From: Opisthocomus hoazin
Lineage: Eukaryota > Chordata > Aves > Opisthocomiformes > Opisthocomidae
Reading direction: 5' to 3'
NCBI RefSeq assembly: GCF_030867145.1
Contig: NC_134439.1
Location: forward strand, 5,183,379 to 5,247,378
Length of the DNA stretch: 64,000 nt
The position numbers and the translations under genes were made by a program. Shown here piece after piece: positions 1 through 64,000 of the stretch. Position 1 is the stretch's first letter. The number at the start of each line of letters is the position of its first letter. The notes beneath the pieces are model-generated. The model was given only the letters and a program-made list of their open reading frames with translations. It was not told the DNA's origin and searched no databases.

Positions 1-398
1 TCTTTAGACACTGCCTTTAAAAAATACCAAACCCTTTGTGGGTAGTTGTCGTGTTTTATTTCCCCCCCCCCTCGCAGAATCTCTTGCCAGTTTGCCTGTC
101 TTCAGGCGAGCCAGTAATTTGGCGAAGTTTGTGTGGAAGCCAGTTGGGTTTTGCCTTGCTCTCTAGGGTCGTTATTATGTGGGTGGTTTCTGTGGAGAGG
201 GCAGTTCGCGGCAGTCCTTGGAAATAAGGCTCTGGAAATTGGTTAAAAAAAAAGGAGGGGGGGGGGGGAACAAAAAAAAAAAAGACGGGGGGGGGAGATA
301 ATAAGGACGAAGCCAACCCAGAGCTCAGCGCTCTCACTGTATTTTTTTTTCCACCCCCCCCCTCCCGAAACTCCCAAATGAAGCTGACGCTGCGATGC

Positions 399-404
399 AA
401 TAAA
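399..404 (+). terminator. Possible polyadenylation signal of upstream HOXB7
   Basis: An AATAAA hexamer is followed within 30 bases by a GT-rich stretch (CGGTGTGTCTAATTGCTTG), the usual shape of a vertebrate cleavage site. It is the first good AATAAA in the window and would close a + strand gene lying before base 1. Gene order makes that gene HOXB7, but no HOXB7 sequence is visible, so this is positional inference. Confidence 0.3.
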
Positions 405-1669
405 CCTCGGTGTGTCTAATTGCTTGCTGCAGTGTGAGCGGGGTTTTACGGCTCTCCCGGCCGGAATACCGGCTTGGGCTTCTACCCGCGGTCTGTCGGT
501 GATTCCCCCCCCTGTCTGACACCCTGACGCTCGCCTTCGGTTTAGGAAAATATTTGTCCGGAGATGCCCGTCATTTGAAATGTGTGGGGTTTTTTTTGCA
601 AGATTTCGGGGGGGGGGGGGGCCTGTTGAAATATAGTACTAATTGCTACTGTTACGAGGTGATTTTTAAAATAAGATAATGTGTGTGTGTGAAGCGAGAT
701 GGAGTAAGAAGAGATTCATTACTTAAGCATAAACCGTTTTATGACGTGACGATTTATCTCATGAAGTGACTGTGCCTGAGTATTGCGCCGACATGAGTAA
801 ATGCTCACAAGCCGCGGAAATAATAAACAGAAAGTCATTTTTAAAAGCTATTTCTTCCCGAACCTGTTACATTTTTCATAAATCACGGGGGGAAAAAAAA
901 AAAAAAAAAAGAAATTAATGCCGGTTCAAGCCCCTGTTCTCCCTTTTCCCTACGTGTCTCCAAGCTCGGGTTTTATCTGCCGTTTGTAAGAAAAAAAATA
1001 TTTAAAAATCATATTAATTCAGCAACCTTACACCAAGAAGCTTTTATGCCGGTCTTCCACACCCTGCGTGGGCTGCCACTTGTGGAAACCCCGCAGCTCG
1101 CTGCGGACAGCTCTTTTAACCATTTCAACCCGGTGCGGTGTGGGGGTGACCGAGAAAGCTCCGCGCACCCCCGGTGTGCGTGTGGGGGGGGGGGGCTGCG
1201 CCCTGCTCCGGGCCGGGCTCCCCTGCCGGCTCCTCCATTGCTCGTTTATGGCAGAAAACGAACCAAAGCGGCGCGGACCGAGGGGAGCCCCCTCCGCCCG
1301 GTGTCCCCCGGTGCCGGGACCGCCGCGGGGCTCGCCCATTCCCCGCCGTTTGCTGCCATCTACCGTCGGCGGCCGGCGGCTCCCGGGGGGCTCCCGGAGC
1401 CGGTACCCGGCGGGGGGGCCCTGCCCGGTCTGCCCTCCCGGCTCCCCGGCCGGAACACCCCCCCCACCCCACCCCGCCCCTCCAAGCCCGGAGCTGGGGA
1501 CGGTGGACTTGCCTTTAGCTATATGTCGAGCCTTAAAGTGAGGGATCTATAGGGTGCACCCGGACGTATATGTCCCCTCATGTGAGCTGTGGGCACCCTT
1601 GCGCGCGTGCTGCTCTATACGTCCCCCCAAACCTACCCCTGACATGCGTGTACCTCTGTTCCGCGCCAC

Positions 1670-1785
1670 GTGGGCGCAAATCTATACATGGGAGCAAATC
1701 CATACGTGGGCGCAGATCTATACGTGCGCGCAAATCCGTACTTGGGCGCAAATCCATACGTGCGCGCAAATCCATACGCGCGCAC
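1670..1785. repeat. 18-bp minisatellite, about 6.4 copies
   Basis: Six units of 18 bp run head to tail (consensus GTGNGCGCAAATCCATAC) followed by a partial unit. Units differ at only a few positions. Because 18 is a multiple of three and the unit carries no stop in several frames, overlapping open frames appear on both strands, each encoding a hexapeptide repeat. No start context or homologous protein family supports coding. Confidence 0.85.
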
Positions 1786-4700
1786 CCATCCAACGGCTCC
1801 CACCCAGCTGTCTGGAGGGTGGCAGGCAGCTGGTGGGCTGCCGAGCGCCAACACGAGTGGAGATGCTGCGACACTCGGGGCGGGGGGGTGGGTTCAGGGG
1901 AGCTTGTGTGTTTCTGCCTTGCCGGGAGCGGTCACTGCGGCGGGGGCTGGAGAAGAGCCGTCGAGCCGTGTAGACGGGGCTCGGGCTGTTGCTGGGGAAG
2001 GAGCCGGGGGGTGAGGGCAGGGGACGAATCGCTTTTAAGTTACTGTAGGCTCGGAAGGGACAATGCGTGTCTGTGATTTTCAAAGGTTTCTGGCTCTCCC
2101 TCCCTCCCGCTCACTTTCTCTCTCTCGTTTTCTCCTTCTGCCACACAGTTTCCTGGCAACTGTTTGCGTCTAGACATTTTCTCGAAGAAAGTGAGATGCC
2201 CAGGACTATGTTAAGAAAAACAAAAACAAAAAAAAGGGGGGGGGGGGGGGGGGGGAAGTTTCTCTCTTTTGACCAGCAACAGCCGTGATTAACTTGTTCC
2301 ATGCTGTAATTCCCAAAACCCCCCAGCATTTGCCTGCTGCATTACATGATCCGTCTCGCCTCCTCCTCCCTTTCTCCTCCTTTCCCAATATGATTTGACC
2401 AGTAGTCTCCCCCCTTTCCCTTCCCAGGGCTGGCTTTCTCGGGAATGCTTGGTCTGGATGCATTTTGACTCCTCCAATGCCCCTCTCCCCTCCTGCCCTC
2501 CTCTCCTCCCCCCTCCCTTTTTTTTTTTGTTAATAATTAGCTGCACTCTGTAATGGAACAATGGCAGATTATTATTGCTTCTTTTCAAAGATCCCAGTAA
2601 CAAGGTTATTATGCACTGTACGGGAAGTCAGGTAAATTAAACTTAAATTGCTGGAAATTAAGTTTCAGGCGGTTCTGCGCGGGAGAGCGGGTATTTTTTT
2701 ACACCTTCAGGGATCGTTGTTTTAAATACAACCCTGGAGCTCAGCCCTGCTTTGCCGGGTTTTTTTTCGGATGCGATTTGGGGTGTGCAGGAGCATTACA
2801 GGGGAGGCTGCTCAGCTGCTAGTGGCTTTCTGTGTCTGACTCGAGGAACAAGGGGTTTTTTCAAGTGTTTTCGTGGTGTTGGCTTGACTTTATGGCTGCA
2901 ATAAGTCCCTCGGTGGGGAAACCCCGCTGTGTTCTCACTTCAGAAGGGTCGGGAATTCCAGCTCCACATGAAAAAAGAGAGTTTCATTTTTTATGGAACC
3001 AACTGCACTGAACTTTCTACCAACTTCTTCGCGGTTCAGCTTTCACACAAGCAATGCTCTGTTCTGTTTGCGTTTCGAAATATTTGGGTGTTGTTTTAAT
3101 CCCCTCATCTATCTGCCTTGCCTCTGCTCGGTGGGCTCGGGGTTTGCTGGCCAGAAAAGCAAAGCGACAAAAAGTGGGACCTTCCTGGGCAGAGAGCTGG
3201 GGTAGTACAAGCTGTAAATCCTTCTCTTTAGCTGGATTTATACCCTGCCAGTAGAGTGATGCCTGTCAGGAGCGGAAAGCCGGCTCCCAGCCCAGGGAAA
3301 TGTGTTAAACTGCCTTCTGGTCTCTCTCGCAGCTTCCCCGCTTTATCGCTCCTTCCCAACAAACCCTGATTTTTGAAGAGACGAGGCCAAAGGCTGAATA
3401 AAGCTGCGCCCACCGGTGCCCTAAAGCCGGGTTTCACTCCAGGGTGCTGCAGAAGCTGGCTTCTGCGACCGTTACTGCTCTGGGTCTGCGTCTCCCCTGG
3501 CTGGGCTGACGCTGGAGGCGTCCAAAGAAAATATATTCGCAATATCGGTCTCAGATTTACCTTCGGACTTCAGGGGGGAAGGCGGGGAGAGCGTCTGACA
3601 CACAGCTACGCTAATAAGCCAACATTTAATTTTTTTAATTTGATTTTTTTTTTTTTGTTAAGCTATTGGACTGAGAGTAGAAACCAGCGCTGGGCTAAAC
3701 ATCCAGTTCTCTGAGATTTAGTGCGGTTTCAGACCTCTGCTCCTATTTACATGTGTTATAGGTGGCAAATCAATTAGACCGCGGGCCTGACCCTCCGAAG
3801 ATGAAAACTATGACAGACATGGATTTTTTTTTTTAAGGTTGGGGAACCAAATTCTCTACCTTTCTTTTTCTCCCCAAATAACCACCTAGAGGGTCATCCT
3901 TCTTCTCAGAGGCGAGACGTACGATTTTTATCTATCGCGCGTCTAAGGTGTCAGCAATAAGCAATTAGCAAGCGGTCAGCTTCAATTAGTGCGTTTTTAT
4001 TTTCTTTTAAACGTCAGCTGTCAAATTACGTTAAAATCCTGGTTTGGCCACAAAGGTCCTGTAATGAGCAGCATTTTAATACGGTAAAATTTAGGGTGGG
4101 GGAGATTTTTTCCCAAACTATTTCGAGGGATTTATTTGCCGAGCAATCACAAGAAGTGAGAAACAATATCAGAGCAAACATTTCCAGCAGATGTACTCAC
4201 GCATCGAGTTATCAGGACATCCCTTTCTTAGCCCGAAATTCGCATGCGGAGCTGATCATGCCAGATAACTGCTGGTTTTGCAGAGCTACGAATATTGCGC
4301 AACTCTTATCAGCTGTGCGAGCTGCTCGGCTCCTGCAAGCAGTTAACTTCAGGCTCTCCTCCCAGCCTTGGGTTTTGTGGTTGTTTTTTTCTTCTCTAGC
4401 CATCGTTCCCTTTCAATCTCACTTTTTTTTTTTCCTTGCATACCAATAAAGCAGATCTACGTAAGTTTGGGTCCATTCCACACACAAAGGGAAACTCTGC
4501 AAGAACAAATATAAGAGATATCAGTCAGAGAGGGAGTGGAGGATGGAAAACTACTTCCTTTGCATGTTATTTCCTTGAATTATAAGGATTACGTTTCAGT
4601 CGAAATGTTCATTGCAGCCGTGGCATGAAACAATCTTGGCTCTGCGGCTGTAAACACGATGTTTAAAATAAATTAGCTCGTAATAAGATACTGGTTTCGT

Positions 4701-6229
4701 AGATACTTGAAGCTCCGTCAGAGAGAGCCGCGCTGGCAGCCCTACAGAAACCATGTAATGTATGTAATTCTAGATTTGTGGCACACGCATTCACAGATTC
4801 AAATACAGGGGAGTGTGTGTTGTAAGGCAAGTCATTTCACTGCGCGTAGGACCCGACAGACAGATGGCTACAAATTCGGACAGGAAACCAATTCCTTGAT
4901 AAAACGCAAGTGATCGGGAGACAGTCCTGGCTTTAATTTAAGGCTTGGGTTTGGTTGGTTTTTTTTCTTTTTCATTGCGAGATGGCTCCGATTTTCCCGT
5001 TTAAGAAAAGGGAGCGCGGCGGTCAGAGCTGCAGCCCTACCTTGAGCAGAGTGGGGTCTGCCGGGGGGGATGCTCCAGTAGGGCAGAGCCATCTCTGCCG
5101 AGGAAACCCGGCAAACCGAGAGAGGCAAAACTCAGCGCAAAGCGCGGCTTGTAGGGGGACGGGAATTGCTTGAGGCTTGCGGAATTAGCTCTTCCAGCCT
5201 CTTAACTTTGCAAAATGGGTATTTGCAGTGGGGACGGGCTCAAAGGGTAGGGGGGTGCAAAACCGTGGGGTCTCTGCGCACCTCCAAGACAGCAGCCCCA
5301 TCACCCCGCCGGCTTCCTCTCGTAAAAAAAAAAAAACAAAAAACAACAAAAAAACCCAACTCGATCGGTAACAATCAATAAACTCCGCTTTTGACCGTAA
5401 CCCAAGGCTTTCTTTTAGCCATAAAAGGTCGGGCATAGATTCGGTATTAACAAAAAAACGCAAGAGGGCACAATGCGGTACCGGACTCGGGAGGAGATCG
5501 GGATTTAGCAAGGGATAAAGGGAATACTTCGATTTTCCATTCATCTCCCGAATATGGAGCTTTTGGAGAAAGAAAAAAGAAAGGAGGTGTGATATAGCAA
5601 AAGCGAAGGGTTGGTTCAAGCGAGCGCAGCTTTTCTGAACGGGGAATGCTAATCTATGGTAATTAGACAAACGTGGACCGAAATAAGTTGTCAAACCCGA
5701 TTTCTTCTCCCGTAGCAAATCAAAGTGAATCAACCCGGCGGGATCTCCTCCTTACAAAGTTCTCACACACACCAAAAAAAAAGTTTTTCCCCCTTTTTTT
5801 TTTTGTTTCCTTTAACTGTGCGAAGTACCCAGCCATTTCAGGGCGGCTTGCAAACACTAGGGGTTAAAGTTGTCCGAATGCGAATAATTAACTTTTCCTC
5901 CCCCCCACTTACAGCGGGTATTGTATACGTTGATGTGTGTAAATACATAGAGGCGTGCGCACCGCCGTCCGTGCGAACGGGCTCTCGCCCACCCCCGCGC
6001 TGAGCTCCGGAGGGGGGGGGGGGGGAGACGGGAGGGGGACACGACACGTTTATTTATTTATGAAGCTCCGAGCGCGCCGGGAATGTTTCTTTCGGCAGAT
6101 ATTATATATTTGGTTAAGGGGGTGCGCTTCTGTTGTTTAAAAGGGAGGGAAAAGGGGGTGGATGGTTTGTTCTTGGGGTCCCTGGTGCAATCTCGGCTCC
6201 TCATGGGTGCTATTTTGCAACCTCAGGCG

Positions 6230-6413
6230 CCTGCTATTGGTCAGCCCATGATCAGATGGTTGTATTTCCTTGTGTCCCTCGCTGGCACCACGCCATCTCC
6301 CTTCAGCTAAAACCCAATCTCCGATATACTACTAATAGCTAAACCACTTGGACTATAAAACACAACAAATCATAAAGCCGGGGAAAAAAATAAAGGACGG
6401 CAGGCTCCTTCCA
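6230..6413 (+). promoter_or_regulatory. HOXB6: HOXB6 proximal promoter and 5' leader
   Basis: An inverted CCAAT box (ATTGG, 6236-6240) and a TATAAAA at 6354-6360 lie ahead of the start codon. The sequence from about 6305 to the ATG is low in repeats and resembles the conserved leader of amniote HOXB6 as I recall it. The TATAAAA is only about 55 bases from the ATG, so it may lie within the leader and not act as a core promoter element. The transcription start is not defined by sequence. Confidence 0.5.
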
Positions 6414-6819
6414 ATGAGTTCTTATTTTGTCAACTCGACCTTCCCGGTGAGTCTGGCGGCGGGGCAGGAGCCCTTCCTGGACAGATCCCCGCTTTATCCC
6501 TCGGGCTATGCGGACCCTCTGAGGCACTACCCCACCACCTACGGAGCCACGGGCGTCCAGGAGAAGGGCTACACCTCCTCTCCTTACTACAGCAAAGCAA
6601 CGGAGCCTACGGCCGCAGCTCCGCCTGTGACTATGGGGCCGGCGGGTTTTTCAGGGAGAAGGACCCTGCGTGCGGGCCCCCCCAACCTGGACGAGGTGCC
6701 CTTCGCCCCGAGCCGCGCAAGTCGGACTGCGCGCAGACCAAACTGTGTTCGGAGAGAGCGAGGAGCAAAAGTGTTCCGCCCCGGTTTACCCCTGATGCAG
6801 CGGATGAACTCTTGCAATA
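6414..6819 (+). CDS. HOXB6: HOXB6 coding exon 1 (N-terminal region; frame disturbed)
   Basis: HOXB6 is a nuclear homeobox transcription factor of the Antp class that patterns trunk axial tissue. This exon starts with [19 protein letters not shown], the signature HOX6 N-terminus, and ends with MQRMNSCN at a good donor (ATA|GTGAGT, phase 1). An in-frame ATG 66 bases upstream is rejected because the family begins at MSSYFVN. The same frame is open throughout, but conserved middle segments lie in other frames: NGAYGRSSACDYGAGGFFREKDPAC about 6599-6676, NLDEVPFAP about 6684-6710, the EPRKSDCAQ region about 6711-6754, then EEQKCSAPVYPW up to 6794. Indels are inferred near 6597, in the seven-C run 6677-6683, at 6710, at 6755-6759 and at 6794. 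They sum to a multiple of three. Read literally, the protein has GLPLMQRM in place of VYPWMQRM. Consensus error is likely, but a real variant is not excluded. Confidence 0.9.
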
Positions 6820-8379
<1,560 letters not shown>

Positions 8380-9205
8380 AAAGTATTATTTAAAACGCGC
8401 ACACACACACAAAAAAGAAAAAAAATAGAAAGGGAGTGAGTGAGTGTGTGAGAGAGCCGAGAGGATGAGGGGGGTGTAGGCTGGCTGCGAGGACAGGGAG
8501 AACCTGCACATTGGTGGGACAAGCCTTCTGCGGCAGCGGCAACACAGCTCGAAAGTTTGGGCCACCAATGCACGGACTGGCGTTCCCACTGATCTGTCGT
8601 GTCCAGAAAAAGAAAAAAAAAAAAAATCAGGCTTCTAGTTGCATTTTTTAATTTTTGTTTTCCTTCCTAGACCTCCCTCCCCTCCTATTCCACCCCCCCG
8701 AAATGAAATAATAATAATAATAATAATAAAAAAGTAAATAGATAGAGAGAGAAGGGGGAAAAGAAAGAAAGGGAAAGAGAAAAGACAAAAAAAAAAAAAG
8801 ACTCCTACCCTTGTTTCTACCCTTGGTGTCACTGTTAGTAATCTGCTAACTCTTGTATTTAATGGAAGTGCTGCAATATATGTCATTTGGGGTGTTTATT
8901 GTCTTAATTTTGTAAAAATGTTTCATGCACGTTGACATAGGGTTGGGTTTTTTTTTCATTTTTCTTTTTTTTTTTTTTTCCCTCCTTTGGTAAATTAATC
9001 AAGCCCTGAGGTCTTTGTAATTAGTTTTTTGGATTTATTTTTTAAGAGGAAAACCTACTGAAAGAACGAGTACTACCTAAATGGATGCAAAAGCAACAAC
9101 AAGAAGAAGTTCTATTTTATTAATTTTTGTAAGTGTTGTGTTTGAAATTTGTCTTAGGTATGCACATGGAATTCTCTAATAAAAACAAAGTCTTCGATCT
9201 CATGC
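8380..9205 (+). other. HOXB6: HOXB6 3' untranslated region
   Basis: About 0.8 kb between the stop codon and the first AATAAA in good context. It contains a CA run just after the stop, an (AAT)n tract at 8707-8735, and AT-rich sequence. The end is set by the polyadenylation signal at 9178. Confidence 0.65.
9178..9183 (+). terminator. HOXB6: HOXB6 polyadenylation signal
   Basis: AATAAA in AT-rich 3' UTR sequence, about 0.8 kb after the HOXB6 stop, followed by unique sequence and a C run. Confidence 0.6.
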
Positions 9206-10312
9206 ACCCCCCCCCCGTCATTATTATTGTGATTATCTTTCCCTTTTCCAGGGGTACTTGCCATTTTTAAGGAGCAGAGGGTGGCAAAGGGAGCCCTGCT
9301 GCTCTCTGTCCGACACTCGCTTCTCATCTGCGAGGACAAGCAACTCCAAGCACACGGAAGTTGCACTGGAGAGATAAATCTGGTTTTCCCTCTTTTTGTC
9401 TAATCTGAAATGGAAGACCTTTCACCAATAGTATTTCCTCGCTGACATTCTCCTTTAGTATCGCTCTTTTTTATTGTTACAGTACAAAGAGTTATGACGA
9501 AACGCTCTCCATATACATAATAAATCAAGGAAACGGGCAAAAATATGCTCTCGTTTATCTACCAAAGATACCTAACATTTGCCCAGCATCTTTCAAACAT
9601 CTGGTCCCTCACTTCACATCCCCAAATCAAAGTGAAGCGTAGTGCAAAGAAGTCCAGATTTCAAGGGAATTTGCCCCGCGAAACGAGCAGCTTCTTAGCT
9701 CGGGGAATACAGCCTCCATTTCGGGGGGGGGGGGGGGGGGGGGCAAAAAGGTGGAAAAGATCTAAACTAAGTCTAATGAGCTCTTTTAAAAGAAGATATT
9801 ATTATTTTCGCTTGAAGGCGTTTTCGAAGGCTCCGTTTCAGGGGCTCGCTTCGCTCGGGGTGGGGAACCTTTCTGCTCTGTACCAAGAGGAATCTCGTGC
9901 ATGCAAACAGCAAACTTTTCCTGGGTTTGGGAATTAAACGAAAGGAAGCGCTTTTTTTCTGCTGAGGATTTAGGACTGGAAACGAGCCGCCAGCCCAGCC
10001 TGTTTCGGCTACCGTTTTCTGCAGCTTCGCGGGGGGAAAACGCGAGGAAACAGGATCTCCTGCCTCCCGTCCCTTCCCCCCCCACCTCCCAGAAATACCT
10101 ACGTGTGAATGCTTCCCCCCACGCCACAAGCTGGTTTAACGCCAGTCACTTTTAAAATCAATTCATGCAGAAGCTTCGCAGCTGTAGGACATTTACTATT
10201 ATTGCCACGCTTTTCATTGCCCGTAATTATTATAATTATATGTCACTTTCAATATGGCGCATAATTTCCAATGAGTTGCAGACAAGCATATGAAATTCCG
10301 AAACTGCCTTGG

Positions 10313-10414
10313 AAGAAAAAAAAAAAGAGACAGAGAGAAAAGAGAAGAAGAAGAAGAAGAAGAGGAAGCAGAAGAGGAAGAAGAAGAAGAAGAAGAAAAG
10401 GAAGAAAAAGAAAG
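10313..10414. repeat. Polypurine (GAA/GAAG) tract
   Basis: About 100 bases of almost pure A and G on the + strand, dominated by GAA and GAAG units. Open frames here (Lys/Glu on +, Phe/Leu on -) are produced by the repeat. Confidence 0.85.
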
Positions 10415-10919
10415 TAACGCTTAACAAAGCACAGCTCTTTCACGACGTTTTTTACCGGTCTCGGAGTGCTTTTGCTCCCCGATATTCCCTGCAGGTTAGC
10501 AAAAGGCAAGGAAAAACAGCGCAGCACAAGGCTACATGCGGAGAGTACGCGAAAAGCTCAGAAGCAAGAACATCCCAAAAGCAGCCTTGCCAAACAGTTT
10601 CTCCGCCTGGACGTCCCCCTCTTTTTCTTATACCCCCCCCTCCTTCCCCCCCCCCCTCCAGAATGAAGGTGCGACCTCATCGCCGGCTCCACGCTCAGCG
10701 CTCAAGAAACCTCGACTTTTCTGACAATAACCACGCGAAACAAACCCGAGGAGCCACGCTCCCCTCACCTCGCAGCAGCTTCGCTTTGCCCCCCCCAACA
10801 CCCCCCCAAAGTCAGATATCAACAGAGAAGACCGCCCGGCCTCTCAGGGACCCGGCACCTCATCCCTCCCTGGCTCTCAGACTGCCCCGGCGGCGATAAC
10901 AAGGAAGAAATAACGAGTT

Positions 10920-10993
10920 TAATAATAGTAATAATAGTAGTAATAGTAGTAATAATATTAATAATGATGATGATGATGATGATGATGATAATG
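10920..10993. repeat. Compound trinucleotide tract (AAT/AGT then GAT)
   Basis: AATAATAGT-type units pass directly into nine or so GAT units. It lies 0.3 kb upstream of the GC-rich HOXB5 promoter region. Confidence 0.9.
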
Positions 10994-11284
10994 AAGGAGC
11001 TGGGGGCGCAGACCCACGCGGGCAGAGCGGATACGCGAGCTGCTGGATCCCCCCCCATCTCAACGCTGTTTTTTAAGAAGGAAAAGGGGAATAAAAGAAG
11101 GGGGTGGGGGGTGCGGCGGGCAGTTCAGGGGTGCGGTGCAGCCCCCCCCAAGGGCTCGGTGCGCTGCCCCCGCGCGGCCGGCAGGTGGCGCGCTCCGCCC
11201 AGGCGGGGGGGCGAGCGCGGCGCCGGCGTGCGCAGGGGGGGGTTCGGGGCGCCGCGCGCCGGCTCGGGCCTACCCGGCTCCGCG

Positions 11285-11527
11285 CTCGTCATTATTTGTA
11301 ACCATAGAGCATGAATTACCTCTTGAGGTCATCAGTGAGAATTTACGACTGGTCAACAAAAGCACGTGATTCCCAAACGCGCCCCCCACCCTCCCCCCAT
11401 ATTTGGCCGCGTACATAGCAAAAACGAAGTACAGTGCGTTGCTATAATTCATTAATACATCATAAATCGTCAAGCACAGGGTTATAACGACCACGAGCCA
11501 CAAATCAAGCCCTCCAAAATAACCCAA
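11285..11527 (+). promoter_or_regulatory. HOXB5: HOXB5 promoter and 5' leader
   Basis: Unique, repeat-free sequence leading to the HOXB5 start. It contains an E-box CACGTG at 11363-11368. The stretch from about 11430 to the ATG (ending in CCCTCCAAAATAACCCAA) matches the strongly conserved HOX5 leader as I recall it. The transcription start is not defined. The boundary with the GC-rich region upstream is approximate. Confidence 0.55.
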
Positions 11528-12077
11528 ATGAGCTCTTACTTTGTAAACTCGTTCTCAGGGCGCTACCCAAATGGCCCCGACTATCAGTTACTAAATTATG
11601 GGACCAGCAGTTCCATGAACGGTTCTTACAGAGATTCAAGCACCATGCATTCCAGCTCTTATGGCTACAACTACAATGGGATGGACCTTAGCATCAACCG
11701 CTCAGCCTCCTCTAGTCACTTTGGGGCTGTCGGGGAGAGCTCCCGCGGTTTCCCTTCTCCAGCTCAGGAGAGCAGGTTTAGACAGGCGTCTAGCTGCTCC
11801 TTATCTTCTCCCGACTCCCTTCCCTGCTCCAACAGCGAGAGCCATGGAGGCAAACCCGCCCCGTCCCCCTCCGACCAAGCTACTTCTGCCAGCACCACCA
11901 ACACAAATTTCACAGAACTAGACGAGACCAGCGCGTCCTCGGGAGCCGACGAGGGCACTCCAGTAAGCAGCAGCATCCCCCGAGCGCAGGCAGAGCCCAT
12001 CGCGACCTCCACCGCAGCACCAGAAGGGCAGGCACCTCAGATATTCCCTTGGATGAGGAAACTTCACATTAGCCATG
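11528..12077 (+). CDS. HOXB5: HOXB5 coding exon 1
   Basis: HOXB5 is a nuclear homeobox transcription factor acting in brachial/cervical axial, neural crest and endothelial patterning. The exon opens with [20 protein letters not shown] and continues with [15 protein letters not shown] and [20 protein letters not shown], all diagnostic of HOX5. A long Ser/Thr/Pro-rich linker follows. The PBX-contact hexapeptide IFPWM is at 12041-12055 (residues 172-176). The exon ends at CATG|GTACAG, splitting the Asp codon of HISHD (phase 1). The start is unambiguous from family conservation. No frame disturbance is seen. The open frame past the donor (a Phe-rich run) is intronic. Confidence 0.98.
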
Positions 12078-13316
<1,239 letters not shown>

Positions 13317-14250
13317 ATTCTAGAGGAGGAATACCGAGGGAAGAAGAGGAGACGAGAAAGAAATACGTAAATAAATAAATAAAGCGCCGCAGATCTTAGT
13401 TTCCCAGTACTGTACAGTGAGGCACCTTCTTTTCGGCATGTTGTTGATATTCTAAAACAACGCGTATGGTACCGTTATCCCAGGACTGAGTTCATGTCGT
13501 GTTCTGTTTTTGGTTTTGTTTTTTTTTTTTTTAAAAAAAATTTAATTAAATTTTATTTCCAGATGCTCCTCATGCTCTTGTTGTTCTTCTAAATGTATGT
13601 GTCCGTGCTCTCTTGATGCTTTCTGGAAAGCTAGCATGTTTCATGTGAGCCCTTTAAATGTTATAACTTATTTATAAATTGAGAACAGATACGGTTGTTT
13701 GTTTATTTGTTGGGGTTTCCCCCCCCCCCCCCCTTTCCTGAGTTTACTGCTTTTGGGTGAGTTCTTCTCTGCCTAAGCTAAAATCGGGGGTTCCTGCACG
13801 ACAGTCGCAGAAAAAAAAAAAATTCTAAAAAAACAAACAAAAATGTAAAAAAAAAAGAAAAAAGTGAAAAAAGAAAAAAAAAACAAACAAGCTCTTGTAT
13901 CTTTCTGTCTTAAAATTGTCCAGTCTGTGTTTTAGTCCAAACTTCAGGCCAGGATTTCTAGACCCAGGCTAATTCCGAGACGTACTCTTAGACGTGGGTA
14001 AACTTCACTCTTAAAAAAAAAATATGTATAAAATCGGACGAACAATAGAGTGCTCTAATGTTTGTAAATACTAGAAATATTTCTGATGTGACTAATAGAC
14101 GGTTTGTAGTGGGCAGAGTGAATGCAATGTTATGTGTAAAAATGGCATCTGTCATGTCTAGCTGCCTGTTAGTACTTTGCCAATAAGCTTTTTGTATTTG
14201 TTTGTAGCTTTACTCGAAGTCAAATAAACGTTTCTCTTACCCACAAAGGC
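13317..14250 (+). other. HOXB5: HOXB5 3' untranslated region
   Basis: About 0.93 kb of AT-rich sequence with long A and T runs, from the TAA to just past the AATAAA at 14223. Length and position suit a HOXB5 3' UTR. Confidence 0.75.
14223..14228 (+). terminator. HOXB5: HOXB5 polyadenylation signal
   Basis: AATAAA preceded by a T/G-rich stretch, with base composition changing to GC-rich unique sequence about 20 bases downstream. Confidence 0.7.
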
Positions 14251-15196
14251 TCCCAGTCGCACTTTATACCCAACCTCCGAGACCTGCAGCACACGCCAAA
14301 GCCGGGGAGATGCCTGGGATGGAGCTGAGCCTGTGCTGGGAGCTCTCAGCAGAGCTCCAGCCTCTCCCGGGCAGCTCCGAAACACCAAATATTCCCCCCA
14401 AAACCCCCTTTCTGGCACCGCACGGGAATAAACCGCAACCCTCCGCGCTGCCCCAAGCCGCCGTCTCCCAGCACAAAACCAGCACAGACACCCCCCCCCC
14501 CACACTCCGAGCCCACCGTAACAGACAAACTGGTTTCCAGCACTTCAAGTTGCAACAGCCCGGTATAAACGCTTCCCCGGCAGATTTACGTGCGGTTCAG
14601 GAGCGCTCAGACACAGATCTTCACCACGCACAGTTTAAAAGTGAGGTGTTTGTAGCCACGTCCGCGCCCGCGTAAAACCGTGTCCTACGGAACTACAGGT
14701 CCGTGTATTTGTACAGACATATTTATTATACATAAATAACATGTACACACAGACTACACCTCTGCGCTAAGCCGTGCTCTCTCCTCTACCCCTCGCCCTC
14801 GGTTCCTGGTGCTTACTACTGCTTGTACCTCCTGTCTCCGGCTCGACATGTAAATAACAGCTCACAGCTCCGCAGCTACTGACACTCACTACACCGAGTC
14901 GCGTCGGCTGCAGAGAATTTCACACCATCCCAGCCGGCAAACGTTGCCGTTTCTCTACCTTGGGAAGCTAACCAGGAGCGAGATACTCCGGGTTCGAGTC
15001 GCTTGACTTGGCGAAACGCCGCTGAGATCGCGACAACGCGGCTTCGGCTTTCTGTCCGCAGCGAGTAAAGTTGGAGCTGAAAACTTACCAAACTTAATCT
15101 CCCACTGTTTAGGCACTTCTTAAGTGATTTTGAGAGGGATGTGAAGTGGACTCTCAGATCCCAAACCATTTGCTCGCCTTCCCTTGGTATGTTTTT

Positions 15197-15228
<32 letters not shown>

Positions 15229-17679
15229 ACCAATAGCAAACTATAGCAAAAGTGGGTATGACATTTAGATGTCAAATGGATAGGGTTTTATCTCGAAGTT
15301 GGATCGTAAAAATCGCCCAGACCTCAGACAGATACCCCTCACTGGCTCTCAAAAGTCACGTGAGGTCCATAAAGTTAGTTTTATGGTTTTGGGGAGTTGA
15401 CAATGTACAATATATTTCACATTCTCTAGAATGTTAAGTGACACTTTAACTGCTCGGTTTGGCTCGTAAGGGGCAGCGATGGGTGAGCACTTTTCCAGAT
15501 GAGATAAACGTTGCCATTGCAGGGAACATGTTTTGCGGGTCCAGTTTTCAACCCAGAGAGCCAATAGACTGGAGTCCTGAAAGTAAGTTCTTCTGAAATA
15601 TTGTCTGCTTAAACTATTTTAAAGGGTTGAGATGGCTAAAGGCTGAGCGGGGAGGAAAGAGGGGCTGTCTCCCTTTCAGAGCTTGATTTCTCACTTTTAG
15701 AAGGTTCTAATCCTTACCCTCCCGAGAGCTGGAATTGCATTACGTTTCCATCACAGCTTCCAGGCCCGCGAGTAAACTTTGTGGAAGCGGGAGAAATAGA
15801 AAAACCTGTAAAGATTCATTACCAGTGCAAGGCAAACTCCAGTCTGCCTTTGCCGGGGGAACTCGTGTACTTCAGACGAAGTTTGGGGTTGTCCTTCGCC
15901 ATGGAAAAAGGCTCTCTCTCGTTTACCGGAGGCGATCCGCTCTGGTTTAAACCGCTCGCAAATAGCCACAAACCTGGCCCGTGCCTTTGCATTTCAATTA
16001 GTTGTATTCTGTCTGTGCTCCTCAGGTTGTTAACACCTTTTGATCTGAATTCTTTTCACCTGCTTGCCAAAGAAATCTGTGCACTTTCTTTTTTTTTTGT
16101 TTTTTCCTTTCGGCCTGTGTAGAGACCAGGGTGGTGTTTTTTTTTTTTCCCCAGGGCATTTTTTTTTTATTTTTTCTTTATTTTTCTTTTCTATTGGGTT
16201 TCGTTTTTTTCTAATAATACGAAAGAGTGTCCTCATATTTCCCTAGTTCCCTTCTACCACATGGAGACACCGAATGACCGCTGTTATGCCTCCAGCCTGT
16301 CTTTAAGTGCTACAGAAAAATAATCCGGGAGGCAGCGGTTTGCGTACGGAGCCCCCAAACCTTGCCGAACCCACCTATATCTCACGGATCTCCCCCTCTC
16401 CCTCTCAGGGGGACATCGTTCTGGAAAAGGCAGGCAGCAGCCTTTTTCTTTGGGAAAATAAACAAGTTGGCGGGGCAGGGCGGGAGAGCGAAGACTGCCA
16501 TGGCTCGGGGGCGAGGATCTGCGGGGGGGGCTGAGCCCCCTGCGCCGGGCTGGGCCGGGCAGGTGGCCCCGGCTGGAGGCTCCGGCTCCGCGGCCGAGCA
16601 GATGGAGGGAAACTGAGCAAAAATAGGGCAAATAGAGCCTAAATCACAACACACACCCCCCCCCAATCTTGGAGAGGCTGCTTTTTTTGATAAGCCAAGT
16701 CGCCACATCTGCAGCAGAGGCGGGGGACAGGGGGACACTTCTTCCACACCTGAACCAACTCACAGCTATCCCCCCCGACCCTTAGTAATAATAATAAAAA
16801 TATAAAAAGTTCAAAGCGGGGGTACTGGGGGGGGATGGGGGTGTTTCTAGAAATTGGAGCAGTCACAAGCTTCTTTTTTCCCCCCCTCCTTTTTACGCTA
16901 AGACAACATTTGGTGGACACATGTCCGTCTCTTTTACACAAAGCAGAATGTCCCCTCTTTAGCACACTTTGGAGATTGCTTTTCCTTCCTTGGGCTGTTT
17001 TTCCTGTCCCGCTCCATGTGTCTCCTAATACCTTTGCTACCATCATCTGAACTTCTGGCTTCTCCCCGAGCAGTCGAGGGGGAGTGGGGGTGGCCAGCGC
17101 AACCCTGAAAAACCTCTGCTCTGAAAACCTGGAAACACGAAAAAACACAGCTTTTTTTTTTTTTTTTTTCCAAAAGCTGGACATTTCAGGGAGGGAAGCA
17201 GGGTGCGGGGAGCCTTTCCTATTCAGCAGACTGGTTTTACACTGAAGAGCCTCTCCCTAATCTCTCTGAAAGCTGGACGCCTGCTTTTCAGCTGATAATA
17301 AAGATATTTTACGGGACCCTGAAGGGCGTCGGTGGCATGGTCTCTAACGGTGATTTTAGGAGCACGAACACGACGGGCTGCAGACCGTTTGTCCAGACGG
17401 GGTTAGAAACGCTTGGAGGAGAGGGGGTGTGGGGAGAGGTGTGTGATGGCGTTGGGCTTAGACCAAGCGGCGGCCTGCTGATTCTGTACGCTTCTGATCT
17501 GTACTGGCGACTAGAAAGAACTTCTCCTGCTTCAAATGATAACCAGTGATTTAGGCAAGAGAAGTGACATCCCTTCGCCTTAACGTGTGTCTAAAAATGT
17601 AACCATATGTTGAATGCACGCATGTATCCATGAACACCATTCTTCCAAAATATATTGATCCGTCCGTGTACCCAGAGCC

Positions 17680-17774
17680 CCATCCATCCTTCCATCCCTC
17701 CATCCCTCCATCCCTCCATCCCTCCATCCCTCCACCCCTCCATCCATCCATCCATCCATCCATCCATCCATCCG
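17680..17774. repeat. (CCAT)n/(CCCTCCAT)n tetranucleotide tract
   Basis: About 95 bases: CCATCCCT-type octamer units give way to pure CCATCCAT. The complementary repeat (GGAT)n occurs just after the HOXB4 stop codon. Confidence 0.92.
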
Positions 17775-20700
17775 CCTCTTCCCCATCCATCCTCTGCATC
17801 ACTGTCCCATCCCCACATCCCCCACGTCCCTCACACCCCCACTCCAAGCTGTTCTTCTTTCCAGCAGTCTCAGGCAAACTTTTCTTCCAAATTCACTCTG
17901 ATCACAGAAGGCACAAGGGGGTTTTTTTTCCTAAGTGCCACCGTTTCTACTCACTTGCTGTATGCAACCGAGGGGACAAAAAAAACAAGCAGACCAAGGC
18001 AGCCAGACCAAGGGGAATTTGCAACGCAGTTTAGCTCCAGGACACTGCAGCCCGCAGGAGATGCCTGTGTGGGTGACAGCAGGTAGCAGTCCCCCGCGAT
18101 TTTAGCCTCCTCGGCACAGGGATGACACCGGGCCTGTGTCACAGCAGAGGAGCAGGGGCTGGAATTTGTTGCTGGCATAATAATATCATCCCCTCTGTCC
18201 TTCCCATTGTGCACAAGAAGCCCTGTCCTCTCTGATCTGCTTTCTACCTGCAGTGTCTAACGTGCGGTTTTGAGGTTTAGGGGGAGGGTTAAGAGCTGGA
18301 TTGGGGGGGGTGTTATTAGTATATTGGGGGGGGGGTTCCCTTACGTGGTGTCAACCTCCAGCTTCCTGTGAGGCAAGAGGAGGTATCATTGTCTACCATT
18401 TTACAGCCTGGAAGGGGTCACAGGCTTAGCACAGGCTTCGCCCCCCCCCATCCTTTAAAGAAAAAAAAAAAAAGAAATCTCCCTGTTGCTGGTGAAAAGG
18501 AAGTATAAGGAGAGTAAACAGGAAAGCGGAGCTCTGACCGTGCAGGTAGGCGGGGATTTTCCTTTGCATTTTCCGTCGTTTCTCCCACTTTCGTGGCATA
18601 CATCAGACACGGGGTGATTAGTTCTTCTGTAGCTGGAGAAGACAGAATGAATACGAAATGCTTTCATATCGGGTTTAAGAATATGAAGAATCTCTAGGAG
18701 ATGATTAATGCCTAGGAAGGCAGATCTCTATTTAAACCTGTCGTTGTGCAGACATTTATGCCATGACTCCAGGTGCAGATGGGGAAAACCTCTGATTTAA
18801 GGACTCTCCAAAACTGGGGCCGGGGGTGGCCTGGGTAAATTGGGGCTGTTTGCCCCAAACCTGCAAAGTCTACCACTGTCTGGAGGAGCCTCCCCGTGCG
18901 CTCACCTGGCTCACAGCATCTCGCACTTACTAAAAATGGGTGCAAGCAGATCCACTTTTGCCTATTTTTTTGCCCCGTGCTCTTGTCTCTTTAGCCTCTC
19001 CCTGTCCCTGGAGGTTTCCTATTTCGTTTAGTAAACAGCATCTAAAGCTCGCTGGCACCTTGGAGGGAAAAAAAGCCAAACTCCAAAGCGGTTGTTTCTC
19101 ACCCAAGACCCATGGCGGTCTCCACTGATTGGAAAAGCCGAGCTGAGCATCTGTATTTTAATTACAGCCCCCTCTCAAGCTGCCTTTTGGGGCATTTCCC
19201 CAGGGCCCTTGCCAGGGAAGGCGCGGGACCCCCCCATGCCCAGGCTGCTGCCGAAGGTAGAAAAAGCTGATATTTCACCCCTGAAATACCCGCTTGGTTC
19301 CCAGGTTAGTTCAGCAATAAACGGGGAGGGGGGGAAACGCCTTTGTCAGGATTTGGGGGAGAGCTTCGATGCAAAAGGCAGCTCGACGTTGCAACGCCGT
19401 TGTCAGGCCAGCTTGAATGTTACTGCTTTATTTATTTTTATTTCTTTTGTAGGATTTTTTTTATAAGCATTTGTGCACTCCAGACTTTCTCTGCTCTCTG
19501 GGAAAGGCGTAACACAAAATAAAATCTCCTTCCACCCAGGTTTTAAAGACTCCACCAAGAAAGCAAGCAGCCCTAACTAAAACCAAAACCAAAACAAAGA
19601 AACCCCACCAAAAACAAACTCCGCCAAGGTAACCTAGTTGCAGATGTGTATGACGCCTTATTTTATTCAACAAAAAGTGATTAAAATCTGTTAAAGGATT
19701 TAATTAAGAGAATTAAATGAAAAGGAAGGGGCACAAATGAGTTGGAAAAAAGCGAAGCTATTCTAAACGATTAAATCGCCATTTTAACAGTATAATGGGG
19801 TTTGCATACTGAAAAGAGAAATCAGAGCTCATATCTCATCAATAATTCATAGGCAAGAGGGATCATTCCGAGGTCAGCAGACTTGTACAGCCCCGGCTCC
19901 TCTCGGAGCAGAGGGTGAGCATCGTATCACAACACGACACGGACCCCGGGGGCTGCCGGGTCACCTTTTTAAGGAAAACATAAGCTCCAGGGTGGGGTAT
20001 TTTTTTCCTTTCTTTTTTTTCCTCCCCCCCCCTTTTTTTTTTTTTAATTTACCAAGTCCCACTGCCAGGGTTGTGTTGGTGACTGGCAGTAAGAGAGGGG
20101 GAGGGCTGGAGAAGAACTGGATGTGGTTCATATTGCTCCAGTACAGACACACACCAACAATGTGGTAATTATGCTTTTGAGAAGCCAAAGGGATCTCCTT
20201 TTCTCTCTTTTTTTTTTTTTTTTTCCCTGGCCACAAAAATGAAGGTTGGGAGGCTGCGGGTCCTTATCTGCCTTGGCGGGGATGGGCTGGCGGCAGGGAG
20301 CAGAAATTGCACTGCTCGGGCTGTAATTCTTGTGTTTCATTCTATTTAGGGGAAAACCTCGATTATTCACCTATTTGTTTGCAATAGTGCTGTAAATTAC
20401 TCCAGCCTAGGCGCACACACCGTGACCTCCCCGAGAAGGGAAAGCTTTCGGAGGAAACCAGCCCCTTCCCTCCAGCTCCGCTCCCCAAGCCCCTTTCCCT
20501 CCCCCACAGCTGAATTTCAGGCTGAGAAATTGCTCTTTCTTTTCTTTCCCCCAGCCCCAACCGCTTCCTTTTTTATTACACGTCCGACATGAAGGGAAGG
20601 AGCTGACGGGATTATTTAAAATCCTCTTGATAAAGGTCTCTCCTCAATTAGGGAACCCGAAAAGGACTTTTATGGGGTTTGGCTCCTCCTCCGGGGGTCT

Positions 20701-21880
20701 CTTTCCAGTCCTAGAATGGATTTAAGAATGAAATTATCTTTCGGAGAGTGGCTATTTTGGTGCCTGAGATGATTTTTTCCCATTCTTTCCTCTCCCAACG
20801 TTAAATAAATGATATTTGGAAGGAGGTTGATAACTTAACTCGAGAGGTGTCCACCCTGCGTAGTTTTTCCGTGTTCTGTTACCCTAAATAGCTTTAAAAC
20901 AGAAACTATTTTGACAGCGAGCGTTGAAAGAATAAGACTAGTACGAGGGGTTTTTTCCCCCCCCTTGATTTATCTCTTTTTAACATGTGTATGTATGTGT
21001 GTGTGTATATACACCCATATATATATATATACCCTTCAAGTCAAAACAAATTACAGTGCTGGGATTTTGTGTAAAGGACGTTTGTTTGGTGAAGAAATCA
21101 GGGCTCTGTTTATGGAGGGAGAGACTTCGCGGGGCGGGGGGGTTGGGAGGGAGCGGGGTGGGGGGAAGAGGCGAGCCCTGTCGGGGGGGGACCCGCGGTG
21201 GCCTCCTCGGCTGTAACATCCCCGAGCTGCCAGCAGAGCCCGCTTCAGACCAAGTTCACTGCCGGCGGGGCCGGGACGGGCCGGGCCGGGTCGGGCTGGA
21301 GCGGCACCGGCGGCCCCGTAACCCCCCCCCTCCCCTGGACCCCGCTCTGCGGTCCCCCCAGGCGGCCGCGCCGAGCTCCGGAGCTCCCACGGGTGGTCAG
21401 GGCGGCACCTCCCTCCTCACCCCCCGAAAAAAGGGGGGGGGGGGGGACCCAACAAAAAAAAGATCAGAGCGGGCTAATTACCGCCGTCAACAACTCACCT
21501 AGGTGAAATCCCGAGTAAAAGAGAAATACCGCAATGCCGCTGCGGTTTAAGTGATCTCCCCCCCCTATTCTTTTAAACATAACAGTGGAGGGGGAAAAGA
21601 AAAAAAAAAGAGAGCAATGGGCGAGCTGGAGATAAACATCTAATGCGGGGAAAAAAAAAAAAAGCAGCTCTGATTTTTTTTTCTCTCCAGGAGGGAAAAC
21701 AATTTTTTGATCTCCCCTGGAGGAAAAAAAATCTCGAAGAATGAGCCTTTTTTTTTTTTTTTTCTTTTCTTTTTAAAGCAAGATAAATAAAATAGGGAAA
21801 TCAGCGCCGCATTAGCTTCTGGAGCCGCAGACGGCAACTCTGGTCTTGGGGGGCTTGTTAGTACAGCGTTATAGCTCGAG

Positions 21881-21909
21881 GGGTCAAAAAGTTGAGGGTC
21901 AAAAGTTTA
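21881..21909 (+). promoter_or_regulatory. Cluster of nuclear-receptor-like half-sites (candidate)
   Basis: In 29 bases there are GGGTCA (21881-21886), AGTTGA (21890-21895), GGGTCA (21896-21901) and AGTTTA (21904-21909). The last pair is a DR2 arrangement with one mismatch from an RAR/RXR half-site. It lies 6.7 kb upstream of the HOXB4 ATG, in the interval where the mouse HoxB cluster has the DE retinoic acid element. I do not recall that element's sequence, so the link is positional. Confidence 0.3.
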
Positions 21910-24900
21910 CGCTGTGCGTGACTCGGTCTTGTGTATAACCCTGATAGACTGATGTCAGCGTGAAAAAAAAAAAGAGAGAGAGAGAAAGAAAGCGGGGAGG
22001 GGGGCGAGGTGGGAGGAAGAGTCTCTGCTCACGGGCAGAGATGGGAGCAGGAGATAGCGAGGTGGGAGCGACCTTCAGCCGCAAGCCGGAGGGACGGGGG
22101 GGTTGGGGAGGGGGGAAGAGGGTTGCAGGATTTGGGGTGGGATGTCGGTAGAAAAGTGGGTAGATGCATTCGGGTCTCCCGTGAGGAAACGCCGAGCGAC
22201 TCGGTATTTTTCTAAGATAACCCCTGAAACGCTATTTGGAGTCGAATTAACAGAATAGAGGGGGAAATGCATTTATTAAATCCAATTACATGGAGGTCCC
22301 TCTAGGATATTAACGCGAGCAGTTAAAAAATAATTTGCATTCCAGCGTCAATTTTGTTTGGATAGGGTTTATATTATACCGAAAGAGAAAAAAAAAAAGA
22401 AGAAGAAAAAAAGTTTGACACGGTTGGTGAAAACGTGTTCCAACATCTTGAGTTGGAAACACTTCCCAAAACCTCGGGGGGTGTCCCGTGTCGTGTCCCC
22501 CCCCCCCGGGCGCCGAACTCCCCGCGCCGACCCGTATTAAAATACGGACTGGGGCTGAGCGCAAATACTCCTCCAAAAAAATAAAATAATTACAAGAAAT
22601 AAAGTCCATGATTTACGATTTGCATTTCTACCTTGGTCGTAGGAAATCTCGAATAATGATATATAGGCAAAATCGACGGACTGGTGGCTTTAAAAAATTC
22701 TGTATATCTATTTAAAGGCGCTTTTAAGTGCCCGTTTCGTCGCTCGGTTCCGGTTAAAGTGGCGATTTTTGTTTTGCAGCACGCTTTCCGTCGGAATTTG
22801 AATGAAATGTTTTATATTCCTTGCTTGAAATGTGACTCCACTCTGGTCATTACAACAGTTTAATGAACTGATATAATAAATATTTCCCTTGGCATTTCAA
22901 AGTTATTCCTGCGCTGCCAGACTTTGAACCCTCCAAACTCTAAATATTATTTGCACTGGGACTGGGGAAGATCTTTTCAATAGCTCCTTAAGCAAACAGT
23001 CGTGGCAAGGCAAACCCTTCCAGGAAAAGAAAAAAAAAAAGCCCTGTAATTTTGCTTCCCCCCTCCCCCGCCCCCCCGGCTTTTAAATATTTTCAGTGAC
23101 TAAATACTTATAACAAGGGTCATTTTTCTTGGAAGAGAAGGAGAGAATATTAGAGCCCTGGGAAAGGCGTTCTGGAAAATCCATTTGCTTTCCCGATGCG
23201 GATATATTCATGGAGTAGGTGAAATTCAGGAGAACGTAAAGCGTTTTGTTTCGCGTGATAAGGCTCGGGTTTAATTAATTGCCGTGAATTTGCTTGGTAT
23301 TTATAAAATATCACTATATAAGGGCTACCGTTTAGTTGTAACTCGGGTGATCCATCTCCTCGCCCTTGTAATTACTACACTTATCTCTCTCTAACAGTCA
23401 TTTCTACTCCAGGTTTATAGAACAGGTAATGGATAATAAAGGCCATTTGTTTTCGGGATATTAAAACAAGCAGGTATAATTTCACAGCAATAAAAAAAAA
23501 AAAAAGAGAGAGAGAAAAAAGCCCACCTCCCAACTTTCCTCCTTCACTCCTACATCGCAACGTTTAACTCGCAATTGAGGGGGGCGAGGCGGCGTGTTCG
23601 CGGGGAGCGGGATCGTTTGCAGAGATGGAGGGAGGGGAGGAGAGAGGGAGGAAATTAAAGGTATCATTTTCAAGGATATTTCTAATTTATCTCCCTTGCT
23701 CGGGTCGGACTCGGCTTGGCCGGGGGGTGAGGGTCCCCAAGTGCCAGCCAGCCGCTGCAAGCACAAGCGAGGGTGGGTTTTCCTGAATTTTTTTTTCCCT
23801 ACCGGACACTTCAACGCGCTTTTTAATCGCGATTTACTTTCCGAACGACATCTTTATCGCGGGGAGAAACGCGGGGTTGGAGCCGGGTTTAAAGGCGGAG
23901 AGGAGCGGTGACTCCTGGCAGGGATGCTCCGCTCCCCCCATCCCTCCCAGCGCTCCTCGCTCGCCTCTTCACCGTTTTTAGGCGAAAATATGGATTTTTG
24001 GTTTGGTTTTATTTTTTTTCATTAGAAAGGAAAAGGATACACAAGGTTGGCTGGGAAACCACGCGAGGATTAAATCTTCTCTTCCCTGTTGCCGAGCAGG
24101 TGTGGGCTGGGTCCCACCTAACCCAGCAGCCCCCCCTCGGCTCACTGTCACAGCTCGGGTGCAGTCGGGGTGCCGGCTGCTCCTTATTGTAAATTCTGCC
24201 CTAAAAGAAGCCCCTCAGACCTCCAGTTTGATGCGGGAGTAAATCCCAGTTCGATACCCAATCCCGAAATGTTCGCGCTTCCGAAAGTGAGGGGGGGGGA
24301 TGGAATATTGAAGTTAAAATTATCCCCATGCTCTTCGCTGCCAGACGGGAGAGCGAGACCTCCGGGGAAGAGGGGAATATATCGGGGGGGGGGGGGGGGG
24401 GGGGGGTGAGAAAAATAAAAGCCGTAAGATGTAGAGCGCGGAGCGACGCGGATGGAGCGCGGTGCGGGGTGAAGCGCGGGTCAGCGCGGCTCTCGGCGGC
24501 CGGCGCGCTGCGGACACGCCTCGCTGTTTAACAAAGACTGACAAACTATGAGATTAATACCAAAACTTGCGGGTTTCCCACCCCAAAATGCTCAGAGGGC
24601 CTCCTGGCGCTGCCAGGAGCGGTTCCGCTCGCCTTTAAGGACAATAGTGGTTTATACTGGGGGAGAGGGGGAGGGGGCACCGACAGACCCCACCATAAAA
24701 AAAAAAAAAAAAAAGAAGAAGAGAGAGAGAGAAAAATTAGTGTTCTTATCGCGAAATAATCTGATTGAAAAAGCAACACAAGGGAGAGAGAGCGGAATAG
24801 CCCCGGCTGGACTGGGGAGGGGGCGGCGGGGGGGGGGGGTGGTGGTGTTTCTATAGGATTCCGCCTGCAAAACCTTACCAAGTTTTGAGGGAGCGTCCTA

Positions 24901-27046
24901 AACCCCTCGGGAATTACTCCGAGGACGGGACCCGCGCTTTGCTAAGGTAGGTACCGCTCTCGGCGTTACACCTGGGCTCTGCGGCCGGGCTGGGGTGCAG
25001 GACCCCCCTCCGCTGACACCCCCCTCTTTTGAGGGGGACCAAAGAGGCGCTCAGCAGCAGGAGCGGTTGAACAGCCCCCCCCCCCCCCCCCCCCGCGCTT
25101 GCAGGTGCCTGGGGGAGGATTTTTTGGGGAGAGTGGAGGGCTTCCCAGGGCCCCCCACCCCCCGGGGAGAGGGGGGGAACAGGCCGGGGGTCCGGGGAGC
25201 CCCCTCTCCCTCCCGACTGAGGTTGCTTTGAAATGGAAAAGAGCCCGGGTGAAATCTCGCCGTGGGGAACTTGCGCGGCGTGGGGCGGTTTCGCAGCGAA
25301 AGGTGTGCGGGGGGGGGGGGGGGGAGGGGGCAGCGAGGGGCTGCCTTTAATTTGGGATCAGAGGCGGCGTGGGGGAGATTTCTTGGAGGTGTGGAGGGGG
25401 GAACATTTCTGGTAAACGCTAGGGGTGCTGGTTTGCTAGCGCCAAACCCCTTTTGTCATCGGGAAGGAAAATTAAAACCGATTTTTTTTTAAAAAAAGGC
25501 TGTGGGAGGGGGTTAAAAATACGGACTAGGCCTAGTTAGTTCTATTCAGGGTCCTCTCCTCGGTTAGGTGGTCGCTACGGTACCGGCTGCGCGGAAATAC
25601 AATAAAATAAATCAGAGAAGGGATTGAGAAGGAGGAATAAAATTTAAGAGAGGGAGAGAAAAATAAAAAAAGCGTGCTCTAATGGGACCGGTTCTGTAGA
25701 ATTATTTTGTGGCATCCATCTACACGTTGTAAAAGCAGATTTGATTTGGCTTCTTACTTTTATGGCAGGTTTTAGCGGGGAAGGTAAATTTTCGAGCTGC
25801 CGCCTGCTCCCCAGCAAAGCGTAGGTGCTGGTTTTCTGGGGGGGGGGGGAACCCCGCACTGCGCGGAAGGAGTCTCCGCTTTGCTCTGCTGCTTGGGCTG
25901 GAAACCTGCGCTGGGTTTGGGTGTGGAAAGCGGCTGGGAGAATGCCCTGGGTGCTTTGGGGCTGGTTTCTGAAAATACGGGTCCGTTTGTCTGTCTATCG
26001 GGAATGCTAAGTTTTAGCAGGAAAACCGTCTATTCGCCTGAAAATACCTGAAAAAAAACGCCGAGAGAGCTGCGGGGCGTTCAGTCCTGGCTGTAACTAT
26101 TTTTAGTAGAAAAAAAAATGCAGGAGTTTGTGAAATGTATTTCAGATCTTTTTTTCAGGAGTTTAAACGCAGGGGAAAGGCAGTTTTTCTCCGATTGCCT
26201 CTCCGCTGTGGTATTTCAACGCCATTAATTCGGGAGAAGCCTGACCAAAAAGAAGTTCTGCCTTTTGAAATACAAAAAAAAAGAAAAAGAAAAAGGGAGG
26301 GGGGGAAGGACGCTATACTTTTAATCTCTTGGGCAACTGTAATTTTAAACGAAATCTCAACATGATGCTACCCTCATTAGTTCCGAATGAAGGTTCATTA
26401 CCTAGACAGTATGAATATTTTATTGCTTTATATCCCTTTTTCGGAAATGAAACGCCTTTGATCTTTTTCTCGGGTTGTAAAAAGAATTGCCTGTCATTAA
26501 AAAAAAAACCTGTCGCCCCATCTGCCTTTACATTCTGTATTTCTTTTCATCTGTTTCTTTCCTTCTTTTTTTTTTTTCTTTTTTATTATTCATCCGCACA
26601 CGCGCGTCTAAACCCGAACCTTGGTTGACCTCCAAGAACGAAAAATGGATGAAATCTCGGCGCTGCGGACCGGGGAATAACCACGGGGGTTGCGGGGCGG
26701 AGGGGGACGGGGCTGCGGCATTTTGCTTTTAAACCACGACGATTTGGATTCGAGTCTCGTTGTGCGTCTATATTTCTGTATTCAGTCCAGAGGCTGATTT
26801 TTATTTTAGCGCAGCGGTAAATTAATGCAGAAGGAGTGGAGGAGAAGGTAGAAAGCTTCTAGTTTTTCTCGTCTAGTATCGGCTATTCGGGTACAGAGCT
26901 GGTGCTTGAATTAATCGTCTCTCCTCTGAGGAGTGAATCTTATAAACATCTTCAGATTAATCCTTGATCTCTCCAGTCACATAACTCCCCCCCCGCCCCA
27001 GAAGATAATTTTGGCCGTAGGTGAAGATCTCTGACCGAGGAGGATG

Positions 27047-27146
27047 CATCTGTCTTCTATATGTACCCTGTAGATCCGAATTTGTGTAAAGGAAGTTGGG
27101 TCACAAATTCGTATCTAGGGGAATATGTAGTTGACACAAACACTAC
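27047..27146 (+). ncRNA. MIR10A: miR-10a precursor
   Basis: A microRNA hairpin whose arms match miR-10a as known in vertebrates. The 5p strand is 27064-27086 (begins TACCCTGTAGATCCG; seed ACCCTGT). The 3p strand is 27104-27125 (begins CAAATTCGTATCTAGG). The arms pair around a short loop (27087-27103), and the lower stem closes with TGTC (27051-27054) against GACA (27133-27136). miR-10a lies just upstream of HOXB4 in all jawed vertebrates, as here. It is normally transcribed with the HOXB4/HOXB3 region and silences target mRNAs, including some HOX mRNAs. Confidence 0.97.
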
Positions 27147-27956
27147 AGGTCACAGTCCCAGAAGGCATTAAAAAAAAACCCCAAACCCAAAAAGCCACCC
27201 ACACCCCCCAGAACCCTAAATAAAAGGGTGAAAACAAGGTCTTCACCAGAAAACTGGTTTATAGCCGAAAAGAAATACTTTGGATTTGACCTTAGCTCAA
27301 CTCCAGCGCTCCCGCGATAAACTTTATCATCACTGCGAGATAAAATCTGAGCCGCGAAGACGGGAGGGGGGGCTCGGGGGAGTTATTGCTGCGATTTAAG
27401 AGCCAGGGTCCCACCGTTGCTTTAGTCTGTGTAATCCCAGCACTGACACCGGAAAAAAAAATTATATATATATATATAGCTTTCTATCCTGCCGCTTGCG
27501 AGGAGCTTATTGAGTGTTTTAGGTTTAAACATGAATTTGAGGAATTAGGGGAGGTTGTTGAAAAGCTGCTGGTTTGCTCTGGCTTTTAGGGCGTCTTTAT
27601 TACGAGCAGGGGGAGGCGAAGCCGCGTTAGGACTCGGGCTAATTCGCTTTTGTAATTGTTCATCAAGTCCTCGATTCCTCGCTCGGAGGACGGGCTCCTT
27701 TTTTTTTTCCGTCGGTGCGTGGGAAACCGGTCAATCCCAGAGCACGGCTCTGTGTGATTTAGGAGACCGGGTACCCCGAATTAGCTGATGAATTTCTTAT
27801 CGATCCCAAAGCAGCCCTATTCATCTCTGCCAGGCTCGGGGCGCGACGTCCCTTCCCGCATCACCTTAGCGCGGAAGGAGACGCGGCCAGCACCCGGAGG
27901 GACGGCTATGGAGCGTATGCCGCGGCCCCCAGCCCCCTGAAAAAAAGGGGATTTAC
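27147..27956. other. miR-10a to HOXB4 interval, proximal part
   Basis: Unique sequence with a short (TA)n tract near 27463-27477, an A/C-rich stretch after the hairpin, and a CpG-rich end (27830-27930). No gene is seen. It probably belongs to HOXB4 upstream regulation or to the primary miR-10a transcript. Confidence 0.55.
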
Positions 27957-27984
27957 CTTCTTTTTTCTTTAAATTTTTACAATT

Positions 27985-28150
27985 TTTCCCTTTTTTCCTT
28001 TTTTACATTTTTCCTTTTTTTACGTTTTTCCTTTTTTACCTTTTTCCTTTTTTACGTTTTTCCTTTTTTTATTTTTTCTTTGTTATATTTTTTCCTTTTT
28101 GTATTTTTTCCTTTTTTATATTTTTTCCTTTTTTACATTTTTCTCTTTTT
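27985..28150. repeat. T-rich 16-17 bp minisatellite
   Basis: About ten tandem units of TTTTTCCTTTTTTAC plus one or two variable bases (A, G, C or T), almost entirely pyrimidine on the + strand. It begins 475 bases upstream of the HOXB4 CpG-rich promoter. Open frames across it (Phe-rich on +, Lys-rich on -) are repeat artefacts. Confidence 0.88.
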
Positions 28151-28429
28151 TTTTGTACATTTCCCCCCCCCTTTTTTTTTTTATTCTTTTCAGGGGGGAT
28201 TTTTATTTTTTCCGACCTCCCTTCCCCCGGTTCCCCCCCTAGCCCCAAGCCAGGACACACCCCCGAAGCGGGGGGGGGGACATACACACACAGACGGGGG
28301 GGCCGTTTCTCTCCCGCGGAGCGCGGCGGAGCCCGGGGGCCGGCGGTGCCGGAGGGGAGCGGGAGCCCCCGACCCCCTCCCCGGGGATGCTGGGGGCCCC
28401 GGGAGAGCCCGGGCTGGGCAGATTTCCTT

Positions 28430-28624
28430 ATCCGGGGATCGCAGGGCACCTCGCCATTGGCCCGCGCTGTCACATGGACTCCAACTTTGTTCACTTGACA
28501 GTAAGTAGGAGGGTTCCACGAAACAGGAAAACGAGTAAAGGGGGGGGGGGGACAGGAATAAATTTTAGGAGAGATACATATATATCTATATTTTTTTTTC
28601 CGTGTGTGCAATTCTAAGAAATTA
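28430..28624 (+). promoter_or_regulatory. HOXB4: HOXB4 proximal promoter and 5' leader
   Basis: GC-rich sequence giving way to a leader. GCCATTGGC (ATTGG at 28456-28460) combines an NF-Y CCAAT box with an overlapping YY1-type CCAT; both factors are established regulators of mouse Hoxb4. The segment ACTTTGTTCACTTGACAG that follows looks conserved. A run of G (28540-28550) and a TA-rich stretch precede the ATG. The transcription start is not defined. Confidence 0.5.
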
Positions 28625-29045
28625 ATGGCCATGAGCTCGTTTTTGATCAACTCCAACTATGTGGACCCCAAGTTCCCACCCTGTGAAGAGTATTCCCACA
28701 GCGATTACCTTCCCAATCACTCGCCGGAATATTACAGCAGCCAGAGGCGAGAGAGCACTTTCCACCATGAAGCGATGTACCAGCCGCGGTCAGCCTGCAA
28801 GGAGCAGCTCTACTCGTCCTGTCAGAGCTCCGGCCCCCAAGCAGCGGTGTTATCCCCCCGGGGTCATGTCCATCCTCCGGCCGGACTGCAGAGCCACCTC
28901 TCTGAGCCAAACCATCCCTGCGAGCCGGGCACCCCCAGCCCACCACCCTCCTGCAGCCAAAACTCCCTCCACCAAAGCCCCGCCGGTTCCTCTTGCAAGG
29001 AGCCGGTAGTTTACCCCTGGATGAAAAAAGTCCATGTAAGCACGG
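28625..29045 (+). CDS. HOXB4: HOXB4 coding exon 1
   Basis: HOXB4 is a nuclear homeobox transcription factor of posterior hindbrain and cervical patterning, also known for promoting blood stem-cell self-renewal. The exon reads MAMSSFLINSNYVDPKFPPC, the HOX4 signature. MAM (28625) is chosen as in other HOX4 proteins; the inner ATG (28631) and the upstream ATG (28604) are less likely. YYSSQRRES, a Pro-rich centre with PPPSCSQN, and the hexapeptide VYPWM (29009-29023, residues 129-133) follow. The exon ends KKVHVSTG at ACGG|GTAAGT, phase 1. It lacks the long proline runs of mammalian HOXB4 and resembles the bird-type protein. No frame problem is seen. Confidence 0.98.
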
Positions 29046-29821
29046 GTAAGTGAACTAAAGTGGCTTTGCTTTATACTGAGTAGCACCTCAAAGTCTTGTA
29101 GAAATCTTATTGCACCAGTTGTAAAATAACCATTCGCGGAGATTTACGATCGCCTGTTTGCAGAGCGGTATAATTACATCCTCCATAAATTTTTATTGCT
29201 CTGCTTGGCCATGTGCCTTTGAAGTCTCTGTTACCATCCTCCTCCAATTTCTTGCAGGCTACTTTTTTTTATGGCTGTTGAATCTTCGTAAGTTAAGTTT
29301 TATGTTTTGGTAATTTGTATTTAAGTAGCGGGTTGAGTAAACTTTTACTATTTTCCCTCTCCCCCCCCCCCTTTTTTTTTTCTGTAGCGTGATATTTAAT
29401 AAAAAGGAGTGTCTGTGTTTGCCTGTTTGCGTGTGTGCAGGGGGAACTTTAAAGATTTGGGGATAAGAGAGTGATGCTCAAGTAGAGGTGTGTATAAATA
29501 TGTGTATATACACACGTCGAGGGCATGGAAAATGTGTCGAGGGGAGCTTATAAAAACGTTTAGACAGGAATACACGTCAAGCGATGAGGATGGAGGTGGA
29601 GATTTGGAAATAGGTTCTGGGTGTATTTTTAGAAGGTTCGCGGTGTATTTTTTTGAGTATATCCCCCTACCCAAAGAATGTGTGGTGCTTTTTTTTGGGG
29701 AAAGGACCCATTAAAGGAACAGCTCAGTAATTCTTCTGCTCTTTTTTTTTCCCCTCCTCTTTATTTTTTTTTCCCCTTTTTTTTTTTTCTTTTTTCTTTT
29801 TCCTCGTTTGTGTTTGTTCAG
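29046..29821 (+). other. HOXB4: HOXB4 intron
   Basis: A phase-1 intron of 776 bp, donor GTAAGTG, acceptor TTTGTTCAG after an 80-base pyrimidine tract (29738-29820). The first 240 bases are unique and contain TAATTA (29171-29176) and the near-palindrome CCATAAATTTTTATTG (29183-29198), a pair of homeodomain/CDX-type sites. HOX4 introns are known to hold such conserved homeodomain-binding enhancers. Confidence 0.9.
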
Positions 29822-30138
29822 TAAACCCCAATTACTCAGGAGGGGAACCGAAACGCTCCCGCACAGCCTACACCAGGCAGCAAGTCCTGGAGCTGGAGAA
29901 GGAATTTCACTATAACCGCTATCTCACCCGGAGGCGCAGGGTCGAGATCGCCCACTCCCTCTGCCTCTCCGAGCGCCAGATCAAAATCTGGTTCCAGAAC
30001 AGGAGGATGAAATGGAAAAAAGACCACAAGTTGCCAAATACCAAGATCAGGTCTAATTCTTCCAGCTCCTCTGCCAGCCTGCAGATCCCCCAAGGAGGAT
30101 CTCAAAACCGATCCCGTGGACCAGCCACCAGCCTATAA
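29822..30138 (+). CDS. HOXB4: HOXB4 coding exon 2 (homeodomain)
   Basis: Starts by completing Val141 and reads [20 protein letters not shown], specific to HOX4. The homeodomain is 29848-30027 (residues 150-209 of 245) with [18 protein letters not shown]. Position 37 is Ser where human HOXB4 has Ala. The tail after KLPNTKIRS is Ser-rich and divergent and ends GPATSL-TAA; the mammalian tail is Gly/Pro-rich. A GGAT tetranucleotide tract begins 12 bases after the stop, but the stop itself lies in unique sequence. Total coding length (738 nt) is a clean multiple of three. Confidence 0.97.
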
Positions 30139-30150
30139 CTATTCCTTGGG

Positions 30151-30230
30151 TGGATGGAAGGATGGATGGATGGGAGATTGGATGGAAGGATGGAAGGATG
30201 GAAGGATGGACGGACGGATGGATGGATGGA
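30151..30230. repeat. (GGAT/GGAAGGAT)n tetranucleotide tract in HOXB4 3' UTR
   Basis: About 80 bases of GGAT and GGAA units on the + strand, complementary in type to the CCAT tract at 17680-17774. Confidence 0.92.
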
Positions 30231-31308
30231 GTGTGCATGATTGTGGGTGTGAGTTTGTGTGTGTGTAGGGAACACATGATAATGTGTTTGTTTTTTTTAA
30301 ATGCTCCAAGAAGGGAGGGAAGGAGGGGTGCTCTTTATTTATAGGGGGAACAGAGGGAGACTTAGCTGCAACAAAGCAGAGCCGTGCTGTTGTGCCTCTC
30401 TTCCATTAGAAGAAGGCTGTAGATGGTAGTTTTCAGATTTGGCTAAGATGGATCCTTGTTTCATCTTTAATCACGCCAAGCTCTGCCCCATTTGTCATGT
30501 TTACTCTCCCGTACAAAGGATGGACCTTATGTCTGCTATTACCTCGACAACCAGCGCTCACTTTAATAAATGAGGCTCAGTTTCTTCAAGCCGAACTGGA
30601 TTTTCCCCCCCCTCCCCAAACCTCCCCCCATTTCCCCACCCCCCCTCCTCTTTTTCCTTTTCTCGCCTACCAGCCACAAACAGAAAGTTTTTGCCCCACC
30701 ATCCCAAAGAGGCGGTCGTTCTAGCACAGCCGTGAGATGGAGGGAAAAAAAACCCCCAAAACCAACCAACACAACCCAAATCCCCGCCGGGCAGGGGGTG
30801 TGGGGAGCGGGGGGGGGCGGGTCCCGAACACTGCGCCCGTCGGGCGTGGGAATGGGGGGGACCCCTGGAAAAACAAGAAAAAAAGGAAAACTAGGTCAAG
30901 TGGGTGGTGAACAAAGGAAGCGAGAGGATGGGGAGAGATGTAGGACCCCCCCTCTGCCATTTTTTTTTTTTAGTCCAGCAGGTTAATTGTGAGTCTGGGG
31001 AAGCGGGGGGAGGGAGGGGAGCACGAGGGGTTTAGGTTAGAAACTGGGCGATAACGGTGGCACGTGGATTCACCCCCCCAGCCCGGGGTTAGGGGCGGAA
31101 GGTGGGGGAGGGAAGCTCCTCTCCCGCTCCCCGGTCCGGTTTTGTACTGAAAATGTGAATTCCGGGCGGAGGGGTGAGCCCGGGGGGAGGCAGGGGTTTG
31201 GGGAGACACCCCCCACCCCCCTCCATCCCCTCTCTTTGTCCTGCGCGGTGTCCAGGGTTACCTGTAAATAGCAGAGAAAAGGAACAACAACAACAAAGCG
31301 CAATTGGA

Positions 31309-31314
31309 AATAAA
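31309..31314 (+). terminator. HOXB4: Candidate HOXB4 polyadenylation signal
   Basis: AATAAA 1.17 kb after the HOXB4 stop, followed at 31338 by a GTGTGTTTTT downstream element. Competing hexamers are at 30565-30570 and 31406-31411, so the assignment is tentative. Confidence 0.4.
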
Positions 31315-33695
31315 TTCTTTCGTCGTGAATCTGACCCTGTGTGTTTTTTTTTTATCGGGGGGGATGTTTGTCTTTTTGTTCAGGTGAGAAAAAAAATCTA
31401 TTTTAAATAAATTAATTAAACAGCACGTTTCTTTTTTGCAGGGATTTCTGTTGTCAGTGGCGCAGCCTCAACTCCCTAATGAAAACAAAAGATGTTTGAC
31501 TATAGGGTACATCAGCCTTAAGTACTGCTAAGCCTTACATATTATGATTTATTTGTTCTAAGCATATATTAATATGCTCTTCCCAAACTGGTCTCAGACA
31601 AAACAGAGGCAGTCATTAGCGCTTCGCTTCGCTGTAAGGAATGGATGCAGCGTTGTATTTCTCTAGAGAGACTTCAAGATTTAGGGGGGGTGGGGGTGGG
31701 GGAAGAAATCTCCTTCTCCAAGGTAGTTAATGCATTAATGAGTCTAATTTTTGCACAGATGTTTCTCGGTGTTTGCAGGTTTTCTGTGTATTTTTATATT
31801 ACAAAGGAGCTGGCTCCTGCGATAGCTCATAGCCTGACAAGCAAATAGATAATCAAGAAGACAAATGGCTTCTTTTGTGAGCCGCAGCTCTTGTATTAAT
31901 TTTCATTTTCTTTCTCATAGAAAGTATCGAAAATACTGGTCAGGACGAAATAACATTCCAGTTCTAAGTTACAAAGATTAAAAACGAAAAAAAAAAAAAA
32001 AAAGACTATTGTGCGCGAGGGGCTGCGCGGGGGGAGGAAGCCTCCGCACCAGCTGAAGAAAATCATCATTTTCTTATACGTGCCTGTAAAAAAAAAAAAA
32101 AAAGAAAAAGAAAAAAAAAGGGCTTTTGCTTATTTGTTCAATGTTGACGGAATTCTCCGAGACCCCCCATCAGGAGCAAATATGTCCCCCCGCGTTATCC
32201 AGAAACAAAGGCAGGCCTGGGGATACCGAAAGCCGGAGCGCGTCTCTGTGCTCTGTCCTCGGTTGCAGTAAGTCACCGCGCCACCACCTTGCAGATAAAG
32301 TGTCCCCCCAAGCCTCCCTGCCCCCAGCTCCAACAAAGGCCGTCAGATTTTCCTTTCTATTCACATTTTAGTACTTTAAAATAATATTGATATAGTCACA
32401 TGGTACAGATCTGTTACACGCTCTGATGTATAAGAAATGAATTTATGGCTTTATTTTCGATTAACTTTCCCATTTTTAGAGGTCGCAACTGAAAACCTTT
32501 AAAGTTTCTTTCTTTTTTTTTTCTTTCCCATGGAGGGTGGCAAGGGCTGTATTTTATTGTAATGCCCGAGGTTGGGGTGTTTTGTTGTTGTTGTTGCATT
32601 TTATTTTACTGTTTCTCTCTTTGATCTTCCGGGGCTGTAAAGAGGGTGTTATTTTCAAGATAGTGGTTCTAAGAATGGAAAAAAAATCGTTCTTTAAAAA
32701 AAAAAAAAGGGCAAAAAAAAAAGCATATGCTTCCAGGAATGCGGGGTCTATAGAAGCAAATCAAAGCTGGAAAGTATGAATAGAATAGAAGGGGGAGAAA
32801 AGAAGATTTCTATAGGACCTAAAAGTTCACAGCCATTATAAGCAGACAGAAGCCAAGAAAAATGCGAGAATTATACAGAAAATCATTAATCACTTCTTTT
32901 CTTTAAATACTTATCCTTTTCCCATTGTTATTCAACAGCAAATCTCCGCAGACCGTCTGTTGGGAAAAAAGCACCCGGAGTCCTACAAGAATCTTCAGGG
33001 GAAATAATAATATTAATAATAAAATCTGGAGCGTAAAGGTGCAAGCTTTATTTTTGGGGGAGAAAATCAAAACCAAATCACCCCCTCCCCAAGCCACCCC
33101 CTCCCCCAGACCTCTCACTTTGGAAGAAACCACCCAAACCATGAGGGCCATCTCTGGGGCGTTGGAAAAAGGATGTGGGAGCGAACCAGGTAACGGAGCT
33201 GCTCTCTTGGCATGCATTTCTGCTCGGTTTGTTGCCTCCTTTCAGGAGAAAGCTGGGGGGAAGCAAAAGGGGGAAAAAAAAAAAAAAAAAGAGCTTAAAA
33301 AAAAAAAAAGACAGAAAGAAAAACAACCCGTGAATTCTTCTGCGGGGTTTTCCTTCTGTTTTCTCATTTTATTTCGACCGATGTGAGCGGGCAGAGAAAG
33401 TTTGCAGGCGGGTTACTCGTGGCGAGAGGGGGTTTTTTCTTCCTCCCCTCCTCGATTTGGGGCTGTGCGTGATGGGGGCTCGACCCCGCGGAGCTTTGCT
33501 GCGCGACCCCCGGGCAGGGCGGCGGGGTCCCTCCGAGGGATGGGGGTGGGTGTTACCCCGCTTGGGGCCTTTTATTATATTTTTTAAATTTTTTATTTTT
33601 TTTTTTTTTTCCGAGCAAGCTCTGCTTGCCCAAGTCACGGGCCGGTTGGGGGGGGGGGGGGCGGGTTGGCAGAGGGTCCCAGAGAGGACAGAGCG

Positions 33696-33856
33696 CCGGG
33701 TGCGGGTATCCGGGTGTCCCGGGGTGCAGTGGTCTCGGCGTGAGGGTATCCGGGGGTGCGGTTGTCCCAGGGTGCGTGGGTCCGCGGGGGTGCGGGGGTC
33801 CAGGGGTGCGGGTTTCCCGGGATGAGGATGTCCGGGGGTGAGGGTGCGCGGGGCGA
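33696..33856. repeat. GC-rich degenerate minisatellite
   Basis: Imperfect tandem units of about 17-19 bp resembling GGGTGCGGGTGTCCCG, roughly nine copies. Strongly G-biased on the + strand. Confidence 0.7.
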
Positions 33857-36165
33857 AGCCTGTGTCCTGGGGATATCTTTGTCCCAGTATATCGGTGTGC
33901 CGGGGGTACTGGTGCTCCCTGGGGTGGATGCCCGGTCCCGGGAGCGGTGCGGGAACACCGTGGCTAAGGAAAGGGGGGAAAATCGGGGAGATAAATCCCC
34001 GGCGCTGGCAAGCCGGGATCGGGGGACAGAGTTCACGCAGAGGACACGTTTTCTAGGCGATTAGCTGTGTATTCCAGCCGGGGACTGACCTCGCAAACCC
34101 CTTGACCTCGCCGAGGCTGGACATTGTGCTGGGCACCGGCTCGGCCCGCAGTGCAGCGCAACTTCTGCGTGTGCGGGGTCCCGCCGGCCCTCACCGCGGT
34201 CCTGGGCCGGGGAAGCGGGGAACCGGCACAGGGAGGAGAAGGCGGGGGGAGAAAGGAGCAGAGAAGGGACTTCGGAGTGGGTTTATTTCTGCTTTCTCAT
34301 GGTTTAACGGTTCGGTTTCGGAGCCCGGGCCCGGCAGACCCCTTTCTCCCCTCTGATTTCGCTTCCAGAGCCCTCGGTGTGTGCTCGTTTGTTGGCTTCT
34401 TTGTCAAAAAGAAAGAGAGAAAGAGAGAGGGAGAGAGGCTGGGGGGAATCTGCAGCGGTTTGGGCTCTGCAGAGCACACTGTTTGCTTGACCAAAAATGA
34501 TTTTGGGGACACCCCCCCTCCCCAACCGCTAAGCGAAGGAGCGAAGCCCCCAACCCGCCGCTGCTCCCCTCGCCCCGCGTCGCATCTCGCCTCTTATTTT
34601 CAGAAATTCCTTTGTTTCCGAGAGTCCCTCTCCATCCTCCCCACCCCCCCCCCGCCTCGTCCTCCCCCCCCCCCGCACCTCCTCCCGCTTCGCCCCTGCC
34701 CACGGAGCTCTCAAAAGCTTCTCTGTGTCCAGCTGCCGGCGCGGAGCTGCGCGGAGCATCCCAACGGGCCGGGGGACGCTCTGCACCTCCGAGCCGGGAC
34801 CCACATCCCAGCCCTCCACACACCCCCCCAGGCACCCCCAGGACCCCTTTGTTACCTCTCGACCCCAAAATTGGACCAAGAAAAAGAAGGATTCTTGCGT
34901 GAGGAAAACCCCAACCCCACCGAGATGTTCTTAGTAGAGAGAAGGGGTACAGGGGAGTAAAATAAATATATATATGTGTATATCTCTCGACATATGCATG
35001 GATATGAGGCGGGGGGGGTGTGCCCGGTATAGGGGGCCGGGGGGGCTGTCGTGCTGCCCCGGTGTAGCGCTTGAAAGGCGGCTGGGCTCGGCGAGCGGGT
35101 TGGGAGTTTTCTCAGCCCCGGTGACAGATTTACGATCCGCAATAAGAGCGGCGGGTTTAAATCCGTAAATCAATCTCGCTTTCTCACTGTATAAACGTTC
35201 ATTTTATCTTTAGAAAGAAAACGGCTTTGATCGCGGCACCTCGGAGGGCGAAGCCGCGGTTTATGGCCGCGTTTCCCACCCTTTGAACTGGGGGCTTTAA
35301 AAAAAACCCCACCGAAACGGGTGCTTCTTTTGCATGAAACAAACCCAAAAACGCCAGCTGAGGTGTGTGTGGGGGGGTATCTGTCCCGTTTGCTGCCTGG
35401 GCCGGCTCTGTCTCTTTTTTTTTTTTTTTGTGATTTATTTATTTACCCGGCTCCATTCATAGGGACACTTCGTTTTATGACTAAGGGGAAGAAAAAAAAA
35501 AAGAAGTGGTTGTTGTGAAGCGAAAGTTGCGGCTTCTGAATTGACCTGAAGTTCCCATAACAGCCCCCCCCCGAAGTTTCCTCCCTACTGGGATCCCCCC
35601 CTCCCGCCCAGCAACGGGAGCCCCTTTTAATCAGATTTTTGCCCCCGCTCCCTCCCACACCTTGACCACACGTGTCCCTGCCGACAGCCGCTCTCACTCG
35701 ATAAAATCGATTCTGAAATAATCGAGGGCTTTTGGAAACGCAGCTCTTCCCCGCTCGCTCCTTCATGGCCGGGGAGAACCCAGCGTCCCCCCCCCCAGCT
35801 CCCTAGGCTCCGCTTAAAGGGGGAGAAAACCCCCTTTTAGGCTTTTTAGTATTAATTTTTACGGTTACTACGAGCTCCCTCCAGGCTTTACCTGGGGGCG
35901 GGGAGGGAGGGGGCATTTTGGTCCCGGTGTAGCCCTCCCGGCGGGGGTGTAGGGATGCTGGGGTGCTCGGGGGGGGGGTGTGTGGCTCTGCCCTGGGGTC
36001 CCCCCTTTCCTCTCTGGGAGTAGGGACACAGTGCCGAGGCTTGCAGGCTCTGCTTGCTGCCTTTCCTCGGGTGACCGTTTGTCCCCCGTGGGCCTGGGGG
36101 GCCGGTGGGGCTGTGCCCGGCTGCCTGCTCGGCGGCTTTGCCCTTTGTTGCCGATTCTTTTCTTT

Positions 36166-36167
<2 letters not shown>

Positions 36168-36196
<29 letters not shown>
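36168..36196. repeat. 29-base T homopolymer
   Basis: An uninterrupted run of 29 T after a TTTTC-rich lead-in. It lies in the HOXB4-HOXB3 interval. Confidence 0.9.
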
Positions 36197-36201
<5 letters not shown>

Positions 36202-36911
36202 TTCCAATTATTCTCATACTTGGCAGCTCTCTTCAGGGTCAAAATTTGTTTCTTTTATTCTCTTTTTTTTTTAAATGCAATAAAAGCTGGCCAAACAATA
36301 ACAGCAGCGGGGAGAATAGGCCTGGCAGTGAGGGGAAGGGAGGGCTGAGCTCTTTAAAACCAGGAGTAGAAATATTCTCAGCTGCTTTAGACACTGAAAT
36401 AGTTGTGCTGTTCAGTACAAGATTGTAATAACAATCCCAGTGTTTGAGAGGGAAAAAAAAAGCACGGGGTGGCTTAGCTGAACCAAGGTCCAGCAACTCC
36501 AACCTCTAGGCAAGGTTTAGGGCAGGTTTTCAACGCTCTCAGCTCCTGGCAGGAGAGAGGATGGGGGAATAAACCTCAAATCGCGCCCTGTGGCAGCGAG
36601 GGGGCTGGGAGGTGGGTGCCCCCCGCACCCCCTCGCCCCGCGCTGGCCCGCCCGGGGGGAGCTGGGTCCGGCTGGAAAAGCCTCGTTCGGTTCGAAACTT
36701 CTTTAAAAAAATCCTGTTCCGGTGGAAGGTCACAGTGGTCCTTTGAGTATGAAACTGAGAGACCCCCTTCCCCCTTCCCCATCACGTGATTCATTAAATA
36801 ATTAATGCAGAGGTTGCAGAATAGATATGTATTCGTCAGGAAAATCGCAGACATGGTCTCCTTGTGTCTGACGTGAAATTCAACTGTCCTTTAAAAAACA
36901 AGCCTATAGCT

Positions 36912-36986
36912 GAGGGGAAAAAAAAAGAGAGAAAGAGCGAGAGGGAGAGAGAGAAAGAGGGGGAGAGGAGGAGAGAGGGAGAGGAG
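36912..36986. repeat. GA-rich purine tract
   Basis: About 75 bases of G and A, mostly GAGA, GGGAGA and GAGAAA units. A CT-rich tract of opposite strand bias lies at 37226-37258, so the two are inverted in orientation about 240 bases apart, with unique sequence between. Confidence 0.85.
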
Positions 36987-37225
36987 TCTGCAATAAAACA
37001 ATTCTCAGGAACCACGAAGCCACGCCGAGGGCTGGATTATTGTAAGTAGCAGGGGCTTCCCAATTCCTAGCGTGTCTATATGTCCATGTAAATTTATTGT
37101 TTGTTATTAATGTTATTGTCGTAAAATGTGACAAATAGCCGTCTTCATTTCCTCCCATTTCTCTTCACATGGTGGTATGTGTGTTTATACCCATCGAGGC
37201 ATTTCATTGATATTTTTAGGAATAT

Positions 37226-37258
37226 TCCTCTCTCTCCCCCTCTCCCTCTCTCTCTCCT
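37226..37258. repeat. CT-rich pyrimidine tract, inverted to the GA tract upstream
   Basis: CCTCTCTCTCCCCCTCTCCC followed by CTCT units, complementary in type to the purine tract at 36912-36986. Confidence 0.8.
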
Positions 37259-40200
37259 CGCAACCTCTTTTTTTTTTTTTCTTCCCCCTTTCTTGATTTA
37301 TTACAATAAACATGTCAGCAGCAGCGCGGCTGCCATTGTGTGTGTGTTTGTGAGAGAGTTGTGTTGTTTATAGTGGTGTCCAAGATAAATCATTTCTCGA
37401 GTGAAAATGATGTGCAAGCGATGATATTTTAGAGCGAGGATCTCTCCCTACCCCACTCCCTGGAGTTGATTATTTCAGACGATTTACAGTAATAGATCAG
37501 CAGCTAATATGAAAGCTCTGTAGCTGGGGGTCTTAAATTACAGCATCTGTGATTACCAATTAAGGAGAGATTTGTATAAATTTGGTAAACCGGGAACGCC
37601 TCGTTGGCGTATAAACCTAGTAAAAGAGCACGACCTTCATCTAAAAATTACAGCTCGGAGTCCTGCTTTGCAGCATCCCTTGATCAACGATAACTCATTT
37701 TCTCCCCAGTTCCCCCTCCTCGTCCCCCGGCAGAGAGCAGGCACAGCTTCTGGAGAAGCCCTGTTTTAAACCAGATGCAGAAATGGGATTTTAAATGCAA
37801 AAATAAAAAGGTTGCAGCGGGAAGGCTGCGAGGTAGCTGCCTCTGAGCGAGGCACGGCTCCGTTCCCGGACGGGAAGGGGGATTTGCCCATCAAAACCAG
37901 AACAATGTGGGTCTGTGGGAACTGGGGCGCTACTGGGGGACCCCAGCAGAAGCGGGTTGCTCCTGTAACAACAGAGAGGGGAATAACCTCATCGCGGGGC
38001 GTTCCTGGTGCTTTTCTAGCAGGAGGATAACTTTGCGGGGCTTCCTAGAGCCCTGAGCTCTCTAAGGCTGCGGTGGATGAAGAGATGGAGGAAAACGTTC
38101 TTGTGGTGAAAGCTGGAGAAGGTGCTCTGAGGGATGTTTTGCTATTTAGGAGCCCGGGCCTGTTATTTACCTCGGGAAAAACAGAGCTCCGAGAAGAAAT
38201 AGCACTGAAAATAGGTTTAAATAATAGCAGAACCTGGCAGGCAGCTGTTACCTTTTTAGAGATCTGTATGTAAAATATAGCTGAGCTTTAATAGGGAAAT
38301 TCCTTCCAAGCCACCGAGGAAGGGCAGCGGAGCCAGAGCTTCGGGGACGAGATGCGTGTCCTGGGCGGGGAGCCCCGCTGCCTGCGTTCGTGTCAGCGCG
38401 GGGAGCGCATCCTCCGCGGAAAACGGGAGGTCGGGAGGCAGGCACTGCCCTCCCCTCCCGTCTCCGAACTGGACCAAATTGGTCCTGACTGGGAGTGTTG
38501 AAAGCGAAGGAGGAAGTGGGAGATCGCGTTTTTAAATATTTTACAAGCTCCAACATGCGAGGAGTCAATAAAACTGACAACAGGAGCAAAGATTAAATGT
38601 TCGCACCGGATTCTCGGACGGGAATTCACCGCTTTTCCCCCTTCTTCCCTTCCCTCCCCTCTGCTCTCCAGCCAAGCCTCCCACCGCCCGAGCCGGGAGA
38701 TTTAACTCTGTCTGCCAGTGTAAACCTTTATGTAGCAAAATTAGAGCAACTCAGCGACTTTCATTAAATATTAAGGGAGATCCAAGGACGGTGACTGAAC
38801 CAGAAATACAGCATCATTCTCTGTCAAGCCCCGTATTAATTTAAGTTGTCGGCTTCAAACGGATGCAGGCCCCCTTCCCCTCTCCCCCCCCGCCCCCCCC
38901 CCCCGTCCTTATTTTATTCGGTGGTATTTTGTTTTATTTTATTGTACTCTTGTTTTTGCTGTCGACTTGGGATGCTGAGCGTGAGAAATTGGCCCTTGGC
39001 GGGGGGCGGCTGCGGGCTCGGTGCGGGGGAGCCACCCGGCAGCCCCCGCCCTGGGCGGCAGCCCCCTTTAAATCAATACCGGGGCTTTATTTCTCCGCGG
39101 TCCAGACGCCTTTGTCCGAGAGTCGTCCTTTAATAATCAAATGTCAGGGAGGGAAGGGGTGGCTGAGGGCTGCCGGGTGGGGACACTGCCCCGACCCCGG
39201 GCACTGCCCTCCCTGTCGGGGGGGCTCCGGACTCAAGATGTGACCCCAGATAAGAGCCCCAGACCCCGATTCAGAGACTCAGAGCCAGAACAGAAGCTGG
39301 TATCCTGGAGAATAGCTCCACACCTCCGTGAGGAGACCCAGAAACAGGAGGGTACGCCATGACAGGGATAGGACCCCAAAACTCGGGAGAAGAGCCTAAA
39401 AGCTTGGAGGGCACTCAGAGCCAGGATAGGACCCAGACCCGGGGGGGACACCCCAGAACCAGACTGGCAGCCGGGTGGTGGAAGGCAGAGCGCTCCCCGT
39501 CCCTGGCCGGGGGCTGTGGGAGGGGACCGGGGCATAGAGGCCATCGGGTGATGCAGAACTTCCCTCCGCGGAGGGTCCGCGCTGGGGGGGGACACCGGTA
39601 CCCCCGGAGCACAGCCTCGGTCCTTGTTCTGCCTCAAATCCTCGGGGCTCCGCTCCCCTCACCCCTCCAGCCCTGTCCGCTCCATCCCCCCCAAAAACCA
39701 AGTTTCCCCCCTCTGCGGTGACCGGGGGAAAGGGCTTGGTTTCGGCCAGAGCTGGGAAGGGAAGTCCGGAGCAGAAGCTCTTGCTCCGCTCATCCCCCTC
39801 GCACCCCGCAGCTCTCCACCGCCTCTCCCAGCTCAGCTTCTCTGCTCTCCCGGACCCGCTGAAAATAACGAGAAAATAGTTTCTTACCATGTTTAAGCTG
39901 TATTTCTTTATTAACTCGTAGAAACCGAGTTTCTCGAGATACTGTGCCTCAGAGTTACAAATAACAGAAATAACGTTCAAGAGGCGGGAGGGGATAACGA
40001 GCTGTTTCAAGTAGCTCGAGCAAGTGTTATTTCATTAATTTCTGTGCAATAAGCCTTTCTCCCGGCCTGTCAGCTCGTCAGAAGTTCCTGGACTATCAGC
40101 GCTGTGTGTTTATCACATATCCCCAAAGAACTCTCTCTCGGCCAGACCCACCCTATCTTTTCCCAAAGAGGAAGCTATTAGCGCTGTAAATGCGAGTCAA

Positions 40201-43200
40201 CAGCACCTTAATTCGTAATTTATTGCAGGCGGTAGGAGAGAGTTATTTAAGATTAAAGCAGCGCGGAGGGTGAGTGCTGCAAGGCGTAGAGACCGGGGAG
40301 TGGAGCAGGGGGATGAAGGAGAATAACGCGGAAACCTGCGGCTGAGGCGCGGAGAGCAGCGCGGCGGCAGGGCGGGCGGGACGCGGTAGCGGCTGTTTCC
40401 CCCCCTTTTTTTTTTAAATTTTCCCCCGAAAAGGGGTTTCAGGCAGTGTCCGCCCTGCCCCCTATCACCCCCCGCTCAAGGGAAGAGGCTCAAGCCGGAG
40501 CAAAGCCCGGGACCCCCCCAAACGCGCCCCCCCGCAGGCCCGAGGAGGGCCCGGAGCCGGTGCCAATTACTCTGCTTCATTTTCATATTTAAAAAGGGAG
40601 AAGAGCACGAGTCACCGGCTGCCGAGACAAAAGGGCAGAGCTCGATCTCTTTTCAGTCAAATAGGCAAAAAGTTCGGAAACGATGACGGTTTTCTTTGAA
40701 GTTTTCTCCCCCCCCCCCCCCCTTTTTTTTGGTGGGTAGGAGGAAGAGGAGAGGAGGGGGGAGGAGATGGAAATAAAAGGCAATAACCACATTTCAACAC
40801 TTCCCTGCGCGTAACCCTCCCGGTTGAAAAGGAAGGCTGTAAATCAGAGGCGATGGTGGGGGATTTGACTCCTTACTGGTTTTTAGCGCGGAGATGAGGG
40901 GAGGGGTTAAGGAGAAAACCCCACTCGTGGCCGTTTCGTCCCCGTTTGATGTCCGACTCGACGCGAGATTTATCAGCGCGTTATTGGCAGCGGTATCCAG
41001 AGGTCAGGAGAGAAGCCCGAAAAACCTTGGGTCAAATTCTCTCCGAGCAAGTCCCGGTGAAATCAATAGGGAAGGGCAATCCGCAGCCTCGGGGCTGGGC
41101 GGGGGGGGGGACGGGGAGAGGGCTCGGCCACCCCCCCTCCACCCCCCGAGCCCCTCTCCCACCGCCCTGGGGTCGCGGGTACCAGCACCGAGCCCTGGAC
41201 CCTGCGAGCCCATCCTTTGCCCCGGGCCCCAGCGCTCCGGCCGCTCGCCTCTGCCCAGCTCGGGGTGGGGTTTTTCGGTGGGGGGGCCCATTCCCCCCTC
41301 CTTTCCCCTCGGTTTTTGGGAGCCGACGCCGCGCCACGGCCCGTTTCGCCCTCGCACCAGCACCCAGGTCCCAGTTTCCTCTCCCCGCGCTGAGGTCAGC
41401 TCCAGCAAAGCCGAGGCTAAAAATACCCTCCGGGATCTGGTTTGCTGCTACCGGTACCTCTCCTCTGAGCTTAAACGCTTAAAAAAATCCAAAATATTCC
41501 CTGAAGAGGGGCAAGATTTAACGACGGGGTATTTACCCGGGGCTACAGGGGAGGAGGGGGGGGTGAAAGGAAGAAAGAAAGAAACACGGTGGGCTTTGCG
41601 TAACTTTTATTCTCTCCCTTTCTTTCTCTCTCTTTTCCTCTTTCTTTCTTTCCTTCGTTTTCTCCCCTTTCCCCTGGAAGAGACATATGGAATCAATTTT
41701 GAATCCTGACATTGAAGGCTGGCCAATTCCTACTGGCTCGAAAAACCAGAATCCATTTGGTTCCCCTCTCTCCGGCACCCCTTGTCACTCAGTGTTATAA
41801 CCGTCTTGCAACATTTTAAGTCTTTATAAAGAGAAACAGCTTTCCAGATAGATACCAAGGATTCGGGAGTGGGGGAGGGTTTTTTCCTTTTTTTTTTTTT
41901 TTTTTTTTCCTTTTTTTTTAAGCGGAACCTGCGGGCACCTCGCCCTCCCGACACCCCCATCTCATCCCCCTCTGCTCGGTATCTCTCTGCAAAGGGGGCC
42001 GCATCTTTGCAATACTTTCGGTTGTTTTGGAAGAGTTTCTGGTTTTTCTCCACGTCAAATCAGTTCCGTGCGAATCGAGCGAGTCCAAAAAAAAAAATCA
42101 AAGCATCTTTGGGGGGAAAAAAAAAATCCAAACCGTCCGAGAAAGCTGTCAGCAAGATCCACAGGGGTGCAATAAAGTAGTTTCTTCTCCTTAATTTGCC
42201 TGCTCCACTCGCGAACTCGCACCTCCCCGATCCGGCTTCGCTCCTTCTTCTTGAAGTCCCGGGTCGGACAGTATCACAGGTAAGAAGTTAAAAAAAAAAA
42301 TAAATCAATAAAAAATCCTGCAGCTCTGCCTTTCCTACCTTCTCAGCTCCGACGCTGTGAGATAGAACTAACTGCTGCGAAGGCTTTGACAGGCTGCTCC
42401 GCCGCTCCCCCCGAGCTGTAGCCGACTTGCTCCCGGTAGCAGACTCAGACTGCTGCCTCGGGAGCAGGGTCGGGGGAGCTTATGATGATGAGCAAAAAAT
42501 TACCTCGCCGGGTCCATAACCGGGACCGGCCCAAACCGCTGCTTTCCGAGTGCGTGTTTACCCGCAAAAGTTTGTCTGGGACACATTTGTTAAAGGTTTA
42601 GCACCTCTCTCTCGTTTGAAAAAGAAACTACAAAAGCCCGTTGGAAAAGCGGGGTGTTAAACCGAAGAATGTAAGTGATGGTGATTTATGGCCCTACGAA
42701 GTTTTTTGTTTACTTGAAGCAGCCCCTAATTACAAGGGCTTCTGAAAAAAAAAAAAAAAAAAGCTTTCCCAAGCTGGGTGTGTGTCCATCGCGGGTTTTC
42801 CCTCCGCAGATCCGGGTGTAGCGGCCAGATGTGACTAAGGAACATCTGGTTAGCTGGGCTGCTTTGCCTCTCGGCCGGCCGAGATGGGTGAGGCTGCGAC
42901 TCCGCAGCGTTTGGCACGAAAGCGGCGGCTGCCGGGGGGAGTCCGAGCCTGCAAATATCGGGCTTTTAACAAGGTTCAAGGTTGGTTTGGGGAGGGGATG
43001 TCCTCGAAAATGGGTCGTTTCGCTCAGACGCTCTTGCTGGGATCGAAAGGGAAACGGCCGGGAGGGCGAGATTCCGCGTGGGAATATCGGGTGCGTTGTT
43101 TTCTATCGACTTGTGCTATTCATTTCTGGCTCAGAAAATCCCCTCCCCATCCCCCCCCGCCAACGCCCGGTGTCTATTTTAAGAGCGAGACAGGAAAATC

Positions 43201-43256
43201 GTTTGTATGTAGGGAAAAAAAACCCCTCCCAGAAATCGAATTAAACCCGGAAAGTT

Positions 43257-43286
43257 TATATATATATATATATGTATATATTTATA
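43257..43286. repeat. (TA)n microsatellite
   Basis: An alternating TA run with a single TATG interruption, about 30 bases. Confidence 0.85.
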
Positions 43287-46200
43287 TTTGTGCTCTCTGT
43301 TCTCCTTTGGTTCCTTTCCCTTTAGAGCCAGATAATAACTCAGTCCCCGGGACAAGTTGCCAGTTCTAAAAATGTCCTCATACATTGTGAAACTGGAAAA
43401 GTTTTGACTCGGTGTCTAATATTTCCCGAGGCGAACTGGTATATTGGCAGAGAGCAGGGGCTCGGATACACAAGCGTCTGGGGTTTTTTTTGCTGAAAAT
43501 TGCTTTGCATCAAATTTCCTCAGCTTCAGAATTATCTTTACTCGCCTCCAGCTAAACTTGAAATTTTTTACCAAGCGCTTGATCTGTTGGCGAATGAAAT
43601 CTGAGAAGAAACCGCAGGCCCTAAGTGGCGGTAATTTAATTGATTTTATCATAAATCATCAACTTCATGAAGAACCAAAGTTTTCATTGAAGTAAATTGA
43701 TATTAATGGACACCTTCTGAAATTTAACCCTGTAGATCTGTATGGCGGTGGTGCTCCCACTTCTGCTCTTTCGGGACAGGAGATTTTAGGGGTGGGGGGG
43801 AGGTATTTTTCCACCCTTCTAGCTTGCGTGTCTACCACTCTCCCTTAAAAATGACTTTTTTCCAGCATGGGGAACATGACGCCTGGTGTGGAGGGGGGTG
43901 GGGGTGGGATCCGAGAGCTCAGCTCCTCTTTGTGCCCCCGCAGCGGTGGGTAAAGCCCGGAGCACCCAGCTGAGGCTTTTTGGGGCGGACGAGCACCGAA
44001 AGGTTGGGTTTCTCCGGGTTACTCCCCTGGGAAGGTTGTCCCCTCTCCCACGGGTTTCGTGGGTGCAGGGCTGGGGTATCTCTGGCAAAAACACGCGTGT
44101 TGCAGCGAGGTGGTCCCGGCTCGGCCCTCGCACCCGCGTGAAAAACAGAATTAGGATTTAAAACCCCCGCTACCATCTACTCGTCCTCCTCTGCGTTAAA
44201 CATCGCCGTTCCCAAAGCTTTCCCGCCTAATTAAAAATTAACTCAGAGCCCGGAATGGATGGGAGCGTTTTGATGTGGTGGTGGGGATGGCAGACCGAAC
44301 ACCCCCACAGAAATGGGGGATTTCAGCTGGGGGGGGTGTGTCCCTCATCGTAGGGTGTCCGCGCTGTGCGGGGAGGGTGCGGGACTCGGCGGCATCCCCA
44401 CCGTTCCCTACAGACGAGAAATATTCAGTGTAAACGTTCCAAAACCGAGAAATGTAATTCCTTGACACCCCTTCTTTCTCCCTCTGCTGAGACTTCCTCC
44501 TCAGACATTGTCAGTCTTTATGAGTTATCCGATGGAAACGGGTAAAATGGAACTCGTTTCTTCTCCCAGGTCCCTTCTCCCCCATGCCCAGCTCGTCCTC
44601 CAGCGCCAGCCAGGTTCCGGATTCAGGCGAGTATCACTGCAAAAAAAAAAAAAAAGAAATAACCAAATTCCTTCCTTTTCTCACAGAAGCGGCCCCGGCG
44701 GTAGCGTGGGTGCCTGGTCCTCCCGGGAGGCGAAGGGAGGGCGGTGGGAGGAAGGCTCTGAATCCTCATTTTCTACCTCTATGTTTTTTTTTTGAGGAGG
44801 GGGTTAAAATGGGAAGAAACGGCGGGGGGGGGGGGTGCGGGAACCTGGACGTGAGCGTAGGAGCCGCATCCTCGGTGCCGGGGCCACCGGCGGCCCGGGC
44901 GCGGCCCCGGGGGAAGGGGGGGGGGGGGCGAGGACCCCATCCCCGGGGCCTCCAGGCGCTGCTCTGCCGCCGGGAAGGCCGAGAAGCCCCCCTCCGTGTT
45001 TTTTTTTCTGTCCACCCCAACCCGTTATTTCCCCCTCCGCTTCCCTCGTCTTCGCCGTTCGGGAGCGGTGGCTGCGGCGGTCGCTTTCCTCGTCAGCGTT
45101 TTTTCTCCTCCCTCGCCTTCGAGTTAAAAGAGAAAAAGAAAAACTAAAAGAAAAAAAAAAAAAAAAAAAGAAAGGAAAAGCAGCCCAGCACGCCGCAAAG
45201 GCCAGGGCAGCCCCGGCTGGGGAGGGAGCGGGGGGCTTCGCCTGCCCGGGGAGTGCGGGGAATTTGCTGCTGAGGGAATTGGCGGGACTGGACGGGGGGA
45301 GTTGGTCTTTTACCAATTCTGTATAAAATGGGCAAAAGGTTGACGTGTCCTGGTCATGTGACCGCATAATTCAAGCCATTATTTTGGCATTTGGAAGGAG
45401 GGGGTGTAGAAAAAAAACGTCGGGATGGTGATTCCCAGCCCGCCCCCGGCGAGCTGCTCCCAAAATAGCGATTTGTAGCGCGCTGATACCGCGAACTGCC
45501 ACCTCCGCTCACCCCCCCCCACCCATCCCTACCCCCACCCACCCACCCGCGCCTCAACCCACGCTGGGGCTGCGAGACGACCCACGGGAGAGGGCTGCGG
45601 GGGCATTTGGGAGGGGTCCCAGCCCGGCAGGAGCCTGGGGGCTGCGTTTCCTCCCGGGGGTCGGTTTGGTTTGGGGGTTTGGTTTTTATTTTTTTTTTGG
45701 AGACAATTCCAAAGCACTTCCGCTGATTGATCATTAACCCGGTGAGTTATTGCTCCTCTAAGCAAAGGTCAGGGAGAGAAAAAGGTCCAATCTGTCAAGG
45801 CAAAACCCACTGCTCACTCAGTTTCATTTTGATTTCTTATCCGGGTCGGCTTCTGTTTGGGGTTTCAGGAGGTCCTGGACCCTCCAGAACTCTCCGCTCC
45901 TCGGAGCTCTCCCCTTCCTCCGGTTCTCTGTCTGTGGAGTGGGAAAACCCAAACTCCTTCCCTTTAGAGAAAAAAAACCTGGGCCAAGAGCGGGCGGAGG
46001 AGGCGGTGGGTGCTGCGGGGCTCCCCGCCCTGCGCCGGGGGGTTTCGACCGGGTGCGGGACGAGTGGGCGAGGGGGTTGGGGCTGCACCGCCTCCCAAAG
46101 AAAAATTAATGCAAATCAAATAGAGAAAAAACCCGCCCAAATTAAAACAAAGAACACAGGAAGGGGGGTAAAAACCTCGCTCCATCCCTCTTCTGCCTAT

Positions 46201-49200
46201 ACTGCGAGGGAATAAATGCAAAACAAAGCAAAATAAACACAACCCCCCCCGCCCTCCCCTCTGCAGCCGTTATTTACGCCCGCTTCTTTTTGGTTGTTTG
46301 TTTGTTTCTCTTTTCCCCTCCTCCCTTCTGCATCCACTCCAAATAAAAGCGATTCCCCCCCTCCTTTTCTCCACCTCCTCTCGGGCTGCTCCCGGCCCCC
46401 CCCGGGCCCGGCGTGGGAGGAACTCGCCGGGACTCAGCCTGCACTCGCTGAGCTCACAGCCCAGAAAGGGTGTTCTCTCCTCTTCTCTTATTTTTTTTCC
46501 CCCCCTTTCCTCTTTACAAATCTCTGTGTGTACTCTACAGAGGGAACTGCAAAGCCCCAGTTAACCAGGGAAGACTGTGATGTAAGTGGAATATTGCCAA
46601 AGCTGTGTATTAAAGTGGGCGCGCACGTAATAATAACACTAATAAAAAATACAGCTATAGGCCGCCGACTGGAGAAGGTCGCGAAGCATCCGCGGGTGAT
46701 TTATGGACTGGGGGATGTTGTCACAAGCAGAGTAGGGGTGTGAGGGGAACGTTTTTATTGGAGATTAATAACATCAACATACAGAACGGAAACAGGATTA
46801 TTAAAGCGACGGAATGTTTCCCCAAACGAAAATATTTTTAAATGAGATTGCTTTTTCTCTCTCCCCTTCTTTCTCCCTTTCCCAGTCCTTGGTGCCAAAG
46901 TTGCGGTGATAAATCTCTGCGTGGCTTTAAAAACGTTTACTGCTCGATACTGTTAATCCTGATACCGAATCGCTGCCGTGTGAACGGTGTCCTCGTGCAC
47001 CGCAAAGCAGCTCCGGCCCTTCGCGGCGATCTTCCCACCACGTTGGAGAAACACGAAAAAAACATATTCTGCATCCCTGAGGCTTTTCTGCCTTGCAGGA
47101 TAACGGCCTCCCGTTTCCCCCACTCTTACCCCGTTGTGGAACCCAGAGCTAATTAACTGCTTGTATTTAATCCTTTAAACGCATTTAACTCTGAAATTGC
47201 CACCAGAATTTAACGAAAACCCTTCTCGGTGTACATGTATTTTAAATCACAGTCCGAGTTCGCCACCAGCCGTGGATAAACTGCCCACGGTCCACGCCAA
47301 ACCGTTTCCATCACTAAGGCGAACCCCGGGGACGGGCGAAGCGTTCCCCTCGCCTGGGGGTTTCCACGGGGCAGGGTGGAGAGGACCGCCGGGGAGACGG
47401 GGGATTGCATCAGATGTACAGAAATAAACCTGATGCCCACCTCCTCCGATGAGAATATTGGGCTATCGGGGGCTGGAGACGGGGGCAATCCCTGGACACG
47501 CCGCGGTTACTCGGGTGGGAGAAAATCTCGGGGGAAATGCTGGGCTTTTGTTCCTTAGAGCCCGTCTTCCCCCGACTCCCACCCACAGGTTTCTCCCTGT
47601 GATGGACCCTGCTCTACGCTTCTCTGCCCGCAGTCCGAAGTTTCATACTTGTTTTTCCTCCCCTCTTTTTCCCCTCCCCCAGTTCTTCTCCCGTCTCAAA
47701 GCCCACCGCTGCCTCGCGTTTGCTGGACCAGACATCGGAGAATCGGTGAGTTTTGCTGAATAATCCTCCTACCTGCTCCCCTGTCTGTACGTGTCTCCGT
47801 ACCTCCCTCCGCACCAGGCTCGGGAGCCATTCCTCCTCGAAAGTCACCCAACGTGACTTCTTCCCCCCCCAACAACCCCAGAATAAGCACGGCTGCCCCG
47901 GCTTTCAGCTGAGCATTTTCCTTCTGCTACTGGCTTGTCTTTAAACTTGGTGATTTATGGCCGTAACTTTGAGGGAGTGTTTTAAATGGAAGAGCTTTCC
48001 TGCGCTCCCTTTGAAGGGAAACCCAGGCAGATTGCAACATTTGCTGCTGATTTTGTGACGAGGGCGAGGGAGTTGCACTTTAAAGAAAAAGAAGCTGCGA
48101 CCAAAGCAAAGATGGCAATGCACAGGGAGCCGAAAAGAACTACTTACAGGAGCTCAACATAGAAACGTGCAAAGACCTTCTTAACAGGGTTTTTTTTCGG
48201 CTGCCAGTTAGGGTTAAAACAAAATTTTACACTTCAGAGGAGTTACTTGCAGAATCCGAGGTGCTCCTGATTGCCTAGGTCCTCCAAATGATTCAGTGGA
48301 GAGCTGTATTCAGAAACCTAGAGCACTTCACCTACAAAAAAGTCTTCAAAAGAACAGTCCACGAGTGTTTTTCCTCTTTCCTTCCCCTGGAATTTCAACG
48401 CCGGGGCTCCGAAGTAGGAACTCTCTCGTAGCAGAAGATTTATGGTGGAGCAGTTCATACAAAGTCAGGTTGGGGGGAGTAGAAATATAGCAATAATGGT
48501 GTCCCCTGGTCGAAACCCTCATGGCTGGGACGTGAACGCTGCAGCCAGAACAATAGCTGGGAACCCCGCAGTCCTCGGGGTGAGACTTTGTCCATCACCT
48601 GGAAAACCTTGGCTGCCTGAGCCACAGTGAGTCCTCTCGAAAGTCGAGGGTTTACTCGGACAGCCTTCTTTTTCTTTCCAGAGTTATCAGCCTAAAGGTG
48701 CACACAGACACACACAAAAGGGCGATGCAACCCCCCCGGCGGGTCATACCTTCCCGGCGACGTCCAAAGAGCCTTTGTGGTCCCTCTTTTTCTTGTTTTT
48801 CTAAAAGTAAATTCCCCCCCGTCAGCACTTCACCCACAGGAGCGAGCGCCGGAATTAAAGGAGGGAAGAGAACTGCGATGCGAAACAAAAGTAGCACTTT
48901 CAAAAAAAACCCCCCAAAACTGCAGACACCTAAATTCCTTGCCCTGCCTTCCTCCCACTCGCCAGCCCCTCCTCGTCACGGGCTTTCCCCAAAACGCGTC
49001 TTGGCGAGTTTCTGCCGTCGGCAGCCGGGTGGGAGCGGGGAAAGGCATAAATCTCCCGTGGCGACAGCAGCAGCGCCCGGCGCAGCCGTAACGGCCTTAT
49101 TAATAATAGCAATAATCATCATCTTTATTGTTCAACACCTCGCTGCCTGGACCTCCTCCCCCGGGGGTGATTCGCGCCCTGGACCCCCCACCCCCTTCCC

Positions 49201-50160
49201 CAACCCCCGCACCCACTCCCCGGTGGAGGCCGAGGGGCGAGAGGAGCCCCCCCAGCCATCGGGACGCACAAACTTTACGCCGAAGTTACGCGGGGTTTCA
49301 GTTTCCCCCCCTCCCCTCCTCCCTGGTCCCCTTGCAAACACGGGGGCCGGCGGCTCCCATCCTCCCCCCCCCCCCCGGGCCCCAGAAAAGTGGGTTTCGG
49401 GGCGGGGGGGGGGTCTGCGAGGAGCCCAGCGCAGCCGCGGGTCCGGGGGAGGGAGAGCCCCAGCTATTGAAAGAGCCGCGATTGCCGCCGCGAAGGAGGG
49501 GGGGGGGTGTCTATGACTATGTTGAAACGGTTTATTAGCATAAATTGACACCTAATTGTTAAACACGTGAATCAAAGGGAAGCTTTGCTATCTTTCCGCC
49601 TAGGCCTCTGTCCACCACGTCTGCAATTAGCATAATTTTTCACTAGTGACGCTGTTCGGGAGGCTCGTTGGCTTTGCCCGGCAATCCGAACCAAATCTTG
49701 ATTTTTAAATATCCCCTCCGCTTTATTCGACCCCCCCCGCCCACCCCCCCATCGTAGCCTGGATTCTTTTCGTTATTATTTTAATCCCAGCCAAGCATCG
49801 CATAGTTAAAGGGGGGGTGTGTGTGCGTGTGTGTTGTGTTCAGCTTTTCTTTCTTTCTTTTTTTTTTTTCCCTTCTCCTTTCCCTTCTTCCCCTTTGCTG
49901 TGGTAAAGCAGAGGCCATTGTTATCAGTGAGCAGCGCGTACCAGTCTATAGGGCAACCACAACCTCGGGGTTTGTCCATTCAAAGCCCTCAGCTTTTCTG
50001 CACATCTTGGAAGCTGGAAAGCATCTTGAATTTTTTTTTTTTTTCTTTCCCCCAAACGGAGACAGAGAGGCAATTTGAGCTGCCGTAACCGAAAGCTACA
50101 CTGGCTGAGCCCCCTCCCCCTCTGTTTTGGCTTTTTTTTTTTATACATATATACACGCAT

Positions 50161-50304
50161 ATGCTGGATTTTTTTTTTTCCTCTCGCTCGTATGTTCCTT
50201 TAACGTTTTTAAAGGAAGGGGGTCATTCCTCGCTTATTGATTGCGTGGATGCTGGATGTGAAAATATATTATGTCTGCCTGTGCTTTGCTCGTCAGAGAC
50301 TAAG
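50161..50304 (+). other. HOXB3: Candidate 5' noncoding exon of HOXB3 (donor at 50305)
   Basis: Unique sequence ends in ACTAAG|GTAAGC, a near-perfect vertebrate splice donor (GT at 50305-50306), 3 kb before a strong acceptor at 53300 that precedes the HOXB3 start codon. HOXB3 is known to have upstream noncoding first exons. The 5' boundary is arbitrary, and an open frame covering 50161-50598 runs through the donor without looking like a protein. The pairing of donor and acceptor is inferred. Confidence 0.3.
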
Positions 50305-50359
50305 GTAAGCCGGACTCGAATAGGCTATCACTTTGTGAATGGCGGAGTATATGTCCCAA

Positions 50360-50369
50360 TGATTTATGA
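50360..50369 (+). promoter_or_regulatory. PBX-HOX-type site TGATTTATGA
   Basis: The 10-mer TGATTTATGA fits the composite PBX-HOX pattern of TGAT joined to a HOX half-site TTAT. It lies 18 bases before the DR5 element at 50388. It is one of five TGATTTATG(G/A) copies between 42.6 and 50.4 kb. Confidence 0.45.
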
Positions 50370-50387
50370 CCATATGACTCCAATCTC

Positions 50388-50404
50388 GGTTCAAGAAGAG
50401 TTCA
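50388..50404 (+). promoter_or_regulatory. DR5 retinoic acid response element
   Basis: GGTTCA (50388-50393), spacer AGAAG, AGTTCA (50399-50404). Both halves fit the RGKTCA RAR/RXR consensus in the same orientation with five-base spacing, the classic DR5. It is 2.9 kb upstream of the HOXB3 coding exon, in the interval where retinoic acid elements are known to drive HOXB4/HOXB3 hindbrain expression. Function is inferred from the consensus and the location. Confidence 0.6.
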
Positions 50405-53300
50405 CAAGCTTTAAGCTTCCTTCCACGCAGCGACTCTTTTGCAGCCCTCATCCAGGGCCCGTTTTCCCCCCCCTGCTTTACAACTGGGGAGTTCTGGTTG
50501 GGGTGAAGCTCGATGGTGGGGGAGGGAAGAGGGAAATTTTAGGAATGTGTCTCTATTTTCCAGGCATATCCACCCGCAAGAGAGTCGCCGGGATTTGAGC
50601 TCTTTCTGAGCAGCCGACCTATTGTTCAGGACACGTTTAGAATATTTAGTATTAATAATAATTTAAATTAAAAGCGGGGCTATGCCTGGTTTCGCTGGCT
50701 CTGGGAAATGTACCTTCGGAGGGGGCGGGGGGTGGGGAAAGGCGCTTCATAAACACAGTCAGGTTGTGAATTTAGGATTTCCAACATGGAGGGGACGGCT
50801 TTACAGGAGAATACCTCCGCCTTAGGTTTCTTTTCTCTTTTTCCCCCGCTCGCCGGATTTTTCCCCAAGCATCCTCCTCCCTGCAGCCCTTTCTCTCTCG
50901 CAGCTTCCCCGCTTTATCTCTTTTTTTTTTTTTTTTTTTTTTTAATGTCTCTAAATCCTCGCGCTCAAAAGTTGCAGGCAAAGAGTTTGTGGTTAAATCT
51001 CACCGCTCGCAAAGTGAAACTTGGAGCGTGATGAAACACCCAGCGCGGATCCTGCCCGGGTTTAATTGGAACAGGAGATCATCGAATATTTATTATTCTG
51101 CCTGAGATTTTTTTTTTTAAAAACAATTCCTTGGAGTAAATAATTAGGATTGCGGCCGTCCTCGGCGAAGATAAATGAGCGGCATTTGTGAGGCGCTGAG
51201 AGACGAGGTACAAAGCAAATCTTCTGTGGAAGCCACAAGCGAGCGAGCTTTTGGGCGAAGGGGATTGTAAATTTATTTTATGGACATTTAACAACAAAAA
51301 AATCGTCGCTGTTATTTTTAGCTGCTTTAGCTGAGCCTCTGCTCTCAGTTCTGGTTTGGGTTTGGGTTGGGTTTGTTTTTTTTGAAGAAACCTATGCCAG
51401 ACAGGAAGGCCTTGGAGAAATTCCCACCTCTGCCCTCGTAGATATTTTCAGCAAACCTATTCATAATAAAGGCGCTGCTGTTTGTTAATTAATTCACAGC
51501 TTCTCGGCTCGGGCAGTGGAGTCTACTTTTTAATAAGATATATTTATCATGGAGAGGAAACCAAATGAGGATAACTCCCAGCAAGGATATCATCCTCTCT
51601 GTAGACAATAATACATCTCCTCGCAAGATACAATGCAGATTTGGGAATGCATAAAGGATTTAATCAGTGTAAAAAAGAGAAGCTGTCCCTTCGTGGACAC
51701 GTTGTCTGAGGCTGTGTTGGAAGTGTACAGGGGTTTCATATGACATGACAGAAGAACACAGCAGTCGGGGAAGGGAAAAAAAAGATGTTATTTATTGTCA
51801 GGCTGTGGCTTCTGTTAAACCCCGGTACTTAGAAATATCGCATTAGACTTTATCTCCACAGAGTTTATTTTATTTTATTTTAGAGAATGAAAGAGCCCAG
51901 ATAAAATTAAATATACAATAGATACAATTAAATATACAATGGATATCAATTTCAAAAAGAAATGCACAGTGGCTCCTCGCAAACTCTGAGCTGCAGAGAG
52001 AAGTCACCTCCTTTTGAAAATATATTTGCTGCTCAATTGAACCTCACACGTCAGATTATTCTCAGGTCAAGATAGTTTTCATATTTCTAAGGGTATTTCT
52101 ACTCCGTCTTTACAGCAGAGAAAGTTTATCCATGGAGAAAAGAAAGAGAAAGAAAGAAAGAAAAAGAAAAAGGCTAGGCAGAGAGGGTTTCATTTTGTAA
52201 TTTGAGGTTTTGGACTGGGTTTTTAGACTTACTGAGCTTGGTTTGGGGGAAGGAGGCACGACAAAAAATCAAAGGGGTAGAAAGTTAAGAGCAAATGGCC
52301 TGGTGACGTGTTTGTTTTCCAAGGAAAAAAAAACCAACAGCAATTAAACTGGCTTTGAAATCACGTCTTGCCAATGGTAGTTCCAGATTCAGGACCAACG
52401 AGTACAAAGCAGTGCAGGCAGCGAGGGGATACGTTTTCTAAACACAACCTGTGCTGCTGGAGTGAGAGGGGGGAGACTAATCTATAGGCCAGAGGAAGCA
52501 CATTCTCAAATTCATGCCCCTGCTTAAATCTGCTGAAAATATTGACACGAAATTCCAAAGACATTGGGAGTCCCTGTGTAAACAGCAAATCGAGCCAACT
52601 GTGTCAGGACACCGCTACCTGGAAAAAACAAATTGACTATTTGCTGTTTTCAGTTTAAAAACAAATATCCTGGACAGAGGCCCTACCATCAACTTAGTGG
52701 ACTTTTAATTTCTGATGATACAGCGTTTTGCTGGTTTTCACGTGGCCGAATGGCCAGTTTGAATAGATCAGGGGTAAGAAAGCAAGACTTTCATCCCTTT
52801 CATGCTTGTAACAAGCACTTGTCCATTCTGTATTCTTATATTTTTGTTAATGTGTGTGTTATTTGGATGTGGATATACATACGCGCACACAACACACATC
52901 TACATGCATACACACACACATTCATGTGGGAGTAGATCTGTATGCGTGGGTGGGTGTATATGTATATAGATAAACACAGGAGTAAGTAAACAGAGGTATA
53001 CGGATGAAACCACGTGTGCTGATCGAGCATGTGTGTAGTTATACACCCTGGCTGCTATCCTCTGAGTTGAAAAAAGTCCAACCAACCAACCAAACAGAAA
53101 AATTACCCCCCAAAACCAGCACAACACTTCTGCGCTGTGACATTTGTGGAGCCTCCTTAGGCTGCACGCAGGATAAAATCTGCTCAAAGCATCTGTTCGC
53201 CCTGTTCTGCGGGACCCTATTCATGTCATGGGCCTTTCAGGCCCCAAGATGGATTCATAGGCTGGGTACTATTATTGTGTGTTTTCTCCTAACCTTTCAG
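50405..53300. other. HOXB3: Region upstream of HOXB3 coding exon (probable 5' intron)
   Basis: Mostly unique AT-rich sequence with few repeats (29 T at about 50914-50943, a GAAA-type tract at 52135-52172, a CA/TA-rich stretch at 52850-52970). No protein gene is seen. It ends in a branch-point-like CTAAC and the acceptor CTTTCAG, so at least its 3' end is likely intronic in HOXB3 transcripts. Confidence 0.55.
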
Positions 53301-53418
53301 GTCAGCTTCCAATAGACAGCTGGAAACGGCCTGTCACGTGGCCTTGGGGTGCCAATGTTCTGCCATAGGGGTGTCAAGACCCTGGTAGCCAGAAAAATCA
53401 TTTTGGGGAGCCCTAGAG
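53301..53418 (+). other. HOXB3: HOXB3 5' UTR part of the coding exon
   Basis: The exon is predicted to start after the acceptor CTCCTAACCTTTCAG (AG at 53299-53300). The 118-base leader contains CAATAG and a CACGTG E-box (53336-53341) and reaches the HOXB3 ATG without a stop-start conflict of note. Confidence 0.6.
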
Positions 53419-53854
53419 ATGCAGAAGACAACGTACTACGACAGCTCCACGCTCTTTGGGGGTTACTCCTACGGGAGTGCCAATGGGTTCGGCTACGAGG
53501 GTCCCCAGCAGCCCTTCCAGCCGGCCTCTCACGTGGAGAACGACTACCAGAGGTCGGCCTGCTCTCTCCAGTCTCTTGGCAACACAACCCCGCAAGCAAA
53601 AAGTAAAGACCTGAACGGGAGCTGCATGCGTCCGAGTTTGCCCCAGGAGCACCATCCGCCTCCCCCCGTCTCGCCGCCCCCAAACCCTGCCACCAACAGC
53701 ACCAGTAGCAACAGCAATAACCAGTCGGGGAGCAGTAAAACCGCCCCCAGCAAAGCCAACCTCAGTGCAAACGCCAGTCTCACCAAGCAGATTTTCCCCT
53801 GGATGAAAGAATCGAGGCAAAACTCCAAGCAGAAAAACAGCTCCCCTAGCACAG
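53419..53854 (+). CDS. HOXB3: HOXB3 coding exon 1
   Basis: HOXB3 is a nuclear homeobox transcription factor of hindbrain (rhombomeres 5 and caudal), pharyngeal arch and neck patterning. The exon starts [19 protein letters not shown] and contains [13 protein letters not shown] and [13 protein letters not shown], all HOXB3-specific. A Pro-rich stretch and a Ser/Asn-rich linker follow. The hexapeptide IFPWM is at 53791-53805 (residues 125-129), followed by [11 protein letters not shown]. The exon ends at ACAG|GTACAC, phase 1. The linker lacks the long polyglycine of mammalian HOXB3. The frame is intact. Confidence 0.98.
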
Positions 53855-54942
53855 GTACACTGCTTGGCTTTTGTAACCCTCCGCTTTCCGAAACAGCGAG
53901 GTAACGAAGCTGCTGGCCAGAGTGGTCTTGTTTGGCGGGAGGGGAGAGGGGGAGAGGATGCAGTGAGGATCCAGCGAGGATCCAGTGAGGATCCTGGTGC
54001 TGGGCATGATCCCAAGATTGCCGGCTGCCTGCCCCAGCCAGGCTGAGCAAGCCTTGGCCCATCCTGCAGCACTGGCTGCGCACACTTGGTGTATTTTAAA
54101 CCTATCCAGAGCACCACAGGGAAATACAACCAGGCGGTTGTACACAGCCGGTGCCTGACTGTGTAGATACAAATACATGAAAACGTACACCCACTGCTCA
54201 TCCTCGCGATGCTAAAGCGGAGTGCTTGTTCCTGTCCAACCTCCCTGCCTCCAGACCCAGCAGTAAGCGTGGTGCTCTCTGAGAGCGTGTGTGCGTAGAC
54301 GGAGCATAGGCATAATCACAGAGATATTCTTGCATGCACACGCGCCCATCTCTGCTGCGATCCAGAAAAAAATCTGCACGGAAATATCGCTGTTCTGGCA
54401 AATATATCCGTGTGAACTTTGCAGCACACCCTTCACTCTCCATTAATACAATTTATCAGTTACATACATGTTTATCTCACAAAAAGGTAAGTACAAATGC
54501 AATTTGGTGTTTAACAACGTACATGCAAATATTTGCGTTACACAAATACGAGACACACACAAGATGTGTGTGTGTGTGCATTCGTACTTCGGCAAACAAG
54601 ATCTCTCCCAACACTGACCCGTGTTAGTATTAATTGGCTTTGCAGTGACTGCCCCACTGCCAAGTATTATTTTCTCAAAATTATCTGTTGGAAATAATCG
54701 ACTCCTAAATAAATGGCCCTGGAATCCTGTTCTACATGACATGATCAAATTTTCATAAACCAGGGGCAGCTTTGGAGAACAGAACTCTTAATAAATGACA
54801 TGATTATGGAGTGCAGGCTAATGCAAAGGGGTGAGGAAAGGGGGGGGTGTCGAACTCTTGTGCCTGTTCCAGGATTTATTAAGAAACGATGCATTCAATT
54901 TCTGCATGTAAGTAATTATCTTTTATTTCATTTCGCGGCCAG
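53855..54942 (+). other. HOXB3: HOXB3 intron between coding exons
   Basis: A phase-1 intron of 1088 bp, donor GTACAC. The acceptor region reads GCGGCCAGCAG, a tandem NAGNAG site with AG at 54941-54942 and again at 54944-54945. The interior is mostly unique, with short CA/TG repeats. No other gene is supported. Confidence 0.9.
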
Positions 54943-55709
54943 CAGAAACCTGCAGTGGTGAGAAAAGCCCTCCAGGCTCCTCGGCCTCCAAGAGAGCCCG
55001 CACTGCCTACACCAGCGCTCAGCTGGTGGAGCTGGAGAAGGAATTCCACTTCAACCGCTACCTGTGCAGGCCCCGCCGCGTGGAGATGGCCAACCTGCTG
55101 AACCTCAGCGAGAGGCAGATCAAGATCTGGTTCCAGAACAGGAGGATGAAGTATAAGAAAGATCAGAAGTCGAAAGGCATGGGGTCTTCCTCTGGAGGGC
55201 CTTCGCCCACCGGCAGCCCGCCCCAGCCCATGCAATCCTCCACCGGATTTATGAACGCCTTGCACACCATGAGCAGTAACTATGATGCCCCCTCGCCGCC
55301 TTCCTTCAATAAACCCCACCAAAATGCCTATGCCATGTCAACTAACTACCAAAACCCCATCAAAGGCTGCCCCTCCCAACAGAAATACGCCAACACGGCC
55401 CCCGAGTACGACCCCCACGTCTTACAAGGGAACGGGGTGGCCTACGGGACTCCCAGCATGCAGGGAAGCCCCGTCTATGTTGGAGGTAACTATGTGGATT
55501 CTATGCCCACCTCTGGCCCGTCCCTTTACGGCCTCAATCACCTGCCACATCACCAGGCATCCAACATGGACTACAACGGGCCTCCGCAGATGCCCCCGAG
55601 CCAGCATCACGGACCATGCGAGACCCACCCCACCTACACAGACCTTTCCACGCACCACGCTTCTTCTCAGGGCAGAATCCAAGAGGCGCCCAAGCTGACC
55701 CACCTGTGA
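54943..55709 (+). CDS. HOXB3: HOXB3 coding exon 2 (homeodomain and C-terminal region)
   Basis: With the first AG of the tandem acceptor the junction reads T-A-E-T-C-S-G-E-K, matching the human T-A-E-G-C order; the second AG would drop three bases and give T-E-T-C. The homeodomain is 54987-55166 (residues 161-220 of 400), starting [17 protein letters not shown], with [16 protein letters not shown], the HOX3-type Tyr in place of Trp56. The long C-terminus holds [35 protein letters not shown], a HOX3-conserved tail with PTYTDLS, and ends [14 protein letters not shown]. The frame is intact and length is close to mammalian HOXB3 less its glycine run. Confidence 0.98.
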
Positions 55710-57305
55710 TAGGGAGCAGGGACAGGCTCAGGCGAAGCGGATGGGACCTCGCCGCAGGGTGTGGGAGAGGGGAAGAGGGCAGGATCGGCTTCAGGAACAT
55801 TTGTGTTGAGCCATTTTCTTTCTTTCTTTGACAGGGCAGTTTCTACCAGGTTGTTGTGCTTGCTATTATTATTTCTGGGTTGTATTGGGCACAATTTCCA
55901 ACCATTTCAAGATTTCATGCCAACAGCAGCTCTCTCTGAAGAGATATACCTCCCGTGTTTCAACACAAATGCTTCTGAAATGGGTTTGGGGTAGTTTTGT
56001 GGGAATCTAGCAGGTTTTTAGCAGCAACATCCTTAATTTCCAAACCAAGTACAGATCATCACTGCTAATTCTCGGACACTGGAAAGGAGAATAGTCATCC
56101 AGCCAAGTCTTTACAGTTGGTCTCTACATCTATGTAAACCTGCACATGTGTACACAGATGCAATCAAGAGAGATTCACAAGAGAATGACTGTCCTCTCCA
56201 GTTCCTTCTCAAGACGGACCTCGTGCTTCCCTTTCCATCAGAGGAGAGGCATCCTTTTTCGCTGAGTAATTTCCCACCAGTCCCCACATAAACTGCAAAT
56301 ATACATACCTGCCAACGCATGGGATTCACGGTCTTCCCCTCCAGCCCTTAACTCCCCTCTCAAAAACAATAACAACAACAAAAAAATTTAGGATAAGAGA
56401 AGTCTAAGAATAGTAAAAGATCTGGGAAACAAGTTTTCGAAATGCCTAAAAGCGCCCACCAACAGTAACAGCAGTCCAAAGAGAGGAAGAAAAAGTTGAC
56501 AGGTCTGAATATTTCCCACCTTTGCCTCTGATGCCGTGAAGTCTCCATTTGACGACGCTGTGGTTTTTTGTTTGGGGTTTTTTTTCTTAGGGTTCACTAA
56601 CAGAAAAGCAATCTTAAGACTTAGAAGTCCTACGCTTCTTTCCTCCTCTTCTCTTGACCTTACGTGAAAACAGGGTATATTTGAACAAACGGAATGTCCT
56701 CCAATAGAAGCAGAAGTGAATGGATCTCTCGTATTTGCTAATGCTTTCTTGTCTGGACATCTTTGTTGCACTTAGAGTTTACATATAATGGGTATAAAAA
56801 CAACTTTGAAGGGTGTTCATTGAACTCAGTCGAGACGTCCTTCAATAGGTGTGTGTTCTGGTGAACATTCATATATATTTATTGGTTATAGCCAGTTTAA
56901 AATATTTTCCTTTTTTTTGTATTATTTATCCCCAATATTATGTATTTATATGAAGAAAAAAGAATCAAATTGTACTTTTTTAGTATTTACTTGTTACAAA
57001 GGACATTGTGTTTCCTTGTCATTGTACAACAAGCTTATTTCAGTTATTGTAATTTAGAAAGACCAGTAGTTTTATGTTACCTTCGTACTTATGAATAATG
57101 TAATTAGTTCTACTGGAGGCATGAGAGCAGAACCAGACTGTAATTGTATAGTCCTGAATTAGAAGAACTATAGCTAATCCCTCCCTCCCACCTCACCCCT
57201 CCTCTTGGGAGAGCTTTCTTTGTTCTTACAGTAGTTATTTTGTTTCCTTGCTTAAGGGTTGTCTGTTCAACAATTCTTGAATAAACTTTCTGTTATCAAT
57301 TTTAG
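55710..57305 (+). other. HOXB3: HOXB3 3' untranslated region
   Basis: About 1.6 kb of unique AT-rich sequence with few simple repeats, ending just past an AATAAA. Composition then switches abruptly to CpG-rich sequence, consistent with a transcript end. Confidence 0.75.
57280..57285 (+). terminator. HOXB3: HOXB3 polyadenylation signal
   Basis: AATAAA after TGTCTGTTCAACAATTCTTG, followed by a T-rich stretch and then a CpG-rich block from 57340. Confidence 0.75.
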
Positions 57306-57589
57306 CTTGTCCTATCAGTCGGATTTAGGGGCAAAAATAAACCACGCGCGGGTGAAAACCGCGCAGAGAGCGCAGGGGAGGGACCGCTCGCCACGCGCCC
57401 GGCTCCGGCCCCCGGTGTTCTGCTCCGCGTCCCGTTCTGGGGCGAAACCCCCGGGGGTTCGGGCCAGGAGCGGCCGGGCCGGCCCCGCGGCCCCCCCCCC
57501 CCGGCCCCCGCCACAAAGGGGGGGTCACGTGGCGCCGGGGCCAGGCTGCCATTGGGCGGCGAAGGAAAACAAAGGAAAAGGATTAATCA

Positions 57590-57590
<1 letters not shown>

Positions 57591-57645
<55 letters not shown>
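57591..57645. repeat. 55-base A homopolymer
   Basis: An uninterrupted run of 55 A, the longest homopolymer in the window, after GATTAATCAC and before GGAAAAAAACC. No retroposon body or target-site duplication is visible around it. Confidence 0.9.
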
Positions 57646-57647
<2 letters not shown>

Positions 57648-57747
57648 AAAAAAACCACGAAAAAGGGCCCAGAGTTTCCATAAGGGAACCTTCAAAGTGA
57701 AGAGAAATTACATTACGTATTATAATTAATTATTATTAAAATGCGCT

Positions 57748-57795
57748 CACACACACACGCGTGCACACACACACGCGTGCACACACACGCACACA
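57748..57795. repeat. Alternating purine-pyrimidine CA/CG tract
   Basis: 48 bases of strict pyrimidine-purine alternation, (CA)n with CGCGTG interruptions spaced about 18 bases apart. This sequence class favours left-handed Z-DNA. Confidence 0.85.
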
Positions 57796-59452
57796 AGCCC
57801 GCACCCCCCACCCCCCCAGACTAACCCCCGCGTCCAAAATGGTTCTTAAAGTGGGGGAAAGCCGCTGCCAAAGGGTACAGCATCGGTGCGAGCCAAAGGG
57901 AGAATAATCCTCTGCCAGCAGCGAAAGCAGATGGGCTAATACCGTGAATAATTTGCTTTTTATGCTCTAAAGCCCTAAGAAAACTTATATTAAAGCAGCG
58001 AGGGCCAATAAAAGTTTTACGGTGCTGGAAAAGGGGTGAACTGCTTGCCAGGCTCGGAGCTCTGCGTTTCTGTGGCTGATGCGGAGGGGAAGGTCCCCTC
58101 GGAGGGAAGGAGAGGGGGATATTGATTGCTGCCGGGAGAAAACAGCGAAAAGGTTGCAAAAAGGTACCCCAAAAAAGGGCTGGGCTGTAGAAACAGGGAA
58201 TGTGTGTGAATATCCGTGGTTTGTACACCTGTTTGCACAGCCGGGGGCATCCGTAGGTGCCTGGATAAACCCCCGCGTGTAGCAAAGTCGAGTGGAGAAG
58301 GCTTTACATGAGAAATGATCTCGTGCTCCTCTCTATCTCTGATCTCTCTTAATAAATGAAGTTCCCGGTTAATAATTATAACCTTCCTGCAATAATAAAT
58401 AACGGTGTAAGCGAGAGACAGGGCTGGTTTCTCTCCCAGGAGCGGGGCTGGGTGCTGCCCAGGGAGCGATTCGCCGTTCGGGGGTACCGTAATTAAAAGC
58501 ACAAAAGCGTGCGGGCTCTGACTGGGGTCGGATCGAAGAAGAAGACCTTGGGCTGGGCTTGGGTTTGTTGTTGTCTTTTTCTCCCCCCTCCCTCATCGAA
58601 TGAATTTTTCCTTCTCGCGTCCCGGTCGCCATGTTGCTGGGGTTTGTGTCAGGGATTTCCAGAAACTGGTGAAAATCGGGAAAAGGCGGCCAGTTCCGAG
58701 GCTCGGAGCGGGGTTTCTGGGTGGGTTCCCTCTCCTGCAACCCCTCACAGCCAGGCTTTGATTTGCCCCGCTGCATTGAAGAAGGAGGCCCGGGTCGGTA
58801 TTACAATTATTGCACTCCTCTATCGCTCACTAACCCTGTGAATTTATTCGTACCAGGCGATGCCTTTCCTCTGGAGTAGGGAGATTTATGGTTTTTTTCC
58901 CCTTGTGCCTCCGCGTAGTGCGTGGGAAAAATCCTGCTTTCCCCAAGAGGTTCTTTTTTCTTTCCTTTTTCTTGTTTCTTTTCTTTTTTTTTTTTTTTTC
59001 TTTTTTTCTTTCCCCCCCCTTTGCAACTTCAGTGTCAGCAAAAGCAGCGAAAACTGTTGGGAGCGTCTGGGAAGTGTTTTCCTTTTGCATCCCAAACTCC
59101 CCCGCTGCACCCCAGCTCCCCAGTGAACCTCACCGTCCCCCAAAGCGCGGGGAGGAACCGGCAGCCCCGTGACAAATCCCGACACCCCCAAAACGCCACT
59201 TTAATCCAAATCAGCAAGAAATGATTGGAAACCCAACCGTTAATTTTTACACCGGTCCTGATCTGCCGAGATCGAGTGGATTTCTGCTGGTTTCAACAGG
59301 CACACTCCCAGACATGAAATATTTAGGGAAATTCTCCCTTTGGTGGAGCTGCGTTTTGTAAATGCCTTTCTTTTTAAATTTTCCTTACTCCTTCGTGAAA
59401 CTGCCCTTCGGCTTCAGCTTGAGATTCGTTCTATGTTTCTCAGAAATCCTTC

Positions 59453-59462
59453 CCACCCACAC
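59453..59462 (-). promoter_or_regulatory. EGR2/Krox20 consensus site upstream of HOXB2
   Basis: On the - strand the bases read GTGTGGGTGG, a full match to the Krox20 consensus GNGKGGGYGN. It is 314 bases 5' of the PBX-HOX site of the HOXB2 rhombomere-4 enhancer. Mouse Hoxb2 has a Krox20-driven rhombomere 3/5 enhancer in this same upstream region. Identity with that element is inferred from motif and place. Confidence 0.45.
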
Positions 59463-59743
59463 AGATGCTTGGACTGACAAAAGTTTCCAGGCTTCTCCCT
59501 GCGTGAATGCAGCCTCCCAGTCCCTCTCCGCTGCAAAATGGGAGAAATGGAGCTTGAACAAACAAACCACAAATCAGCCACCTCTCAGTTCTGCAGTAGG
59601 CAGCTGATTTTCCCCCCCCCTCGAAATTTTTACTTTCTAGGCTTCCCGAATTCAGGCCCTCGGGTTAAACTTTTTAAAGCTTTCTCGGTTTAAGTAGCTC
59701 TTCAGCAAAAGACAAATCTCTCTGCTTAGTGAGTTGGGCTGAG

Positions 59744-59776
59744 CTGTCAAAAGTCTTTGGAGAAAAAGATTGATCG
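59744..59776 (+). promoter_or_regulatory. HOXB2: HOXB2 rhombomere-4 enhancer core (MEIS/PREP and PBX-HOX sites)
   Basis: CTGTCA (59744-59749) is a MEIS/PREP site and AGATTGATCG (59767-59776) is a bipartite PBX-HOX site, separated by 17 bases. The same two sequences in the same order form the core of the mouse Hoxb2 r4 enhancer, through which HOXB1 with PBX and PREP/MEIS activates Hoxb2. The element is 1.17 kb upstream of the HOXB2 start codon. Confidence 0.8.
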
Positions 59777-60358
59777 TTTCTCTCTTCTTTTCGGTTTGTG
59801 TGGACCCGGGTGCTTTAAAAGGAAAAAAAAAAATCTTCCTGGGAAATGACTTTTCATTTTATTTATTTTGTAAACTCTGGAAGTGGGGCTGTTTATTGGT
59901 GGTGGGGGAAAGGGGGTAAAATAGATAGGAAGGAAGAAATGTGATTTCAAAGCTATCCATGACCTTAAAACATGTTTGGCCTTTAAGGAAAGTGTAAAGC
60001 GTCCATTAAGTCTGGCTTTAGCAGCAGCAGGATTAGGCCCTTTCTTTAACAGTAATTTAACACGGGAGATCAGGCCGGTCTGACTGTGCTTGGCTTGAAA
60101 GCTCTCTTGATTTCCTGAGTGCTCACATCCAGACTCGGACACAAACCTCCGGACCAAACGCTCCCGAGGTATGTACATATACATATATATATATATATAT
60201 GAGATATGCAAATCCACCCAGGCAGCCGCGGCCTGCACTTCCCTGGCTGCCGCCGGGCACCTCGGGAGGGGCAAAGCCGCTTTTCCCACGTCCGGGTCTC
60301 CCCCCTCCCCGGGGGTACAAACTCTCGGGAGCCCAACGAAGGTGTCTGGAGCCGCCTG
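59777..60358. other. HOXB2 upstream sequence
   Basis: Unique sequence between the r4 enhancer core and the minisatellite. It includes a (TA)n tract near 60178-60200 and becomes CpG-rich after 60215. No gene is seen. Confidence 0.55.
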
Positions 60359-60559
60359 GCGCAGGCAGGGCGGGCAGGGAGGCAGGACAGGCAGGGCTGG
60401 CAGGGCAGGCAATGCAGGCAGGACAGGCAGTGCAGGCAGTGGAGGCAGGACAGGCAGGGTGGCAGGGCAGGCAGTGCAGGCAGGGAGGGAGGGCAGGCAG
60501 TGAGGACAGGCAGGGTGGCAGGGCAGGCAGTGCAGGCAGGGAGGCAGGGCAGGCAGGGG
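60359..60559. repeat. GGCA/GGCAGG minisatellite
   Basis: About 200 bases built from GGCAGG, GGCAGT and GGACAGGCA units on the + strand, with a higher-order repeat of roughly 55 bases visible twice at its 3' half (starting near 60448 and 60503). It ends about 150 bases before the HOXB2 promoter boxes. Gly/Arg/Gln-rich open frames through it are artefacts. Confidence 0.88.
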
Positions 60560-60699
60560 CTCCCTGCCCGCAGCCCGGCGGCCGGCCGAGGAGGGATGGA
60601 GGCGAGGCGGGGGGAGGAAGTATTTTCTGGGGATCTTCTCTTGCCTATTTTTTTTTTAAATCAATTAAAGAAAATAATGCTTTCTGTTTGCCACCAGGC

Positions 60700-60942
60700 C
60701 CCGCCTGCCATTGGCCGGGGCTGGCCACGTGACCAGGAATTGGCTGCAATTTCGCCCCAGTCTCGAGTTTAATCGCGCAAGGTCCCCGTACGCCTGTATT
60801 ATCAGCAATATAACAATTATAAACAGCCCGAGAACCAGCATCATCACTGCCATCAAAACTGAGGCCCTCCGATTTCTTTCCCCCTCCTCCTCCCTCTCCC
60901 CCCCCCCTCCCGCTTTTTTAAACCCTGGGCCCTGGAAAAGCC
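60700..60942 (+). promoter_or_regulatory. HOXB2: HOXB2 promoter and 5' leader
   Basis: Inverted CCAAT boxes (ATTGG at 60710-60714 and 60739-60743) flank a CACGTG E-box (60726-60731). A TATAAA is at 60818-60823, about 120 bases before the ATG, a plausible core promoter. A C-rich leader precedes the start codon. The transcription start is not mapped. Confidence 0.6.
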
Positions 60943-61330
60943 ATGAATTTTGAATTTGAGAGGGAGATCGGGTTTATAAATAGCCAGCCTTCGCTCGCAG
61001 AGTGCCTGACGTCTCTCCCCGCTGTCCTGGAGACATTTCAAACTTCATCAATCAAGGACTCGACATTAATTCCTCCTCCTTTTGAGCAAACCGTCCTCAG
61101 CCTGAATCCTTGTTCCAGCAGCCAGGGAAGACCGAGGAGCCAAAAAAGAGCATCTCATGGCCTGCTCCAGCCCCAGCCTCCGGCACAGCCCGGCCCCTTG
61201 GCAGCGGAATTCCCCTGGATGAAGGAGAAGAAATCCTCCAAGAAAGCTACCCAGGCTCCATCCTCTTCTTCCTCCTCTTTCCCCCCATCATCTTCCTCGG
61301 CGCCAGTCCCTGCCGCAGGATCTCCTGCAG
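60943..61330 (+). CDS. HOXB2: HOXB2 coding exon 1
   Basis: HOXB2 is a nuclear homeobox transcription factor patterning rhombomeres 3-5 and facial motor neurons. The exon begins [20 protein letters not shown], the HOX2 signature, and continues [20 protein letters not shown] and RPRSQKRA. The hexapeptide EFPWM is at 61207-61221 (residues 89-93) followed by KEKKSSKK. A Ser/Pro-rich stretch precedes the donor GCAG|GTTCGT, which splits an Asp codon (phase 1). The +3 to +5 donor bases are non-consensus, but gene structure and the downstream join support it. The frame is intact. Confidence 0.97.
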
Positions 61331-62551
61331 GTTCGTATAACGAGGGGGTGAGGGGGTGTTTGCTGAAATAGGAGAGGATCCGAATAATAAACAATGCCCC
61401 CCCCCCCCCGCAGCCCTACCCCAGGCCCCCCCTCCCGACTTTGCCCCGCACCTCCCCCGAAACCATGTCACGCAATAAAATAACACCGCAGCAATGTACA
61501 CAGCCGGGGGGGGGGGGGTATTCTCCTGCCTCCTCCCCCCGCAAATAAAAGCGCTAATTGCTGTAACTGCTGCGAAAACGAAGCGGGAGAGGGGTCCGGG
61601 GGAGCCGGGCTCTGCGTCAGCTCCGGCGGGGGCACCTGGCAGCGGAACCGATTGCTTTTATCCCTCCTAGCCCTGAATATTTTTTTTACAGCATACAGGA
61701 AAAACCAAACCAAAACTAAATTAAAACAAAATTTAAAAACCCAACCAAACAAAAAAGCCCATACAAAAAATCCCAAAACAAACCCGAAAGCAGAGCGGGA
61801 GGGGGGAGGAAGGCCGGTGGGTAAGGCGGGGGCTGCTGCCAGCAGGATGGGGAGGCGGAAGGGGCGAGAGCGGGACCGTCAGCGCCCGTCACGGGCGGGA
61901 GAGCCGGCTCCCCACTGCAAAATAAAATAAATACACCCCCAAATCCCCTCCTAGCCCCCCCCCCCATAAAGCGATAGCCTTTCTCCGAGGCCCCCCTTGG
62001 CCGGCAAGCTCAGGAGCCCTGGCCAGGGACCCTCCTTCCCCCGGGACAAAATGTTGGAGGCACAATTCGCTGTTTCAGTGTTTTAATGGCACCATTCAGG
62101 TAAACGCTCGGGCAGGAGCAGGGCTGACACCAGAGCTCACCGGCCGGATAATACAGGAATAATTAAATCAGATCCCCGCAGCGCCCGGTCCCGAACTACT
62201 GCCAAAAGGAGGAGGGGAAAAAAAAAAAAAGAGAAGGAAGGAATGGGTCGAAATTCCGCTTATCTGCGAAGGTGGCGGAGAAGGAAGGTGTTTAAAACGA
62301 GAGGCCAGGGAGCAAAATCCTTTTTCCTCCTTGGGGCAAGGGGACTGGAGAGTGATTTCCAACCCTCTTCCACAGCGAGAAGAGTCTAATTAACCATTTA
62401 TTTCCTCCTGTAGCGGCTCTTCCCCCTCCACTGCCGCTCGTCGGTGCGGGGCACGGCTCTGCCCTGCCCGCACCAGGGAGGGAACGGACCCAGACCCCCC
62501 GCTCGCCCATGCTCCCCCGCTTTGCAACGCGCCCTTTTCTATCTGTTTAAG
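61331..62551 (+). other. HOXB2: HOXB2 intron
   Basis: A phase-1 intron of 1221 bp, donor GTTCGT, acceptor TATCTGTTTAAG. It has several C, G and A runs and CpG-rich stretches. The acceptor's pyrimidine tract is short (CCCTTTTCTATCTGTTT). Confidence 0.88.
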
Positions 62552-63156
62552 ACCCCCAGGGGCTGGCAGACACGAGCGGCTCCAGGAGGCTCCGCACCGC
62601 TTACACCAACACTCAGCTGCTGGAGCTGGAGAAGGAATTTCACTTCAACAAATACCTCTGCAGGCCCCGGCGGGTGGAGATCGCGGCTCTGCTCGACCTC
62701 ACCGAGCGGCAAGTAAAGGTCTGGTTCCAGAACCGCCGGATGAAGCACAAGAGGCAAACCCAGTACAAAGAACCCCCCGACGGGGATCTCCCCTACCCCG
62801 GCCTGGACGAGGGCAGCGACCCGGCGGAGGAGGCCGAGGAGAGCCCGGTTTTCGGGCCGGCTCCGGAGCCCGACGGCCGCTGCCGAAGCGAGGAGTCCGG
62901 GGCGGAGCGGGGGGCCGGGGGGGAGCCCACCCCCACCGCCGGCCCCTCGGACCGTGCCTACCCCGAGAGCCGGGACTCGCCTTTGTTGCCGGAGCTGAGC
63001 ATCTTCTCGGGGGAGTCCTGCCTGCAGCTCTCGGAGGGGCTTTCCCCGGGTCTCCAGGGCTCCCTGCAGAGCCCCCTCCACTTCTCCGAGGAGGACCTGG
63101 ACTTTTTTACCAGCGCGCTTTGTGCTATAGATTGGCAACATCTCAATTTCCAGTAG
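62552..63156 (+). CDS. HOXB2: HOXB2 coding exon 2 (homeodomain and acidic C-terminal region)
   Basis: Completes Asp130. The homeodomain is 62581-62760 (residues 140-199 of 330), starting [17 protein letters not shown], with the HOX2-type recognition helix [16 protein letters not shown]. The region after it is Glu/Pro/Gly-rich and poorly conserved. The C-terminus ([20 protein letters not shown], then [17 protein letters not shown]) is the conserved HOXB2 tail. It ends WQHLNFQ-TAG, slightly longer than the mammalian end. Coding length 993 nt is a clean multiple of three. Confidence 0.97.
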
Positions 63157-63745
63157 CGGCTCCCGCTCCCCGCCGGCCTCGCCTTTTCTGCCCCTTCCCG
63201 GCGCACCAGCCCCGGTCCCCAGGCACGGCCAGCTCCCCCCAGTCTGCTGCAAGAGGGCAGGGGGCACCCCGAAAATAAACCCAAGCCGTTTCTCGTTCGG
63301 TCCCCCCATCCCGTCCCCCCCGAACACTTTCTCTCAAAGCTTCTCACACTGTGGGACCCGAATCACCCTCCCAATATTTATTTTAGAAGATTCACACGAA
63401 AGAACAGCCCGATTTTTGCTAAATGCAGGTATTTAATTATAGGTATTTTTTCCTTATTTATTTTTGAAGAAAGCACCCGATAGTTCTCATGCACATCAGA
63501 GAGGTCAGCCCCCGAGAGAAGACCTTTGTGAATCCTTCAACCGACTTTCTCAGGAATCAGAACAAGACTTTTAGATTTCTTAAAAAAATCAAATTAAAAA
63601 AAAAACCAGAGGAATTTTCCTTCCTCTTTTTAAGTTTTAGATGTAGACTATTTATTCAAATCCTTTATTAGTAAATGGCAAATTATTTATTGTACATTAT
63701 TTTCATATAGTGAATAAATGTCTTTATAAAACCAAGAAACGTGTG
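63157..63745 (+). other. HOXB2: HOXB2 3' untranslated region
   Basis: A GC-rich first 200 bases, then AT-rich sequence to the AATAAA at 63713, about 0.59 kb in all. Confidence 0.75.
63713..63718 (+). terminator. HOXB2: HOXB2 polyadenylation signal
   Basis: AATAAA in an AT-rich 3' UTR, followed by GTGTGTTGCC (63741-63750), a GT-rich downstream element. Confidence 0.75.
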
Positions 63746-64000
63746 TTGCCACATACTTCATAGGAAAATGTGCTATTTTTTTCCCTAAATCTTTCACCTT
63801 TCTCTTTCCTGCTTGGCAGCAATGATGTCCTAATAATGTCCTCGTGTGCATGGAGGGAGGAGACAAAAGAAATTGTTCCCAGCTACCATTTCAAGAGGCT
63901 TCGGGAGTCAGAAATGTTTGCTGTATTCAGTTCGGATTGCGTTTTCCTTCGGCTTGGTTTTTATTTGTTTTATTTTTTTACGAAATCAAAGCAGGACATT

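Follow-up and report, generated by a model that had tools for sequence, protein, structure and literature searches.

A scrambled HOXB6 first exon in the Opisthocomus hoazin assembly, almost certainly an artefact of an unmerged contig overlap

The scrambled first exon of HOXB6 in the Opisthocomus hoazin genome assembly is almost certainly an assembly artefact, in which a contig overlap of ~10.3 kb was left unmerged and the copy of it inside the window carries small base-count errors. There is no biological novelty in it, and the genome of the animal very probably contains a single, ordinary HOXB6, as written in an intact copy that lies upstream. The window, by which we mean the whole 64,000-nucleotide stretch analysed (C26:5183379-5247378, from a genome of 1.48 Gb in 415 sequences), had been given a first-pass annotation in which assembly consensus error was thought the most likely cause of the scrambling; that reading, made from the window without sight of the intact copy outside it, and now supported by that copy and by an indel and homopolymer error profile, holds in a more specific form, a duplicated contig overlap.

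Results

Homeodomain matches on C26, together with the reading frames of the window, indicate the HoxB cluster, and within the window lie HOXB6, HOXB5, HOXB4, HOXB3 and HOXB2, names that we assign from Hox sequence features and the order of the cluster. The first exons of HOXB5, HOXB4, HOXB3 and HOXB2, all of which are located past the end of the overlap described below, are open in the window frames from the start codon to an in-frame hexapeptide; the earlier view that these four genes show nothing similar stands to that extent, although small compensated internal shifts are still compatible with open first exons.

The two exons of HOXB6 in the window are as follows.

Window 6414-6819, plus strand: first exon of HOXB6 in the copy with errors; 406 bases, ATG at 6414.
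Window 8120-8379, plus strand: HOXB6 exon 2, with the homeodomain and the stop codon (8377-8379); 0 differences between the two copies.

Inspection of the window sequence confirmed that exon 1 is open from the N-terminal start to the splice donor (GTGAGT at 6820, directly after the exon). The exon is in frame with exon 2, and the spliced product of 221 residues has a normal N-terminus, a scrambled middle, the residues MQRMNSCN and an intact homeodomain. Compared with HOXB6, what is missing from the window copy as written is the YPWM hexapeptide.

A DNA search of the same genome, with HOXB6 exon 1 alone as the query, found two places only: the window itself and C26:5179250-5179669, which matches at 98% identity and lies 10.5 kb upstream, beyond the window.

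C26:5179250-5179658: upstream HOXB6 exon 1, 409 bases.

This upstream copy is uninterrupted, encodes 222 residues and carries VYPWMQRMNSCN. Where it stands, across a run of 200 Ns from the window, it reads CSAPVYPWMQRMNSCN, with exon 1 open and HOX6-like throughout, and its 222-residue product contains SAPVYPWMQRMNSCN. It resembles HOXB6 in its HOX6 N-terminus (MSSYFVN at the start), its YPWM hexapeptide, the intron between hexapeptide and homeodomain, and the homeodomain itself; these are the features by which HOX6 proteins are recognized, and the HOXA6 that this genome encodes served as a further comparison. The homeodomain search of the genome returned HOXB6 matches in duplicate, at C26:5180994 and C26:5191521, with an equal score of 82.9 bits, so that a count of HoxB genes made from this assembly would be one too high.

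Self-alignment of the region placed both copies of the gene within a longer duplicated stretch, C26:5172837-5183178 matching 5183381-5193706 (window 3-10328).

C26:5172837-5183178: first copy of the overlap, separated from the second by the 200-N run.
Window 1-10328, plus strand: second copy of the overlap, the contig ends apparently having been left unmerged (self-alignment and global alignment).
Window 10311-10413, plus strand: GA/GAA-rich purine tract, the site of the upstream contig end; tract ends counted by eye.

The 200 Ns occupy C26:5183179-5183378, immediately ahead of base 1 of the window. The first copy ends at 5183178, the last base ahead of the Ns, while the right-hand contig begins at 5183379 and the second copy is aligned from 5183381, window bases 1 and 2 being left as an unaligned end by BLAST. 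The arrangement is a dovetail, in which the end of the left contig is the start of the right one to within two bases; the near-identical copies lie in tandem on one scaffold with a presumed assembly gap between them, and the overlap touches both contig ends at the contig boundaries. We infer that the 200 Ns stand for a scaffold gap rather than a withheld stretch, since their number is round, they are placed where a gap would be expected and the overlap ends at them. The GA/GAA-rich tract at the end of the left contig is a possible reason for the break. Nurk et al. (2022) describe HiFi coverage as failing at GA-rich sequence, and a dropout of this kind might have caused the break here, supposing that the platform was HiFi.

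Aligned globally, the 10,342 bases of the first copy (5172837-5183178) and window 1-10328 share 10,246 identities and differ by 22 substitutions (~0.2%, 13 of them transitions) and 86 indel events, a ratio of indel events to substitutions of ~4:1. The window copy has bases missing in 57 of these events and extra in 29, one of the 29 being the two-base end. Single-base indels make up 71 of the 86, and 60 of the 71 fall in homopolymers of at least three bases, which hold 31.6% of the upstream bases (binomial p ~4e-20). The events are crowded towards the start of the right contig, with 78 of the 86 in the first 8,000 of its 10,328 overlapping bases (p 0.002, for a cut-off picked after the per-kb counts had been seen). 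An indel-rich, homopolymer-bound spectrum is typical of long-read error, divergence being dominated by substitutions, and, judged from the sequences themselves, the differences between the copies show the profile of sequencing error. Which copy is wrong can be assigned in exon 1, not site by site elsewhere in the overlap.

One difference of another kind was seen at window 1762 (upstream C26:5174608), where the window copy has one extra 18-base unit, GCGCGCAAATCCATACGC; this is possibly a true allelic length variant.

Within exon 1, the window copy differs from the upstream copy by seven single-base indels and no substitution. They are listed here by window position on the plus strand, from the alignment of the copies, the placement of an indel inside a run being arbitrary.

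6479, plus strand: one G fewer than upstream.
6487, plus strand: one C more than upstream.
6590, plus strand: one C fewer than upstream.
6674, plus strand: one G more than upstream, in a G run.
6706, plus strand: one C fewer than upstream (CCCC for CCCCC).
6740, plus strand: one A fewer than upstream (AAA for AAAA).
6794, plus strand: one G fewer than upstream (TGATG for TGGATG), in the Trp codon of YPWM.

Homopolymers of at least three bases hold five of the seven. The sum of all seven is −3 (406 against 409 bases), a multiple of three as the first-pass annotation had it, and 180 of the 406 bases of the window exon are out of frame. That annotation had proposed five cancelling indels; the cancellation is borne out, the number is not, since the pair at 6479 and 6487, ahead of the interval it described, had been missed. 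This pair cancels within itself and turns FLGQIP into FLDRSP. As for the five, the losses at 6710 (in the C run from 6706) and 6794 had been identified correctly. The loss first placed near 6597 belongs at 6590; the gain ascribed to the C run at 6677-6683 is an extra G in the run at 6674; and the event given as −1 or +2 is a loss, found in the A run at 6740 and not at GAGAGAGC (6755-6759).

We place the exon-1 errors on the window side because the upstream product agrees with HOXA6. Aligned with exon 1 of HOXA6 from the same genome, the upstream product scored 317 with 71 identities, compared with 193 and 55 identities for the window product. When the comparison with HOXA6 was restricted to residues 59 to 131 or 130, the upstream product scored 78 (mean of 200 shuffles −23, maximum 18) and the window product −14 (mean −35, maximum 23). 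The segments FLGQIPLYP, YQQSN and PVYPWMQRMNSC are common to the upstream product and HOXA6. Judged by exon 1 alone, the two copies differ in consensus quality.

An open frame after seven indels is unremarkable, given how often random sets produce one: when seven random single-base gains or losses were put into this GC-rich exon 1, a fraction of 0.152 of 20,000 trials kept the exon both open and in phase, and when the observed signs were kept and their order and places randomized, exon 1 was open in 0.435 of 20,000 trials. A special cause for the cancelling frame was considered and dropped in view of the 15% found in the first simulation.

Discussion

The course of events that we consider very probable begins with two contigs of the HoxB region that overlap by ~10.3 kb and were ordered with a 200-N gap between them, unmerged, so that the overlap, including the whole of HOXB6, appears twice. 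The contig end that lies in the window would have rested on few reads; the cleaner copy would have drawn the reads used for polishing, and polishing of the window copy would have failed. Seven single-base errors stand in the window exon 1, summing by chance to −3 and giving an open, scrambled frame.

The best of the other explanations is that the contigs represent two haplotypes, a heterotype false duplication in which the differences, including the exon indels, are truly allelic. The 22 substitutions, 13 of them transitions, and the 18-base unit would fit ordinary heterozygosity and make it possible that part of these substitutions, together with the repeat unit, is allelic. However, the preponderance of indels, mostly in homopolymers, does not suit this view, and it would require one copy of a conserved exon to shift frame seven times; an allelic origin of the exon-1 indels is very unlikely, and we regard the haplotype explanation as a whole as highly improbable.

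Still less probable is a true recent tandem duplication of HOXB6 with one copy decaying to a pseudogene. Such an event would leave two complete, equally oriented copies on a single scaffold, as are seen here, but the copies are parted by an N run that both of them reach, where a true duplication would have continuous joining sequence, and their differences, bound to homopolymers and consisting chiefly of indels, are unlike divergence, in which substitutions would prevail. Decay would also have to leave exon 2 unchanged while putting seven frame-shifting indels, and no substitution, into exon 1. HOXB6 is not known to be duplicated in any amniote. Literature searches on HOXB6 tandem duplication with genome assembly, and on HOXB6 with frameshift and assembly, yielded nothing on the present case in titles and abstract openings, for the latter search among the matches listed. 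A genuine tandem duplicate in which one copy has shed the PBX-binding hexapeptide through compensating indels, its frame still open and its homeodomain unchanged, deserves equally little credence.

A true compensated coding change, by which the animal would make a HOXB6 whose linker is scrambled and whose hexapeptide is missing, is the least credible of all. An open exon 1 that joins exon 2 in phase speaks for it; against it stand the intact exon elsewhere in this assembly and the frequency with which chance yields such a frame, as simulated above. We reject both this change and a real tandem duplication in view of the N run, the geometry of the overlap, the profile of the errors and the existence of an intact copy.

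The importance of the unmerged overlap is as a caution only. Automatic annotation could list HOXB6 twice, once intact and once lacking the hexapeptide, and the doubled entry could give rise to mistaken claims that a Hox gene had been duplicated or its PBX contact lost. Because the frame is open, filters based on stop codons would miss the window copy; self-alignment across scaffold gaps detects a duplicated overlap of this kind.

A separate observation concerns a putative HOXD3 exon 1 (C9:25849517-25849566), which looks frame-shifted at a run of ~11 G, with MQKAAYYDN...SGSCMR in one frame, PPGIGEQQPP...IFPWMKE in another, and the G run between them. From its sequence this looks like a homopolymer error; it lies away from any duplication seen, which suggests that other parts of the assembly, too, may contain isolated errors in homopolymers.

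The HOXB6 case fits, as far as the assembly sequence allows, what Rhie et al. (2021) and Ko et al. (2022) call homotype false duplication. The former (PMC8081667) describe overlapping contig ends that are scaffolded into gapped tandem copies, whose length is often that of one corrected read, and a case in which a copy that went unpolished kept its frameshifts because the better copy attracted the reads; the latter (PMC9516828) name, among the marks of false duplication, a gap that separates the copies and very low depth. The likeness to these descriptions lies in the gapped tandem copies at contig ends and in their differing consensus quality, and the 10.3-kb overlap, set against a duplication of about read length, is plausible for a long read. 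The criteria given there also include a read depth below the haploid level and k-mer multiplicity, and a few of the differences seen here may be allelic. The nearest single parallel, going by the legend to Extended Data Fig. 11 of Rhie et al. (2021, PMC8081667), is TLK1 of Anna's hummingbird, a locus likewise present twice, with one copy frameshifted and the other of higher quality; the TLK1 pair consists of a primary and an alternate sequence, whereas both HOXB6 copies stand on one scaffold.
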